DNA of 64,000 nt, taken from NCBI RefSeq assembly GCF_014200395.1, contig NZ_JACHBS010000001.1:186001-250000 (forward strand), written 5' to 3'. Of this stretch, positions 1 to 64,000 are shown one piece after another. The notes under the pieces are model-generated. The model was not told the origin of the DNA, searched no databases, and saw only the letters and a program-made list of their open reading frames with translations. The translations under genes and the position numbers were made by a program. The stretch is from Microcella frigidaquae (GTDB lineage Bacteria; Actinomycetota; Actinomycetes; Actinomycetales; Microbacteriaceae). How positions within the stretch are numbered: position 1 is the first letter of the stretch; each line of letters starts with the position of its first letter.

Positions 1-587
1 TCGACCTCGGGGTGAAGCAGGCCACCCTGCGCCACCTGGCGCAGCGCGGCTTCGAGGTGCACGTGATGCCGCAGTCGGTGACGCTCGCGCAACTGCTCGC
101 GATCGAGCCGGTCGCCGTCTTCTACTCGAACGGCCCCGGCGACCCGGCGGCGAGCGACGCCCACGTCGCTCTGCTGCAGGGGGTGCTGCGCGAGGGGCTG
201 CCGTTCTTCGGCATCTGCTTCGGAAACCAGCTGCTGGGCCGGGCCCTGGGCTTCGGCACGTACAAGCTGCCCTACGGCCACCGCGGCATCAACCAGCCGG
301 TGCTCGACAAGGCGACCGGGCGCATCGAGATCACCGCACACAACCACGGCTTCGCCGTCGATGCTCCGCTGGAGGGCGTCGTCGAGAGCCCGGCCGGTTT
401 CGGTCGCGTGGAGGTCAGCCACATCGGCCTGAACGACCAGGTGGTCGAGGGTTTGCGGGCCCTGGACATCCCCGCCTTCTCGGTGCAGTACCACCCGGAG
501 GCGGCGGCGGGCCCGCACGACTCCACCTCCCTGTTCGACCGCTTCCGCGACCTCGTCGTCGCGACGACCCGGAAGGCCGACGCCTGA
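1..587 (+). CDS. carA: Carbamoyl-phosphate synthase small subunit, C-terminal part (5' end outside window)
   Basis: Glutaminase subunit of carbamoyl-phosphate synthase; it hydrolyses glutamine and passes ammonia to CarB for pyrimidine and arginine synthesis. The visible part is the class I glutamine amidotransferase domain: the nucleophile lies in [12 protein letters not shown] and the catalytic His/Glu pair in [11 protein letters not shown] near the C-terminus. The reading frame is open to base 3, so the N-terminal domain and the start codon lie upstream of the window. Its TGA overlaps the ATG of carB (TGATG at 585-589), implying translational coupling within a pyr operon whose upstream genes are not visible. 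Confidence 0.96.
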
Positions 588-3500
588 TGCCCAAGCGCGA
601 CGACATCCACAGCGTGCTGGTGATCGGCTCGGGCCCGATCGTCATCGGCCAGGCCGCCGAGTTCGACTACTCCGGCACGCAGGCGTGCCGCGTGCTGCGG
701 GCGGAGGGCATCCGGGTGATCCTGGTGAACTCCAACCCGGCCACGATCATGACCGACCCCGATTTCGCCGACGCGACATACATCGAGCCGATCACGCCGG
801 AGGCGATCGAGGCGATCATCGCCAAGGAGAAGCCGGATGCGGTGCTCCCGACCCTCGGCGGTCAGACGGCGCTCAACGCGGCCATCGCGCTGCACGACCG
901 CGGCATTCTCGCGAAGTACGACGTCGAGCTCATCGGGGCCTCCTTCGAGGCGATCCACCGCGCGGAGGACCGCCAGGCGTTCAAGCAGCTCGTCCTCGAC
1001 GCCGGGGCCGACGTGGCCCGCAGCGCGATCGCGCACACGGTCGATGAGGCCCTCGCCTTCGCGGAGGAGCTCGGCTACCCGGTCGTCATCCGCCCCTCGT
1101 TCACGATGGGCGGGCTCGGGTCGGGCTTCGCGCACGACCGCGCGCAGCTGATCCGCATGGTGACCGACGGCCTCCACCAGTCGCCGACGACGGAGGTGCT
1201 GCTCGAGGAGTCGATCCTCGGCTGGAAGGAGTACGAGCTCGAGCTCATGCGCGACCGCGCCGACAACACGGTCGTGGTCTGCTCGATCGAGAACGTCGAC
1301 CCGGTCGGCGTGCACACCGGCGACTCGATCACGGTCGCGCCCGCGCTGACCCTGACCGACCGCGAGTACCAGAACCTTCGCGACATCGGCATCCGCATCA
1401 TCCGCGACGTCGGCGTCGACACCGGCGGCTGCAACGTTCAGTTCGCCGTCGACCCGGCGACCGGCCGCGTCATCGTCATCGAGATGAACCCGCGCGTCTC
1501 GCGCTCGAGCGCCCTCGCCTCGAAGGCCACGGGGTTCCCGATCGCCAAGATCGCCGCGAAGCTCGCCATCGGCTACCGCCTCGACGAGATCCCGAACGAC
1601 ATCACGCGGGTGACCCCGGCGAGCTTCGAGCCGACGCTCGACTACGTCGTCGTGAAGGTGCCCCGCTTCGCCTTCGAGAAGTTCCCGGGCGCCGATGCCG
1701 AGCTGACGACGACGATGAAGAGCGTCGGCGAGGCCATGGCGATCGGCCGCAACTACGCCACCGCTCTGCAGAAGGCCCTGCGCAGCCTCGAGAAGCGCGG
1801 CAGCAGCTTCCACTGGGAGGGCGAGCCGGGCGACAAGGATGCCCTCCTGACGCTCGCCGCCACCCCCACCGACGGCCGCATCGTGACGGTGCAGCAGGCA
1901 CTGCGGGCCGGTGCCACGATCGACGAGCTGTTCGCAGCGACGGGCATCGACCCGTGGTTCCTCGACCAGATCGTGCTGATCAACGAGGTGGCCGATGAGC
2001 TCGCTGCCGCTCCGGAGTTGACGGCCGACGTGATCCGGTACGCGAAGGAGCACGGCTTCAGCGACGCCCAGGTGGCGCAGCTGCGCGGCCTCGACGAGGC
2101 CGCGGTGCGCGCCGCGCGCTGGGCGGCCGGCGTGCGGCCCGTCTTCAAGACGGTCGACACCTGCGCGGGAGAGTTCCCCGCGCTCACCCCGTACCACTAC
2201 TCGAGCTACGACCTCGAGACCGAGGTGGCGCCGAGCGCCGCCCGCAAGGTCGTCATCCTCGGCTCGGGCCCGAATCGCATCGGCCAGGGCATCGAGTTCG
2301 ACTACAGCTGCGTGCACGCGAGCTTCGCTCTCCGCGACGCCGGCTTCGAGACGGTCATGATCAACTGCAACCCCGAGACCGTCTCGACCGACTACGACAC
2401 GAGCGACCGGCTCTACTTCGAGCCGCTCACGCTGGAGGACGTGCTCGAGGTCATCGAGGCCGAACGCGCCTCGGGCGAGCTGGTCGGCGTCATCGTGCAG
2501 CTCGGCGGCCAGACCGCTCTCGGCCTGGCGCACGGCCTCGAGCAGGCCGGCGTCCCCATCTTGGGCACCAGCCCGGGGGCGATCGACCTGGCGGAGGAGC
2601 GCGGCGCGTTCTCCCGCATCCTTCACGAGGCGGGCCTCACCGCGCCGCGCAACGGCACCGCGACCGACGTCGAGAGCGCCATCGCGATCGCCGAGGGCAT
2701 CGGCTACCCGGTGCTCGTGCGGCCCAGTTTCGTGCTCGGCGGGCGCGGCATGGAGATCGTCTACGACAGCCCGAGCCTGGTCGACTACTTCGACCGGGTG
2801 AAGGACCAGGCGATCATCGGGCCCGATCAGCCGCTGCTGGTCGACCGGTTCCTCGACGATGCCGTCGAGATCGACGTGGACGCGCTGTTCGACGGGGACG
2901 AGCTCTACGTCGGCGGCATCATGGAGCACATCGAGGAGGCCGGTGTGCACTCCGGCGACTCGGCGTGCACCCTGCCGCCCGTGACCCTCGGCCGCGACGT
3001 CATCGACCGCGTGCGCGCGGCGACCGAGGCGATCGCCCGCGGCATCGGTGTGCGCGGCCTGCTCAACGTGCAGTTCGCCATCGGCGCGGGCGTGCTCTAC
3101 GTGCTCGAGGCCAACCCGCGCGCCTCCCGCACCGTGCCCTTCGTCTCGAAGGCGCTCGGCATCCCGCTCGCCAAGGCGGCATCGCTCGTCATGACCGGGC
3201 GCACGATCCGCGAACTCGTCGGGGAGGGGTTGCTGCCCGCGCGCGACGGCTCGACGGTGCCGCTCGATGCGCCGGTCGCGGTCAAGGAGGCGGTACTGCC
3301 GTTCAAGCGCTTCCGCACGCGCGAGGGCGTCATCGTCGACTCGGTGCTCGGCCCTGAGATGCGCTCCACGGGCGAGGTGATGGGCATCGATCGCGACTTC
3401 CCCCGCGCGTTCGCGAAGAGCCAGCAGGCGGCCTACGGCGGGCTGCCGACCGAGGGCGTCGTCTTCATCTCGGTCGCCGATCGCGACAAGCGTGCCGTCG

Positions 3501-3871
3501 TGCTGCCCGCGCTCCGGCTGCGCCAGCTCGGCTTCGAGCTGTGGGCGACCGAGGGCACCAACGAGGTGCTCGCCCGGCACGGCATCGAGGCCCGCGTGGT
3601 CCGCAAGCACAGCGGCGCGAGCGACGGCGAGCCGAGCATCGTCGACCTCATCAACGCGGGCGAGGTGGACATCGTCATCAACACCCCGTCGGGCCGCTCC
3701 GCGCGCGCCGACGGCATCGAGATCCGCACGGCCACCGTCGCGGCCGACAAACCGCTGATGACGACGATGGCGACGGTCGGTGCAACCGTCGCCTCCATGG
3801 AGTCGCAGTCCGGCACCGTGACGGTGACCAGTCTGCAGGACTACGCGATCGCCCGGGCGGGCGGCGCATGA
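587..3871 (+). CDS. carB: Carbamoyl-phosphate synthase large subunit
   Basis: Synthetase subunit, 1094 aa, normal for the family. It makes carbamoyl phosphate from bicarbonate, two ATP and CarA-derived ammonia. Two homologous halves are visible: each starts with a Rossmann-like segment ([19 protein letters not shown] near residue 12; [19 protein letters not shown] near 560) and contains an ATP-grasp domain ([29 protein letters not shown]). The C-terminal ~140 residues are the MGS-like allosteric domain ([18 protein letters not shown]). It overlaps carA by 1 nt and pyrF by 4 nt, so the three genes are probably translated from one transcript. Confidence 0.98.
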
Positions 3872-4701
3872 CCGGTTTCGGCGAGCGCCTGCGCGCGGTG
3901 ACGGATGCCCATGGCCGGCTGTGCCTCGGCATCGACCCGCACGCCGAGCTGCTGCGGCAGTGGGGGCTGGGCGACGACGCGGCGGGCGCGCGCGCCTTCG
4001 CGTTGCGCGCACTCGCGGCCGCCCGCGGCCGGGTCGGCATCGTGAAGCCGCAGGCCGCGTTCTTCGAGCGGTTCGGCGCCGCCGGCTACGCGGTGCTCGA
4101 GGAGATCATCGGCACCGCGCGCGCCGACGGCTTCCTCGTGATCGCCGACGTGAAGCGCGGGGACATCGGATCGACGGCCGCGGCCTACGGACAGGCCTGG
4201 CTCGCCCCGGGCTCGCCGCTCGAAGCCGACGCCATGACCGCGGTCGCCTACCAGGGGCTGGGGTCGCTCGACCCGGTGATCGAGCTCGCCGAGGCGCACG
4301 GCAAGGGCGTCTTCGTGCTCACCGCGACCTCGAACCCCGAAGGTCGGGGACTCCAGCAGTCGGTCAGCGGCTCCGGGCGCTCGGTTGCGGGCCAGCTGGC
4401 CCGCGACGTCGCCGTCCGCAACGCCGGCGCGACCGGCTGGGGTGCTCTCGGGGTCGTGATCGGTGCCACCGAGCCGATCACGGCGAGCGGAATCGATCCC
4501 GTGCTGCTGCAGCACACGCCTGTGCTCGGCCCCGGTTTCGGCTACCAGGGAACCCGGCTCGGCACCCTGCGCGACGTCTACGGCGTGGCCGCCGCCTCGG
4601 TCATCCCCACCGTCACCCGCAGCGTGCTGAGCGCCGGCCCCGACGGGCTCGAGGCGGCTCTCGACGCGCACCGCGCCGAGCTGGAGCAGGGCGCGTCGTG
4701 A
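3868..4701 (+). CDS. pyrF: Orotidine 5'-phosphate decarboxylase (actinobacterial long type)
   Basis: Last step of UMP synthesis: OMP to UMP plus CO2. The protein is 277 aa, longer than the ~230 aa E. coli enzyme and typical of the second PyrF family found in actinobacteria. The active-site motif [10 protein letters not shown] carries the paired Asp/Lys residues; LCLGIDPH at the N-terminus is the substrate-binding strand. The ATG overlaps the carB stop (ATGA), which fixes the start; the stop overlaps the GTG of the next gene. Confidence 0.96.
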
Positions 4702-5624
4702 CCGGAGGCATGCCCGAGGTCGATCGCGCCGCCGCCTCGCGCGCGGCGGTCGCCGCTCGTCGCGCGCGTGCCGCGGTCAAATCGGCTGTCGCGGCGGGGG
4801 AGCGGACCGCGCTCGACGTCGCGGAGACCGCGTGGCGCGACCCCGCCAGCGCGGAATCGGGCCTGCGTGTGCCCGAGCTGCTCGGCTCGCTCCGCGGCCT
4901 CGGCCCCGCGCGGGTGGCCGAGGTGCTCACCCTGCTCGGCATCGCGCCCGGCAAGCGGGTCGGGGGTCTCGGCCGGCACCAGCGCGCGCGGCTGCGCGAA
5001 TGGCTGCGGGCTCGGGAGGAGACCCCCGGTCGTGGCCGGCTCGTCGTGCTTGCCGGCCCCACCGCGGTCGGCAAGGGCACGGTTGCGGGCTATATCCGCG
5101 CGCATCACCCCGACGTCCTCCTGAGCGTCTCCGCGACCACGCGGGCGCCCCGCCCGGGCGAGGTCGACGGTGTGCACTACTACTTCCTCGACGACGCGGG
5201 CTTCGACGACCTCATCGCCCGCGACGAGCTGCTCGAATGGGCGCAGGTGCACAGCGCCGCGCGGTACGGCACGCCGCGGCCGCCCGTCGAGGCGGCGCTC
5301 GCATCCGGCCGCAGCGTTCTGCTCGAGATCGATCTGCAGGGGGCGCGCCAGGTGCGCGCCGCGATGCCGGATGCGGTGCTCGTGTTCCTGCTGCCGCCCA
5401 GCTGGGAGGAGCTCGTGCGGCGCCTCATCGGCCGCGGCACGGAGACCCCCGAGGAGCAGGCACGTCGCCTCGAGACCGCGCGGGTCGAGCTGGCCGCCCA
5501 GGACGAGTTCGACGAGCTCGTCGTCAACGACGATGTCTCGCGCGCGGCGCAGGAGGTCGTAGACTTGCTGGCAGTGCCCAGCGGCGGAGCGCGGCCGTCC
5601 GGGCGCGCCGGCTCGGCGCGCTAG
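4698..5624 (+). CDS. gmk: Fusion of mIHF-like DNA-binding domain and guanylate kinase
   Basis: 308 aa, about 100 residues longer than a normal guanylate kinase. Residues ~112-295 are Gmk (GMP + ATP to GDP + ADP): P-loop GPTAVGKGT at 120-128, then [19 protein letters not shown] for GMP binding. Residues ~9-104 resemble actinobacterial integration host factor: basic helix [17 protein letters not shown], helix-two-turn-helix [17 protein letters not shown] and the terminal [15 protein letters not shown]. In mycobacteria mihF and gmk are separate adjacent genes; here there is no stop or start between them. GTG 4698 overlaps the pyrF stop, with AGCAGG 7 nt upstream; an alternative ATG at 4710 would have no usable ribosome binding site and would still include the whole mIHF domain. 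Confidence 0.92.
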
Positions 5625-5662
5625 ACCACAGCGCTAGTGACCACAGCGCCAGTGACCACACC
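5624..5662 (+). repeat. 15-bp tandem repeat, 2.5 copies, between gmk and rpoZ
   Basis: GACCACAGCGCTAGT (5624-5638) is followed directly by GACCACAGCGCCAGT (5639-5653; 14 of 15 identical) and a partial GACCACACC (5654-5662). It begins on the last base of the gmk stop codon and lies 40 nt upstream of the rpoZ start. No hairpin or clear -10 was seen in it. Function unknown. Confidence 0.8.
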
Positions 5663-5702
5663 CCGCGGTGACCGCGGCGCACCGAACGAGAGCGAGACAC
5701 CC

Positions 5703-5960
5703 ATGGCCGACAAGAACTCGGGCATCATCGAGCCCCCCATCGACGAGCTGCTGTCGAAGGTCGACTCGAAGTACCAGCTGGTCATCTTCGCGTCGAAGCG
5801 CGCCCGCCAGATCAACGACTACTACGCCGACCTGCACGAGGGCAGCCTGTTCGACAACGTCGGCCCGCTCGTCGACTCGACCGTCGACGACAAGCCGCTC
5901 TCGGTCGCGCTGCACGAGATCAACGAGAACAAGCTCGTCCTCACCAAGATCACGGACTAG
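5703..5960 (+). CDS. rpoZ: DNA-directed RNA polymerase omega subunit
   Basis: Small RNA polymerase subunit that helps fold and recruit beta'. The chosen ATG gives 85 aa ([12 protein letters not shown]...), the usual actinobacterial length, with the conserved [20 protein letters not shown] segment. An in-frame ATG at 5637 would add 22 non-conserved residues encoded by the tandem repeat region, and was rejected. The neighbours gmk upstream and coaBC 9 bp downstream are the conserved actinobacterial order. Confidence 0.95.
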
Positions 5961-5969
5961 GCCCGCGCC

Positions 5970-7181
5970 ATGACCCGCTCGGCACCGGCCTCGCCGGAGC
6001 GCCTCACGGTCGTGCTGGGCATCACCGGCGGCATCGCCGCCTACAAGGCCGTCGGCGTGGCGCGCGGATTCGTGCGCGCCGGCCATGACGTGCACGTCGT
6101 CGCGACCGAGGGGGCGCTGCGCTTCGTCGGTCGTCCGACACTCGAGGCGATCAGCCGCAATCCGGTGCACACCGACCTCTACGAGGGGGTGGCCGAGGTG
6201 CGGCACGTCGCCCTCGGTCAGCGGGCCGACCTCATCGTCATCGCGCCGGCGACCGCCCACACGATCGCCTCGCTGGCCGCGGGGCTCGCCGGCGATCTCC
6301 TCGGGACGACCGTGCTCGCCAGCTCCGCGCCCCTCGTCATCGCACCGGCGATGCACACCGAGATGTGGGAGCACCCGGCGACCCAGGCGAACATCGCGAC
6401 GCTGCGTGCTCGGGGTGTCACCATCGTCGGCCCCGAGGCGGGAGCCCTGACCGGCACCGACGTCGGTCCCGGGCGGATGAGCGAGCCGGAGGAGATCGTC
6501 GCGCGCGCGCTCGACGTCGTCGGCCCGCACGACCTGGTCGGGCGCCGCATCGTGATCTCGGCGGGCGGCACGCGCGAGCCGCTCGACCCCGTGCGCTACC
6601 TCGGCAATCGTTCGAGCGGCCGCCAGGGGGTCTCCCTCGCCGCCGCGGCCCGTGCGCGCGGGGCGGCCGTGACCCTTGTCGGCGCCCACCTCGAAGTGCC
6701 CGCGCCCTCGGGTGTCGATCTCATCGCCGTCGCGACGGCCGCCGAGCTCGAGACCGCCATGGCCGCCCAGTCGGCGACCGCGGACACCGTCATCATGGCG
6801 GCGGCCGTCGCCGACTTCCGGCCCGCGGCCGTCGCCGAGGGCAAGATCAAGAAGGGCGACGACGGCGCCGGTCTGGTACTGGAGCTCGAGCGCACCCCCG
6901 ACATCCTCGTGGGGCTCGCCGCCGTCCGGCGCCCGGGTCAGCGCATCGTCGGCTTCGCCGCCGAGACCGAGACGGATGACGACGCGCTGCTGCGCGTCGC
7001 CGCCGCCAAGGCGCAGCGGAAGGGCGTCGACCTCCTCGTCGTGAACCGCGTCGGCTGGAGCGAGGGCTTCGGCAGCCCGACGAATGCCGTCATGGTGCTC
7101 GATGGCGCCGGTACTGTGGTTGCGCGGGCCGAGGGCGACAAGCTGTCGGTCGCGCACCGTATCCTCGACCTCCTCGCCTGA
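5970..7181 (+). CDS. coaBC: Bifunctional phosphopantothenoylcysteine decarboxylase / phosphopantothenate-cysteine ligase
   Basis: Two consecutive steps of coenzyme A synthesis on one 403-aa chain. The N-terminal ~185 residues are the FMN-dependent decarboxylase (CoaC): GITGGIAAYKAVGVARGF nucleotide loop and the PATAHT motif, a form of the PASANT signature. The C-terminal half is the CTP-dependent ligase (CoaB): VISAGGTREPLDPVRYLGN, SSGRQG and the lysine-rich EGKIKKG strand. It starts 9 bp after rpoZ and is probably in the same operon. coaE, the last CoA gene, lies separately at 49557. Confidence 0.96.
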   Translation: MTRSAPASPERLTVVLGITGGIAAYKAVGVARGFVRAGHDVHVVATEGALRFVGRPTLEAISRNPVHTDLYEGVAEVRHVALGQRADLIVIAPATAHTIASLAAGLAGDLLGTTVLASSAPLVIAPAMHTEMWEHPATQANIATLRARGVTIVGPEAGALTGTDVGPGRMSEPEEIVARALDVVGPHDLVGRRIVISAGGTREPLDPVRYLGNRSSGRQGVSLAAAARARGAAVTLVGAHLEVPAPSGVDLIAVATAAELETAMAAQSATADTVIMAAAVADFRPAAVAEGKIKKGDDGAGLVLELERTPDILVGLAAVRRPGQRIVGFAAETETDDDALLRVAAAKAQRKGVDLLVVNRVGWSEGFGSPTNAVMVLDGAGTVVARAEGDKLSVAHRILDLLA

Positions 7182-7206
7182 CCACCGCCCGCCACCGCCC
7201 GCCACC
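7182..7206 (+). repeat. 10-bp tandem repeat, 2.5 copies, between coaBC and metK
   Basis: Two exact copies of CCACCGCCCG (7182-7191, 7192-7201) and a partial CCACC. It starts directly after the coaBC stop. The rest of the 89-bp gap is C-rich; no recognisable SAM riboswitch fold is visible and the gap is short for one. Confidence 0.8.
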
Positions 7207-7270
7207 TCGCGCCGCGGGGCGCCATTCGCCCCCGCGACGCCACTGACGACGACAGGACACCCCCACACCG

Positions 7271-8464
<1,194 letters not shown>

Positions 8465-8466
8465 CC

Positions 8467-10497
8467 GTGTTCGAGCGGGCCATTGCACGGGTCCTGCTCG
8501 ACTCGCCCCTGCCGCAGCTCGACCGGCTCTTCGACTATCGGATCCCCGCGCAGTGGGTCGCCGACGCGCGTCCCGGCGTGCGGGTGCTGGTCCCCCTGCG
8601 CTCCGCCGGCCGCCAGGCGCGCGGCTGGATCGTCGAGGTCGTCGCCGAGGGCGACGAGGGCTACGACGGCGTGCTCAGCGAGCTCGATGAGGTCGTCTCG
8701 CCCGTGCCGGTGCTCGACCCGGCGGTGTGGCGGCTGATCCGCCGCGCCGCCGACCGCGCGGCCGGGGTGGCCAGCGACCTCGTGCGCCTGGCGGTCCCGC
8801 CCCGGCAGGTGCGGGTGGAGAAGAGCTGGGCGGCCCACCGGGCCGAGAGCGTCCCTCCGCGGGTGCCCGCTCCCGCCGTGCCCAGCATCCGCGGGTACCC
8901 GTCCGCTGCCCTGCGGCCCCTACTCGAGTCCCTCGGGGAGCCCGGCCTCGCGCCCGCCCGCGTCGCCCTCACGGGCATCCCCGCGCCCGCCGAGCTCGCC
9001 CCCGGCGTGTGGGGGCCGACGGCGCTGCGCACCCTCGCCGAGCTCGCTGCCGCCACTCTGGCGGCTGGGCGGAGCGCGATCGTCAGCGCCCCCGACTACC
9101 GCGACCTCGACCACCTCGCGGCCGCTCTCGGCCCGCTCGTGGCTGCCGAGGCGGTCGTGCGCCTCGATGCCAGCCAGCCGGCGGCCGCCCGCTACCGCGC
9201 CTTCCTCCGAACGCTCGAGGGCGAGCCGGTCATCATCATCGGCAACCGGGCGGCGCTGCTCGCGCCCGCCCCGCTGCTCGGGCTCATCGCGGTCTGGGAT
9301 GACGGGGACGGCCTGCACGCCGAGCCGCACGCGCCCGGCATCCACAGCCGCGACCTCGCCCTGCTGCGGCAGGAGCAGAGCGGCTGCGCGCTCGTGCTCG
9401 CCGCCCACGCCCGCAGCACCGACACGCAGCGGCTCCTCGAGCTGGGCTGGCTCACGGCGCTCGAGCCCGCCGGTCGGTGGCGGCGGCGCATCACCCCGAC
9501 CGCGCAGCAGACGGGCGGCCAGCAGGCCCCGGCCCGCATCCCCTCGACCGCGTGGCGCACGGTCTCCGATGCGCTCGGCCGCGGACCGGTGCTCGTGCAG
9601 GTGGCACGGCCCGGTCACACGCCGGGACTCGCCTGCACCCGCTGCGGCGAGACGGCCCGCTGCACGGCCTGCCGGGGCCCGCTGGCCATCGCGCGCAGCG
9701 GGGGAGCCCCCGGGTGCCGCTGGTGCGGCGCGCTCGCGGTCGGCTGGCGCTGCGCGACGTGCGAGGGAGACCGCTGGCGACCTGTCGGCCGTGGCTCGAC
9801 CCGCACGGCCGACGAGCTGGGCCGGGCCTTCCCCGGCGCGCGCGTGGTCGTCTCCGACGGCGAGACCCCGCTGCAGGAGGCCCCGGGCGGTCGGACGCTC
9901 GTGGTCGCCACGCGGGGCGCCGAACCCGTCGTCCCGGGCGGCTACCGCGCCGTTCTGCTCCTCGATGGCGAGGGGATGCTCGCCCGCGAGAGCCTCCGGG
10001 TCGTCGAGGACTGCGTGCGCTGGTGGTCGAACGCCGCCGCCCTCGCCGCGCCCGACGCCCCGGTGCTGCTGGTCGGCGTCGGCGGGCCGGTCGCCACCGC
10101 ACTCGCCACCGGGCACCCCGAGACGATCGCCGCCGCCGAGCTCGCCGACCGTCGGCAGCTGCGTTTTCCACCCGCGGTGCGGGTCGCCGCCGTCGCGGGG
10201 GAGCCGAGCGCCGTGCAGCGCGCCCTCGCCGCGCTCGACGAGCTGGACGGGGTCGACGTGCTCGGCCCGATCGAGCTCGAGGCGGGCCGGGTGCGGGCGA
10301 TCGTCCGTTTCGACTACGCGCGCGGGTCCGAGGTCGCGACGCTGCTCAAGGCCGAGCTCGTCCGCGGCGCCACGGCCCGCGCGCCGCGCCTCCCGGGGTC
10401 GCCGCCGCGCCGCCGGGTGCCCGCACTGCGGGTCCGGCTCGACGACTCCGAGCCCTTCGACGACCCGGGTGGGCGCGGCGTCACGACGGCCGGGTGA
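8467..10497 (+). CDS. priA: PriA-like primosomal protein N', helicase motifs degenerate
   Basis: Member of the PriA replication-restart family, 676 aa, GTG start 2 bp after metK. The N-terminal 3'-DNA-binding domain is recognisable (FDYRIP, GVRVLVPL). The eight-cysteine zinc module is intact around residues 391-433 (CTRCGETARCTAC, CRWCG, CATCEG). The ATPase is not: the place of Walker A reads LAPGVWGPTALRTLAEL instead of GxTGSGKT, and the DEEH box reads VWDDGDGLH. Actinobacterial PriA proteins are known to lack helicase residues, so this is a family trait rather than a local pseudogene; the frame is intact. The likely role is DNA or partner binding without unwinding. Confidence 0.88.
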   Translation: MFERAIARVLLDSPLPQLDRLFDYRIPAQWVADARPGVRVLVPLRSAGRQARGWIVEVVAEGDEGYDGVLSELDEVVSPVPVLDPAVWRLIRRAADRAAGVASDLVRLAVPPRQVRVEKSWAAHRAESVPPRVPAPAVPSIRGYPSAALRPLLESLGEPGLAPARVALTGIPAPAELAPGVWGPTALRTLAELAAATLAAGRSAIVSAPDYRDLDHLAAALGPLVAAEAVVRLDASQPAAARYRAFLRTLEGEPVIIIGNRAALLAPAPLLGLIAVWDDGDGLHAEPHAPGIHSRDLALLRQEQSGCALVLAAHARSTDTQRLLELGWLTALEPAGRWRRRITPTAQQTGGQQAPARIPSTAWRTVSDALGRGPVLVQVARPGHTPGLACTRCGETARCTACRGPLAIARSGGAPGCRWCGALAVGWRCATCEGDRWRPVGRGSTRTADELGRAFPGARVVVSDGETPLQEAPGGRTLVVATRGAEPVVPGGYRAVLLLDGEGMLARESLRVVEDCVRWWSNAAALAAPDAPVLLVGVGGPVATALATGHPETIAAAELADRRQLRFPPAVRVAAVAGEPSAVQRALAALDELDGVDVLGPIELEAGRVRAIVRFDYARGSEVATLLKAELVRGATARAPRLPGSPPRRRVPALRVRLDDSEPFDDPGGRGVTTAG

Positions 10498-10531
10498 CTC
10501 GGCGGCGCGCCGAGGGGGAGCGGGCATCCGG

Positions 10532-10543
10532 TTGAATGGAGCC
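10532..10543 (+). promoter_or_regulatory. Leaderless-type promoter of fmt
   Basis: TTGAAT at 10532-10537 followed by 6 nt and the GTG of fmt. The same spacing is seen at nine other genes in the window. Second base T instead of the usual A makes this one of the weaker matches. Confidence 0.5.
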
Positions 10544-11470
10544 GTGATCCCTCTGCGCCTGGTGATGGCCGGCAGTCCTGCCGCCGCCGTGCCGACCCTG
10601 ACCGCGCTCGCGGCGGGCCCGCACACGATCGAGCGCGTCATCACCCGGCCGCCGACTCCCCAGGGTCGCCGCCGCACCCTCACACCCACGCCGGTCGCCG
10701 ATGAGGCGGCCCGCCTGGGAATCCCGGTGCTCGAGGCGCGGCGTCTCGACGAGATCGAAGCCGATCTCCAGGCGCTTCCGGTCGACCTCGGCGTCATCGT
10801 CGCCTACGGCGCCCTGGTCCGTGAGCCGCTGCTGAGCTGGCCGCGCCTCGGCTGGATCAACCTGCACTTCTCGTTGCTGCCGCGCTGGCGCGGGGCGGCG
10901 CCGGTGCAGCACGCGGTGATCGCCGGCGACGCCGAGACGGGCGCCACGGTCTTCCAGCTCACGGCGGGCCTCGACGAGGGCGACTGGTACGCGCGCCTCA
11001 CGACCCCGATCGGCGCCCACCGCACGGCGGGCTCGCTGCTCGACGAACTGAGTCGCTCCGGCGCCGACCTCGTGCGCCAGGTCGTCGATGACCTGGCCGC
11101 CGGCACCGCCGTCCCTCACCCCCAGGAGGGCACGCCGACCGCGGCGCCCAAGCTGCATCGCGAGGATGCGGCGCTGCGCTTCACCGAGCCCGCCGACGCC
11201 GTGCACGCGCGGCTCCGCGGGGTGACTCCGGAGCCGGGCGCCTTCTGCCACTGGGGCGAGCAGACGCTGAAGATCCACGAGGCGACGATCGCGCGGGATG
11301 CTCCCGCCCTGCCGCCCGGAGCGCTCCGCCGCGACGGCACCCGTGTGCTGGTCGGCACCGCCACCCAGCCCCTCGAGCTGCTCCGCGTGCAGCCGGCCGG
11401 CAAGCAGGCGATGCCCGCCGCCGACTGGGCGCGGGGCTGGCCCGCGGGCGCGCCGACGGAGCTCGCGTGA
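10544..11470 (+). CDS. fmt: Methionyl-tRNA formyltransferase
   Basis: Formylates initiator Met-tRNA using 10-formyl-tetrahydrofolate. 308 aa. The N-terminal formyltransferase domain shows MAGSPAAAVPTL and the catalytic region WINLHFSLLPRWRGAAPVQ (Asn, His); the C-terminal OB-like domain starts around residue 205. GTG 10544 (VIPLRLVMAGS) is chosen because it sits 6 nt after a -10 box and gives the family's N-terminus. The stop overlaps the GTG of rsmB (GTGA at 11467-11470). Confidence 0.95.
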   Translation: MIPLRLVMAGSPAAAVPTLTALAAGPHTIERVITRPPTPQGRRRTLTPTPVADEAARLGIPVLEARRLDEIEADLQALPVDLGVIVAYGALVREPLLSWPRLGWINLHFSLLPRWRGAAPVQHAVIAGDAETGATVFQLTAGLDEGDWYARLTTPIGAHRTAGSLLDELSRSGADLVRQVVDDLAAGTAVPHPQEGTPTAAPKLHREDAALRFTEPADAVHARLRGVTPEPGAFCHWGEQTLKIHEATIARDAPALPPGALRRDGTRVLVGTATQPLELLRVQPAGKQAMPAADWARGWPAGAPTELA

Positions 11471-12888
11471 CGCCGCCCGACGCGGACCGGCCCCCGAGCC
11501 CACGCCGCCCCGCCCGCGGAGGCTCCCGGTCGGCGAGCTCTCCGCGCACGATCGCGCTCGACGTCATCCGTGCGGTCTCGGCCGACGACGCCTACGCCAA
11601 CCTCGTGCTGCCGTCGCGCCTGCGCCGCGCACGCCTGTCGCCGGGCGACGCGGCGCTCGCGACCGAGCTCACCTACGGCACGCTGCGCCGCCGCGGCCAC
11701 TACGACCGGGTGATCGAGCGCGCGGCCGCCCGCCCGCTCGACACCATCGACCCCGTCGTGCGCGACATCCTCGCTCTCGGCGCACACCAGCTGCTCGGCA
11801 TGCGCACGCCCGCGCACGCCGCCGTCGATGAGACGGTCTCCCTCGCCCGGGGCGCGGGGGCGACCCGCGCCACCGGCTTCATCAACGCTGTGCTGCGCAC
11901 CATCAGCCGCGCCGACGACGCCACCTGGGTCGCCCGCCTGCTCGACGGCGTCGACGATGTTGATGAGCGTCTGGCCGTCGAGCACGCCCACCCCGCCTGG
12001 GTCGTCGCCGCCCTGCGGTCGGCTCTCGAGCGCGAAGGGCGCGCGGGGGAGCTCGAGCAGCTGCTCGCCGCCGACAACGTGCCCGCCCGCGTCACCCTCG
12101 TCGCCCTCCCCGGACTGAGCACCCCCGAGCAGATCGGCGCTCCTGCCGCCAGCGCGCCGACCGCCGCGATCGCGGCCGCGGGCGATCCGGGAGCGCACCC
12201 GCTCGTCGCGGCGGGCCGAGCCCGGGTGCAGGACGAGGGCTCGCAGCTCGCCGCCCTCGCGCTGTCGCGCGTGCGCGGGGTCGTGCCGGGCGAGCGCTGG
12301 ATCGATCTCTGCGCCGGGCCGGGCGGCAAGGCGGCGCTTCTCGCCGCGGAGGCGCACCAGGGCGGGGCGCAGCTCGTCGCCAACGAGGTCGTGCCGGCGC
12401 GCGCCGGCCTGGTGCGGCAGGCGCTCGCGGCCGTCGACCCGAGCGTCGCGGTGCGGGTCGGCGACGGCCGCACTGTGGGGGAGGCCGAGCCGGGTCGCTA
12501 CGACCGCATCCTGCTCGACGCCCCGTGCACGGGTCTGGGAGCGCTCCGCCGCCGGCCCGAGGCGCGCTGGCGCAAGACCGCCGCCGACGTCGCACCGCTC
12601 GCGCAGCTGCAGGGCGAGCTGCTGCGCAGCGCGGTCGCCGCGCTCGCGCCGGGGGGAGTGCTCGCCTACGTCACGTGCTCCCCGCATCCCGCCGAGACCA
12701 CCGCGATCGTGGATGCCCTCCTCGCCGACCCCGCCTGCCCGGTGACCCCGCTCGACACCCGGGCCGTGCTGTCCCGCATCGCCTGCACCCCGCTCGACCT
12801 GGGCGAGCTCCCGCACGGAGCCGCGCAGCTCTGGCCGCACCGGCACGGAACCGACGCGATGTTCATCCAGCTCCTGCAGCGCGCCTGA
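11467..12888 (+). CDS. rsmB: 16S rRNA m5C methyltransferase RsmB (NusB domain fused)
   Basis: SAM-dependent 16S rRNA cytosine-5 methyltransferase (C967 in E. coli numbering). 473 aa: a basic N-terminal tail, a NusB-like RNA-binding domain (~residues 25-165), and a Rossmann methyltransferase domain with the SAM loop LCAGPGGKAALLA, motif IV DAPCTGLGALRRRPEARW and motif VI TCSPHPAET carrying the second conserved Cys. It is translationally coupled to fmt, the same fmt-rsmB pairing as in many bacteria. Confidence 0.95.
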   Translation: MTPPDADRPPSPRRPARGGSRSASSPRTIALDVIRAVSADDAYANLVLPSRLRRARLSPGDAALATELTYGTLRRRGHYDRVIERAAARPLDTIDPVVRDILALGAHQLLGMRTPAHAAVDETVSLARGAGATRATGFINAVLRTISRADDATWVARLLDGVDDVDERLAVEHAHPAWVVAALRSALEREGRAGELEQLLAADNVPARVTLVALPGLSTPEQIGAPAASAPTAAIAAAGDPGAHPLVAAGRARVQDEGSQLAALALSRVRGVVPGERWIDLCAGPGGKAALLAAEAHQGGAQLVANEVVPARAGLVRQALAAVDPSVAVRVGDGRTVGEAEPGRYDRILLDAPCTGLGALRRRPEARWRKTAADVAPLAQLQGELLRSAVAALAPGGVLAYVTCSPHPAETTAIVDALLADPACPVTPLDTRAVLSRIACTPLDLGELPHGAAQLWPHRHGTDAMFIQLLQRA

Positions 12889-12895
12889 CGGGGAG

Positions 12896-12911
12896 CGCGC
12901 GGCCCCGCGCG
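12896..12911 (+). terminator. Short GC hairpin after rsmB
   Basis: CGCGCG-GCCC-CGCGCG directly downstream of the rsmB stop and just before the rpe promoter. There is no T tract, so it is only a possible terminator. Confidence 0.35.
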
Positions 12912-12926
12912 AGCATCCGCCGTCGC

Positions 12927-12938
12927 TACGCTGACACC
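12927..12938 (+). promoter_or_regulatory. Leaderless-type promoter of rpe
   Basis: TACGCT at 12927-12932, 6 nt before the GTG at 12939. A good TAnnnT -10. No Shine-Dalgarno sequence precedes this GTG. Confidence 0.65.
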
Positions 12939-13601
12939 GTGACCGTGCGCATCAACCCGAGCATCCTGTCGGCCGACTTCGTGAACCTGCAGCACGAGGT
13001 GGAGCGCATCGCGACCGCGGATCTCGTGCACGTGGACGTCATGGACAACCACTTCGTGCCCAATCTCACGTTCGGACCGCAGATGGTGGGGCGGCTGCAG
13101 TCCGTGTCGCCGATCCCGCTCGACGTGCACCTGATGATCAGCGATGCCGATCGCTGGGCGCCGGGCTACGCCGAGCTGGGGGCCTTCTCGGTCACCTTCC
13201 ACGCGGAGGCCGCGGCCGATGTCGTCGCAACGGCGCGCGCGATCCGCGACCGCGGCAGCCGTGCCGGTATCGCCGTCAAGCCGGGCACGCCGATCGAGCC
13301 GTACCTCGAGCTGCTGCACGAGGTCGATCAGGTGCTCGTGATGACCGTCGAACCCGGGTTCGGGGGGCAGAGCTTCATGCCGGAGACCATGCCGAAGCTG
13401 CGCGCCCTGCGCGAGGCCGTGCGCGCGCACGGTCTCGACGTGTGGCTCCAGGTCGACGGCGGCATCGCCCTCGACACGATCGGCATCGCCGCCGAGGCCG
13501 GCGCCGACACCTTCGTCGCGGGCTCGGCCGTGTACGGCCGGGACAGTGTCGAGGGCGCCATCGCCGAGCTCCGGGCCGCGGCGACCGCGCACACGCACTG
13601 A
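12939..13601 (+). CDS. rpe: Ribulose-phosphate 3-epimerase
   Basis: Interconverts ribulose 5-phosphate and xylulose 5-phosphate in the pentose phosphate pathway. 220 aa TIM barrel. Motifs: INPSILSADF (N-terminal strand), HVDVMDNHFVPNLTFG (metal-binding His/Asp), VEPGFGGQSF (phosphate loop) and VDGGI with the second catalytic Asp. GTG 12939 is chosen because INPSILSAD must be at the extreme N-terminus and a -10 box lies 6 nt upstream. Confidence 0.96.
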   Translation: MTVRINPSILSADFVNLQHEVERIATADLVHVDVMDNHFVPNLTFGPQMVGRLQSVSPIPLDVHLMISDADRWAPGYAELGAFSVTFHAEAAADVVATARAIRDRGSRAGIAVKPGTPIEPYLELLHEVDQVLVMTVEPGFGGQSFMPETMPKLRALREAVRAHGLDVWLQVDGGIALDTIGIAAEAGADTFVAGSAVYGRDSVEGAIAELRAAATAHTH

Positions 13602-13626
13602 CGACGCCCGACTCCGCAGCGTCTGG

Positions 13627-13638
13627 TTGGATGGTCGT
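13627..13638 (+). promoter_or_regulatory. Leaderless-type promoter of the FKBP gene
   Basis: TTGGAT at 13627-13632, then 6 nt to ATG 13639. Second base T instead of A, as at fmt. Confidence 0.5.
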
Positions 13639-14007
13639 ATGAGCCAGAACACCAAGCCAGAGATCGACTTCTTCGAGGGTCCCGCTCCCACCGAGCTCGT
13701 CATCACCGACCTCGTCGTCGGCACCGGCGCCGAGGCCACGCCCGGCGCGACGGTCGACGTGCACTACGTCGGCGTCGAGTTCGAGACCGGCGAGGAGTTC
13801 GACGCGTCGTGGAACCGCGGCTCGTCCATCAACTTCCCGCTCGGCAGCCTCATCGCCGGCTGGCAGCAGGGCATCCCCGGCATGAAGGTCGGCGGTCGCC
13901 GGCAGCTGGTCTGCCCTCCCCACCTTGCCTACGGCCCCGCCGGCGGCGGTCATCGTCTCTCGGGCAAGACCCTCGTCTTCGTCATCGATCTGCTCGGCGT
14001 CTCCTGA
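13639..14007 (+). CDS. FKBP-type peptidyl-prolyl cis-trans isomerase
   Basis: Cytosolic single-domain FKBP of 122 aa with no signal peptide or lipobox. Recognised by [20 protein letters not shown], the [20 protein letters not shown] segment containing conserved active-site positions, and the terminal [11 protein letters not shown] strand. It catalyses prolyl isomerisation in protein folding; the specific client is unknown. It stands alone with its own promoter between rpe and the his genes. Confidence 0.93.
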
Positions 14008-14059
14008 TCCCGCCCACTCCGGCAACGGGCACGCGGGCATTCGCCCGGCGACAGCCCGG

Positions 14060-14071
14060 TACCCTGGGCCG
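14060..14071 (+). promoter_or_regulatory. Leaderless-type promoter of hisE
   Basis: TACCCT at 14060-14065 followed by 6 nt and GTG 14072. Confidence 0.6.
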
Positions 14072-14335
14072 GTGAAGACTTTCGACGCGCTGTTCGCCGA
14101 ACTGAGCGAGAAGGCGCGCTTGCGGCCCGAAGGTTCCGGCACCGTCGCGCAGCTCGATGCGGGCATCCACGCGATCGGCAAGAAGATCGTCGAGGAGGCC
14201 GCCGAGGTGTGGATGGCCGCCGAGTACCAGAGCGACGAGGCCACCGCCGAGGAGGTCTCGCAGCTGCTCTACCACCTGCAGGTGCTCCTCGTCGCGAAGG
14301 GCCTGACCCTCGACGACGTCTACAAGCACCTCTAG
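14072..14335 (+). CDS. hisE: Phosphoribosyl-ATP diphosphatase
   Basis: Second step of histidine synthesis: hydrolyses PR-ATP to PR-AMP. 87 aa alpha-helical MazG-like fold, with [16 protein letters not shown] carrying the metal-binding glutamates and a second helix [18 protein letters not shown]. It is monofunctional; hisI is separate at 15979. GTG start set by the promoter spacing and by the family N-terminus [11 protein letters not shown]. Confidence 0.94.
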
Positions 14336-14381
14336 CCCGATTTCTGCGCCCGCGGGCGCCCACTGCCCTGAAGAGACCACC

Positions 14382-15221
14382 ATGCTGAGAATCGCGGTAC
14401 CCAACAAGGGGTCGCTCTCCGAGACCGCCGTCGAGATGCTCGTCGAGGCGGGCTACGCCGGGCGGCGCGACCCGCGCGCGCTGACGGTCGCCGACCCGCG
14501 CAACGGCGTCGAGTTCTTCTATCTGCGCCCGCGCGACATCGCCACCTACGTGGGGTCCGGCGCGCTCGACGTCGGCATCACCGGTCGCGACCTGCTGCTC
14601 GACTCCGGGTCCGCCGCGGTCGAGATCCAGTCCCTCGACTTCGGCGGCTCGACGTTCCGTTTCGCGGCGCCTCCCGGGTCGGTGGCGGGGCTCGACGACC
14701 TCCAGGGGCTCCGGGTCGCGACCAGCTACCCCGGCCTCGTCGGCGACTTCCTCGCCCGGCACGGCGTCACCGCGACGCTGATCCGTCTCGATGGCGCGGT
14801 CGAATCGGCCGTGCGCCTGGGCGTGGCGGATGCGGTGGCCGACGTCGTCTCGACCGGCTCCACGCTGCGCGCGCAGGGCCTCGAGATCGTCGGCCCGGTC
14901 ATCCTTGAATCGACCGCGGTGCTCATCAGCGCCCAGCCGGAGCTCACGGGCATCGCGACCCTTCAGCGCCGCCTGCAGGGCGTGCTGGTCGCCCGCCAGT
15001 ACGTGCTCATGGACTACGACCTGCCCGCCGAACTGCTCGAGCGCGCCACCGCGATCACGCCGGGCCTGGAGTCCCCGACGGTCTCGCCGTTGGCCGACGG
15101 CTCGTGGGTGGCGGTGCGCGCCATGGTGCCGCGCGACGAGACGAACCACGTCATGGACGCCCTCTACGAGCTCGGTGCCCGCGCCATCCTGGTCAGCTCG
15201 ATCCACGCCGCCCGCATCTGA
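14382..15221 (+). CDS. hisG: ATP phosphoribosyltransferase (long form)
   Basis: First committed step of histidine synthesis: ATP + PRPP to PR-ATP. 279 aa, i.e. the long HisG form with a C-terminal ACT-like regulatory domain, expected to be feedback-inhibited by histidine. Motifs: [12 protein letters not shown] at the N-terminus, [13 protein letters not shown], and the PRPP loop [16 protein letters not shown]. It lies 46 bp after hisE in a gap holding a GC hairpin (GCGCCCGCGGGCGC) but no clear promoter. The stop overlaps the hisF ATG by one base. Confidence 0.95.
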
Positions 15222-15982
15222 TGAGCGTCTCGGTCCGCGTCATCCCGTGCCTCGACGTCGCCGCCGGCCGCGTCGTGAAGGGCGTGAACTTCCTGAACCT
15301 GCGCGATGCCGGCGATCCGATCGAGCTCGCCCGCACGTACTACGAGCAGGGTGCCGACGAGATCACCTTCCTCGACGTGAAGGCGACCGTCGACAATCGC
15401 GAGACCATGTTCGATCTCGTGCGGGCCACAGCCGAGCAGGTGTTCATCCCGCTGACCGTCGGCGGTGGGGTGCGCGCCGTCGATGATGTCGCGCGCCTGC
15501 TCGCGCACGGCGCCGACAAGATCGGTGTCAACTCGGCGGCGATCCGGCGCCCGGAGCTCATCGGCGAGATCGCCGACCGCTTCGGCGCGCAGGTCTGCGT
15601 GCTCTCCCTCGACGTGACGCGCGATGCCGCGGCGCCGAGCGGCTTCGTCGTGACCACGCACGGCGGCCGCGAACGCACCGCCATCGACGCGATCTCCTGG
15701 GCCCGCGAGGCGATCGAGCGGGGCGCGGGCGAGCTGCTCGTCAACTCGATCGACGCCGACGGCACCAAGGAGGGCTTCGACCTCGAGCTCATCACCGCGA
15801 TCGCCGAGGTGTCGAGTGTGCCGGTGATCGCGTCGGGCGGCGCGGGAGCGCTCGAGCACTTCGCGCCCGCGATCACCGCCGGGGCGCACGCCGTGCTGGC
15901 CGCCAGCGTGTTCCACAACGGCGAGCTCACGGTCAGCCAGGTGAAGGACGCGCTGCGCGCGGAGGGGATGGACGTGCGATGA
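15221..15982 (+). CDS. hisF: Imidazole glycerol phosphate synthase cyclase subunit
   Basis: Cyclase half of IGP synthase; with HisH (not in this window) it converts PRFAR to IGP and AICAR. 253 aa TIM barrel: [17 protein letters not shown] with the catalytic N-terminal Asp, [18 protein letters not shown] with the second catalytic Asp region, and [13 protein letters not shown]. An alternative upstream in-frame start inside hisG was rejected because [12 protein letters not shown] is the family N-terminus. It overlaps hisI by 4 nt. Confidence 0.96.
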
Positions 15983-16341
15983 CGACGACCGACATCGACG
16001 GGGTGCTCGCGCGCGTGCGCTTCGATGCGGCCGGGCTGCTGCCCGCCGTGATCCAGCAGCACGACACCGGCGAGGTCCTGATGGTCGGCTGGATGGACGC
16101 GGAAGCCCTCCGCCGGACGCTCACCGAGGGCCGGGTGACCTTCTGGAGCCGCTCCCGCCAGGAATACTGGCGCAAGGGCGATACGAGCGGGCACATCCAG
16201 CTCGTCCGCGGTGCGGCACTCGACTGCGACGGCGACACCCTGCTCGTGCAGGTCGACCAGGTGGGGGTCGCCTGCCACACCGGCGCGCGGTCGTGCTTCG
16301 ACGTCGACCCGCTCACTCCGGTGATCGGAGAAGCCGCGTGA
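15979..16341 (+). CDS. hisI: Phosphoribosyl-AMP cyclohydrolase
   Basis: Third step of histidine synthesis; opens the adenine ring of PR-AMP. 120 aa, monofunctional. Signature [33 protein letters not shown] and the zinc/Mg-binding region [13 protein letters not shown] followed by [10 protein letters not shown]. Its stop overlaps the trpE GTG, so the histidine and tryptophan genes appear to be translated from one mRNA. Confidence 0.96.
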
Positions 16342-17858
16342 CCACGACGACGCGCGAGGAGTTCGCCGCGCAGCTCGCCTCCGCGCGGGTGGTGCCGGTC
16401 ATCCGCACCCTCTTCGCCGACGCGCTCACGCCGGTCGGTCTGTACCGCTCGCTCGCCGAGGGTCGCGCAGGCGGCTTCCTGCTGGAGTCGGCCGAGCAGG
16501 GCGGCATCTGGTCGCGCTACTCGTTCATCGGCGTGCGCTCGTTCGGGGTGCTCACCGAGGAATTCGGGCGCGCCGTGTGGCTGCCCGGCTCCCTCGACGC
16601 CGAGCGCGCCTTCGGCGGGGCCATCCCCCCGGGTACCCTCGCCGCTCTCGACACGCTCTACGCCCGGTGGCGGAGCCCGGAGGTGCCCGGCCACCCGCCG
16701 CTCACGGGCGGGCTCGTCGGCTTCATCGGCTGGGACGCCGTGCGCCAGGTCGAGAACCTCCCCGACGCGCCCCCCCGTGACTTCCCGTGCCCGGAGCTCG
16801 CCATGGCCTTCGTCAGCGAGCTCATCGTCATGGACCACCGCCAGGGCACGGTCTCGCTCATCGCGAGCGCCCTCGCCGACGGCGTGGAGGACGAGGCGGC
16901 GCTGTGGGCGGATGCCCAGGCCCGGCTCGACGCCCTGGAGGCCGCTCTCGCCGAGCCCGCGGAGCCCGGCATCGCGCGCATCGACCTCACCACGGCTCCC
17001 CGGCCGCACCACCGCTCGACGCCGGCCGAGTACCTCGCCGCGGTCGAGCGGTCGAAGGACTTCATCCGTGACGGCGACGTGTTCCAGGTGGTCATCGGCC
17101 AGCGCTTCGACCACGAGCTGACGGCGAGCCCGCTCGACGTGTACCGGGTGCTGCGGGCCCTGAACCCCTCGCCCTACATGTACGCCCTCGCGCTCGAGAC
17201 GGCCGCGGGCGAGCCCTACGCGATCGTCGGCTCCTCGCCCGAGGCGCTCGTCAAGGTCACGCGCGGGCGGGCCTACACCCACCCGATCGCCGGGTCGCGG
17301 CCGCGCGGTGAGACCCCCGAGCGCGACAGCGAGCTCGCGGAGGAGCTTCTCGCCGACCGCAAGGAGCAGGCCGAGCACCTCATGCTCGTCGACCTCGGCC
17401 GCAACGACCTGTCGAAGGTCTGCCGGGCCGGCACGGTCGAGGTCACCGAGTTCATGCAGGTCGAGCGGTTCAGCCACATCATGCACCTGGTCTCGAGCGT
17501 CGAGGGCGACCTGCGCGACGACGCGACGCCCATCGATGTCTTCCGGGCGACCTTCCCCGCTGGCACCCTCAGCGGAGCGCCGAAGCCCCGCGCGCTCGAG
17601 ATCATCGACGAGCTCGAGCCGGCGCGCCGCGGCGTCTACGGGGGAGTGGTCGGCTATTTCGCGTTCTCCGGCGACCTCGATCTCGCGATTGCCATCCGCA
17701 CCGCCTTCCTCGCCGACGGCGTCGCGCGCGTGCAGGCCGGCGCGGGCCTGGTGGCCGACTCGGTGCCGGAGGCGGAGTTCCAGGAGACGATCTCGAAGGC
17801 GGCGGCGCCGCTGCGGGCCGTCGCCATCGCGAACGCTCTCGAGCGGGGTGAGCGATGA
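16338..17858 (+). CDS. trpE: Anthranilate synthase component I
   Basis: Converts chorismate to anthranilate with the glutaminase TrpG (not in the window). 506 aa. The N-terminal regulatory region keeps the tryptophan-binding LLES motif ([19 protein letters not shown], near residue 50), so feedback inhibition is expected. The chorismate-binding domain shows [47 protein letters not shown] and [15 protein letters not shown]. The GTG overlaps the hisI stop. Confidence 0.96.
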
Positions 17859-18457
17859 CCGCCGTCGCCGAGGGGCGGGCGCGCCGCATCCGGATGCTCG
17901 CCCTGCTGCTGCCCGTCGTGGCCGCCGCCGCGGCCTTCCTGGCGTGGTCGCAGCCGTGGGTCGCCCTGACGCTCGACGATGGCCGCGTCGTCATCGCCGG
18001 AGGCGATGTCGCCGCGCCGGCTCTCCCGCCGTTCGCGCTCGCCGCTCTGGCCCTGGTCGGGGCCCTCGCCCTGGCGGGCCCCGTGTTCCGCGTGATCCTC
18101 GGCATCATGCAGGCCCTGCTCGGCGCGGGGGTGATCGCTTCGGGCGCACTCGTGTTGAGCGACCCGGTCGCGGCCGGGGCAGGATCGGTCACGGCGACCA
18201 CCGGGATTGCGGGCACGGAGGCGGTGCGCGGCGTCGTCACGGCTGCCGCGACCACGGCCTGGCCCGCTGTCGCGATCGCCGCCGGGGCAGCGGCGGTGCT
18301 CATCGGCATCGGCATCGTCGTCACCGCTCGTCGCTGGCCGGCACGCACGCGGCGCTACGACGCGGTTCGCCTGGCGCGGGGGGAGGGCGAGCAGCGTCTC
18401 GATCGGCTCGACGCCTGGGACGCGTTGAGCGACGGCGACGACCCGACGGCACGATAG
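17855..18457 (+). CDS. Trp biosynthesis-associated membrane protein (Trp_oprn_chp family)
   Basis: 200 aa with four predicted membrane segments: about residues 15-30 (LALLLPVVAAAAAFLAW), 58-75, 80-100 and 130-150, and a charged arginine/aspartate-rich C-terminal tail. The family occurs in actinobacterial trp operons, always next to trpE or trpC; its role is not established. The ATG overlaps the trpE stop by 4 nt, so it is co-translated. Its TAG stop (18455-18457) is the first half of the -10 box of the next gene. Confidence 0.88.
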   Translation: MTAVAEGRARRIRMLALLLPVVAAAAAFLAWSQPWVALTLDDGRVVIAGGDVAAPALPPFALAALALVGALALAGPVFRVILGIMQALLGAGVIASGALVLSDPVAAGAGSVTATTGIAGTEAVRGVVTAAATTAWPAVAIAAGAAAVLIGIGIVVTARRWPARTRRYDAVRLARGEGEQRLDRLDAWDALSDGDDPTAR

Positions 18458-18467
18458 ACTCGACGCG
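18455..18467 (+). promoter_or_regulatory. Promoter with -10 box built on the trp membrane gene stop codon
   Basis: TAGACT at 18455-18460; its TAG is the in-frame stop of the preceding gene. A transcript would begin near 18467 and carry an AGGAG ribosome binding site (18485-18489) before ATG 18495. It would serve the DUF6704 gene and trpC, trpB, trpA as an internal trp promoter. Confidence 0.5.
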
Positions 18468-18494
18468 ACCCCGCCCGACCCACCAGGAGTGATG

Positions 18495-18725
18495 ATGAAC
18501 GCGCAGAACGACCCCGGCCACGGACACTCGCCCGCAGCCTGGACCGCCGTGACCATCATGCTCATCGGCTTCACGATCGGCACCGTCGCGTTCTTCTTCG
18601 AGCTCGCCTGGCTCGTCTGGGCCAGCGCGGGAATCGTGCTCGGCGGCTGGATCATCGGCGGCATCATGGCCAAGGCCGGCTACGGCGTGAAGGGCCCGAA
18701 GTACCAGCCGAAGGCGCACTCCTAG
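18495..18725 (+). CDS. Small DUF6704-type membrane protein in trp cluster
   Basis: 76 aa. An N-terminal histidine-containing stretch (NDPGHGHSPAAW) precedes two membrane segments, about residues 17-35 (TIMLIGFTIGTVAFFF) and 38-57 (LVWASAGIVLGGWIIGGIM), and a Lys-rich tail. The HGxSPAAWTAV motif matches the DUF6704 family seen between the Trp membrane protein and trpC in Microbacteriaceae and relatives; function unknown. Among GTG 18489, ATG 18492 and ATG 18495 the last is chosen because AGGAG is then 5 nt away. trpC follows with no gap. Confidence 0.85.
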   Translation: MNAQNDPGHGHSPAAWTAVTIMLIGFTIGTVAFFFELAWLVWASAGIVLGGWIIGGIMAKAGYGVKGPKYQPKAHS

Positions 18726-19502
18726 GTGCTCGACGGGCTGGTCGCCGGCGCCCTCGCGGACGCCGCGCGGCGGCGCGAGGCGCGCCCGCTCACGGCGGTG
18801 GAGCGCGCGGCGCTCGATCGCGCGCCCGCACTCGACGCGCGCGCGGCCCTGCAGCGCGACGCGACCATCAAGGTGATCGCCGAGGTCAAGCGCGCCAGCC
18901 CGTCCCGGGGGGCGCTGGCGGAGATCCGCGACCCGGCGCAGCTCGCCCGGCAGTACGCGCAGGGCGGCGCCTCGGCGATCAGCGTGCTGACCGAGGAGCG
19001 CCGGTTCGGCGGCAGTCTTGCCGACCTCGAGGCCGTGCGCGCGGCGGTCGGCATCCCGGTGCTGCGCAAGGACTTCATCGCCGAGCCCTACCAGGTGCTC
19101 GAGGCGCGGGCGGCCGGAGCCGATCTGGTGCTGCTCATCGTCGCCGCGCTGGAGGACCCGGTGCTTCGCGAGCTCCACGCGCTCATCCTCGAGCTGGGCA
19201 TGACGCCGCTCGTCGAGACCCACGATGCCGACGAGGTGCGTCGCGCGGTCGACCTCGGTGCGACCGTGATCGGGGTGAACGCCCGCGACCTCTCGACCTT
19301 CGAGCTCGATCGCGACCTCTTCGGGCGGCTCGCGCCGAGCATCCCCGATGACACCGTCCGCATCGCCGAGTCGGCTGTCAGCGGGGTCGCAGACGTCGAG
19401 CACTACCGTCGTGCAGGAGCCGACGTGGTCCTCGTCGGCGAGGCACTGGTCACCGGTGGCGACCCTGTCGCGACCCTGAGCGAATTCCGGGCGGTCTCAT
19501 GA
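18726..19502 (+). CDS. trpC: Indole-3-glycerol phosphate synthase
   Basis: Converts CdRP to indole-3-glycerol phosphate. 258 aa monofunctional barrel (no fused TrpF). Motifs: [13 protein letters not shown] (catalytic Lys), [33 protein letters not shown] and [11 protein letters not shown] follows the upstream TAG directly and the ATG of trpB overlaps its stop (ATGA), so it sits in one translational unit. The preceding TrpF step is usually done in actinobacteria by the bifunctional HisA/TrpF isomerase PriA, not seen here. Confidence 0.96.
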
Positions 19503-20716
19503 AGCTTCGCGATCAGGTCGGGCCCTACTTCGGCGGGTTCGGCGGGCGTTTCGTGCCGGAATCGCTCATCGCCGCGCTCGACGAGCTCGACGCCGCCTAC
19601 CAGCACGCGAAAGCTGATCCGACGTTCGCGGCCGAGCTCGACGAGCTGCACCGCAGCTACACCGGTCGGCCGTCGATCATCACCGAGGCGAAGCGGTTCG
19701 CACAGCATGCGGGCGGTGCGCGCATCATCCTCAAGCGCGAAGACCTGAACCACACCGGCAGCCACAAGATCAACAACGTGCTCGGGCAGGCTCTGCTCGC
19801 CAAGCGGCTCGGCAAGACCCGCATCATCGCCGAGACCGGAGCGGGCCAGCACGGCGTCGCCAGCGCGACGGCCGCGGCGCTGTTCGGCCTGGAGTGCGTC
19901 GTGTACATGGGCGAGGTCGACACCGAGCGCCAGGCCCTCAACGTCGCCCGCATGAAGCTGCTCGGCGCCGAGGTGGTTCCGGTGACGGTGGGCTCGCGCA
20001 CGCTGAAGGACGCGATCAACGAGGCCCTGCGCGACTGGGTGGCCAACGTCGAGACGACCCACTACCTGCTCGGCACGGTCGCCGGCCCCCACCCCTTCCC
20101 GACGATGGTGCGCGATTTCCATTCGGTCATCGGCATCGAGGCGCGCGAGCAGGTGCTGGCCCTCACGGGTCGCCTGCCCGACGCGGTCGTCGCGTGCGTG
20201 GGCGGCGGCAGCAACGCCATGGGCATCTTCCACGCCTTCCTCGACGACGAGGGCGTGCGCCTGGTCGGCAACGAGGCGGCCGGTGACGGCGTCGACACGC
20301 CGTTCCACGCCGCGACGATCACCAAGGGCCGCCCCGGCGTGCTGCACGGTGCCCGCAGCCTCATGCTGCAGGACGACGACGGGCAGACGATGGAGTCGCA
20401 CTCGATCTCCGCCGGGCTCGACTACCCCGGGGTCGGCCCCGAGCACGCCTGGCTCGCCGATATCGGGCGCGCCGAGTACCGCCCGGTCACCGACGCCCAG
20501 GCGATGGATGCCCTCCGCCTGCTGAGCCGCACCGAGGGCATCATCCCGGCCATCGAGACCGCGCACGCGCTGCACGGGGCACTCGAGCTCGGCCGCGAGC
20601 TCGGACCGGACGGGATCGTGCTCGTCTCGCTGAGCGGCCGCGGAGACAAGGACATGGAGACCGCGGCCCGCTACTTCGGGCTGCTCGGCCCCGGTGGCGA
20701 GGAGGCCCGCTCGTGA
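19499..20716 (+). CDS. trpB: Tryptophan synthase beta chain
   Basis: PLP enzyme that joins indole and serine to tryptophan. 405 aa. The PLP lysine is in [17 protein letters not shown] (near residue 92); [12 protein letters not shown] and the phosphate-binding [10 protein letters not shown] are present. The N-terminus [13 protein letters not shown] is typical of the TrpB1 type that pairs with TrpA. It overlaps trpC and trpA by 4 nt each, consistent with equimolar alpha-beta complex formation. Confidence 0.97.
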
Positions 20717-21495
20717 GCAGCGTCGCCGACACGATCCGCCTCCGCAACGAGGAAGCCGCCGGTGCACTCGTCGGGTACCTCCCCGTCGGCTTCCCCGACC
20801 TCGACACGAGCGTCGATGCCGCGGTGGCTCTGCTCGAGAACGGCGTCGACGTGCTCGAGCTGGGGCTTCCGTACAGCGACCCCGTGATGGACGGCGCGAT
20901 GATCCAGCGTGCCACCCAGAGCGCTCTCGCGAATGGATTCCGGCTGCGGCACGGGTTCGAGGCGGTCGAGCGGATCCGGTCGCGGGTCGACGCCCCCGTT
21001 CTCGTGATGACCTACTGGAATCCGGTGGTGCAGTACGGGGTCGAGCGCTTCGCGACCGATCTGCAGAACGCCGGGGGAGCGGGGCTCATCACGCCCGACC
21101 TCATTCCCGACGAGGCCGCTGAGTGGATGGCCGCCTCGACCGAGCACGACCTCGACCGCGTGTTCCTCGCCGCGCCCTCGTCGAGCGACGCCCGCATGAA
21201 GCAGGCGGTCGACGCGAGCCGCGGTTTCGTCTACGCGGTGTCCACCATGGGCATCACGGGTGCCCGGGCCGACGTCGATGCCGCCGCGCGCGGGGTCGTC
21301 GCCCGCCTGCGCGACGCCGGTGCGACGAGCGCGTGCGTGGGCCTCGGTATCTCCACCGCCGATCAGGTCGCCGACGTGCTGTCGTACGCCGATGGTGCGA
21401 TCGTCGGCTCCCGGCTCGTCGCCGCGCTCGAGGAGGGCGGCGTCTCCGGAGTGGCAGAGACCGCCGCGGCTCTCGCGGCCGGCACCCGCCGGTAG
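20713..21495 (+). CDS. trpA: Tryptophan synthase alpha chain
   Basis: Splits indole-3-glycerol phosphate into indole and glyceraldehyde 3-phosphate; works in complex with TrpB. 260 aa barrel with the catalytic Glu in [14 protein letters not shown], Asp a few residues on, [11 protein letters not shown] and the phosphate loop [10 protein letters not shown]. Last gene of the trp cluster; its TAG stop (21493-21495) forms the first half of the lgt -10 box. Confidence 0.96.
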
Positions 21496-21505
21496 GCTTT
21501 CCCCT
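21493..21505 (+). promoter_or_regulatory. Promoter of lgt with -10 box overlapping the trpA stop
   Basis: TAGGCT at 21493-21498, whose TAG is the trpA stop. The predicted start near 21505 leaves a ~25-nt leader with AGAAAGG (21514-21520) 9 nt before GTG 21530. Confidence 0.55.
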
Positions 21506-21529
21506 GCCCCCGCAGAAAGGTTCACCGAC

Positions 21530-22546
21530 GTGATCGTGCCCGTGAGCATCCCGAGCCCGCCGCCCGAGTGGCAGGTCTTCAACCTCGGCCAATGGCTGCG
21601 CGACATCGGCCTGACCTGGTTCGGGTTCGACGTGAACATCTACGCCTACGCCCTGTGCATCCTCGCGGGCATCGTCGTCGCCGTGCTGCTCACGAACCAC
21701 CGCCTCACCGCGCGCGGCGCCGAGCCGTGGATCACGCTCGACATCGCCCTCTTCGCCGTGCCGTTCGGCATCATCGGCGGGCGCGTCTACCACGTGCTGA
21801 CCCACCCCGATGACTACTTCTTCGAGGGTGCCGACCTGCTGAAGACCCTGTACATCTGGGAGGGCGGCATGGCGATCTTCGGCGCCCTGATCGGCGGCGC
21901 TCTCGGTGTCTGGATCGGCTGCCGGGTGACGGGCATCCGCTTCTGGTCGTTCGCCGACGCCCTCGCGCCGGGCCTGCTGCTCGCCCAGGCGTTCGGGCGG
22001 CTCGGCAACTGGTTCAACCAGGAGCTCTTCGGCCTGCCGACCGACCTCCCGTGGGGTCTCGAGATCGATCGCCCGAACGACGCGATCCCTGTCGGCCTGC
22101 CCGAGGACACGCTCTTCCACCCGACGTTCCTCTACGAGATCGTCTGGAACGTCACCGGCGCCATCGTGATCCTGCTGCTGGCGCGCCGCGTCGTGCTGCA
22201 GTGGGGCAAGCAGCTCGGCATCTACCTCATCTGGTACGGCACCGGCCGCAGCGTCTTCGAGTCCATCCGCCTCGATCCGAGCGAGCTCTTCCTGGGCATC
22301 CGCGTCAACGTGTGGGGCGCCTGGGCGGCCGTCGTGATCGGTCTGGTCATCATCATCATCCAGTCGCGTCGGCACACCGGTCTCGAGCCCTCGGTCTACA
22401 CGCCGGGCCGGGAGTGGTCGCCGGAGGCTGGGGTAGACTCCGAAGACGTCTACACCGACTCCGACGACGAGGGCAATGGGGCCCCCGTCGCCGCCGGTCC
22501 CTCCGGCACGACCAACGCCACAAGCGGGTCCGCCGCGAAGCCGTGA
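21530..22546 (+). CDS. lgt: Prolipoprotein diacylglyceryl transferase
   Basis: Integral membrane enzyme that transfers diacylglycerol to the lipobox cysteine of prolipoproteins; PotD in this window is a probable substrate. 338 aa with about seven hydrophobic segments. The Lgt signature is visible as [14 protein letters not shown] and [27 protein letters not shown] is the first membrane helix. The C-terminal ~55 residues (after [11 protein letters not shown]) are acidic and Ser/Gly-rich, probably a cytosolic tail as in other actinobacteria. GTG 21530 is chosen for the well-placed ribosome binding site. Confidence 0.94.
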
Positions 22547-22548
22547 TC

Positions 22549-22581
22549 CCTCCCGCACTCGTCACCGAGAACCGCGGGAGG
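22549..22581 (+). terminator. Long hairpin after lgt
   Basis: CCTCCCGC (22549-22556) pairs perfectly with GCGGGAGG (22574-22581), with an inner CTCG-TCAC-CGAG stem. It begins 2 bp after the lgt stop. No T tract follows, so termination is likely but not certain; it could alternatively belong to the gltB leader. The rest of the 148-bp gap to gltB shows no clear -10 box. Confidence 0.5.
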
Positions 22582-22675
22582 TGAGCAGGATCGCCACCAC
22601 ACTCGATCCGGCATCTGCGGCGCTCTCGCAGCGCGCATCCATCCCTCGGGCCAGCGACGTCCCACGGTCACCACA

Positions 22676-22694
22676 CCCACGTGAGGACGGTTCG
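22676..22694 (+). promoter_or_regulatory. gltB translation start region sharing CCCACGTGAGGA with pyk
   Basis: CCCACGTGAGGA at 22676-22687 provides the ribosome binding site (GAGGA, 7 nt before ATG 22695). The same 12 bases occur at 28768-28779 in front of pyk, in both cases preceded by ACCAC-rich sequence. Confidence 0.6.
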
Positions 22695-25600
22695 ATGAAT
22701 CTCCCCAGCCCGCACCAGCGCTTCTCGGCGGTGCCCGCCGCTCAGGGCATGTACGACCCCCGACGCGAGCGCGATGCCTGCGGTCTCGCGATGGTCGCCA
22801 CGCTGCGCGGCACGGCGGGCCACGACATCATCCAGGCGGCGCTCGACGCGCTGCGCAACCTCGAGCACCGGGGCGCGGTCGGCTCCGACGCCGGCACCGG
22901 CGACGGCGCGGGCATCATCACCCAGATCCCGGATGCCTTCCTGCGCGCCGTGCTGCCCTTCGAGCTTCCCCCTGTCGGCCAGTACGCGATCGGCACCGCG
23001 TTCCTCCCGGTCGACGACGGCGCGCGCGCCGCCGAGAAGGCCGGAATTGAGCGGATCGTGGCGGACGAGGGCATGGAGGTGCTGGGATGGCGCCCGGTGC
23101 CGACCGACCCGAGCCTGATCGGGGCGCTGGCGCGCGAGGCCATGCCGGTCTTCGAGCAGCTGGTGGTGCGGTCGACCCGCGCCGACGAGCACGGCGCCCC
23201 GCTGTCGGGCATCGCTCTCGACCGCCTCACCTTCCGCGCCCGCAAGCGCGCCGAGCGCGAGCTCGGCTCGTACTTCCCCTCCCTGTCGAGCCGCACGCTC
23301 GTCTACAAGGGCATGGTCACGACGCTGCAGCTCGAGCCCTTCTACCCCGACCTCAGCGACGAGCGCTTCGCGTCCAAGCTCGCGCTCGTGCACTCGCGGT
23401 ACTCGACGAACACGTTCCCGTCGTGGCCGCTCGCGCAGCCGTTCCGCCAGATCGCCCACAACGGCGAGATCAACACGGTGCAGGGCAACCGCAACTGGAT
23501 GCGGGCCCGCCAGTCGCAGCTGCGCTCCGAGCTGTTCGGCGACCTGCGCGACGTGTTCCCCATCGTCACCCCGGGCGCGAGCGACTCGGCATCCTTCGAC
23601 GAGGTCGTCGAGTTGCTGCATCTGGGCGGCCGGTCGCTGCCCCACGCGATCATGATGATGGTGCCGGAGGCCTGGGAGAACCAGACGGACATCGACCCGG
23701 CCCTCCGCAACTTCTACGAGTACCACGGCATGCTCATGGAGCCATGGGACGGCCCCGCGGCGCTCGTCTTCACCGATGGCTCGCTCGTCGGAGCGACGCT
23801 CGACCGCAACGGCCTCCGGCCGGGCCGCTTCGTGGTGACCGACGACGGCCTCGTCGTGCTCGCGAGCGAGATCGGTGTGCTCGACATCGAGCCGAGCCGC
23901 GTCGTGCGCAAGGGTCGCCTGCGCCCCGGCAAGATGTTCCTCGTCGACACGGCCGACGGTCGGCTCATCGAGGACGACGAGATCAAGGCCGAGCTCGCCG
24001 CCATGCAGCCCTGGGGCGAGTGGCTCGACGGTCAGCGCATCAACCTGAAGGACCTCCCCGAGCGCGAGCACATCGTGCACACGCCGGCGTCGATCGTGCG
24101 CCGTCAGCGCACCTTCGGCTACACCGAGGAGGAGGTGCGGGTTCTGCTCGCGCCCATGGCCAAGGCCGGGGCCGAACCGCTCGGCGCCATGGGCTCCGAC
24201 ACGCCGATCGCGGTGCTCTCCGACCGGCCGCGCCTCCTGTTCGACTACTTCACGCAGCAGTTCGCCCAGGTGACCAACCCGCCGCTCGACTCGATCCGCG
24301 AGCAGGTCGTCACCTCGATGCGGCTCGGTCTCGGCCCCGAGCGCAACCTGCTCGAGGCGACACCGCGCCACGCGCGCCAGGTCGTGCTCGACTTCCCGAT
24401 CATCGACAACGACGAGCTGGCGAAGATCCAGCACATCGACCCGCGCCCGGGCAGCTCGCTGACCACCACCATCAAGGGCCTGTACCGGGTCGACAAGGGC
24501 CCGCGCGCGCTCGAGAAGCGCATCCAGGCGATGTGCGACGAGGTCGACGATGCGATCGCCGACGGTGCCGAGTTCATCGTGCTCAGCGACCGCGACTCGA
24601 CCGCCGACCTCGCTCCCGTGCCGTCGCTGCTCATGCTGGCCGCCGTGCACCACCACCTGATCCGCACCGAGAAGCGCATGCAGGTGGGTCTCATCGTCGA
24701 GGCGGGCGACGTGCGCGAGGTCCACCACTGCGCGGTCCTCATCGGCTACGGCGCGTCGGCGATCAACCCGTACCTCGCCATGGAGACCGTCGAGAATCTC
24801 GTGCGCTCGGGCATGATCACCGGCATCACGCCCGAGAAGGCGGTGCGCAACGTCATCAAGGCGCTCGGCAAGGGCGTGCTGAAGATCATGTCGAAGATGG
24901 GCATCTCGACCGTCGGCTCGTATGCGGGCGCGCAGGCCTTCGAGGCCGTCGGCTTGAGCCAGGAGTTCGTCGACCGCTACTTCACCGGCACGTCGAGCAT
25001 CCTCGGCGGCGTCGGCATCGAGACCATCGCGGCCGAGAACGCGGCACGGCACGAGCTGGCCTACCCCGCCACGGCTCCCGCCAACCCGCACGAGCGGCTG
25101 CAGACCGGCGGCGAGTACCAGTGGCGCCGGGAAGGCCCCCCGCACCTGTTCAATCCCGAGACGGTGTTCCGGCTGCAGCATGCGACGCGCGCGAAGCGCT
25201 ACGACATCTTCCGCGAGTACACGCGCGCCGTCGACGAGCAAGCCGAGAACCTCATGACGCTTCGCGGGCTGTTCCGGCTCAAGACCGATGAGCGCGAGCC
25301 GGTGCCGCTGGACGAGGTCGAATCGGTCGAGTCGATCATCCGCCGCTTCACGACCGGCGCGATGAGCATGGGCGCGATCAGCCCCGAGATGCACGAGACT
25401 CTCGCGATCGCGATGAACCGCATCGGCGGCCGCAGCAACACGGGCGAGGGCGGCGAGAGCCCCGAGCGGCTCCTCGACCCCGAGAAGCGCAGCGCCATCA
25501 AGCAGGTCGCCTCCGGGCGCTTCGGCGTCACGAGCCTGTACCTGACGCACGCCGATGACATCCAGATCAAGATGGCGCAGGGGGCCAAGCCCGGTGAGGG

Positions 25601-27272
25601 CGGTCAGCTGCCGGCCAATAAGGTGTACCCGTGGATCGCCCGGCTGCGGCACGGCACCCCCGGTGTCGGGCTCATCTCGCCGCCGCCGCACCACGACATC
25701 TACTCGATCGAAGACCTGAAGCAGCTGATCTTCGACCTCAAGCGATCGAACCCCTCCGCCCGCGTTCACGTCAAGCTCGTCAGCCAGTCGGGCATCGGTG
25801 CAGTCGCGGCGGGCGTCGCGAAGGCCAAGGCCGACGTCGTGCTCATCTCGGGGCACGACGGCGGCACGGGCGCGAGCCCGCTCAACTCGCTCAAGCACGC
25901 CGGAACGCCGTGGGAGCTCGGCCTCGCCGAAGCGCAGCAAACGCTCATGCTCAACAACATGCGCGGCCGGGTCACGGTGCAGGCGGACGGGCAGATGAAG
26001 ACCGGCCGCGACGTCATCATCGCCGCGCTGCTCGGGGCCGAGGAGTACGGCTTCGCGACAGCGCCGATGGTGGTCTCCGGCTGCATCCTCATGCGTGTCT
26101 GCCACCTCGACACCTGCCCCGTCGGCGTCGCGACCCAGAACCCCGAGCTGCGCAAGCGCTTCACCGGCACGCCCGAATTCGTGATCACCTTCATGGAGTT
26201 CCTCGCGCAGGAGGTGCGCGAGTACCTCGCGGCACTCGGTTTCCGCAGCCTGGAGGAGGCGATCGGCCGAGCCGACCTGCTCGACGTCGATCGGGCGGTG
26301 CGCCACTGGAAGGCCGACGGGCTCGACCTGTCGCCGATCCTGCAGGGCCCCGCGTTCTCCGACGATGCACCGCGCACCAAGAGCGAGGAGCAGGATCACG
26401 AGCTCGACGAACACTTCGACAACGAGCTGATCCGGCTCAGCGCCGACGCCCTCGAGCACGGGGCGCCCGTGCGGATCGACCTTCCGATCCGCAACACCGA
26501 GCGCGCAGTCGGCACCATGTTGGGGCACCACGTCACCAAACGGCACGGTGAGGCGGGCCTCGCGCCCGACACCATCGACGTCACGCTGACCGGATCAGCC
26601 GGCCAGAGTCTCGGCGCCTTCATGCCGCGCGGCATCACCCTGCGGCTGCACGGTGACAGCAACGACTACGTCGGCAAGGGGTTGTCGGGCGGGCGCGTTA
26701 TCGTGCGGCCGCCGCGCGAGAGTGTGTTCCCCGCCGAGCGCAACGTGATCGCCGGCAACGTGATCGGCTACGGCGCGACGAGCGGCGAGCTGTTCATCCG
26801 GGGCATCGTCGGCGAACGGTTCCTGGTGCGCAACTCCGGCGCGACCGCCGTGGTCGAGGGAGTCGGCGACCACGCCCTGGAGTACATGACCGGCGGGGTG
26901 GCCGTGATCCTCGGGCAGACCGGCCGCAACCTCGGGGCGGGTATGTCGGGAGGCGTCGCCTACATCCACGAGCTGCGCACCGAGCGGGTCAACGGTGAGG
27001 CGCTCGCCACCGGCGAGCTGAGCCTGCTGCGACTCGACGACGACGACCGTGTCGTCGTCACGGGCCTGCTGAAGCAGCATCATGAGGAGACCGAGTCGGC
27101 TCTCGCCGCCCGCCTCCTGGCCGAGGGCGACGCGGCGCTCGACCGCTTCGTGAAGGTGATGCCGCGCGACTACGCGGCGGTTCTTGCCACGCGCCAGTCC
27201 GCGCTCGACGAAGGCCTCGACCCCGATGGCGACATCGTCTGGGGCCGCATCCTGGAGGTGACCGGTGGCTGA
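22695..27272 (+). CDS. gltB: Glutamate synthase (NADPH) large subunit
   Basis: Makes two glutamates from glutamine and 2-oxoglutarate with GltD. 1525 aa. The glutaminase domain begins at Cys29 ([14 protein letters not shown]), so a 28-residue propeptide must be removed to free the nucleophile. Then follow the central domain, the FMN-binding synthase domain (~830-1200; [30 protein letters not shown]) with the [3Fe-4S] cysteines C-x5-C-x4-C in [19 protein letters not shown], and the GXGXG beta-helix domain (~1260-1460). ATG 22695 has GAGGA 7 nt upstream; longer in-frame starts overlap lgt and were rejected. It overlaps gltD by 8 nt. Confidence 0.97.
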
Positions 27273-28722
27273 CCCCCGTGGCTTCATCACTGTTCCCGAG
27301 CGCGAGCTGCCGCCGCGCCGCCCCGTTCCGCTGCGGCTCATGGACTGGAAAGAGGTCTACGAGCAGGGCGATCCCGGGGTGCTCCGCCGTCAGGCGGGCC
27401 GCTGCATGGACTGCGGCATCCCGTTCTGCCACCAGGGCTGCCCGCTGGGCAATCTCATCCCCGAATGGAACGACCTGACCTGGCGCGGCGAGGGCCGGCA
27501 GGCCATCGAGCGGCTGCACGCGACCAACAACTTCCCTGAGTTCACCGGCAAGCTGTGCCCCGCCCCGTGCGAGTCGTCGTGCGTGCTGGCGATCAACCAG
27601 CCGGCGGTCACCATCAAGCAGGTCGAGGCGTCGATCATCGAGCAGGCGTGGAACAACGGCTGGGTGCAGCCGGTGCCGCCCGAGCGGCTCACCGGCAAGA
27701 CCGTGGCGGTCGTCGGGTCGGGTCCGGCTGGCCTGGCGGCGGCGCAGCAGCTGACCCGCGTCGGGCACACGGTCGCGGTCTTCGAGAAGGACGACCGCAT
27801 CGGCGGACTGCTGCGGTACGGCATCCCCGACTTCAAGATGGAGAAGCGGCATCTGGATGCCCGGCTCACGCAGATGCAGGCGGAGGGCACCCGCTTCCGG
27901 GCGGGCGTCGAGATCGGCGTTGACATCACGTGGAGCGAGCTGCGCACCCGCTACGACGCCGTGGTCGTCGCCACGGGCGCCCCCGTGCCGCGCGACCTCG
28001 CGATCCCGGGCCGCGATGCCCTGGGCATCCACTTCGCCATGGAGTACCTCACGCAGGCGAACCGCGTGCAGGCCGGTGACACGGTGCCGAACCAGATCAC
28101 GGCCGAGGGCAAGCACGTCGTCGTGCTCGGCGGTGGGGACACCGGCGCCGACTGCATCGGCACCGCCCACCGCCAGGGCGCGCTCAGCGTGACCAACCTG
28201 GCGATCGGCAAGCAGCCGCCCAGCGAGCGGCCCGAGAGCCAGCCGTGGCCGACGCAGCCGACCCTGTTCGAGGTGCAGAGCGCGCACGAGGAGGGCGGCG
28301 AGCGGGTATACCTCGCCTCGACCGTCGAGTTCCTCACGACGGAGGCCGGCGAGGTGCGGGCCATCCGGGTCGCCGAGACCGAGTACCGCGACGGCCGGCG
28401 CGTGCCCAAGGCCGGCACCGAGCGGGAGATCCCCGCCGACCTCGTGCTGCTCGCCCTCGGCTTCACCGGGGCGGCGCGCGGCACCCTCGACGAGCAGCTC
28501 GGCCTGCCGTTCGACGAGCGCGGCGCCATCCGGCGGGAGGCCGACTACACGACCGGCGAGGCCGGGGTGTTCGTCGCTGGCGACGCGGGCCGGGGCGCGT
28601 CGCTCATCGTCTGGGCGATCGCCGAGGGCCGTGCGGCTGCCGCCGCCGTCGATGCCTACCTTCAGGGGGAGAGCGCACTGCCCGCACCGGTGCGCGCCAC
28701 CGACCGACCCCTGACCGTCTGA
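27265..28722 (+). CDS. gltD: Glutamate synthase small subunit
   Basis: NADPH-oxidising subunit that feeds electrons to GltB. 485 aa. The N-terminal cysteines for two [4Fe-4S] clusters are in [17 protein letters not shown] and [11 protein letters not shown]; the FAD loop is [14 protein letters not shown], the NADPH loop [13 protein letters not shown], and the C-terminal [18 protein letters not shown] closes the FAD site. GTG 27265 has GGAGG 6 nt upstream and lies inside the end of gltB, so the two subunits are translationally coupled. Confidence 0.97.
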
Positions 28723-28725
28723 CCC

Positions 28726-28741
28726 CGGGGCTCCGGCCCCG
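28726..28741 (+). terminator. Short GC hairpin after gltD
   Basis: CGGGGC-TCCG-GCCCCG four bases after the gltD stop. Six-bp stem, no T tract. It is followed directly by the ACC-rich pyk leader. Confidence 0.4.
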
Positions 28742-28783
28742 ACCTGCACCACCTCTACCACCACCACCCCACGTGAGGAACTC
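28742..28783 (+). promoter_or_regulatory. ACC-rich leader of pyk
   Basis: The sequence CTGCACCACC-TCTACCACCAC-CACCCC (28744-28770) runs into CCCACGTGAGGA, with the GAGGA ribosome binding site 4 nt before ATG 28784. A closely similar ACC-repeat block precedes gap at 59852-59887. Read as codons it would encode His-rich peptide, but no start codon precedes it in frame, so it is probably an RNA or DNA element rather than a leader peptide. Confidence 0.5.
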
Positions 28784-30241
28784 ATGAGACGCGCGAAGAT
28801 CGTTGCCACCCTCGGGCCGGCGACATCCAGCTACGAGAACATCCGGGCCATCATCGAGGCGGGCGTCAATGTCGCCCGCATGAACCTCAGCCACGGCAGC
28901 TACGAGGTGCACGAGGAGGTCTACCGCAATGTGCGGCAGGCTGCCGCCGACGCCGACAAGCCCGTGGCGGTGCTCGTCGACCTGCAGGGCCCGAAGATCC
29001 GGCTCGGCAAGTTCGAGAACGGGCCCCACGAGCTCGCCGAGGGCGACATCTTCACGATCACGACCGAGGACGTCCTCGGCACCAAGGAGATCTGCAGCAC
29101 GACCTTCAAGGGCCTGCCCGCCGACGTGAAGCCCGGCGACTTCCTGCTGATCGACGACGGCAAGGTCAAGGTGAAGGTGCTCGACACCGACGGCGTGCGC
29201 GTGCGCACGGAGGTCGTCGTCGCCGGCCCGGTCTCGAACAACAAGGGCATCAACCTGCCGGGTGTCGCCGTCAACGTGCCCGCCCTCTCCGAGAAGGATG
29301 AGGACGACCTGCGCTGGGGCCTGAAGCTCGGAGCCGATTACATCGCCCTGTCGTTCGTGCGCAACGCCTCCGACGTCAACCGCGTGCACGCGATCATGCG
29401 GGAGGAGGGGCGCACCATCCCGGTGATCGCCAAGATCGAGAAGCCGCAGGCGGTGGATGCTCTCGAGGAGATCATCGAGGCCTTCGACGGCATCATGGTG
29501 GCGCGCGGAGACCTCGGCGTCGAGCTGCCGCTCGAGGCCGTGCCGATCGTGCAGAAGCGCGCCGTCGAGCTGGCCCGCCGCATGGCGAAGCCCGTGATCG
29601 TCGCCACGCAGATGCTCGAGTCGATGATCAGCAACCCCATCCCCACGCGAGCGGAGACCTCCGACGTCGCCAACGCCGTCCTCGACGGCGCGGACGCCGT
29701 GATGCTGAGCGGCGAGACGAGCGTGGGGGAGTTCCCCGTGATCACGGTCTCGACCATGGCGCGCATCATCGCCTCGACAGAGGAGCACGGTCTCGAGCGC
29801 ATCCCGCCCCTCGGCACCAAGCCCCGCACGCAGGGCGGTGCGATCACCCTCGCCGCCGCGGAGGTCGCCGACTTCGTCGATGCCAAGTACGTGTGCGTCT
29901 TCACCGAGTCGGGCGACTCGGCGAGGCGCATGTCGCGGCTGCGCTACCGCATCCCGATGAAGGCCTTCACGCCGCTCGAGAGCATCCAGCGCCGCATGTC
30001 GCTGACCTGGGGCATCGAGTCGTTCCTCGTCGACCGCGTCACGCACACCGACGCCATGTACCGCCAGGTCGACGAGGCGCTCCTGCGGGAGGGTCTCGCC
30101 GACGTCGGCGACAAGGTCGTCGTGATCTCCGGCTCGCCTCCCGGCATCCCGGGGTCGACCAACGATCTTCGGGTGCACGTCGTCGGTGACGCGATCAACG
30201 CCGTCGCGCCGGTCTGGCAGAGCGGCGCCAGCGCCGACTGA
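28784..30241 (+). CDS. pyk: Pyruvate kinase
   Basis: Last step of glycolysis: PEP + ADP to pyruvate + ATP. 485 aa. Motifs: KIVATLGPATSSYENI, MNLSHGSYEVHEE, VLVDLQGPKIRLG, the active-site signature IAKIEKPQAVDALEEI (catalytic Lys), and GVELPLEAVPIVQKR, ATQMLESMI. The C-terminal allosteric domain is complete. It is followed convergently by the SIS-domain gene with only 7 bp between stop codons. Confidence 0.97.
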   Translation: MRRAKIVATLGPATSSYENIRAIIEAGVNVARMNLSHGSYEVHEEVYRNVRQAAADADKPVAVLVDLQGPKIRLGKFENGPHELAEGDIFTITTEDVLGTKEICSTTFKGLPADVKPGDFLLIDDGKVKVKVLDTDGVRVRTEVVVAGPVSNNKGINLPGVAVNVPALSEKDEDDLRWGLKLGADYIALSFVRNASDVNRVHAIMREEGRTIPVIAKIEKPQAVDALEEIIEAFDGIMVARGDLGVELPLEAVPIVQKRAVELARRMAKPVIVATQMLESMISNPIPTRAETSDVANAVLDGADAVMLSGETSVGEFPVITVSTMARIIASTEEHGLERIPPLGTKPRTQGGAITLAAAEVADFVDAKYVCVFTESGDSARRMSRLRYRIPMKAFTPLESIQRRMSLTWGIESFLVDRVTHTDAMYRQVDEALLREGLADVGDKVVVISGSPPGIPGSTNDLRVHVVGDAINAVAPVWQSGASAD

Positions 30242-30248
30242 CCGTCGC

Positions 30249-31256
30249 TCAGCCGCCCGCACCTCCGCGGTCGAGGGGCCGGCGCGAGAACCCGAACTCC
30301 GGGTCCTGCGCCAGCCACTCGGCCGCGACCAGCTCGAACGGGAGGGTCTCCACGAGCACGCGCACCCGGTCGTCATGGTCATCCGGGAACCGCAGCGCGA
30401 ACTCGGCGCCCGGGAGCTCGCCCCCGATCGCCGCGAAGCGGGCGCCGCGCGACCGGAGCCACTCCACGGCCTGAGCATCCCAGGCAGACCCGGTGAGAAC
30501 GGCCGCGCGGTAGTCATGGGTGCGGCTCGTGTAGACGTCGACGTGGGCCCAGTCGCCGGTCTCGCATGCCACGGCGAGGCGGCGCGGCAGCTCGCGCACC
30601 ATGAGCGCCGCCTGCTGCGCCGAGCAGAAGCGCTCGGCCGGTGCGAGCACGTGCACTCCATCGCCCGAGTCGAGCACCTGGGCCAGCGCGGGGCGCCAGT
30701 CGGACACCGTGGCCTGGAGCGTCTCGGTGGCGGCGGCGGCGCGGTTCAGCTCGTCGCGCGAGCGCTGACGGTCCGCGAGGCGGAACAGGTGCTCGAGGAC
30801 GACGATCGTGTGGCGGTAGGTGCGGCTGGCGACCCCGCTCGATTCGACGCCCGCTCGGAGGTCGATGACCGCATCGGCGCGCTCGGCGAGCGGACTGGTG
30901 ACCGCGTTGGTGACCGCGATCAGGCGTCCACGCCCGGCGTAGGGCTCGACGGCGGCGAGCACTTCGGCGCTCCGACCCGTGGCTGAGACGGCGACCACCA
31001 CGAGGTCGTCGCTCGGCGGCGGCAGCTGCACCGCGCTCGCCCACTCCGCCACTACTGCTCGGCCCGTCGCGCGGGCCGCGCGCGCCACCCGGTCGGCCGC
31101 GTAGCGGCTCGAGCCCATGCCGAGGATGAGAACGCGTGCCGGTCGCGACGCGCCCAGCACGCTCGCGAGGTCGTCGATCTGGTCGAGCGCACCCGCGAGC
31201 GCGCGGTAGCTCGCCGGGATCGCCGTCAGGTCGTCGGGGAATCGGGTGGTGTCCAC
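30249..31256 (-). CDS. SIS-domain protein, candidate amino-sugar phosphate isomerase/deaminase
   Basis: 335 aa with two sugar-isomerase (SIS) domains and no N-terminal glutaminase domain, so it is not a normal GlmS. The first SIS half shows VLILGMGSSRYAADRVARA and VVVVAVSATGRSAEVL (phosphosugar-binding loop); the second half starts near CSAQQAALMVRELPRRLA. Such proteins isomerise or deaminate phosphorylated (amino)sugars. The GTG start overlaps the end of the upstream kinase gene by 31 bp, so the two are coupled. If the kinase makes glucosamine 6-phosphate, this protein could convert it to fructose 6-phosphate; that substrate assignment is inference. Confidence 0.75.
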   Translation of the reverse strand: MDTTRFPDDLTAIPASYRALAGALDQIDDLASVLGASRPARVLILGMGSSRYAADRVARAARATGRAVVAEWASAVQLPPPSDDLVVVAVSATGRSAEVLAAVEPYAGRGRLIAVTNAVTSPLAERADAVIDLRAGVESSGVASRTYRHTIVVLEHLFRLADRQRSRDELNRAAAATETLQATVSDWRPALAQVLDSGDGVHVLAPAERFCSAQQAALMVRELPRRLAVACETGDWAHVDVYTSRTHDYRAAVLTGSAWDAQAVEWLRSRGARFAAIGGELPGAEFALRFPDDHDDRVRVLVETLPFELVAAEWLAQDPEFGFSRRPLDRGGAGG

Positions 31257-32461
31257 GGGGGGTCCTCCAGCTCGGGATCGGGGTCGAAGCGGTGGGTGAT
31301 CGCCCAGTCGGCCGCATAGCGCCAGCGGGGGAGGTACCGCTCGGCGTACGCGACCTCGCGCAGCAGCTGCTGGGCCTCGAGCGCCGGCAGGCGCCGCTCG
31401 TCGAGAAGCGGAGCTCCGGCCAGGTGGGGGGAGACGTCCCGGTACCCGGCGAGCAGGTCGTGCCGCGCGTGGTCCGCCCACGCGCGGATCGCGGGATGAT
31501 CGCCCTGCCGTTTCGCGACGATCGCGCCGACCAGGTCGAGCGACACGAGGAGGTGGGCGACATCGACGGCGGCCTCAGCGGCGTCGGGGTCGAAATCGCC
31601 GAGCGGGTCGCCATCGAAGTCGATCAGCCGCATCGTGCCGGTGGCATCCCGCAGCACCTGTCCGACGTGCAGGTCGCCGTGGATCGCGAATCGTGGCGCG
31701 CGCAGCGCCGGGGCCGCAGCGAGAACTGCGGCCAGTGCGCCCCAGCGTGCTCGCAGACGCAGCGCACCGGCGTCCGTGGCGTCCGGGGGTCCGTCCGCTG
31801 GCGGCGGAAGCGTCGCACCGAGGGGGGCAGCGATCGCTCCCGGTCCGGGTGACCCGCCTGCCGTCGCCTCGGCTGTCGCGTCGGCGAGAGCCGCGTGCAC
31901 CCGGGCGACCAGGCGGCCGAGCTGCCGCGGCCAGGCCGACCGCTGCGACGCCGCGACCGCGGCGCCGGCCTCGTCGACAGCCCACGTCCACCCGTCGACG
32001 CTGTCGGCGTGGAACTGGTGCACGGTCGCCACCGTGGCGCGCCCGTGCGGGGTGTCGAGCTCGAGGGTTCCGTGCAGGAGGGGGAGGACATCCGGGCACC
32101 GCTCGGCGACAGCGCGGGTCACGCGCACGGCGCGATCGCCGTCGCCGAGCCGCCCGACCACCTTCACGATCAGGCGCTCGTCCACCACGACGTTCCAGTT
32201 CGTCATGTCGATGCCGGCGCCGAGCCCGCGCTCGTGCCCGACGACCGTGCCGGGCGCCGCGTCGACGGTGCGCCGCACGCCGGGCGGCAGGGGAGAGCCG
32301 GAGAGCAGCCGCGCGAGTTCCGCGGCGATGCCATCGCCGGCCTGCGCGGGCTCTCCGTTCCGGGTGAGGATCCGCACCCGCTGCCCCGGGCCCCAGTGCA
32401 CCGTCCCCGCCGAGAGCGCGAGCTCGAGCTCGATCGCGGCGTCCTCGGGTGACGAATTCAT
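31226..32461 (-). CDS. Aminoglycoside phosphotransferase/maltokinase-fold kinase, candidate glucosamine kinase
   Basis: 411 aa. The kinase core has the ATP-site Lys (LIVKVVGRL, K100), the catalytic loop HGDLHVGQ (261-268) and the metal-binding DFDGDP (281-286). The ~90-residue N-terminal cap region before it is the architecture of maltokinase and of actinobacterial glucosamine kinases rather than of antibiotic phosphotransferases. Coupling to a SIS-domain gene supports an amino-sugar substrate, but the substrate is not proven by the sequence. Residues ~195-235 are a low-complexity Ala/Pro/Gly linker. It is transcribed divergently from potD; an inverted repeat lies 8 bp upstream of its start. 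Confidence 0.72.
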   Translation of the reverse strand: MNSSPEDAAIELELALSAGTVHWGPGQRVRILTRNGEPAQAGDGIAAELARLLSGSPLPPGVRRTVDAAPGTVVGHERGLGAGIDMTNWNVVVDERLIVKVVGRLGDGDRAVRVTRAVAERCPDVLPLLHGTLELDTPHGRATVATVHQFHADSVDGWTWAVDEAGAAVAASQRSAWPRQLGRLVARVHAALADATAEATAGGSPGPGAIAAPLGATLPPPADGPPDATDAGALRLRARWGALAAVLAAAPALRAPRFAIHGDLHVGQVLRDATGTMRLIDFDGDPLGDFDPDAAEAAVDVAHLLVSLDLVGAIVAKRQGDHPAIRAWADHARHDLLAGYRDVSPHLAGAPLLDERRLPALEAQQLLREVAYAERYLPRWRYAADWAITHRFDPDPELEDPPWTPPDSPTT

Positions 32462-32468
32462 TGAACCC

Positions 32469-32483
32469 CAATTGAAACAATTG
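32469..32483. promoter_or_regulatory. Inverted repeat CAATTG-AAA-CAATTG, candidate operator
   Basis: A perfect 6-3-6 palindrome in the 125-bp divergent region between the kinase gene and potD, strikingly AT-rich for this genome. It ends 23 bp upstream of the potD -10 box, touching its -35 region, and lies 8-22 bp upstream of the kinase start codon. One bound regulator could control both directions; the TetR protein at 36404 is a candidate. Confidence 0.5.
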
Positions 32484-32519
32484 TGTTACAGCTCGCAAGT
32501 GCGCCCTATCCTGCCATTG
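32481..32519 (+). promoter_or_regulatory. Promoter of potD
   Basis: TATCCT at 32507-32512 is a good -10. The -35 is weak: GTTACA at 32485-32490 gives 16-bp spacing, TTGTGT at 32481-32486 gives 20. The leader to ATG 32587 would be about 68 nt and carries AAGGAGG at 32576-32582. Confidence 0.5.
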
Positions 32520-32586
32520 TCGGGTGTTGCGCCGTGGTGCAAGAATCTCCGAAACCCGATCCGGGACCATCGTGCAAGGAGGCACC

Positions 32587-33675
32587 ATGCGCACCAGACG
32601 CTCCGCCCACGCCGTACTCGCCCTCGCCGCCGTCGCCGTTCTGACGGCCTGCGCCAGCGGAACCGCGACCGACCCGATCGACCCCGATGCCGACATCACC
32701 GAGCAGACGCTCACCGTCAGCATCTGGGCCGACTACTATCCGGCAGACCTGGCCGAGCGCTTCGAGGCCGAGACCGGGGTGCCGGTGACGATCGTCAACC
32801 ACACCACCAACGAGGACGTCATGGCGAAGCTCACGACCGGCGCCGACTCCGGTATCGACGTCGCCTTCGTCTCGGGGCAGTACGCCCAGGCGCTGGCCGA
32901 GCAGGGCCTGCTCGCCGAGCTGGAGAAGTCGCTCATCCCCAATGAGTCGAACCTCTACCCCGAAGCGAGCGAGCTCGCCTACGACCCGGGCAACGTCTAC
33001 TCGCTCCCGTACGCGTGGGGCACCACGGGGCTCTGCTACCGCACCGATCTGCTCGACTTCGAGCCGACCTCGTGGGGTGACCTGCTGAATCCCGCTCCGG
33101 AGGTCGCCGGCACGACCACCATGCTGGCCACCGAACGCTGGATGACCCTGCCGGCCCAGAAGTTCCTCGGATTCTCGATCAACACCACCGACCCCGACGA
33201 GCTCGCGCAGATCCGCGCCCAGCTCGAGGCCACGAAGCCCACGCTGCTGGCGTTCGACGACACGACGTTCTACGAGAAGGTCGTCACCGGCGAGGCCACG
33301 ATGGTGCAGGCCTGGGACGGCTGGTGCAACTACGGCATCGCCGAAGACCCGAACATCAGCTTCGTGCTGCCCGAGGAGGGCAGCGACCTCTGGGTCGACA
33401 CCATGACGGTGCTGGCCTCGAGCCCCAACAAGGAGGCCGCGATGGCCTTCCTCAACTTCATCCTGGAGCCCGAGATCCACGGCTGGGTCGCCGAAAACAT
33501 CCTCTACAAGGTGCCGAACGCCCCCGCCATGGAGGCCCTCGACCCCTCGATCATCGACGCGTTCCCGAACATGGGCATCACGCCCGCTGAGCTGCTCGAG
33601 CAGGAGGTCGCCATCGACCTCGGAGAGTTCACCGTCGAGTACTCCCGACTGGTCACCGAGATCCAGGCGGGCTGA
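32587..33675 (+). CDS. potD: Polyamine ABC transporter substrate-binding lipoprotein (PotD-like)
   Basis: 362 aa extracellular lipoprotein: basic n-region, hydrophobic stretch and lipobox LTAC with Cys22. Residues that bind spermidine/putrescine in E. coli PotD have equivalents: W47 and Y50 (SIWADYYP; PotD W34/Y37), W243 (QAWDGW; W229) and W269/D271 (LWVDTM; W255/D257). These alignments are by eye. It thus probably binds a polyamine. ATG 32587 is chosen for the signal peptide and AAGGAGG 4 nt upstream; it heads a four-gene importer followed by an amine oxidase and an aldehyde dehydrogenase. Confidence 0.88.
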   Translation: MRTRRSAHAVLALAAVAVLTACASGTATDPIDPDADITEQTLTVSIWADYYPADLAERFEAETGVPVTIVNHTTNEDVMAKLTTGADSGIDVAFVSGQYAQALAEQGLLAELEKSLIPNESNLYPEASELAYDPGNVYSLPYAWGTTGLCYRTDLLDFEPTSWGDLLNPAPEVAGTTTMLATERWMTLPAQKFLGFSINTTDPDELAQIRAQLEATKPTLLAFDDTTFYEKVVTGEATMVQAWDGWCNYGIAEDPNISFVLPEEGSDLWVDTMTVLASSPNKEAAMAFLNFILEPEIHGWVAENILYKVPNAPAMEALDPSIIDAFPNMGITPAELLEQEVAIDLGEFTVEYSRLVTEIQAG

Positions 33676-33683
33676 TCCGCCGG

Positions 33684-34592
33684 ATGTCGGTCGCTGCGAC
33701 CACGCCGGCCCGCGGCGGGACGAGCATGCGCTCGTCCCGCCGCTGGGCGGCAGCCGCACTGCTGGGCCCGGGGTCTGTGTATCTCGCGCTCTTCTTCCTC
33801 GTACCGCTCGGCCTCATCGTCGTCTACGCCTTCCTGACCCGTGGGCGGTTCGGCGGTGTGCTGCCCGAGGTCACCCTCGACAACTTCGCCCGCCTGCTGG
33901 AGCCGGTCTACGTGCAGGTGATCGGCACCTCGGTGGGCACCGCCGCCCTCACGACGCTGCTCGCGCTGGTGCTGGGGTTCCCCACCGCGTACGTGATCTC
34001 GCGGTTGCCGAGCCGGTGGCGGGTGACGGCTCTGGTCCTGGTGCTGCTGCCGTTCTGGACGAACTTCCTGATCCGCACCTACGCCTGGATCATCCTCCTG
34101 AACGACGCCGGCTGGATCAACGGCTCGCTCCTCGCCCTCGGACTCATCGACGACCCGATCCGGATGCTGTACACGCAGCCCGCGGTGATCACCGGCCTGC
34201 TCTACATCTACCTGCCGCTCATGATCCTCCCGCTGTACTCCGCGATCGAGCGCATCGACCCCGCGCTCGAGGAGGCTGCGACCAACCTCGGCGCGTCGCG
34301 CTGGCGGGTGTTCCGCACGATCACCATTCCGCTGGCGCTCCCGGGCATGCTCATCGGCAGCGTGTTCGTGTTCGTCCCGTCCATGGCGAACTTCGTCATC
34401 CCCGAGCTGATCGGCGGGGGGAAGAGCCTCCTGCTCGGCAATCTCATCCGCGACCAGTTCCTCAAGGCACGCGACTGGCCGTTCGGCGCCGCCCTCGCGC
34501 TCATCCTCGTCGCGATCCTCGTGCTGCTCCTCTTCCTGCAGGCGCGCGCAACCTCCCGCATGGAAGGAGGGCGCTCCCGTGCGCGTCCCTAG
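33684..34592 (+). CDS. potB: Polyamine ABC transporter permease (PotB-like)
   Basis: 302 aa binding-protein-dependent inner-membrane permease with six hydrophobic segments; first one YLALFFLVPLGLIVVYAF. The EAA loop that docks onto the ATPase is EEAATNLGASRWRVFRTITIPLALPG. ATG 33684 lies 8 bp after the potD stop. An alternative ATG at 33726 (MRSSRRWAAAALL) sits in the loop of a perfect 14-bp hairpin and would also give a plausible N-terminus; the choice is open. Confidence 0.88.
   Translation: MSVAATTPARGGTSMRSSRRWAAAALLGPGSVYLALFFLVPLGLIVVYAFLTRGRFGGVLPEVTLDNFARLLEPVYVQVIGTSVGTAALTTLLALVLGFPTAYVISRLPSRWRVTALVLVLLPFWTNFLIRTYAWIILLNDAGWINGSLLALGLIDDPIRMLYTQPAVITGLLYIYLPLMILPLYSAIERIDPALEEAATNLGASRWRVFRTITIPLALPGMLIGSVFVFVPSMANFVIPELIGGGKSLLLGNLIRDQFLKARDWPFGAALALILVAILVLLLFLQARATSRMEGGRSRARP
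33712..33743 (+). other. Perfect 14-bp hairpin at the potD-potB junction
   Basis: GCGGCGGGACGAGC (33712-33725), loop ATGC (33726-33729), GCTCGTCCCGCCGC (33730-33743). All 14 pairs are perfect. The loop contains an in-frame ATG of potB. It starts 37 nt after the potD stop. It may stabilise the 3' end of potD mRNA, attenuate transcription into the permeases or hide the alternative start. Confidence 0.75.
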
Positions 34593-35349
34593 AGCCTTCC
34601 TCGTGCCCTTCTGGGCGACGTTCGTCTTCCTCTACATCCCGATCGTCGTGGTCGTCATCATGTCGTTCAACGCGTCCTCGAGCCTGTTCGTGTGGCGGGG
34701 CTTCTCCTTCGACTGGTACGTCGAGGTGTTCCGCGACGGCGCGCTGATGGCCGGGCTCGGCAACACCCTCATCGTGGCGAGCGGTTCCACCCTTCTCGCG
34801 ACGGTACTCGGCACGCTGCTCGCGGTGGGGATCAGCCGCTACACCCGGTCTGGTCTGGTGCGCGCGTTCGCGATCGCCCCGGCGCTCCTGCCCGACCTGC
34901 TTCTCGCCATCGGCCTGCTCAGCCTCTTCGGCCTCGTGCAGCTCACCCTGGGGCTGCACTCGGTGCTGATCGCGCACGCGGTGTTCTCGATGGCCTTCGT
35001 GACGGCGATCGTGCTCGCACGGCTTTCGCATGTCGACCCCAGCCTGGAGGAGGCCTCCCGCGATCTCGGCGCCGGACCGCTGCGCACGCTCCTGCGCGTC
35101 ACCATCCCGCAGCTCGCGCCGGGGATCGTCGCCGGGGCGCTCCTGGCCTTCACGCTGTCGCTCGACGAGTTCGTGATCGCTTTCTTCACCGCCGCCCCCA
35201 ACGCCCCGACACTGCCGATGGTCATCTACTCGATGGTGCGCTTCGGCGTGACCCCGGAGGTGAATGCTCTCGCCACGATGCTGCTCGGCGTGAGCATGCT
35301 CGCCATCATCGCCACGCAGCGCCTCACCCGCATCACGGAGTCCCTATGA
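34579..35349 (+). CDS. potC: Polyamine ABC transporter permease (PotC-like)
   Basis: 256 aa permease with six membrane segments (first FLYIPIVVVVIMSF). The EAA loop is LEEASRDLGAGPLRTLLRVTIPQLAPG, followed by FTLSLDEFVIAFF, characteristic of PotC/YdcV-type permeases. GTG 34579 has GGAGG a few bases upstream and overlaps the end of potB by 14 nt; its stop overlaps the potA ATG. Confidence 0.9.
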   Translation: MRVPRAFLVPFWATFVFLYIPIVVVVIMSFNASSSLFVWRGFSFDWYVEVFRDGALMAGLGNTLIVASGSTLLATVLGTLLAVGISRYTRSGLVRAFAIAPALLPDLLLAIGLLSLFGLVQLTLGLHSVLIAHAVFSMAFVTAIVLARLSHVDPSLEEASRDLGAGPLRTLLRVTIPQLAPGIVAGALLAFTLSLDEFVIAFFTAAPNAPTLPMVIYSMVRFGVTPEVNALATMLLGVSMLAIIATQRLTRITESL

Positions 35350-36425
35350 GCCCCGCGCCGTTGCTGTCGATCCGCAATCTCCGCCACCGCTACGGCGAGA
35401 CCACGGCGCTCGACGATGTGTCGATCGACATCGGCGAGAACGAGTTCTTCGCGCTGCTCGGCCCCTCCGGGTGCGGCAAGACGACGCTGCTGCGTGCGAT
35501 CGCCGGTTTCGAGCATCCGCACGAGGGGGAGATCTTCCTCGACGGACGCTCGCTGCTCGACGTGCCCGCCAATCGCCGACCCATCAATCTCATGTTCCAG
35601 TCGTACGCGCTCTTCCCGCACATGTCGGTCGAGCGCAACATCGCCTACGGCCTCGAGTCGGAGGGGCTCCCGCGGGCGGAGGTCCGCGCCCGCGTCGAGG
35701 AGGTGATCGAGACGGTCGGTCTCGGGTCTTTCGCCCGGCGTCGGCCGACCGCGCTCAGCGGCGGTCAGCGGCAGCGCGTCGCTCTGGCACGCGCGATCGT
35801 CAAGCGGCCGCGCCTCCTGCTGCTCGACGAGCCGCTCTCGGCCCTCGACCGCCAGGTTCGCGCCGAGATGCAGCTCGAGTTGAAGCGGTTGCAGCATGAG
35901 GTGGGGCTGACGTTCGTCGTCGTCACGCACGATCAGGAGGAGGCCATGTCGATGGCCGACCGCATCGCCGTGCTCGATCACGGGCGCGTGCGGCAGGTCG
36001 ATGCGCCGTCGCAGCTGTACGCGAACCCGGCCGACCTGTTCGTCGCCGCGTTCATCGGCACCTCGACGCGCTTCGCGGGCACGCTCACCGCGACGGGTAT
36101 CGACACCGCGTTCGGCGCGGTGCCCGGCGATCATTCGGGCGCGGTTGGAGAGCCGGGCGCGCTGGTCGTGCGCCCGGAGGATGTGCACCTCGGGCCGGTC
36201 GGCTCCGGCCGTGTCGATGGGGTCGTCATCGACACGACCTTCCACGGCGGCGCGTCGAGCGTGCGCCTCGAGCTCGACGGCGGCCTCGGCGTGCTCACCG
36301 GCACGGTGCACGCCGATCGGCTTCCCGCTCGGGGTGAGCGGCTCGGTGCCGACTGGTCGGCCGAGCGGGCAAGGATCGTCGCGGTCGAGCCCGCGCCGAC
36401 CGCTCAGGGGGCGGTGAGCGGATGA
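35346..36425 (+). CDS. potA: Polyamine ABC transporter ATP-binding protein (PotA-like)
   Basis: 359 aa ATPase that drives the importer. Walker A GPSGCGKTT, Q-loop MFQSYALFPH, signature LSGGQRQRVALARAI, Walker B LLLLDEPLSALD, H-loop VVVTHDQEEA. The C-terminal ~110 residues form a TOBE-like domain (GALVVRPEDVHLGP). ATG overlaps the potC stop by 4 nt. The 3' end overlaps the convergent TetR gene by 22 bp. Confidence 0.93.
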   Translation: MSPAPLLSIRNLRHRYGETTALDDVSIDIGENEFFALLGPSGCGKTTLLRAIAGFEHPHEGEIFLDGRSLLDVPANRRPINLMFQSYALFPHMSVERNIAYGLESEGLPRAEVRARVEEVIETVGLGSFARRRPTALSGGQRQRVALARAIVKRPRLLLLDEPLSALDRQVRAEMQLELKRLQHEVGLTFVVVTHDQEEAMSMADRIAVLDHGRVRQVDAPSQLYANPADLFVAAFIGTSTRFAGTLTATGIDTAFGAVPGDHSGAVGEPGALVVRPEDVHLGPVGSGRVDGVVIDTTFHGGASSVRLELDGGLGVLTGTVHADRLPARGERLGADWSAERARIVAVEPAPTAQGAVSG

Positions 36426-37015
36426 CCGGTCGCGAGCCGCGCGTAGTCGAGCAGCAGCTCCGCCGCCTCGTCGTGGCCGATCGACGGGTGGCGCGCCACG
36501 ATGCGGTAGCCGTAGGCGTCCTCGAGGGCCACGAGATTGCGCGCGATGCGCAGCGACGGGCCCTGCAGGGCGAACAGGCCACGAGCGGCGCCCTGCTCGA
36601 GCACCGCCTGGTACATGGTGACCTGACGGTCGTAGAGCGTCGTGAGCAGGGCGGCGAGCACCGGGTTGCGACCCGCCGACCCGCCGAGCTCGCACAGCAG
36701 CCGCACCCCGGTGTCCTCCCCGTGCCGGGGGAGTCCGGAGTCGACGAGCGCGCAGAGCCGAACCACGGGATCGTCGGGCAGCGCCTCGATCATCCGGAGG
36801 CGCTCGTCGTAGAAGCGCTCCATGCCGACACGGTTGGCCTCGAGCACCAACTCGTCGATGTCGGGGTAGTAGTACAGCACCGCGCCCGACGTCAGGCCCG
36901 CCTCAGCGGCCACGCGATTGAGCTTGACCCCGTCGGGGCCGCTCTTGAGGATGGCCCGCTGGGTGGCGGCGACGAGCTCGTCGCGCCGCGCATCCTGCCG
37001 CTTCGGTCTCGCCAT
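36404..37015 (-). CDS. TetR-family transcriptional regulator
   Basis: 203 aa. N-terminal helix-turn-helix (~residues 10-55): ELVAATQRAILKSG followed by LNRVAAEAGLTSGAVLYYYP, then a helical ligand domain. The start MARPKRQDARRDEL is chosen over an in-frame ATG 81 bp upstream because the earlier part is non-conserved and Pro/Gly-rich. Its place between the importer and the catabolic genes suggests that it controls both, with a polyamine or its aldehyde product as ligand; this is inference. It is divergent to the glycosyltransferase and convergent with potA. Confidence 0.85.
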   Translation of the reverse strand: MARPKRQDARRDELVAATQRAILKSGPDGVKLNRVAAEAGLTSGAVLYYYPDIDELVLEANRVGMERFYDERLRMIEALPDDPVVRLCALVDSGLPRHGEDTGVRLLCELGGSAGRNPVLAALLTTLYDRQVTMYQAVLEQGAARGLFALQGPSLRIARNLVALEDAYGYRIVARHPSIGHDEAAELLLDYARLATGHPLTAP

Positions 37016-37067
37016 CCTCGCCGCCTCCCGACCCGCCCCCGCCGGCGATCCCGGCGACGGGCACTCC

Positions 37068-37096
37068 ATGATAGGGCGGCACTGCCCGCGAATCAT
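37068..37096. promoter_or_regulatory. Candidate TetR operator and tetR promoter
   Basis: Nested imperfect inverted repeat ATGAT-a-GGGC-ggcact-GCCC-gcga-ATCAT in the 113-bp divergent region. On the minus strand TATCAT (37073-37068) is a reasonable -10 for the TetR gene, which would make this an autoregulatory site. The arms are offset by 3 bp, so the symmetry is imperfect. Confidence 0.35.
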
Positions 37097-37128
37097 CTCG
37101 ACCGCTCCACCACTGAAAGGAACCCCCG

Positions 37129-38424
37129 ATGACGACGCCGCTGACCTTCCTGTTCATGCCCGAGAGCGCATACGGACCGACGAACAACTGCATCGGCATC
37201 GGCAACGAGCTGCGCCGGCGCGGGCACCGTGTGGTGTTCGCGGCGGAGGCCTCCTGGGCCGGCAAGCTCGCCGCGCTGGGGTTCGAGGAGGACCTCGTCG
37301 ACCTCGCCCCGCCCGCTGAGGACGCGGCCGAGCAGGATGCGGGTCAGTTCTGGAAGGACTACATCAACGAGATGAGTCCGCAGTTCCGGCGTTCGACGCT
37401 CGAGCAGCTCGAGACCGTGACCGCGCCCATCTGGCAGGCGCTCATCGACGGAGCGATGTACTGCGAGCCCCAGCTCAAGGCGATCATCGACCGCACGAAG
37501 CCTGACGTGATCATCGAGGACAACGTGCTGACCTTCCCGGCCCTCCTGACCGCCGGTGTGCCCTTCGTGCGCATCGTCTCCTGCAACCCGCTCGAGATCC
37601 GCGGCGACGACATCGCCCCGGTGTTCTCGGGCCTTCCCCAGGAGCCGCGCACTGAGTGGGCCGCCTTCCGCGCAGAGTACGACCGCACCCACCGCCCGAT
37701 GTGGGAGGGCTTCTCCCGCTGGGTGCAGGAGCAGGGCGCTCCCGCGCTGCCCGATCTGGACTTCATCCACTCGGGCGATCTGAACCTCTACGTCTACCCC
37801 GAGGAGCTCGACTACACCGACGAGCGCCCTCTCGACGAGAGCTGGATCCGCCTCGACTCCTCCGTGCGGCAGACGGATGCGGAGCCGGAGATCCCCGAGG
37901 AGTTCCTGGCGCTGCCCGGCCCGCTCATCTACTTCAGCCTCGGGTCGCTCGGCAGTGCTGACGTCGACCTCATGCGATCGGTGATCGCGGCCCTCGCCGA
38001 CCGTCCGTACCGGGTCATCGTGTCGAAGGGCCCCCGTCACGATGAGATCGAGCTGGCGGGCAACATGTGGGGCGCCGAGTTCCTGCCGCAGACGCGGATC
38101 CTGCCGATGGTCGACCTGGTGATCACGCACGGCGGCAACAACACCACGACGGAGTCGATGCACTTCGGCAAGCCGATGGTGCTCCTGCCGCTGTTCTGGG
38201 ACCAGTACGACAACGCCCAGCGGGTGCACGAGAAGGGGTACGGACGGCGCTTGTCGACCTACGGCTTCACCCCGGAGGAGCTGCGGGCGGCGATCGACGA
38301 GCAGCTCGGCGATGCTGGGCACCTCGCGAAGCTCCGCGCCGCCGGCGAGTCGATCAGGGCTCGTTCCGGCCTCCAGCAGGCCGCCGACCGCCTCGAGGCG
38401 CTCGGTCGGGAGCGCGCTCGGTGA
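37129..38424 (+). CDS. GT1-family glycosyltransferase (UGT/MGT-like) in polyamine cluster
   Basis: 431 aa GT-B fold enzyme. The C-terminal nucleotide-sugar motif is clear: H334GGNNTTTESMHFGKP and LLPLFWDQYDNAQR; the N-terminal acceptor domain starts PLTFLFMPESAYGPTNNCIGIGNEL. Such enzymes transfer a sugar from UDP- or dTDP-sugar to small molecules. The acceptor is unknown. GAAAGGA lies about 8 nt before the ATG and the stop overlaps the start of the amine oxidase (GTGA at 38421-38424), so it is co-translated with polyamine catabolism genes, an unusual neighbourhood for this family. Confidence 0.85.
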   Translation: MTTPLTFLFMPESAYGPTNNCIGIGNELRRRGHRVVFAAEASWAGKLAALGFEEDLVDLAPPAEDAAEQDAGQFWKDYINEMSPQFRRSTLEQLETVTAPIWQALIDGAMYCEPQLKAIIDRTKPDVIIEDNVLTFPALLTAGVPFVRIVSCNPLEIRGDDIAPVFSGLPQEPRTEWAAFRAEYDRTHRPMWEGFSRWVQEQGAPALPDLDFIHSGDLNLYVYPEELDYTDERPLDESWIRLDSSVRQTDAEPEIPEEFLALPGPLIYFSLGSLGSADVDLMRSVIAALADRPYRVIVSKGPRHDEIELAGNMWGAEFLPQTRILPMVDLVITHGGNNTTTESMHFGKPMVLLPLFWDQYDNAQRVHEKGYGRRLSTYGFTPEELRAAIDEQLGDAGHLAKLRAAGESIRARSGLQQAADRLEALGRERAR

Positions 38425-39824
38425 GCACGCCCCTCCCGGCGTCCCTCCGCGACGCGGTCCGGGCCCCGTACTGGCTCGACCGACCGGAGGCGCCGGGACG
38501 CCGTTCGCCGGTGGAGGACGGTGCCGAGTGCGACCTCCTCATCGTCGGTGCCGGGTTCACCGGCCTCTGGCTCGCGTGGCGCGCTCTCGACCGGGAGCCG
38601 GGCAGGTCAGTGCTCGTGCTCGATGCGGAGACCGTGGGGCACGGTGCGACCGGCCGCAACGGCGGCTTCGTCTCGGCTTCGCTCACCCACGGCTACGCCC
38701 ATGGCGAGGCGCTGTGGCCGCGTGACATGCCCGCGATCAGCGCCGAGGGTGCGGCGAATCTCGCCGGCATCGCCGCCGATCTCGCGGCCGCGGGCATCGA
38801 GTGCGACTTCCGCCACGTGGGCAAGACGACCGTCGCCGTCGAGCCCTGGCAGGTCGACGCTCTGCGCACGACCCTCGAGCTCGCCTCGCGCTACGGCGAG
38901 ACGGTCGAGTGGCAGGACCGCGAGCAGGTCCAGGCCGACGTCCACTCGCCGACCTATCTGGCGGGAGTGCGTGATCGCACGGGCAACGCGCTGGTCGACC
39001 CGGCTCTCATGGCGTGGGGCATGGCGGCGCACGTGGAGCGACGCGGTGCGGTCATCCACGACGACAGCCGGGTCGAGCGGTTCTCGCGCACGGGGGCCGG
39101 CGTGATCGCGCACGTCGCCGGCGGACGACGAGTGCGGGCCCGACAGGCCGTCGTCGCGACCTCCGCCTACCGCTCGCCTCTGGCTCGGCTCGGCGGCTAC
39201 ATCATGCCGCTCTACGACCACGTACTGATGACGGAGCCGCTCACCGCCGAGCAGCGCGCCTCCATCGGCTGGAGCGAAGGGCAGGGGCTGACCGACGCGG
39301 GCAACCAGTTTCACTACTACCGGCCGACCGCCGACGGCCGCATCCTGTGGGGAGGGTGGGACGCCGTCTACCACCGCGGCGGCCGGCTCTCGGAGGACCT
39401 CGCGTACGCGGGCGGCTCCCACGCCCTCCTCGCCAGGCAGTTCGTCGAGACGTTCCCGACGCTGCGCGACGTGCGCTTCAGCCACATGTGGGCCGGGCCG
39501 ATCGATTCCACGACCCGGTTCACCGCCGCCTACGGAACCGCGCTGGGGGGCCGGGTGGGGTACGCGATCGGGCACACCGGGCTCGGGGTCGGTGCTGCGC
39601 GCTTCTCGGCCGATGTCGCTCTCGATCTCCTCGAGCGGGCCGACACGCCGCGCGTGCGCTACGGCATCGTCCGCCGCCGTCCGGTGCCCATCCCGCCCGA
39701 GCCCTTCCGCAATCCCGTCATCCAGTTCACACGACGTTCCATCATCGCGGCCGACGCTCGCGGCGGACGGCGCAACCTCTGGCTGCGCACCCTCGACCGC
39801 TTCGGCCTCGGCTTCAACTCCTGA
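38421..39824 (+). CDS. FAD-dependent amine oxidase, gamma-glutamylputrescine oxidase-like
   Basis: 467 aa member of the DAO family. FAD loop LLIVGAGFTGLWLAWRAL (GxGxxG at 43-48), the second FAD contact GATGRNGGF, and the C-terminal GRVGYAIGHTGLGVG closing motif. The layout resembles E. coli PuuB, which oxidises gamma-glutamylputrescine to the aldehyde. No gamma-glutamylputrescine synthetase (PuuA) gene lies nearby, so the actual substrate may be a free or differently modified amine. GTG start overlaps the glycosyltransferase stop. Confidence 0.82.
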   Translation: MSTPLPASLRDAVRAPYWLDRPEAPGRRSPVEDGAECDLLIVGAGFTGLWLAWRALDREPGRSVLVLDAETVGHGATGRNGGFVSASLTHGYAHGEALWPRDMPAISAEGAANLAGIAADLAAAGIECDFRHVGKTTVAVEPWQVDALRTTLELASRYGETVEWQDREQVQADVHSPTYLAGVRDRTGNALVDPALMAWGMAAHVERRGAVIHDDSRVERFSRTGAGVIAHVAGGRRVRARQAVVATSAYRSPLARLGGYIMPLYDHVLMTEPLTAEQRASIGWSEGQGLTDAGNQFHYYRPTADGRILWGGWDAVYHRGGRLSEDLAYAGGSHALLARQFVETFPTLRDVRFSHMWAGPIDSTTRFTAAYGTALGGRVGYAIGHTGLGVGAARFSADVALDLLERADTPRVRYGIVRRRPVPIPPEPFRNPVIQFTRRSIIAADARGGRRNLWLRTLDRFGLGFNS

Positions 39825-39852
39825 TCGAACCGATCTCTCGAGAGGCACCACC

Positions 39853-41313
39853 ATGACGACTCTGTCCACCACCATCGCCGGCGTTCCCGAGCGAGGCAGC
39901 GGCGAGACGATCGAGCTCATCGATCCGGCCACCGGCGAGGTCTCCGACGCGTTCCCGCAGTCCGGTCCCGACCAGGTCGTGCGAGCCGTGGCCGCGGGTC
40001 GGGCAGCGCAGCCCTCCTGGGCGGCGGCGACACCGGCCGTGCGCTCGGCGGCCCTGCTGCGGTGGGCCGATGCGATCGAGGCGGATGCCGACCATCTCGC
40101 AGCGCTCGAGGTCGCCGACACCGGCAAGCCCGTGACGGTCGCTCGCGACGGAGAGCTGCCGTTCGCCGTCGACAATCTGCGATTCTTCGCGGGCGCGGCC
40201 CGCAGTCTCGACGGCACCGGCGCCGGCACCCTCAGTGAGGGCTACACGTCGATCATCACGCGCCGACCGGTCGGTCTCGTCGCCGGCATCACTCCGTGGA
40301 ACTTCCCCCTCATCATGGCGATCTGGAAGGCGGGGCCGGCCCTGGCCGCGGGCAACAGCGTCGTGCTCAAGCCGGCGCCGACCACGCCCCGCACCACCTT
40401 GCGCATCGCCGAGCTGGCGCACCGGGCGGGCCTCCCCGACGGCGTGCTCTCGGTGGTGACCGGGGGAGGCGATGTCGGCGAGGCGCTCGTCCGGCATCCC
40501 CAGGTCGACATGATCAGTGTCACCGGCTCCACCGCGACCGGACGAGCCGTCATGGCGGGCGCGGTCGAGAGGGTCAAGCGTGTGCACCTCGAGCTCGGCG
40601 GTAAAGCGCCGGTGCTCGTGTTCGACGATGCCGACATCCCCGCGATGGCGCATGCCGTCGCGCTCGGGGCCACCTACAACTCGGGGCAGGACTGCACGGC
40701 GGCGACGCGGGTCTACGTGCAGCGCGGGGTCTACGACCAGGTGGTGGATGCCCTCCGCGCCTCCCTGGCCGCCATCCGTGTCGGCGACCCCCGCGACGCG
40801 GCGACCGACATCGGGCCCCTCGTCACCGAGCGCCATCGGGCCGCGGTGCGGGGATTCCTCGACCGCGCGACCGCCGAGGGTGCCGAGATCCTCACCGGGG
40901 GGGAGGTGCTCGACCGACCGGGCTTCTACCTGACGCCGGCCCTGGTCGTCGGAGCGCACCAGGGCTCCGAGATCGTGCAGGGCGAGGTCTTCGGCCCGGT
41001 GCTCGTCGTGCTGCCGGTCGACGGCGAGGACGACGCCGTGGCCCACGCCAACGACAGCGCCTACGGGCTGGCCTCGTCGGTCTGGACGGCCGACGTGGCC
41101 CGGGCTCTGCGGGTGAGCGCACGGCTCGATGTGGGCGTCACCTGGGTGAACGATCACCTGCCGATCGCCTCGGAAGCGCCGCACGGCGGGGTGAAGCAGT
41201 CGGGCTTCGGCAAGGACATGAGCATCGAGCCGCTGCTCGAGTACTCGGTGAGCCGCCACCTGATGATCCGGCACGCCCCGCCGCCGGAGACGACCGGCTT
41301 CCGTCCCGCCTAG
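39853..41313 (+). CDS. Aldehyde dehydrogenase, probable gamma-aminobutyraldehyde dehydrogenase
   Basis: 486 aa NAD-dependent ALDH. Active-site Asn150 (GITPWNFPL), general base Glu247 (HLELGGK) and nucleophile Cys281 in YNSGQDCTAATRVYVQ. The GQDCTAA context is the form found in aminobutyraldehyde dehydrogenase (PatD/YdcW) rather than the more common GQxCxA of betaine aldehyde dehydrogenases. With the oxidase upstream it would turn putrescine-derived aldehyde into GABA (or a conjugate). ATG 39853 is chosen because the family N-terminus begins there; the gene is 28 bp after the oxidase. Confidence 0.85.
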   Translation: MTTLSTTIAGVPERGSGETIELIDPATGEVSDAFPQSGPDQVVRAVAAGRAAQPSWAAATPAVRSAALLRWADAIEADADHLAALEVADTGKPVTVARDGELPFAVDNLRFFAGAARSLDGTGAGTLSEGYTSIITRRPVGLVAGITPWNFPLIMAIWKAGPALAAGNSVVLKPAPTTPRTTLRIAELAHRAGLPDGVLSVVTGGGDVGEALVRHPQVDMISVTGSTATGRAVMAGAVERVKRVHLELGGKAPVLVFDDADIPAMAHAVALGATYNSGQDCTAATRVYVQRGVYDQVVDALRASLAAIRVGDPRDAATDIGPLVTERHRAAVRGFLDRATAEGAEILTGGEVLDRPGFYLTPALVVGAHQGSEIVQGEVFGPVLVVLPVDGEDDAVAHANDSAYGLASSVWTADVARALRVSARLDVGVTWVNDHLPIASEAPHGGVKQSGFGKDMSIEPLLEYSVSRHLMIRHAPPPETTGFRPA

Positions 41314-41325
41314 AGCTGAGGAGTC

Positions 41326-41506
41326 CCGGCTGTGGGGGTCGAACCCCGCGACGCTTGGCGTCGGCGCACCGGGAGGTGCTTCGGCCGAGTTCGTGGTGTC
41401 GCGTACCGGCTGTGGGGGTCGAACCCCGCGACGCTTGGCGTCGGCGCACCGGGAGGTGCTTCGGCAGAGATCGTCGTGTCGCGTACCGGCTGTGGGGGTC
41501 GAACCC
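41326..41506 (-). repeat. 80-bp tandem repeats built on the 3' end of tRNA-Leu
   Basis: Two full units (41326-41405 and 41406-41485, 77 of 80 identical) and a third partial 21-bp unit (41486-41506) which is the 3' end of the tRNA-Leu gene itself. On the minus strand each unit begins with the T-loop/acceptor end of the tRNA and contains hairpins GCACC-TCCC-GGTGC and GCGACGC-CAA-GCGTCGC. The extra copies cannot fold into complete tRNAs; only three T-stem pairs remain. The whole array lies directly downstream of the tRNA in its transcription direction. Confidence 0.9.
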
Positions 41507-41566
41507 ACACGTCCTCTCGGACAACGCATTTTGAGTGCGCCGCGTCTGCCATTCCGCCAAGCCGGC
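41484..41566 (-). tRNA. tRNA-Leu(CAA)
   Basis: 83-nt class II tRNA. The acceptor stem GCCGGCT pairs with AGCCGGT (one G-U at the end), discriminator A. The anticodon stem GCGCA/TGCGT encloses loop CTCAAAA, anticodon CAA, reading UUG. A long variable arm (GTCCGAGAGGAC) and T-arm GTGGG-TTCGACC-CCCAC follow. The 3' CCA is not encoded. Confidence 0.96.
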
Positions 41567-41602
41567 CCGGCCCCGTTCGGGGCTCGCGGCTCGACGATAC
41601 CG

Positions 41603-41615
41603 TAGGCTTTCGGGC
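41603..41615 (+). promoter_or_regulatory. Leaderless-type promoter of the ANTAR regulator gene
   Basis: TAGGCT at 41603-41608, 7 nt before GTG 41616; lies between the divergent tRNA-Leu gene and the regulator. Confidence 0.65.
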
Positions 41616-42257
41616 GTGAGCGACCAGGAGCAGACCGCCACCGCCCCGCGCCGGGTGGTCGTGGCGGAGGACGAATCCCTCATCCGCATGGACATCGTGG
41701 AGATCCTCCGCGACAACGGTTTCGACGTGGTCGGTGAGGCGGGCGACGGCGAGACGGCCGTCGCGCTCGCCACCGAGCTCCGGCCCGACCTCGTCGTCAT
41801 GGACATCCGCATGCCGCAGCTCGACGGCATCGAGGCCGCGAAGCGCCTCACCGAGAACCACATCGCCCCGGTCGTGCTGCTCACCGCCTTCAGCCAGAAG
41901 GAGCTCGTCGAGCAGGCGGTCGAGGCGGGCGCGCTCGCCTACGTCGTGAAGCCCTTCACCCCGAACGATCTGCTGCCGGCGATCGAGGTCGCTCTGAGCC
42001 GCTACCAGCAGATCATCACCCTCGAGGCCGAGGTGGCCGACCTGGTGGAGCGCTTCGAGACCCGCAAGCTCGTCGACCGCGCGAAGGGCCTGCTCAACGA
42101 GCGCATGGGGCTCTCCGAGCCCGAGGCGTTCCGCTGGATCCAGAAGGCCTCGATGGACCGCCGCACCACCATGCAGGCGGTCGCGCAGGCGATCATCGAC
42201 CAGCTCGGGCCGAAGAAGGACTCGGGCAAGAAGGCCCCCGCGGAGGGTGCCGAGTAG
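41616..42257 (+). CDS. pdtaR: Response regulator with ANTAR RNA-binding domain (PdtaR-like)
   Basis: 213 aa. Receiver domain (residues ~10-125): acidic pocket VVAEDES, phospho-acceptor D63 (VVMDIRMP), T90 and K112 (YVVKPF). ANTAR domain (~135-190) with VDRAKGLLNERMGLSEPEAFRWI. In mycobacteria this protein (Rv1626) acts as a transcription antiterminator that binds paired RNA hairpins and is phosphorylated by PdtaS; the same gene lies near polA and rpsA there. The cognate kinase is not in the window. The Lys-rich C-terminal tail is unstructured. Confidence 0.92.
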   Translation: MSDQEQTATAPRRVVVAEDESLIRMDIVEILRDNGFDVVGEAGDGETAVALATELRPDLVVMDIRMPQLDGIEAAKRLTENHIAPVVLLTAFSQKELVEQAVEAGALAYVVKPFTPNDLLPAIEVALSRYQQIITLEAEVADLVERFETRKLVDRAKGLLNERMGLSEPEAFRWIQKASMDRRTTMQAVAQAIIDQLGPKKDSGKKAPAEGAE

Positions 42258-42282
42258 CCGGAGCCGCGTCTCGCCGGCGGGT

Positions 42283-42298
42283 GCGCATCCGGATGCGC
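42283..42298. terminator. Bidirectional hairpin between pdtaR and thioesterase
   Basis: GCGCATCC-GGATGCGC, a perfect 16-bp palindrome (stem GCGCAT, loop CCGG) in the 44-bp gap between two convergent genes. Confidence 0.5.
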
Positions 42299-42301
42299 GG
42301 C

Positions 42302-42727
42302 TCAGCGGTCGCGGAGCATGTTCGTCATGCGCACCGTCGAGAGGCGGCGGCCCTGCTCGTCGGTCATGACGATCTCGTGCGTGCACAGCGTGCGGCCGAG
42401 GACCAGCGCGGTGCAGGTGCCCGTGACGAGCCCCTCGGTGATCGACCGGCTGTGCGTGGCGTTGATCTCGATGCCGACGGCGTAGCGCCCCGGCCCGGCG
42501 TGGATCGCGGAGGAGATCGAGCCCAGGCTCTCGCCGAGCACGACATGCGCCCCGCCGTGCAGCAGCCCGATCACCTGGGTGTTGCCCTCCACCGGCATCG
42601 TCGCGACACTGCGCTCGGCAGACAGCTCGAGGAACTCGATGCCCATCTTCCGGGTGAGCGCTCCGCCACCGGTGCCGACGAGCCTCTCGACGAGCTCGGG
42701 GTCGAGGTCGGGGGGCAGGATCGTCAT
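42302..42727 (-). CDS. Hotdog-fold thioesterase (PaaI/YbgC-like)
   Basis: 141 aa. Single hotdog domain with the PaaI-type motif GLLHGGAHVVLGESLGSI and central strand GIEINATHSRSITEG. It hydrolyses acyl-CoA thioesters; the substrate is not predictable. ATG 42727 is chosen since upstream in-frame sequence is Pro/Arg-rich and covers the polA promoter region. The thioesterase next to the ANTAR regulator and polA is conserved in actinobacteria. Confidence 0.88.
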   Translation of the reverse strand: MTILPPDLDPELVERLVGTGGGALTRKMGIEFLELSAERSVATMPVEGNTQVIGLLHGGAHVVLGESLGSISSAIHAGPGRYAVGIEINATHSRSITEGLVTGTCTALVLGRTLCTHEIVMTDEQGRRLSTVRMTNMLRDR

Positions 42728-42800
42728 GCGGCCTCCGGGCCGACCGGCCGCCGGGCACGAGGGCGGGCGACGGTCACGAGTTCGGGTCGGGGCGCCTGAG

Positions 42801-42813
42801 TAGGCTGGCCGAC
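42801..42813 (+). promoter_or_regulatory. Leaderless-type promoter of polA
   Basis: TAGGCT at 42801-42806, 7 nt before GTG 42814; no ribosome binding site. Confidence 0.65.
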
Positions 42814-45468
42814 GTGTCGGACTCCGCAAAGCCTACCCTTCTGCTCATCGATGGCCACTCGCTGGCCTTCCGGGCGTTCTACGCCCTGCCGGTCGACAGC
42901 TTCGTCACCCGAGATGGCCAGCACACGAATGCCATCCACGGCTTCTTGTCGATGCTGCTGAGCCTCCTGGCGAAGGAGAAGCCGAGCCACCTGGGGGTGG
43001 CGTTCGACATTTCGCGCTACTCCTTCCGCACGCGCGAGTACCCCGAGTACAAGGGCACGCGCGGCGAGACTCCGCCCGAGTTCATCGGGCAGGTGCCGCT
43101 GCTGCAGGAGGCGCTCGCGGCGATGAGCATCCCCACGATCACCAAGGAGGACTTCGAGGCCGACGACATCCTCGCCACCCTCGCCACGCAGGCCGCGGCG
43201 CAGGGCTTCCGGGTTCTCGTAGTGTCGGGCGACCGCGACACGATTCAGCTCGTCACCGATGACGTCACCCTGCTCTACCCGAGTGCCCGGGGTGTCGCCG
43301 AACTGAAGCGATACGACCCCGAGGCGGTGCGCGAGCGCTACGGCATCGACCCTCAGCAGTACCCCGAGATCGCCGCCCTGGTGGGCGAGACCAGCGACAA
43401 TCTGCCCGGCATCGACAAGGTCGGCGAGAAGACCGCCGTCAAGTGGATCACCCAGTACGGCTCGCTCGAGGGCATCTGGCAGCACATCGATGAGATCGGC
43501 GGCGTGGTCGGGCAGAACCTCCGCGCGCAGCGCGAGCGCGCAGAGCGCAACCGCCGGCTCAACCGGCTCGTCACCGACGTCGAGCTGCCCATCGGCCCGC
43601 ACGACCTCGATCGCCGGCCCATGGATGTGCCCGCCGTGCGGCAGGTCTTCGAGCGCCTGCAGTTCCGCACCCTGACCGAGCGCGTGCTGAAGATCGCCGA
43701 GGCGGAGGGCGCCGACATGGGGGAGCCCGGTGACGCGGCAGCGCGCACCGACCTCCCGACCGTGCGCACGCTCGTCGATGAGGAGCTCGCCACGTGGCTC
43801 GCCTCGACCGCGGGCCAGGAGGTCGCGGTCATCGTGGATGCTCCGCACGGCGAGCTCGCCGCGTTCGGGCTCGCCACCGCGACCGAGAGCGTGCAGGTCA
43901 ACTGGGCCGCGCACCGCCCCGACTACGCCGCTCTCGAGGCGTGGCTCGCCTCGGACGCCCCCAAGCTGCTCGCCGACGTCAAGGCGGCCGCGGGTGTGCT
44001 CGCCGACCTCGACATCGCCCTCGCCGGGGTGGTGTGGGATTCCCGGCTGGCCGCCTGGCTCGCCCGCCCGGGAGCGAAGTCGTACGACCTCGCCGACCTC
44101 GTGCACGATGCTCTCGGCGAGAGCATCCCGCAGCCCGACCCCAACCAGCTGGTGCCCGACACGAGCGCGGTGAGCCCGGCGACGGTCGCCTGGTTCCTGC
44201 ACCGGATGGTGGCCGAACAGCGCGCGACCCTGCCCGAGGGCGGCACCCGCGTGCTGACCGAGATCGAGCTGCCCGCGGCGCCGGTGCTCGCCGGCATGCA
44301 GCGCACCGGTATCGCGATCGACCGCGGTGCCCTCGACGCGGTGGGCTCCGAGCTCAGCACGGCCGCCGACCAGCTCGCGCAGCAGGCGTACGCCGAGATC
44401 GGTCGCGAGGTCAACCTCGGCTCGCCGAAGCAGCTGCAGGAGGTGCTGTTCGACGAGCTCGGCATGCCGAAGACGCGCGCGACGAAGACCGGGTACTCGA
44501 CCGATGCGGCGGCCCTCGCCGACCTGCAGGAGGCGCACCCGCACCCCTTCCTCGGCCTGCTGCTGCAGCACCGCGACGCGACGAAGCTCAAGCAGATCGT
44601 CGAGACCCTCACGGCGGCGATCGCCGCGGATGGTCGCATCCACACCACCTACGACCAGACCGGCACGTCGACAGGGCGCATCTCCTCGACCGACCCGAAC
44701 CTGCAGAACATCCCCGTGCGCACGGAGGTCGGGCACCGCATCCGTGCCGCCTTCGTCGCCGGGGAGGGTTTCGAGGGCATCCTGACCGCCGACTACTCGC
44801 AGATCGAGATGCGCATCATGGCGCACCTCTCAGGCGACGAGGGGCTCATCGAGGCGTTCCGGTCGGGGGAGGACCTGCACCGCTTCGTCGGCGCCCGCAT
44901 CTTCGGGGTCGACCCGGCCGACGTGACCGCCGACATGCGCACGAAGGTCAAGGCCATGAGCTACGGCCTCGCCTACGGGCTGAGCGCTTTCGGCCTCAGC
45001 AAGCAGCTGCGCATCGACACGGGGGAGGCCAAGCAGCTCATGGCCGACTACTTCGCCCGCTTCGGCGCGGTGCGCGACTACCTGCGCAGCGTCGTCGAGC
45101 AGGCGCGGGCCGACGGCTACACCGAGACGATCTTCGGCCGCCGCCGCCCGTTCCCCGACCTGAAGAGCCCCAACCGGGTGCTGCGCGAGAACGCCGAGCG
45201 GCAGGCGCTCAACGCGCCCATCCAGGGCTCGGCCGCCGACATCATGAAGGTCGCCATGAACGATGTGGCGGCCGATCTGGCCCGGGATGCCCTCCGCTCG
45301 CGCCTGCTGCTGCAGGTTCATGACGAGCTCGTGTTCGAGGTCGCCCCGGGCGAGCGCGATGCCCTCGAGGCCATCGTGCGCCGGCGCATGGGCGAGGCCG
45401 CCGACCTCGCCGTGCCGCTCGACGTGCAGGTCGGCGTGGGCCGCGACTGGAACGAGGCCGCGCACTAG
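42814..45468 (+). CDS. polA: DNA polymerase I
   Basis: 884 aa repair and primer-removal polymerase. 5'-nuclease domain (~1-300): LLLIDGHSLAFRAF, FEADDILATLA, VGETSDNLPGIDKVGEKTA. The 3'-5' exonuclease region (~315-480) has lost its metal ligands (VAVIVDAPHGEL in place of the DxE motif), so no proofreading is expected, as in other actinobacteria. Polymerase domain (~500-884): motif A DYSQIEMRIMAHLS, motif B RTKVKAMSYGLAYGLS, motif C QVHDELVFEV. Its TAG stop forms the first half of the next gene's -10 box. Confidence 0.97.
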   Translation: MSDSAKPTLLLIDGHSLAFRAFYALPVDSFVTRDGQHTNAIHGFLSMLLSLLAKEKPSHLGVAFDISRYSFRTREYPEYKGTRGETPPEFIGQVPLLQEALAAMSIPTITKEDFEADDILATLATQAAAQGFRVLVVSGDRDTIQLVTDDVTLLYPSARGVAELKRYDPEAVRERYGIDPQQYPEIAALVGETSDNLPGIDKVGEKTAVKWITQYGSLEGIWQHIDEIGGVVGQNLRAQRERAERNRRLNRLVTDVELPIGPHDLDRRPMDVPAVRQVFERLQFRTLTERVLKIAEAEGADMGEPGDAAARTDLPTVRTLVDEELATWLASTAGQEVAVIVDAPHGELAAFGLATATESVQVNWAAHRPDYAALEAWLASDAPKLLADVKAAAGVLADLDIALAGVVWDSRLAAWLARPGAKSYDLADLVHDALGESIPQPDPNQLVPDTSAVSPATVAWFLHRMVAEQRATLPEGGTRVLTEIELPAAPVLAGMQRTGIAIDRGALDAVGSELSTAADQLAQQAYAEIGREVNLGSPKQLQEVLFDELGMPKTRATKTGYSTDAAALADLQEAHPHPFLGLLLQHRDATKLKQIVETLTAAIAADGRIHTTYDQTGTSTGRISSTDPNLQNIPVRTEVGHRIRAAFVAGEGFEGILTADYSQIEMRIMAHLSGDEGLIEAFRSGEDLHRFVGARIFGVDPADVTADMRTKVKAMSYGLAYGLSAFGLSKQLRIDTGEAKQLMADYFARFGAVRDYLRSVVEQARADGYTETIFGRRRPFPDLKSPNRVLRENAERQALNAPIQGSAADIMKVAMNDVAADLARDALRSRLLLQVHDELVFEVAPGERDALEAIVRRRMGEAADLAVPLDVQVGVGRDWNEAAH

Positions 45469-45478
45469 GCTCGCAGGC
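45466..45478 (+). promoter_or_regulatory. Leaderless promoter of the DUF885 gene, -10 overlapping the polA stop
   Basis: TAGGCT at 45466-45471; its TAG is the polA stop codon. ATG 45479 follows after 7 nt. Confidence 0.65.
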
Positions 45479-47158
45479 ATGGCCCACGAACCTGCCGACC
45501 GCACGCCCACCCCCGTCGACGCCATCGCCGAGCGCTGGGTCGCCACCCTCGTCGACCTCAGCCCCGACACGGCGACCTACATCGGCGCCCCCGGACGGCT
45601 CGACGAATACACCGATTTCTCGCCGGAGGGGCGGGAGCGGTACGCAGCGGCGGCGCGCGCGACCCTCGCCGAGCTCGCCGCGGCGAGCCCCGTGGACGAC
45701 ACCGACCGGGTCACGATCGCCGATCTGAGCGCTGAGCTGAGCCTCGACCTCGAGCTGGCCGACGCCGGCTGGGACCAGCGCGACCTCAACGTCATCGCCT
45801 CGCCCGCGCAGGGCATCCGCGAGATCTTCGACCTGATGCCGACTGCCGCGGAGAGCGATTGGCGCACGATCGCCGGCAAGCTCGGCAACGTCGCGGGCGC
45901 TCTCGAGGGCTACACCGCGACCCTCCGCGAGGGCATCGCGGCCGGCAACACCCCCGCGCGTCGTCAGGTGCTGGAGGTGCTCGACCAGGCGCGTCGCACC
46001 GCTGCGGCCGACGGCTTCTTCCCGGAGTTCGCGGCGAGCGCGGGGGAGGGCGAGGCGCCCGTGCCCGCATCCCTGCAGGCCGATCTCGACCGAAACGCGC
46101 GCGCCGCCGCCGAGGCCTACGGTGCGTTCGCGCAGTTCCTGGAGGCGGAGCTGCTGCCCGCCGCCCGCGAGCACGACCCCGTCGGTCGTGAGCTCTACGC
46201 GCTGATGTCGCGCCGCTTCCTGGGGGCCGTGATCGACCTCGATGAGACGTACGAGTGGGGCATCGAGGAGCTCGCCCGCATGGTGGAGGAGCAGACCCGG
46301 ATCGCCGGGGAGATCCTCCCGGGCGCGACCGTCGCCGAGGCGATCGCGCACCTCGAGCAGGACCCCTCGCGCAAGCTGCACGGCCGCGAGGCGCTGCAGG
46401 CGTGGATGCAGAACCTCAGCGACACGGCGATCGAGGAGCTCTCGCGCACCCACTTCGAGATCCCCGAGCCGGTCAAGGAGCTCGAGTGCATGATCGCGCC
46501 CACCCCCGGCGGGGCGATCTACTACACCGGGCCGACCGACGACTTCTCGCGTCCGGGTCGCATGTGGTGGAGCATCCCGGAGGGCGTCGACGAGTTCGAT
46601 ACCTGGCGCGAGACCACGACCGTCTACCACGAGGGCGTTCCCGGTCACCACCTGCAGATCGGCCAAGCCGTGTACAACCGGGCGCAGCTGAACTCGTGGC
46701 GCCGCTTGCTCGCGGGCACGAGCGGCCACGCCGAGGGCTGGGCCCTCTACGCGGAGCGGCTCATGGAGGAGCTCGGCTACCTCGACGACCCGGCCGACCG
46801 GCTCGGCATGCTCGACGGCCAGCGCATGCGCGCCGCACGTGTCGTGCTCGACATCGGCGTGCACCTCGGCAAGATCCACCCCGAAACGGGCGCGGTCTGG
46901 ACGAGCGAGGACGCCTTCGCGTTCATGCGGAAGAACGTCAACATGAACGACGGCTTCGTGACCTTCGAGGTGAACCGCTACCTCGGCTGGCCGGGACAGG
47001 CCCCCTCGTACAAGGTGGGCCAGCGCATCTGGGAGCAGATCCGGGATGCCGCGAAGGCGAAGCAGGGTGCCGCGTTCTCGAACAAGGCCTTTCACAAGCA
47101 CGCGCTAGACCTCGGCGGCGTCGGGCTCGACACCCTGCGCGGGGCGCTGCTCGGCTAG
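45479..47158 (+). CDS. DUF885 family protein, probable zinc metallopeptidase
   Basis: 559 aa, cytosolic (no signal peptide). The DUF885 signature TVYHEGVPGHHLQI (~residues 382-395) resembles a gluzincin HExxH site, and GHAEGWALYAERLMEELGY downstream supplies a candidate third Glu ligand. GGAIYYTGPTDDF lies between the N-terminal helical region and the active site. Activity has been inferred rather than shown for most members. ATG is fixed by the leaderless promoter; earlier in-frame codons lie inside polA. Confidence 0.85.
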   Translation: MAHEPADRTPTPVDAIAERWVATLVDLSPDTATYIGAPGRLDEYTDFSPEGRERYAAAARATLAELAAASPVDDTDRVTIADLSAELSLDLELADAGWDQRDLNVIASPAQGIREIFDLMPTAAESDWRTIAGKLGNVAGALEGYTATLREGIAAGNTPARRQVLEVLDQARRTAAADGFFPEFAASAGEGEAPVPASLQADLDRNARAAAEAYGAFAQFLEAELLPAAREHDPVGRELYALMSRRFLGAVIDLDETYEWGIEELARMVEEQTRIAGEILPGATVAEAIAHLEQDPSRKLHGREALQAWMQNLSDTAIEELSRTHFEIPEPVKELECMIAPTPGGAIYYTGPTDDFSRPGRMWWSIPEGVDEFDTWRETTTVYHEGVPGHHLQIGQAVYNRAQLNSWRRLLAGTSGHAEGWALYAERLMEELGYLDDPADRLGMLDGQRMRAARVVLDIGVHLGKIHPETGAVWTSEDAFAFMRKNVNMNDGFVTFEVNRYLGWPGQAPSYKVGQRIWEQIRDAAKAKQGAAFSNKAFHKHALDLGGVGLDTLRGALLG

Positions 47159-47174
47159 GGTCCACCGCCCCGGT

Positions 47175-47204
47175 TTGGTGCGGGGCGGCCCCACGGGATA
47201 CGCT
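47175..47204 (+). promoter_or_regulatory. Promoter of rpsA
   Basis: TTGGTG (47175-47180), 18 bp, TACGCT (47199-47204), one of few full -35/-10 pairs in the window. The transcript would have a leader of about 97 nt. Confidence 0.6.
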
Positions 47205-47229
47205 GGAGAGTCGTCGATTTGACGACAGT

Positions 47230-47292
47230 CCTGTCCGCATGCCCGGGCGACACCATGCAGTTCGTCGTCCTGGCCTGAATCCCTGTCCGCAT
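47230..47292 (+). repeat. Direct repeat in the rpsA leader
   Basis: CCTGTCCGCAT occurs at 47230-47240 and 47282-47292, 52 bp apart, both within the rpsA leader. A 7-codon open frame (ATG 47255 to TGA 47278) lies between them. S1 autoregulates its own leader in E. coli; whether these elements do so here is unknown. Confidence 0.6.
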
Positions 47293-47307
47293 CGGAGCAC
47301 CCACTAC

Positions 47308-48759
47308 ATGACCCCCGCAACGACCAAGGCCCCCGCGCAGATCGCCATCAACGACATCGGCTCTGCCGAAGACTTCCTGGCCGCGGTCGAACTGACCCTG
47401 AAGTTCTTCAACGACGGCGACCTCATCGAGGGCACCGTCGTCAAGATCGATCGCGACGAGGTCCTCCTCGACGTGGGCTACAAGACCGAGGGTGTCATCC
47501 CCTCGCGCGAGCTCTCGATCAAGCACGACGTCGACCCCAGCGAGGTCGTCGCCGTCGGCGACACCGTCGAGGCCCTCGTTCTCCAGAAGGAGGACAAGGA
47601 AGGCCGTCTCATCCTCTCCAAGAAGCGCGCCCAGTACGAGCGCGCCTGGGGCGATGTCGAGAAGATCAAGGAGGCCGACGGCGTCGTCACCGGCACCGTG
47701 ATCGAGGTCGTCAAGGGCGGTCTCATCGTCGACATCGGTCTCCGTGGCTTCCTGCCCGCCTCGCTCATCGAGCTGCGTCGCGTCCGCGACCTCACGCCGT
47801 ACCTCGGCCAGGAGATCGAGGCGAAGATCCTCGAGCTCGACAAGAACCGCAACAACGTCGTGCTCTCGCGCCGCGCGCTGCTCGAGCAGACGCAGTCGGA
47901 GAGCCGCTCGACCTTCCTCAACAACCTCGCCAAGGGCCAGGTCCGCAAGGGTGTCGTGTCGTCGATCGTCAACTTCGGCGCCTTCGTCGACCTGGGTGGC
48001 GTGGACGGCCTCGTCCACGTCTCGGAGCTCAGCTGGAAGCACATCGAGCACGCCAGCGAGGTCGTCGAGGTCGGCCAGGAGGTCACCGTCGAGATCCTCG
48101 AGGTCGACCTCGAGCGCGAGCGCGTGTCGCTCTCGCTCAAGGCGACCCAGGAGGACCCGTGGCAGGTCTTCGCCCGCACCCACGCCATCGGCCAGGTCGC
48201 GCCGGGCAAGGTCACCAAGCTCGTCCCCTTCGGCGCCTTCGTGCGTGTGGCGGACGGCATCGAGGGCCTCGTGCACATCTCGGAGCTCTCGGCCAAGCAC
48301 GTCGAGCTCGCCGAGCAGGTCGTGTCGGTCGGTGACGAGGTCTTCGTCAAGGTCATCGACATCGACCTCGAGCGCCGCCGCATCTCGCTGAGCCTCAAGC
48401 AGGCCAACGAGGGCCTCGACCCCGAGGGCACCGAGTTCGACCCGGCCGTGTACGGCATGCCGACGGAGTACGACGAGGCCGGCAACTACAAGTACCCCGA
48501 GGGCTTCGACCCCGAGTCGGGCGAGTGGAAGGACGGCTTCGAGGAGCAGCGCGCCAAGTGGGAGCAGGACTACGCTGCGGCCCAGGCGCGCTGGGAGGCG
48601 CACAAGAAGCAGGTCGCCGCGGCGATCGCCGACGAGGCCAACCTCGACCTGCCGGCGGCCGGCGGCTCGAGCTTCTCGTCCGAGTCGACGGGCGGTGGCA
48701 CCCTCGCCGATGACGAGTCGCTCGCCGCGCTGCGCGAGAAGCTCGCCAGCAACGGCTGA
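47308..48759 (+). CDS. rpsA: 30S ribosomal protein S1
   Basis: 483 aa, four S1 RNA-binding domains at about residues 33-103, 120-188, 205-273 and 290-360 (for example GTVVKIDRDEVLLDVGYKTEG and GVVSSIVNFGAFVDLGG), and the acidic C-terminal tail typical of actinobacterial RpsA. It recruits mRNA to the ribosome. ATG 47308 (MTPATTKAPAQIAINDIGS) matches the family N-terminus; an in-frame ATG at 47239 would add 23 residues from the leader and was rejected. Confidence 0.96.
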   Translation: MTPATTKAPAQIAINDIGSAEDFLAAVELTLKFFNDGDLIEGTVVKIDRDEVLLDVGYKTEGVIPSRELSIKHDVDPSEVVAVGDTVEALVLQKEDKEGRLILSKKRAQYERAWGDVEKIKEADGVVTGTVIEVVKGGLIVDIGLRGFLPASLIELRRVRDLTPYLGQEIEAKILELDKNRNNVVLSRRALLEQTQSESRSTFLNNLAKGQVRKGVVSSIVNFGAFVDLGGVDGLVHVSELSWKHIEHASEVVEVGQEVTVEILEVDLERERVSLSLKATQEDPWQVFARTHAIGQVAPGKVTKLVPFGAFVRVADGIEGLVHISELSAKHVELAEQVVSVGDEVFVKVIDIDLERRRISLSLKQANEGLDPEGTEFDPAVYGMPTEYDEAGNYKYPEGFDPESGEWKDGFEEQRAKWEQDYAAAQARWEAHKKQVAAAIADEANLDLPAAGGSSFSSESTGGGTLADDESLAALREKLASNG

Positions 48760-48779
48760 GAACCGCACCGCATCAGGCG

Positions 48780-48809
48780 AACGGGCCGTCCCTTCGGGGG
48801 CGGCCCGTT
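48780..48809. terminator. Strong hairpin terminator after rpsA
   Basis: AACGGGCCG (48780-48788) pairs with CGGCCCGTT (48801-48809), with an inner CCC/GGG extension around TTCG. It lies 20 bp after the rpsA stop and downstream of the convergent DUF4126 gene, so it may serve both strands. Confidence 0.75.
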
Positions 48810-48886
48810 CCGCATTCCCGCGGTAGTGACGACGCAGCGCTGACGACGGTGCGTGTGCGACGCTGCGCGGCCGACGCGGGCGGTCG

Positions 48887-49483
48887 CTAGGCGGGCGCGA
48901 CCGAGCGACGCTGGCGGCGCAGCCGTCGGAAGATGGAGACCACGAGTACGACCATCCCGACCAGTGCGACGATCACGAGGATGGGGACGAGGATCGCGAA
49001 GATGCTCAGGAGGACGGCACCGATGTCCTCGCCGGTGGAGAGCGCGGGGGCCGCGGCGCCAGCGCTGAGCGCGTTCGCCGCCGGACGCACGAGCATCTTG
49101 CCAGCGTGGACGACGAGAGCGATGACGATGCCCGCGACGACGGGCACCCACGCGTTGGACTCGAAGAACGCGGCCGGGTCGGTCACGGCGGCGGTCTGCG
49201 TCGCGGCACCGGTGCCGAAGACGATGCCGCCGGATGCGGGGCGCACGATCGACTGCAGCCAGTCGTTGATCGAGTCCACCGCCGGAATCTTGTCCGCCAC
49301 GAGCTCGATCACGAGCAGGACGCCGATGATGATCAGCACCCACTCGTTCTCGAGCCAGCGCCAGGCGCTCGGCAGCTCGACGACGTCGAGGAACCGCCCG
49401 GCGAGGCCCAGTACGAGCAGCGGGATGTAGGCGTTGAGCCCCGCGGCGACCGCCAGTCCGGTTCCGGTGAGCAGTTCGAGCAC
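48887..49483 (-). CDS. DUF4126 membrane protein
   Basis: 198 aa with five or so hydrophobic segments, including GLNAYIPLLVLGLAGRF near the N-terminus (the family's signature region), EWVLIIIGVLLVIELV and the C-terminal ILVPILVIVALVGMVVLVV, ending in a basic tail. Function unknown. GTG 49483 is chosen because AGGGAGG lies 6 nt upstream on the minus strand; an in-frame ATG at 49516 lacks one. Confidence 0.85.
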   Translation of the reverse strand: MLELLTGTGLAVAAGLNAYIPLLVLGLAGRFLDVVELPSAWRWLENEWVLIIIGVLLVIELVADKIPAVDSINDWLQSIVRPASGGIVFGTGAATQTAAVTDPAAFFESNAWVPVVAGIVIALVVHAGKMLVRPAANALSAGAAAPALSTGEDIGAVLLSIFAILVPILVIVALVGMVVLVVSIFRRLRRQRRSVAPA

Positions 49484-49544
49484 GACGGGCCTCCCTACGG
49501 GGTGAGTGTGAGTCATGCTACCTGCTCGCGCCGCACGCGCCCGA

Positions 49545-49556
49545 TAGGGTCGGCGG
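49545..49556 (+). promoter_or_regulatory. Leaderless-type promoter of coaE
   Basis: TAGGGT at 49545-49550, 6 nt before GTG 49557. Confidence 0.6.
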
Positions 49557-50192
49557 GTGGATGTCATTGGGCTGACGGGCGGCATCGCCGCGGGCAAGTC
49601 GACGGTGGCGGCGCGGCTCGCGGAGCATGGTGCGGTCGTCATCGACGCCGATCGGCTCGCCCGCGAGGCGGTCGCCCCCGGCAGTCCGGGGCTCGCGGCC
49701 GTTGTGGAGCGCTTCGGCCCGCGGGTGCTCGACGCCGAGGGTGAACTCGATCGTGCCGCGCTCGGAGCGATCATCTTCGGCGATCCCGAGGATCGTGCCG
49801 CGCTCAACGCGATCGTGCACCCCGAGGTTCGCCGACTCTTCCACGAGCGCGTCCAGGAGGTCGCGGCGGCCGCCCCCGACGCGGTCGTCGTGTACGACGT
49901 CCCCCTCCTGGTCGAGTCGCGGGCCGCCGAGGAGTTCAGCCTCATCGTCGTCGTGCACGCGCCCGCCGCCCTGCGCGTCGAGCGGCTGATTGCCCTCCGC
50001 GGCATGGATCCGGCATCCGCCCGCGATCGCGTCGCCGCCCAGGTGAGCGATGACGAGCGCCTCGCCATCGCCGACGTCGTCATCGACTCCAGCGGCACGC
50101 TCGAGAGCACGATCGAGCAGGTGGATGCGCTCTGGCAGCGCCTCGTCGCCGAGCGCGCCGCTCGCACCGGAGTGTCAGACCCCTCCTCGTAG
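49557..50192 (+). CDS. coaE: Dephospho-CoA kinase
   Basis: Last step of CoA synthesis: phosphorylates the 3'-hydroxyl of dephospho-CoA. 211 aa, the stand-alone form; mycobacterial CoaE carries an extra C-terminal domain that is absent here. Walker A GLTGGIAAGKST, substrate-binding VIDADRLAREAV and VYDVPLLVES. The stop TAG (50190-50192) is the first half of the uvrB -10, and the last codons contain the uvrB upstream element. Confidence 0.95.
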   Translation: MDVIGLTGGIAAGKSTVAARLAEHGAVVIDADRLAREAVAPGSPGLAAVVERFGPRVLDAEGELDRAALGAIIFGDPEDRAALNAIVHPEVRRLFHERVQEVAAAAPDAVVVYDVPLLVESRAAEEFSLIVVVHAPAALRVERLIALRGMDPASARDRVAAQVSDDERLAIADVVIDSSGTLESTIEQVDALWQRLVAERAARTGVSDPSS

Positions 50193-50201
50193 GCTGGAGT
50201 C
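50173..50201 (+). promoter_or_regulatory. uvrB promoter with PafBC-like upstream element, leaderless
   Basis: TGTCAGAC (50173-50180), 9 nt, TAGGCT (50190-50195), 6 nt, ATG 50202. The layout resembles the mycobacterial RecA-independent damage-promoter consensus TGTCRGTG-N8-TAnnnT. The -10 begins on the coaE stop codon. Confidence 0.6.
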
Positions 50202-52271
<2,070 letters not shown>

Positions 52272-52297
52272 CGAGGGCCGGCCCAGGCACGGGATGC

Positions 52298-52326
52298 TGT
52301 CAGACCCCGCACCTAGAATGGGCCGA
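52298..52326 (+). promoter_or_regulatory. uvrA promoter with PafBC-like upstream element, leaderless
   Basis: TGTCAGAC (52298-52305), exactly 8 nt, TAGAAT (52314-52319), 7 nt, GTG 52327. It shares TGTCAGACCCC with the uvrB promoter and fits TGTCRGTG-N8-TAnnnT in spacing, differing at the last two bases. Confidence 0.65.
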
Positions 52327-55221
52327 GTGTCGGCCACCCCTCTCGAATCTGCCCCGCACCTGAGCGTCCGCGGCGCGCGCGTGCACAACCTGCGCGACGT
52401 CGACCTCGTGATCCCGCGCGACGCCCTCGTCGTGTTCACCGGGCTCTCTGGCTCGGGCAAGAGCTCCCTGGCCTTCGACACGATCTTCGCCGAGGGCCAG
52501 CGCCGGTACGTGGAATCGCTGTCGGCCTACGCCCGCCAGTTCCTCGGCCAGGTTGACCGCCCCGACGTCGACTTCATCGAGGGCCTCAGCCCCGCGGTCT
52601 CCATCGACCAGAAGTCGACGAACCGCAACCCGCGCTCGACGGTCGGCACGATCACCGAGATCTACGACTACATGCGTCTGCTCTGGGCGCGGGTCGGCAT
52701 CCCGCACTGCCCGGAGTGCGGCGAGCGCATTCAGCGCCAGACCGTGCAGCAGATCGCCGACGAGCTCATGGAGCTGCCGGAGGGCACCCGATTCCAGGTT
52801 CTCGCCCCTGTCGTGAGCCAGAAGAAGGGCGAGTTCGTCGACCTCTTCCGCGAGCTCTCCGCCTCGGGCTACGCACGCGCCGTCGTCGACGGCGAGCTCA
52901 TCCAGCTCACCGAGCCGCCGACGCTCAAGAAGCAGGTGAAGCACGACATCGCCGTCGTCGTCGATCGCCTCGTCGCCAACGCCGATGCGCTGAGCCGTCT
53001 GACCGACTCGCTGGAGACCGCGCTCGGTCTCACCGACGGACTGGTGGTCGTCGACTTCGTCGATCGTGAGCCCGAGGCGGCCGACCGCACGCGCACCTTC
53101 AGCGAGAAGCTCAGCTGCCCGAACCGCCACCCCCTGCAGCTGACCGAGATCGAGCCGCGGACGTTCTCGTTCAACGCCCCCTTCGGGGCCTGCCCGGTGT
53201 GCTCGGGCCTCGGCACGCGCATGGCCGTCGACGTCGACCTGCTCATCGGCGATCCGACCCTGAGCGTCAACGAGGGCGTCATCCTGCCGTGGAACCAGCA
53301 GGGCAAGGGTCTCTACAGCTACTTCCAGAAGCTCCTCGCCGGCCTGGCCCGCGACCTCGGATTCTCGCTCGACACCCCCTGGGGCGAGCTCGAGCAGAGC
53401 GTGCAGGAGGCCATCCTGCTGGGCAACGACTTCGAGGTGCGGGTCAAGTGGCGCAACCGCTTCGGGCGCGACGTCACCTACTCGACCGGCTTCGAGGGCG
53501 TGATCCCGTACATCGAGCGCAAGTACGCCGAGGCCGACAGTGATTGGGCCCAGCAGCGGTTCGCCGAGTACCTGCGCGAGGTTCCCTGCCCGGAGTGCAA
53601 CGGTGCGCGCCTCAAGCCCGAGGTGCTCGCCGTGAAGGTCGACGGCCGCAGCATCTCCGAGGTCGCCGAGCTCAGCCTGCTCGATTCCTACGCGTTCATG
53701 CAGGGCATCACGCTGACCGAGCGCGAGGCGGCGATCGCGGCCGCTGTGCTCCGGGAGATCCGCGCCCGGCTCGAGTTCCTGCTCGAAGTGGGTCTCGGCT
53801 ACCTGAGCATGGCGCGCGCGGCGGGAACGCTCTCGGGCGGCGAGGCGCAGCGCATCCGCCTGGCCACTCAGATCGGGTCGGGCCTGACGGGCGTGCTGTA
53901 CGTGCTCGACGAGCCCTCTATCGGTCTGCACCAGCGCGACAACCGCCGCCTCATCGACACCCTCGTGAAGCTCAAGAGCCTCGGCAACACCCTGATCGTC
54001 GTCGAGCATGATGAAGACACGATCCGCACCGCGGACTGGGTCGTCGACATCGGTCCGGGCGCGGGAGAGCACGGGGGCCGCGTCGTGCACTCCGGGCCGT
54101 ACGCCGAGCTGATCGCCAACCCGGCCTCGATCACGGGCGACTACCTCGCCGGTCGGCGCACGGTCGTCGACTCGGTCACCCGGCGCCCGATCGACCCCGA
54201 GCGGATGCTCACCGTGGTCGGCGCTCGAGCAAACAATCTCCGCGATGTGACCGTCGACTTCCCGCTCGGCGCCTTCGTCGCCGTCACCGGTGTGAGCGGC
54301 TCGGGCAAGTCGTCGCTCGTCAACGACATCCTCTACAAGGTGCTCGCGAACCGGCTCAACGGGGCGCGGCAGGTTCCGGGCAAGCACTTGCGCGTGACCG
54401 GGCTCGAGCACCTCGACAAGGTCGTGCACGTCGACCAGGCGCCGATCGGCCGCACCCCGCGGTCGAACCCCGCGACCTACACCGGTGTCTTCGACCGCAT
54501 CCGAGCCCTGTTCGCCGAGACCGTCGAGGCGAAGGCGCGTGGCTACCAACAGGGCCGCTTCAGCTTCAACGTCAAGGGCGGCCGCTGCGAGAACTGCGCC
54601 GGCGACGGCACGATCAAGATCGAGATGAACTTCCTTCCCGACGTCTACGTCGCCTGCGAGGTCTGCGGCGGAGCCCGCTACAACCGCGACACGCTGACCG
54701 TGCACTACAAGGGCAAGAACATCGCCGAGGTGCTCGACATGCCGATCGAGGAGGCCGCGGAGTTCTTCGAGCCGATCTCGGCCATCCACCGCTATTTGAA
54801 GACGCTGGTCGATGTCGGGCTCGGCTACGTGCGGCTCGGGCAGAGCGCTACCACGCTGTCGGGCGGCGAGGCCCAGCGCGTGAAGCTCGCCACCGAGCTG
54901 CAGAAGCGCTCGAACGGTCGCAGCATCTACGTGCTCGACGAGCCGACGACGGGCCTGCACTTCGAAGATGTCCGCAAGCTGCTGCTCGTGCTGAACGGCC
55001 TGGTCGACAAGGGCAACACGGTCATCGTCATCGAGCACAATCTCGACGTCATCCGTGCCGCCGACTGGATCATCGATCTCGGCCCCGAGGGAGGCTCGGG
55101 CGGCGGACAGGTCATCGCGACCGGCACGCCGGAGGAGGTCGCGCTCGTGCCGGAGAGCCACACCGGCGCGTTCCTCCGCGACCTGCTGCCCGTCGCCGGC
55201 CCGGTCGCCGCGAAGGCCTGA
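52327..55221 (+). CDS. uvrA: Excinuclease ABC subunit A
   Basis: Damage sensor of nucleotide excision repair. 964 aa, two ABC ATPase modules: Walker [14 protein letters not shown] (residue ~40) and [13 protein letters not shown] (~660), signatures [12 protein letters not shown] and [12 protein letters not shown]. Zinc modules [25 protein letters not shown] and [17 protein letters not shown] are intact. GTG 52327 is set by the leaderless promoter; an in-frame ATG at 52294 lies upstream of the -10 box and is rejected. uvrC starts 1 bp after its stop. Confidence 0.97.
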
Positions 55222-55222
55222 C

Positions 55223-57118
55223 ATGGTGCCGCGGGAGGACTGGCGCCCGAAGCGCGGTGAGATCCCGACCGAGCCGGGTGTCTATCGGTTCCTCGACGCG
55301 TCGGGCCGGGTGCTGTACGTCGGCAAGGCGAAGAACCTCCGCAGCCGGCTGAGCAACTACTTCCAGCCTCTGCACAGCTTGCACGAGCGGACCCGCCGGA
55401 TGGTCACGACCGCCCAGGGCGTGGAGTGGACGGTGGTCGGCAGCGAGCTCGAGGCGCTGTCACTCGAGTACACCTGGATCAAGGAGTTCGCGCCCCCTTT
55501 CAACGTCAAGTTCCGCGACGACAAGACCTACCCGTATCTCGCCATCACCCTCGCCGAGCGCGTGCCGCGGGTGATGATCACCCGCAATCGAAAGCTCACC
55601 GGGGCACGGTACTTCGGGCCGTACACGAAGGTGTGGGCCGTGCGCGAGACCGTCGACCTGATGCTGAAGGCCTTCCCGATGCGGTCGTGCTCCGACTCGG
55701 TCTACCAGCGCGCGCACCGTACCGGGCGCCCGTGCCTGCTCGGCGACATCGGCAGGTGCGCGGCGCCCTGCGTCGGCCGCGTCACGCCGGAGGAGCACCG
55801 GGGCATCGCCCTCGACTTCGCCTCGTTCATGGCCGGCAACGACGAGAGCTACGTGCGAGGCCTCCGCACCGCGATGACCGCGGCCGCGCGCGACCTCGAC
55901 TACGAGTCCGCGGCCCGGCTTCGCGACCAGATCGGCGCGCTCGAGACCGTGCTCGCCAAGAGCGCCGTGGTGCTCGACGAGCAGACCGACGCCGACGTGT
56001 ACGGCATCGCCGCCGATGAGCTCGCCGCGGCGGTGCAGCTCTTCATCGTGCGCGGCGGGCGCATCCGGGGCGTGCGGGCCTGGGTCGTCGACACCGAGCT
56101 CGACGTCACCTTGACCGACCTCGTCGACACCGTGCTCCAGAACGCCTACGACGAGGGCGACGCGCCGGCCCGCGAGATCATCGTGCCCGCCGTGCCCGAC
56201 GACGTCGCCGCCCTGCAGCAGGTGCTGACGGAGCGGCGCCGGGCGGCGGGGGAGCGCGGCGCGGTGGCCGTCAAGACGGCGCAGCGCGGCCAGAAGGCGG
56301 CCCTCGCCGAGACCGTCGCCACGAACGCGACCGGCGCGCTGCTGCAGTACAAGACCCGTCGCAGCGGTGACTTCACGGCGCGGTCGCAGGCACTCGCGGA
56401 CATCCAGGAGGCCCTCGGTCTCGCCGAGGCGCCGCTGCGGCTGGAGTGCTTCGACGTCTCGCACTTCGGGGGGAGCAACCCGGTCGCCTCGATGGTCGTG
56501 TTCGAGGACGGCCTGCCGCGCAAGGACCAGTACCGCACCTTCGCCATCGCGGATGCCCGCGACGACACCGACGCGATCCACCAGGTGCTCCGCCGGCGCC
56601 TGACCTACCTCCACGACGAGGCGGCGGCGACGAGCCCGGGGGATGGCCCCGACGGCGCGGCGCCCGCCCGGAAGGCGTTCCACTACCGGCCCGGACTCCT
56701 CGTGATCGACGGCGGCCAGCCGCAGGTCGCGGCGGCCGCGCGGGCACTGCGCGACGAAGGTCTGACCGACATCGCCGTGTGCGGCATCGCGAAGCGCCTC
56801 GAGGAGATCTGGCTGCCCGACAGCGACTACCCGGTGATCCTGCCACGCTCGTCCGACGCGCTGTTCCTCCTGCAGCGCCTGCGCGACGAGGCGCACCGAT
56901 TCGCCCTCAAGTACCAGACGAAGAAGAGGTCGTCGGATATCCGTACCGTCCTCGAGAGCATCCCGGGCCTCGGGCCCGCCCGCACCCGCGAGCTGCTGCA
57001 GCGCTTCGGCTCGGTGGCGCGGCTCCGCGCCGCCACCGCCGACGAGCTCGCGGCCGTGCCCGGCATCGGCCCGACGACCGCAGAGGCCGTCCGCCGCGCA
57101 CTCCGCGACGGCGGGTAG
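55223..57118 (+). CDS. uvrC: Excinuclease ABC subunit C
   Basis: Makes both incisions in nucleotide excision repair. 631 aa. GIY-YIG nuclease at the N-terminus ([20 protein letters not shown]), Cys-rich segment ([15 protein letters not shown]), UVR domain (~205-240), RNase H-like endonuclease ([27 protein letters not shown]) and two C-terminal helix-hairpin-helix motifs ([25 protein letters not shown]). Co-transcribed with uvrA. The stop TAG forms the rapZ -10. Confidence 0.97.
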
Positions 57119-57128
57119 GCTGAGATCC
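57116..57128 (+). promoter_or_regulatory. Promoter of rapZ with -10 overlapping the uvrC stop
   Basis: TAGGCT at 57116-57121, with TAG as the uvrC stop. Start predicted near 57128, leader ~21 nt with GAGGAA 8 nt before ATG 57149. Confidence 0.5.
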
Positions 57129-57148
57129 CCGAGCGAGGAACGCCCACG

Positions 57149-58021
57149 ATGCCCGACTCCGTCCCCCACGACGTCCTGATCGTCACCGGCATGTCCGGCG
57201 CGGGACGCTCGACGGTTGCCAACGCCCTCGAGGACATCGGCTGGTACGTCGTCGACAACCTCCCGCCTCAGATGCTGCGGCCGCTGGTCGATCTTGCCGT
57301 GCACCCGGGCAGCGCCCTGCCCCGCATCGCCGCCGTCGTCGACGTGCGCGGCGGGCGCCTGTTCAGCGATCTCGCCCACATCATCCACGAGCTCCGCGAG
57401 CGCACGAGCCTGCGCGTCGTCTTCCTCGAAGCGACGGATGCGGCGCTCGTGCGGCGCTTCGAGCAGGTTCGGCGCCCGCATCCGCTGCAGGAGGGCGGCA
57501 CGCTGCTTGACGGCATCGCCCGCGAGCGCGAGCGCATGATCGAGGTGCGCGAGCAGGCGGACATCATCATCGACACGACCGAGTTCAACATCCACCAGCT
57601 CGCGACGACCGTCACCGAGATCTTCACGGCGCAGGGCGATGCGGGAGTGAAGGTCACCGTCGAGAGCTTCGGGTTCAAGTACGGCACTCCGAGCGATGCC
57701 GACATGGTCGCCGACGCGCGCTTCCTGCCGAACCCGTTCTGGCAGCCAGAGCTGCGGGCCGCGAATGGTCTCGAGGCCGCGGTGAGCGACTACGTGCTCG
57801 CCCAGGAGGGCGCCCTGGAGTTCCTCGACGCGTTCGAGGCGATGCTGCGGCCAGTGCTCGCCGGATACGCCCGCGAGAACAAGCGACACGCCACGATCGC
57901 CATCGGCTGCACGGGCGGCAAGCACCGCTCGGTGGCCCTCGTGCAGCAGCTCGCCGAGCGCCTGCGGCAGGGATCGCCCGTCACCGTGACCGTGAAGCAT
58001 CGCGACCTCGGACGCGAGTAA
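57149..58021 (+). CDS. rapZ: RapZ-family nucleotide-binding protein (YvcJ-like)
   Basis: 290 aa P-loop protein: GMSGAGRSTVANALEDIGW (Walker A) followed by YVVDNLPP; C-terminal domain with DARFLPNPFW and GCTGGKHRSVALVQQLAE. In E. coli RapZ is an RNA-binding adapter for GlmZ decay; in Gram-positives the YvcJ homologue binds and hydrolyses GTP/ATP and its role is less clear. The usual neighbours are yvcK and whiA; yvcK is missing here. Confidence 0.92.
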   Translation: MPDSVPHDVLIVTGMSGAGRSTVANALEDIGWYVVDNLPPQMLRPLVDLAVHPGSALPRIAAVVDVRGGRLFSDLAHIIHELRERTSLRVVFLEATDAALVRRFEQVRRPHPLQEGGTLLDGIARERERMIEVREQADIIIDTTEFNIHQLATTVTEIFTAQGDAGVKVTVESFGFKYGTPSDADMVADARFLPNPFWQPELRAANGLEAAVSDYVLAQEGALEFLDAFEAMLRPVLAGYARENKRHATIAIGCTGGKHRSVALVQQLAERLRQGSPVTVTVKHRDLGRE

Positions 58022-58064
58022 GGTCGAAGGCTGAGCATCAGGACGAACGGAAGGGACGGCCGCC

Positions 58065-59045
58065 GTGGCATTGACCGCTGAGGTGAAGCAGGAGCTCGCG
58101 CAGGTGGCGGTCACGAAGACGACCGTCCGCGCGGCCGAGCTCGCCGCGATCCTCCGGTTCGCCGGCGGTCTTCACCTGATCTCCGGCCGCGTGGCCGTCG
58201 AGGTCGAGCTCGACTCGCCCGACATCGCCCGGCGCGTGCGCCGCGACATCGCGGAGCTGTACGGCACCCGCAGCGACGCCTCGATCCTGTCGCCCGGCGG
58301 CATCCGCAAGGCACCCGCGTACGTCGTGCGGGTGCTCGACGGGGGAGAGACGCTCGCCCGGCAGACCGGGCTGCTCGACGCCCGACGTCGCCCGGTGCGC
58401 GGACTGCCCAACAAGCTGACGACGGGGTCCCGGGAAGAGCTCGCCGCCGTCTGGCGCGGCGCTTTCCTCGCTCACGGCTCGCTGACCGACCCCGGCCGTT
58501 CGGCGGCGCTCGAGGTCACCTGCCCCGGCAACGAGTCGGCCATGGCGCTCGTCGGCGCCGCGGGTCGTCTCGGAATCGCGGCCAAGGCCCGCGAGGTGCG
58601 CGGCGTGCATCGCGTCGTGATCCGCGACGGGGAGAAGATCAGCGCGATGCTGCGGCTCATGGGCGCCGCGGCGACCGTGACCGCCTGGGAGGAGCTACGG
58701 GCCCGGCGCGAGGTGCGCGCCACCGCCAACCGGCTCGTCAACTTCGACGATGCCAATCTCCGCCGCTCGGCGCAGGCGGCGGTGGCTGCCTGCGCCCGCG
58801 TCGAGCGCGCCCTGGAGATCCTCGGCGACGATCTGCCCGAGCACCTCCGCTACGCGGGGCAGCTGCGCCTCGATCACCGCGACGCCAGCCTCGACGAGCT
58901 CGGCCACCACGCCGACCCGCCGATGACCAAGGACGCCGTCGCGGGGCGCATCCGCCGGCTGCTCGCGATGGCCGACAAACGAGCCGAGCAGTTGGGCATC
59001 CCCGGCACCGACGCCAATCTGCCCGCCGACCTCGACCTCGCCTGA
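58065..59045 (+). CDS. whiA: WhiA sporulation/cell-division regulator
   Basis: 326 aa. N-terminal degenerate LAGLIDADG-like domain ([25 protein letters not shown]) and C-terminal helix-turn-helix ([28 protein letters not shown]). WhiA is a DNA-binding regulator conserved in Gram-positive bacteria, required for sporulation septation in Streptomyces and present in non-sporulating actinobacteria. GTG start with GGAAGGG upstream. It is 43 bp after rapZ, probably in the same operon. Confidence 0.95.
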
Positions 59046-59057
59046 GCGAGCCCGCGC

Positions 59058-59089
59058 CCGGGGTGCTCCGGGAACACTCCCGGCCCCGG
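59058..59089 (+). terminator. Nested hairpin after whiA
   Basis: Outer CCGGGG/CCCCGG with inner CCGGGA-ACAC-TCCCGG, 12 bp after the whiA stop. No T tract. Confidence 0.6.
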
Positions 59090-59104
59090 AGATGTTGGCC
59101 CAAG

Positions 59105-59116
59105 TAGACTGGCGCA
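59105..59116 (+). promoter_or_regulatory. Promoter of sodA
   Basis: TAGACT at 59105-59110, leader about 65 nt with GAGGAG (59165-59170) before ATG 59182. No convincing -35. Confidence 0.45.
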
Positions 59117-59181
59117 CCGTCAGCGCGGCGCTCCGAACCATCGGGGCCCGAACGCCCCAACAGCGAGGAGACACCGCTCCC

Positions 59182-59808
59182 ATGACCGTCTACACCTTGC
59201 CCGAGCTCGGCTACGACTACGCCGCTCTCGAGCCCCACATCAGCGCTCGCATCATGGAGCTGCACCACTCGAAGCACCACGCCGCCTACGTGGCGGGTGC
59301 CAACGGCGCTCTCGAGGCGATGGCGGAGGCGCGCGAGACCGGTGCGTTCGCCAACATCAACCGTCTCGAGAAGGACCTCGCCTTCCACCTCGGCGGCCAC
59401 ATCAACCACTCGATCTTCTGGACCAACCTCTCGCCCGACGGGGGCGACAAGCCCACCGGCGAGCTGGCCGCGGCGATCGACGAGTACTTCGGCTCGTTCG
59501 ACAAGTTCGTCGCGCACTTCACCGCCGCGTCGATGGGTATCCAGGGCTCCGGCTGGGGCGTGCTGAGCTGGGACCCGATCGGGCGCCGGCTCATCATCCA
59601 GCAGCTGTTCGACCAGCAGGGCAACACCGCGCAGGCCACGGTGCCCCTGCTGCAGCTGGACATGTGGGAGCACGCCTTCTACCTGGACTACGTGAACGTG
59701 AAGGCCGACTACGTGAAGGCGTTCTGGAACATCGTCAACTGGCAGAACGTGGCCGACCGCTTCGCCGCGGCACGTTCGACGACGGACGGGCTCCTGCTAC
59801 TGTCATAG
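59182..59808 (+). CDS. sodA: Superoxide dismutase (Mn/Fe)
   Basis: 208 aa, dismutates superoxide. Metal ligands: first His of HHSKHH (H28), the His in [10 protein letters not shown], and Asp/His in [22 protein letters not shown] is the conserved C-terminal core. No signal peptide. Mn is more likely than Fe by the overall pattern, but this cannot be fixed by eye. Single-gene unit with promoter and terminator, placed between whiA and gap. Confidence 0.95.
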
Positions 59809-60933
<1,125 letters not shown>

Positions 60934-60963
60934 TCCGCTGCTGCGCCCACCCCGGAGGACTCC

Positions 60964-62178
60964 ATGAGCCTGCGCTCCCTCGCGTCCCTCGGCGATCTCG
61001 CCGGTCGCCGCGTCATCGTCCGATGCGACCTCAACGTGCCGCTGAAGGATGGCGCGGTGACCGACGACGGGCGCATCCGCGCCTCTCTGCCGACGCTGCG
61101 CGCCCTCACCGGCGCCGGAGCACGGGTGGTCGTCGTGTCACACCTCGGCCGTCCCGAGGGCGCGCCCGACGAGCGCTACAGCCTGCGTCCGGTCGCCACA
61201 CGCCTCGGCGAGCTGCTGGAGGCGCCGGTCGCCTTCGCGGCCGACACCATCGGCGAGGCGGCGGCGGATGCGGTGGCGGGGCTCGATGACGGGCAGGTCG
61301 CCGTGCTCGAGAACCTGCGGTTCAACGCGGGGGAGACAGCGAAGGACGCCGCCGAGCGCCAGGCCTTCGCCGACCAGCTGGCTCGCTTCGGCGACGCGCT
61401 CGTCTCCGACGGGTTCGGAGTCGTGCACCGCAAGCAGGCCAGTGTCTATGAGCTCGCGCAGACTCTGCCGAGCGCGGCGGGTCTGCTCATCGCCACCGAG
61501 ACCGACGTGCTCGACCGCCTCACCGAGCGCCCCGAGCGGCCGTACACCGTGGTGCTCGGCGGATCGAAGGTGAGCGACAAGCTCGGCGTCATCCAGCACC
61601 TCCTGCCGCGGGTCGACCGCCTGCTCATCGGCGGGGGGATGCTGTTCACCTTCCTCGCGGCGCAAGGCCACAAGGTGGGCGCGAGCCTGCTCGAGGCCGA
61701 CCAGCTCGACACCGTGCGGGGCTACCTCGCCGAGGCCGCCGAGCGCGGCGTCGAGATCGTGCTGCCCACCGACGTGGTCGTCGCCGAGCGGTTCGCCGCC
61801 GACGCGCCGCACACCGTGCAGAGGGCCGACGACATCGAGGGCGGGCCGGCGGGGGTATCCGGCATCGGGCTCGACATCGGGCCGGAGACCGCGGCCCGCT
61901 TCGCGGATCTCGTCGCCTCATCGACCACCGTGTTCTGGAACGGCCCGATGGGCGTCTTCGAGTTCCCGGCCTTCGCCGGCGGCACCCGCGCGGTCGCTGA
62001 GGCCCTCACGCGGGTCAACGGGCTCGGCGTCGTCGGCGGCGGCGACTCCGCTGCGGCCGTCCGCGCCCTCGGCTTCACCGACGACGATTTCGGGCACGTC
62101 TCCACCGGAGGCGGCGCCAGCCTCGAGTTCCTCGAGGGCAAGAAGCTCCCCGGACTGGAGGTCCTCGGATGGCAGTGA
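60964..62178 (+). CDS. pgk: Phosphoglycerate kinase
   Basis: 1,3-bisphosphoglycerate + ADP to 3-phosphoglycerate + ATP. 404 aa. N-terminal substrate domain [14 protein letters not shown] and [11 protein letters not shown]-terminal nucleotide domain [23 protein letters not shown] and [10 protein letters not shown] variation: the usual NDAFGTAHR loop reads [13 protein letters not shown], with the Arg kept. GGAGGAC precedes the ATG; tpiA overlaps its 3' end by 10 nt. Confidence 0.96.
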
Positions 62179-62960
62179 ACCGCACCCCGCTGATCGCGGG
62201 CAACTGGAAGATGAACCTCGACCACCTGCAGTCGATCGCCTTCGTGCAGAAGCTCGCCTGGAGCCTCCGCGACGCGAAGCACGACTACTCCGAGGTCGAG
62301 GTGGCGGTCTTTCCGCCCTTCACCGACCTGCGGAGCGTGCAGACGCTCGTCACGGCCGACAAGCTCGACCTGCGCTACGGCGGCCAGGACCTCTCGGAGC
62401 ACGACAGCGGGGCCTACACCGGTGAGGTCTCGGGCGCCTTCCTCGCCGCCCTCGACTGCCGCTACGTGATCATCGGACACAGCGAGCGGCGCCAGTATCA
62501 CGGCGAGACTGACGAGCTCATCGCCCGCAAGACGGTCGCCGCGCTGCGCCACGGCCTCGTGCCAGTGGTCTGCGTGGGGGAGACGGCGGAGGACCTCGAG
62601 AAGCACGGCCCCTCGGCAGTGCCGGTCGCGCAGCTCGGTGTCGTTCTCGCGGCGCTGGAAGCCGATGCCGATGTCGTCGTCGCGTACGAGCCCGTCTGGG
62701 CCATCGGGTCGGGCCAGGCGGCCACGCCCGAGCAGGCCCAGCAGGTCTGCGGCGCCCTGCGCGCAAGCATCGCCGAGGCGCTCGGCGATGAGGCCGCGGC
62801 GCGGACGCGGATCCTCTACGGCGGCTCGGTCAAGGCCGCGAACATCGCCGGCTTCATGAAGCACAAGGATGTCGACGGCGCGCTGGTCGGCGGCGCAAGC
62901 CTCGACGTCGGCGAGTTCGCGAGCATCGCCCGCTTCCCGAAGCACGTCGGCACCGCCTGA
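62169..62960 (+). CDS. tpiA: Triosephosphate isomerase
   Basis: Interconverts DHAP and G3P. 263 aa barrel. N-terminal AGNWKMN (catalytic Lys), IIGHSERR (catalytic His), [11 protein letters not shown] (catalytic Glu) and YGGSVKAAN phosphate loop. ATG 62169 has GGAGG (62157-62161) upstream inside pgk, so it is translationally coupled. Confidence 0.97.
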
Positions 62961-62983
62961 CCCGCCCCCCGCCCGCCGTCCGG

Positions 62984-62996
62984 TAGGCTTGCAGAT
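62984..62996 (+). promoter_or_regulatory. Promoter of secG
   Basis: TAGGCT at 62984-62989, 24 bp after the tpiA stop; leader ~29 nt with GAGAGG (63011-63016) before GTG 63025. Confidence 0.5.
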
Positions 62997-63024
62997 CGTC
63001 CGACACGCGCGAGAGGTTCACCCC

Positions 63025-63273
63025 GTGGAAATCCTTCAGGTCGTGCTCCAGGTCATCCTGGGCATCACGAGCCTTCTTCTGACCCTGATGATCCTGCTGC
63101 ACCGCGGTCGCGGCGGCGGGCTCTCCGACATGTTCGGCGGCGGCGTCACCTCGAACCTCGGTGCCTCCGGCGTGGCCGAGCGCAACCTCAACCGCATCAC
63201 GGTGATCCTCGCCCTGGTCTGGGTGAGCTCCATCGTGATCCTCGGGCTCATCACCCGCTTCAGCGCGGTCTAG
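63025..63273 (+). CDS. secG: Preprotein translocase subunit SecG
   Basis: 82 aa membrane subunit of the SecYEG channel. Two membrane segments (VVLQVILGITSLLLTLMILLH and ITVILALVWVSSIVILGLI) flank the conserved cytosolic loop GRGGGLSDMFGGGVTSNLGASG. Location after tpiA is conserved in actinobacteria. Confidence 0.95.
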   Translation: MEILQVVLQVILGITSLLLTLMILLHRGRGGGLSDMFGGGVTSNLGASGVAERNLNRITVILALVWVSSIVILGLITRFSAV

Positions 63274-63284
63274 GGGAGGCGGAG

Positions 63285-63641
63285 ATGGTGTCAGGAGGCA
63301 GCGCGATCCGCGGCTCGCGGGTCGGTTCCGGCCCCATGGGCGAGCAGGACCGCGGCGTCCACGCTGAGCGCATCGCCGTGTCGTACTGGGATGCCATGGG
63401 CAACGAGACGGTGCGATACTTCGCGGCGAACCTCCCGGAGGAGGAGATTCCCGAGATCATCGACTCGCCGTCGACGGGTCTTCCGGCTGGTCGCGACAAG
63501 GACAACCCGCCCCAGGTGGCGAAGAACGAGCCGTACAAGACGCACCTTGCCTACGTGAAGGAGCGCCGCACCGAGGAGGAGGCTGCGCAGATCCTCGACG
63601 AGGCGCTGCAGAAGCTCCGCGAGCGGCGCGGATCGGCCTAG
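63285..63641 (+). CDS. rbpA: RNA polymerase-binding protein RbpA
   Basis: 118 aa actinobacterial transcription initiation factor that binds the principal sigma factor and stabilises the open complex. The N-terminal IRGSRVGSGPMGE matches the RbpA tail RGSRLG; the core domain region NLPEEEIPEIIDSP lacks the zinc cysteines of the Streptomyces protein; the C-terminal sigma-interaction segment is PYKTHLAYVKERRTEEEAAQILDEAL. GGGGAGG (63273-63279) precedes ATG 63285; it is 11 bp after secG. Confidence 0.9.
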   Translation: MVSGGSAIRGSRVGSGPMGEQDRGVHAERIAVSYWDAMGNETVRYFAANLPEEEIPEIIDSPSTGLPAGRDKDNPPQVAKNEPYKTHLAYVKERRTEEEAAQILDEALQKLRERRGSA

Positions 63642-63662
63642 CCTCGGGCCGTTCGCCAATGG

Positions 63663-63700
63663 GCCGGACTCCCCCGTCGGCTCAGGGAGCCCAGTCCGGC
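63663..63700. terminator. Hairpin between rbpA and the convergent pgl gene
   Basis: GCCGGACT (63663-63670) pairs with AGTCCGGC (63693-63700), with CCC/GGG reinforcing inside. The right arm lies in the last codons of the minus-strand gene. Possible bidirectional terminator. Confidence 0.4.
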
Positions 63701-64000
63701 TGATCCATCGCGCCCGTCCAGTAGCTGGTGGGCGCGATGAGCGCGGCAGGCACCTCTGCCGACGCCGCCTCGTCGACGAGGAACAGCGTGCGCCTCTGCC
63801 CGAGCACGCCGGCGACCGGCACGTCGGCCACGGCCGCACCCGCGAGCGCGAGCCCGAGAGCGGCGGCCTTGTCGGCCCCGGCCAGCACGAGCCACACCCG
63901 CTCGGAGCTGTTGATCAGCGGGAGTGTCAGGCTGAGCCGCTGCGGCGGCGGCTTGGGGGAGTCGTGGACGGCGATGGCGCCGGGCTCGGCCACCGTCGGC
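63682..64000 (-). CDS. pgl: 6-phosphogluconolactonase, C-terminal part (5' end outside window)
   Basis: Pentose phosphate pathway enzyme that hydrolyses 6-phosphogluconolactone. The C-terminal ~105 residues are visible: AVHDSPKPPPQRLSLTL (substrate-binding loop typical of DevB/Pgl) and VWLVLAGADKAAAL. The frame remains open to the window edge, so the start lies beyond base 64000; the in-frame GTG at 63993 is internal. Convergent with rbpA, a position usual in Microbacteriaceae and relatives before opcA and zwf. Confidence 0.88.
   Translation of the reverse strand, partial: PTVAEPGAIAVHDSPKPPPQRLSLTLPLINSSERVWLVLAGADKAAALGLALAGAAVADVPVAGVLGQRRTLFLVDEAASAEVPAALIAPTSYWTGAMDQPDWAP

Follow-up and report, generated by a model that had tools for sequence, protein, structure and literature searches.

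Putrescine catabolism through gamma-glutamylated intermediates, the Puu pathway, is encoded by puuPADRCBE in Escherichia coli and involves GlnA2/GlnA3 in Streptomyces coelicolor. A 2022 review lists five bacterial polyamine routes, namely gamma-glutamylation, aminotransferase, direct oxidation, spermine/spermidine dehydrogenase and acetylation, and its accessible text has no words beginning with "glycosyl" or "glucosyl" (PMC9397018). A gene triplet for a glucosamine kinase, a SIS-domain protein and a GT1 glycosyltransferase (GlcNK-SIS-GT1) has been described in Actinobacteria and tied to predicted biosynthetic clusters, the physiological role of the actinobacterial glucosamine kinases, with a Km of 8 mM for glucosamine, being left open (Manso et al. 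2019, PMC6520443). The triplet is therefore already known; the amine link described below is absent from the accessible main text of that paper, where no word beginning with "polyamine" occurs. A literature search, with subscription journals mostly outside it, found neither a glycosylated-polyamine route nor a glucosamine kinase linked with polyamines.

We analysed a window of 64,000 nucleotides of Microcella frigidaquae (contig NZ_JACHBS010000001.1, positions 186,001 to 250,000; coordinates below are those of the window), in which these three kinds of gene stand together with genes for amine uptake and oxidation. They form a discrete block of 11.2 kb (30242..41481) between pyk and tRNA-Leu, which two congeners lack at this place; in both, the glycosyltransferase (GT) is missing genome-wide. 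The potDBCA, TetR, GT1, oxidase and dehydrogenase genes named in a sequence-only reading of this DNA were all found at their positions when the genes were read again, and the cluster reaches further left than first described, to include the SIS and kinase genes divergent from potD. Comparison with relatives indicates that this is one gene set held by many actinobacteria, combining predicted uptake of a polyamine-like amine with a putative sugar-attaching enzyme and two amino-sugar enzymes.

The GT neighbourhood was surveyed in the best 80 of 381 GT loci, a choice that favours close relatives; the kinase and SIS queries were taken from the window and from L018 and L138, and these last two loci therefore match themselves. 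Kinase, SIS, potDBCA, TetR, GT and aldehyde dehydrogenase (ALDH) genes occur together in 57 of the 72 surveyed relatives with enough flank, and the oxidase is present in 18 of these 72. Because the neighbourhood is kept in the 80 examined loci at a GT identity of 68-88% (mean 72.4%, best tblastn segment), it is more than chance. Mean identities of the other proteins across the surveyed loci are lower (ALDH 67.3%, TetR 62.6%, PotD 56.8%). The gene order is common to Agromyces, a Micromonospora and many other genera, which we take to be of Streptosporangiaceae type. Parts are missing in places: three Planotetraspora loci are without pot genes, four Microtetraspora loci without a PotD of the cassette type and Leucobacter without ALDH, and six Acrocarpospora/Herbidospora loci have just potD. 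The earlier view that the GT belongs to an amine cluster is supported, as it is conserved there with its partners potDBCA, TetR and ALDH in most close relatives. A GT-oxidase pair as the core of the cluster had to be rejected: among the best 80 of 381 loci the oxidase occurs in just 20, against 72 for TetR and 71 each for ALDH and kinase, so that the GT is mostly conserved not with the oxidase but with the other amine genes. A GT not conserved with the oxidase had been named beforehand as evidence against a glycosyl-protected putrescine pathway, and most of these 80 loci show that pattern.

In a wider phylum sample, 37 genomes carry the GT and 33 loci were counted; the locus of the window itself was excluded, as were three matches that are partial (G194, G234 and G245). 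Within the fetched stretch, several contigs of which end early, 15 of the 33 loci have no partner genes. Kinase matches occur in 19 of 396 genomes, including 10 of the 37 with the GT, and in seven of these ten they adjoin it.

The two halves of the cluster also share a promoter element. In relatives, copies of the palindrome TTGAA-N6-TTCAA occur in each of the two divergent promoter regions, on the sugar side and on the GT side. It was first spotted by eye in 8-mer output and counted afterwards, a post hoc choice; the k-mer comparison of 8-mers common to both promoter regions was itself uninformative. Among 59 loci, window included, in which the four genes could all be read along with the promoter lengths, the palindrome is exact in both regions in 29, with differing spacers in all 29, and exact copies number 68 in 25.8 kb of promoter regions versus 6 in 1.18 Mb elsewhere. 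The putative operators are strong in relatives and weak in the window, with one mismatch in the putative TetR operator at 32461..32476 and five on the GT side. Since the palindrome sits in both divergent promoters, the sugar genes and the amine genes seem to belong to one regulon, apparently under a single TetR regulator with the palindrome as its predicted operator. The TetR/BetI-like gene (36404..37096, minus strand) is divergent from the GT and tail to tail with potA.

The transporter genes, all on the plus strand, encode a PotD-like lipoprotein for substrate binding whose ligand site is altered (32587..33675; family profile match), PotB-like and PotC-like permeases (33684..34592, NF007044, 273.3 bits, cut-off 348; 34579..35349, NF007047, 220.7 bits, cut-off 326) and a PotA-like ATPase (35346..36425, TIGR01187, 352.9 bits, cut-off 355.6). 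Against the NCBIfam PotD equivalog the PotD-like protein scores 157.1 bits and does not reach the cut-off of 582. We take the aromatic cage and acidic positions of PotD to be its polyamine-binding residues. In the 76 of 77 PotD-like sequences compared (one fragment was left out), Trp34, Tyr37, Trp229, Trp255, Asp257 and Tyr293 are kept in 76/76, and Asp168 is replaced by Thr and Glu171 by Trp in 75/76. With these two acidic residues lost, the ligand probably differs from that of classical PotD. Judged by identity, this PotD subtype is one that follows the GT: in 32 distant genomes with the GT, PotD matches of at least 50% adjoin it (four genomes), and PotDs at 27-33% sit elsewhere. The tie between sugar and amine proposed earlier thus proves stronger than claimed, through the common palindrome, the kinase and SIS partners and the PotD subtype; the oxidase as main partner of the GT did not hold up.

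The GT gene (37129..38424, plus strand; MGT/EryCIII type) encodes a GT1-type C-terminal domain with matches to PF00201 and PF06722, and D358 and Q359 of the DQ donor motif are present in 114/114 family sequences. Its closest solved relatives by far are the spider mite enzymes UGT203A2 (7lvy, E 5.6e-73) and UGT202A2 (6pnt, 4.1e-62). The catalytic residue of GT1 enzymes is an N-terminal His, and those without it appear to favour amine acceptors. At this position 7lvy, 6pnt and CalG1 have His, whereas the GT has Pro17 and its family Pro in 113/114; the spider mite enzymes retain a GH motif where the cassette family has GP, together with an almost invariant Glu12. In the absence of the catalytic His, an amine nitrogen would be the easiest acceptor. 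A macrolide-inactivating function was considered; the scores lie under those family cut-offs (TIGR01426, MGT, 141.9 bits, cut-off 260).

On the minus strand, the start codon of the SIS-domain phosphosugar protein (30249..31256) lies inside the kinase gene (31226..32461). The best solved relative of the kinase is the glucosamine kinase 6hwj (E 2e-30), and the signature of the actinobacterial enzyme SjGlcNK, Q-x2-RE-x2-YA-x3-LP-x-W, is matched exactly in the window (QxxRExxYAxxxLPxW). The whole signature is present in 49/80 relatives, truncated sequences counted in; by residue, Q is kept in 72/75, E, Y and W in 74/75 each and R in 57/75, the pocket residues Q405 and E409 being among them (72 and 74/75). 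The SIS protein has a GlmS-isomerase or NagB-II-like fold, with a Glu/His pair 16 residues apart, presumably catalytic by analogy with GlmS. The idea of an FrlB-type deglycase is weakened, as the fold is nearer to GlmS.

The DAO-type flavin amine oxidase (38421..39824, plus strand) begins with a GTG that overlaps the GT stop codon in the 4-nt GTGA, confirming the translational overlap noted earlier. It is 28% identical to E. coli PuuB; the genome encodes two further DAO paralogues that are as close to PuuB or closer (29% and 32%), one of them 42% identical to the window oxidase. A fold search placed the glycine/sarcosine oxidase family first and fructosyl peptide oxidases lower, a ranking that does not tell the substrate, and a PDB sequence search gave no solved relatives at 1e-3. 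The ALDH (39853..41313, plus strand; PatD type, matches to 1wnb and 6c43) reaches 641.6 bits against the aminobutyraldehyde dehydrogenase model PRK13473 (cut-off 615), falls under the cut-off of the equivalog TIGR03374 (527.1 bits against 909.3) and stays far under that of the PuuC model NF007352 (356.3 bits against 850). By these scores it is of the free-aminobutyraldehyde type and not a PuuC, which gives no support to the Puu-like, end-protected aldehyde that had been suggested.

It had also been supposed that the GT replaces a missing PuuA. PuuA is indeed missing from the cluster, since all four glutamine-synthetase-family genes of the genome fall outside the window. That the genome lacks PuuA-like genes is rejected, because two of the four are PuuA-like (31% and 30% identical to PuuA), each with a PuuD-like and a permease-like gene nearby, and a replacement is accordingly not supported. 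They are set apart by their PuuD neighbours rather than by identity, since the remaining pair of glutamine synthetases reaches 28% and 26% (tblastn). The genome also encodes PuuD-like (31% and 34%) and PuuE-like (28%) proteins. A PuuA homologue elsewhere that is needed for putrescine use had been named as evidence against the replacement; of these two elements, its presence was found.

We tentatively favour, with slightly more doubt than belief, a single regulon in which a polyamine-like amine is taken up and broken down while a sugar is attached and then recovered. Comparison places kinase-SIS, potDBCA, TetR, GT and ALDH together in most close relatives, with a common palindrome. The ABC transporter would import an amine other than classical spermidine or putrescine, and the GT may glycosylate it or its product, with UDP-glucose or another UDP-hexose as the most likely donor. 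The amine oxidase, encoded in the cluster here and presumably elsewhere in most relatives, would form an aldehyde that the ALDH may oxidise to an amino acid, for instance GABA. Amino sugar that is left over or set free would be phosphorylated by the kinase, and the SIS protein could convert it into fructose-6-phosphate and ammonia, back to glycolysis; the sugar would serve as a carrier or protecting group that can be taken off again. The 57/72 module, the palindrome pair, the absence of the block as a unit and the co-occurrence of PotD and kinase argue for one regulon, as do Pro and Glu12 of the GT, the kinase pocket, the GlmS/NagB-II-like fold and the free-aminoaldehyde ALDH. Against the proposal count the 60/80 loci (best 80 of 381) where no oxidase was found beside the GT, the PuuA/PuuD-like genes in the same genome, the core parts missing in some relatives, the 15/33 phylum loci without partners and the weak GT-side operator of the window. 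There is also a chemical gap in the chain: UDP-glucose would put the amine on C1, and glucosamine kinase and NagB-type enzymes use a 2-amino sugar. No glycosidase or hydrolase was recognised in the cassette.

That last result also weighs against an unlikely alternative, a nutrient regulon for an amine and an amino sugar that occur together, for example in a glucosaminylated amine that is imported, or in debris with plenty of both. Here the kinase and SIS protein would degrade glucosamine, for which they would form a ready catabolic pair, the oxidase and ALDH would degrade the amine, and the GT would cap a toxic intermediate or store excess. The PotD-like site, keeping its aromatic residues and Asp257 without Asp168 and Glu171, fits such a ligand, probably different from the classical one; the GT is left without a central role, though better conserved than PotD, TetR and ALDH. 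Quite improbable is the view, taken from the proposal for the published triplet in predicted biosynthetic clusters (PMC6520443), that GT, kinase and SIS protein build a secondary-metabolite sugar and transfer it while the polyamine genes feed a precursor: in the window they stand with genes for uptake, oxidation and ALDH, the compact pyk-to-tRNA block is catabolic in make-up, and inspection by eye showed no NRPS, PKS or CDPS among the listed neighbours of relatives. Ordinary gamma-glutamyl catabolism, through the PuuA-, PuuD- and PuuE-like proteins encoded elsewhere, with GT, kinase and SIS as passengers, is the least credible and very improbable, since passengers would hardly share a palindrome and a gene order across Agromyces, many genera and a Micromonospora.

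The favoured single regulon can be carried further, to a reading we consider somewhat unlikely: an additional type of bacterial amine catabolism in which a His-less GT1 would attach a sugar to an amine, the resulting conjugate would be oxidised, and glucosamine kinase and a GlmS-like SIS protein would release ammonia. If true, sugar would replace glutamate as the carrier, and the GlcNK-SIS-GT triplet would become a nitrogen-catabolic rather than a secondary-metabolic module. The cassette hints at a putative sugar-based handling of amines and places glucosamine kinase, SIS partner and GT in a concrete, testable context, the metabolism of amines, with one TetR protein as the apparent regulator.

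Compared with known systems, the cassette resembles the Puu pathway in having uptake, a DAO-type amine oxidase and an aldehyde dehydrogenase, but has GT, kinase and SIS genes in place of PuuA and PuuD, and its ALDH resembles PatD more than PuuC. With the PatA/PatD or direct-oxidation route of putrescine it shares the PatD-type aminobutyraldehyde dehydrogenase, and it differs in lacking an aminotransferase and in its extra sugar genes. Fructosamine catabolism, with a kinase and an FrlB or FraB deglycase, embodies a similar idea, in that a sugar kinase and a SIS protein work on a conjugate of sugar and amine. The GlcNK-SIS-GT triplet, as far as the accessible text describes it (PMC6520443), likewise has these three kinds of gene closely associated, the GTs being matched by gene kind and the window kinase carrying the published signature; the triplet is tied to predicted biosynthetic clusters, whereas the cassette is tied to potDBCA, TetR, ALDH and sometimes the oxidase.

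The host genome is a single contig of 2.55 Mb, of which the window represents bases 186001-250000. Re-reading of the window confirmed every gene position proposed by the sequence-only reading: potD (32587-33675), followed by potB, potC and potA (ending at 36425), tetR (36404-37096, minus strand), a GT1-type glycosyltransferase gene (GT, 37129-38424), a DAO-type flavin amine oxidase gene (38421-39824) and an aminobutyraldehyde dehydrogenase gene (ALDH, 39853-41313). The GTGA overlap was also recovered, with the oxidase starting at 38421 and the GT ending at 38424. The gene kinds are backed by NCBIfam and Pfam, with several scores below the curated cut-offs: PotD scores 157 against 582 (NCBIfam), the GT 142 against 260 (MGT) and the oxidase 146 against 633 for its top model. 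For aminobutyraldehyde dehydrogenase, the ALDH is above the subfamily cut-off (641.6 against 615) and below the equivalog cut-off (527 against 909).

Together with a glucosamine-kinase-type sugar kinase gene (31226-32461, minus strand) and a GlmS/NagB-II-like phosphosugar (SIS) gene (30249-31256, minus strand), these genes lie in an 11.2-kb block with ten recognised genes. The GT is present in three of 150 genomes of the family, including the window's own. Two congeners lack it genome-wide and lack the block at the pyk/tRNA-Leu place; their alignment with the window breaks off at the pyk stop (30241-30242) and resumes at 41482, by tRNA-Leu, and no cassette protein was matched in between. Their pyk to tRNA-Leu interval is a variable site, holding other genes (L176:9441-10522 and L177:9696-11946), which by eye are a membrane protein and an ATPase-like gene. 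Because of these alignment ends and the absence from both congeners, the block looks like a piece gained or lost as a whole. No integrase was recognised within it. Two tandem 80-nt copies (41323-41482), repeating the 3' end of the neighbouring tRNA gene (41484-41566, minus strand), sit at the very edge of the segment missing from the congeners.

The closest named GT match is from Microcella pacifica (81%). Scanning GTDB genomes identified 381 GT relatives, and the best 80 were compared, with gene presence scored by per-gene score cut-offs. Beside the 80 GT genes there are 72 tetR, 71 kinase, 71 ALDH, 70 potA, 70 potD, 68 potB, 68 potC and 65 SIS genes. The GT and the oxidase had been read as a unit; the comparison instead ties the GT more to the transporter, ALDH, kinase and SIS genes, the oxidase appearing at 20 of these 80 loci. 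Among the 72 loci whose sequence extends 7.2 kb or more to the left of the GT middle and 3.8 kb or more to its right, kinase, SIS, potDBCA, TetR, GT and ALDH are all present in 57 and the oxidase in 18. The main hosts among the best 80 are Agromyces, Nonomuraea, Streptosporangium, Planobispora, Sphaerisporangium, Microtetraspora, Microbispora and allies, with one Leucobacter and one Micromonospora. Among genes queried with the window's own sequence, the GT has the highest mean identity at these 80 loci (72.4%), followed by ALDH (67.3%), potC (67.0%), tetR (62.6%), oxidase (61.4%), potA (60.8%), potB (57.8%) and potD (56.8%). Reduced versions also occur: potD is the sole cassette partner beside the GT in Acrocarpospora/Herbidospora (L034, L040, L066, L069, L081, L085), three Planotetraspora loci (L055, L062, L084) keep kinase, SIS and ALDH and have no pot genes, four Microtetraspora loci (L011, L021, L036, L037) lack PotD of the cassette type, the Leucobacter locus (L030) lacks ALDH, and one of the 80 (L074) has no partner gene. 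At L034 the potD-GT pair is flanked on both sides by operons judged by eye to be conservon-like.

Both divergent promoter regions, kinase/potD and tetR/GT, carry a palindrome, TTGAA-N6-TTCAA, spotted by eye and then counted. Of 59 loci, 35 have an exact copy on the GT side, 33 have one on the kinase side and 29 have one on each; with up to two mismatches allowed, both sides have it in 48 of 59, compared with 1.55 expected from dinucleotide shuffles. There are 68 exact sites in 25.8 kb of promoter regions (42% A+T) against six in the 1.18 Mb remainder of the same loci, a control that preserves relatedness and not base make-up. In each of the 29 loci with exact copies on both sides, the six spacer bases of one site differ from those of the other. 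The evidence for this putative operator is strongest in the Nonomuraea-Sphaerisporangium-Microbispora group, since the sites of the window and Agromyces are weak: the window's single site (32461-32476) deviates at one position, its GT side offers nothing closer than five mismatches, and Agromyces sites have at least two mismatches. TetR would be its binder.

Across the phylum, an even sample of 396 genomes contains 37 with the GT. Of 33 such GT loci inspected, 18 show one or more partner genes and 15 show none in the stretch retrieved, and gene order is rearranged: potDBC is divergent at L120 and L121, ALDH is divergent at L127, L129 and L132, L138 has pot genes downstream and kinase-SIS divergent, four loci (L124, L126, L131, L144) have kinase-SIS and no pot genes, and four (L135, L136, L137, L146) have DAO oxidases at about 30%. 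A LacI-like regulator, named by eye, recurs next to the GT at L120, L121 and L122, loci of distant Actinomycetota where TetR was not found. At 1e-15 the kinase is matched in 19 of the 396 genomes, with some matches lying in long fused frames; ten of these genomes fall within the 37 GT genomes, and in seven of the ten the kinase adjoins the GT.

PotD at 50% identity or more occurs in four of 32 distant GT genomes (G175, G160, G106, G022), always adjoining the GT; in G022 the gene is in two pieces at a contig end. G170 has a PotD at 35%, also near the GT, the remaining matches (27-33%) lie away from it, and 12 of the 32 genomes have no match. Judged by sequence, the PotD accompanying the GT is a distinct subtype. 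In an alignment with PotD and PotF of E. coli, at the polyamine-binding positions, all 76 subtype sequences keep Trp34, Tyr37, Trp229, Trp255, Asp257 and Tyr293, and 75 replace Asp168 by Thr, Glu171 by Trp and Ser211 by Asp. As the residues are partly kept and partly replaced, the ligand is probably polyamine-like, other than plain spermidine.

The closest solved relatives of the GT are the spider mite enzymes UGT203A2 (5.6e-73) and UGT202A2 (4.1e-62), with CalG1 and macrolide glycosyltransferases far weaker. The mite UGTs form an animal family said to derive from bacteria, and the actinobacterial GT family may lie near their donor lineage. In GT1 enzymes a His acts as base; the GT has GP where 7lvy, 6pnt and CalG1 show a GH motif. 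Of 114 relatives, 113 have Pro17, 112 have Glu12 and all 114 have D358 and Q359, the usual glucose-contacting pair. An acceptor that reacts without a strong base, for instance an amine, would fit the loss of the His, as would an alternative base (Glu12).

The premise that PuuA is replaced by the GT in a glycosyl-protected putrescine route is not supported by the rest of the genome. Four glutamine-synthetase-family genes are present, two of them 31% and 30% identical to PuuA; since the remaining two score 28% and 26%, neighbours rather than identity set the PuuA-like pair apart. Each of the pair (L005, C1:2134000-2148000; L006, C1:904000-918000) has in its vicinity a gene for a PuuD-like hydrolase (31%, 34%) and one for a permease-like protein (21%, 25% to PuuP). 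The genome also has a PuuE-like protein (28%) and two further DAO oxidases (29% and 32% to PuuB), one of which is 42% identical to that of the window. L165 (C1:2403000-2422000), where genes for a PuuE-like aminotransferase and an ALDH accompany that of a DAO oxidase, is a further amine locus. Because of these genes, it is plausible that a canonical route coexists with the cassette.

Our best guess is that a polyamine-like amine would be taken up, glycosylated by the GT and oxidized to the aldehyde and next to the acid, and that the kinase and SIS protein would recover the amino sugar as fructose-6-phosphate and ammonia. Gene kinds, linkage, the common palindrome, block behaviour and residue changes are observed; each reaction, and their order, we infer. 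The largest gap is chemical: with UDP-glucose as donor the amine would end up on C1, yet 2-amino sugars are what the kinase and SIS families use, so the scheme would call for a hexosamine donor or a rearrangement. Simple co-catabolism of an amine and an amino sugar accounts for the kinase and SIS genes better than this glycosylation scheme, but gives the GT no explanation.

Searches of the accessible literature returned nothing linking glucosamine kinase, polyamine and glycosyltransferase, and nothing with glucosylputrescine. A review of bacterial polyamine use names five routes, glycosylation in none of them (PMC9397018). The main text of Manso et al. (PMC6520443), on a glucosamine kinase whose Km for glucosamine is 8 mM, has no word starting with polyamine; it describes the physiological role as still without evidence, suspects a link to secondary metabolism, and reports that SIS and GT1 genes are tightly associated with the kinase, as in the cassette.
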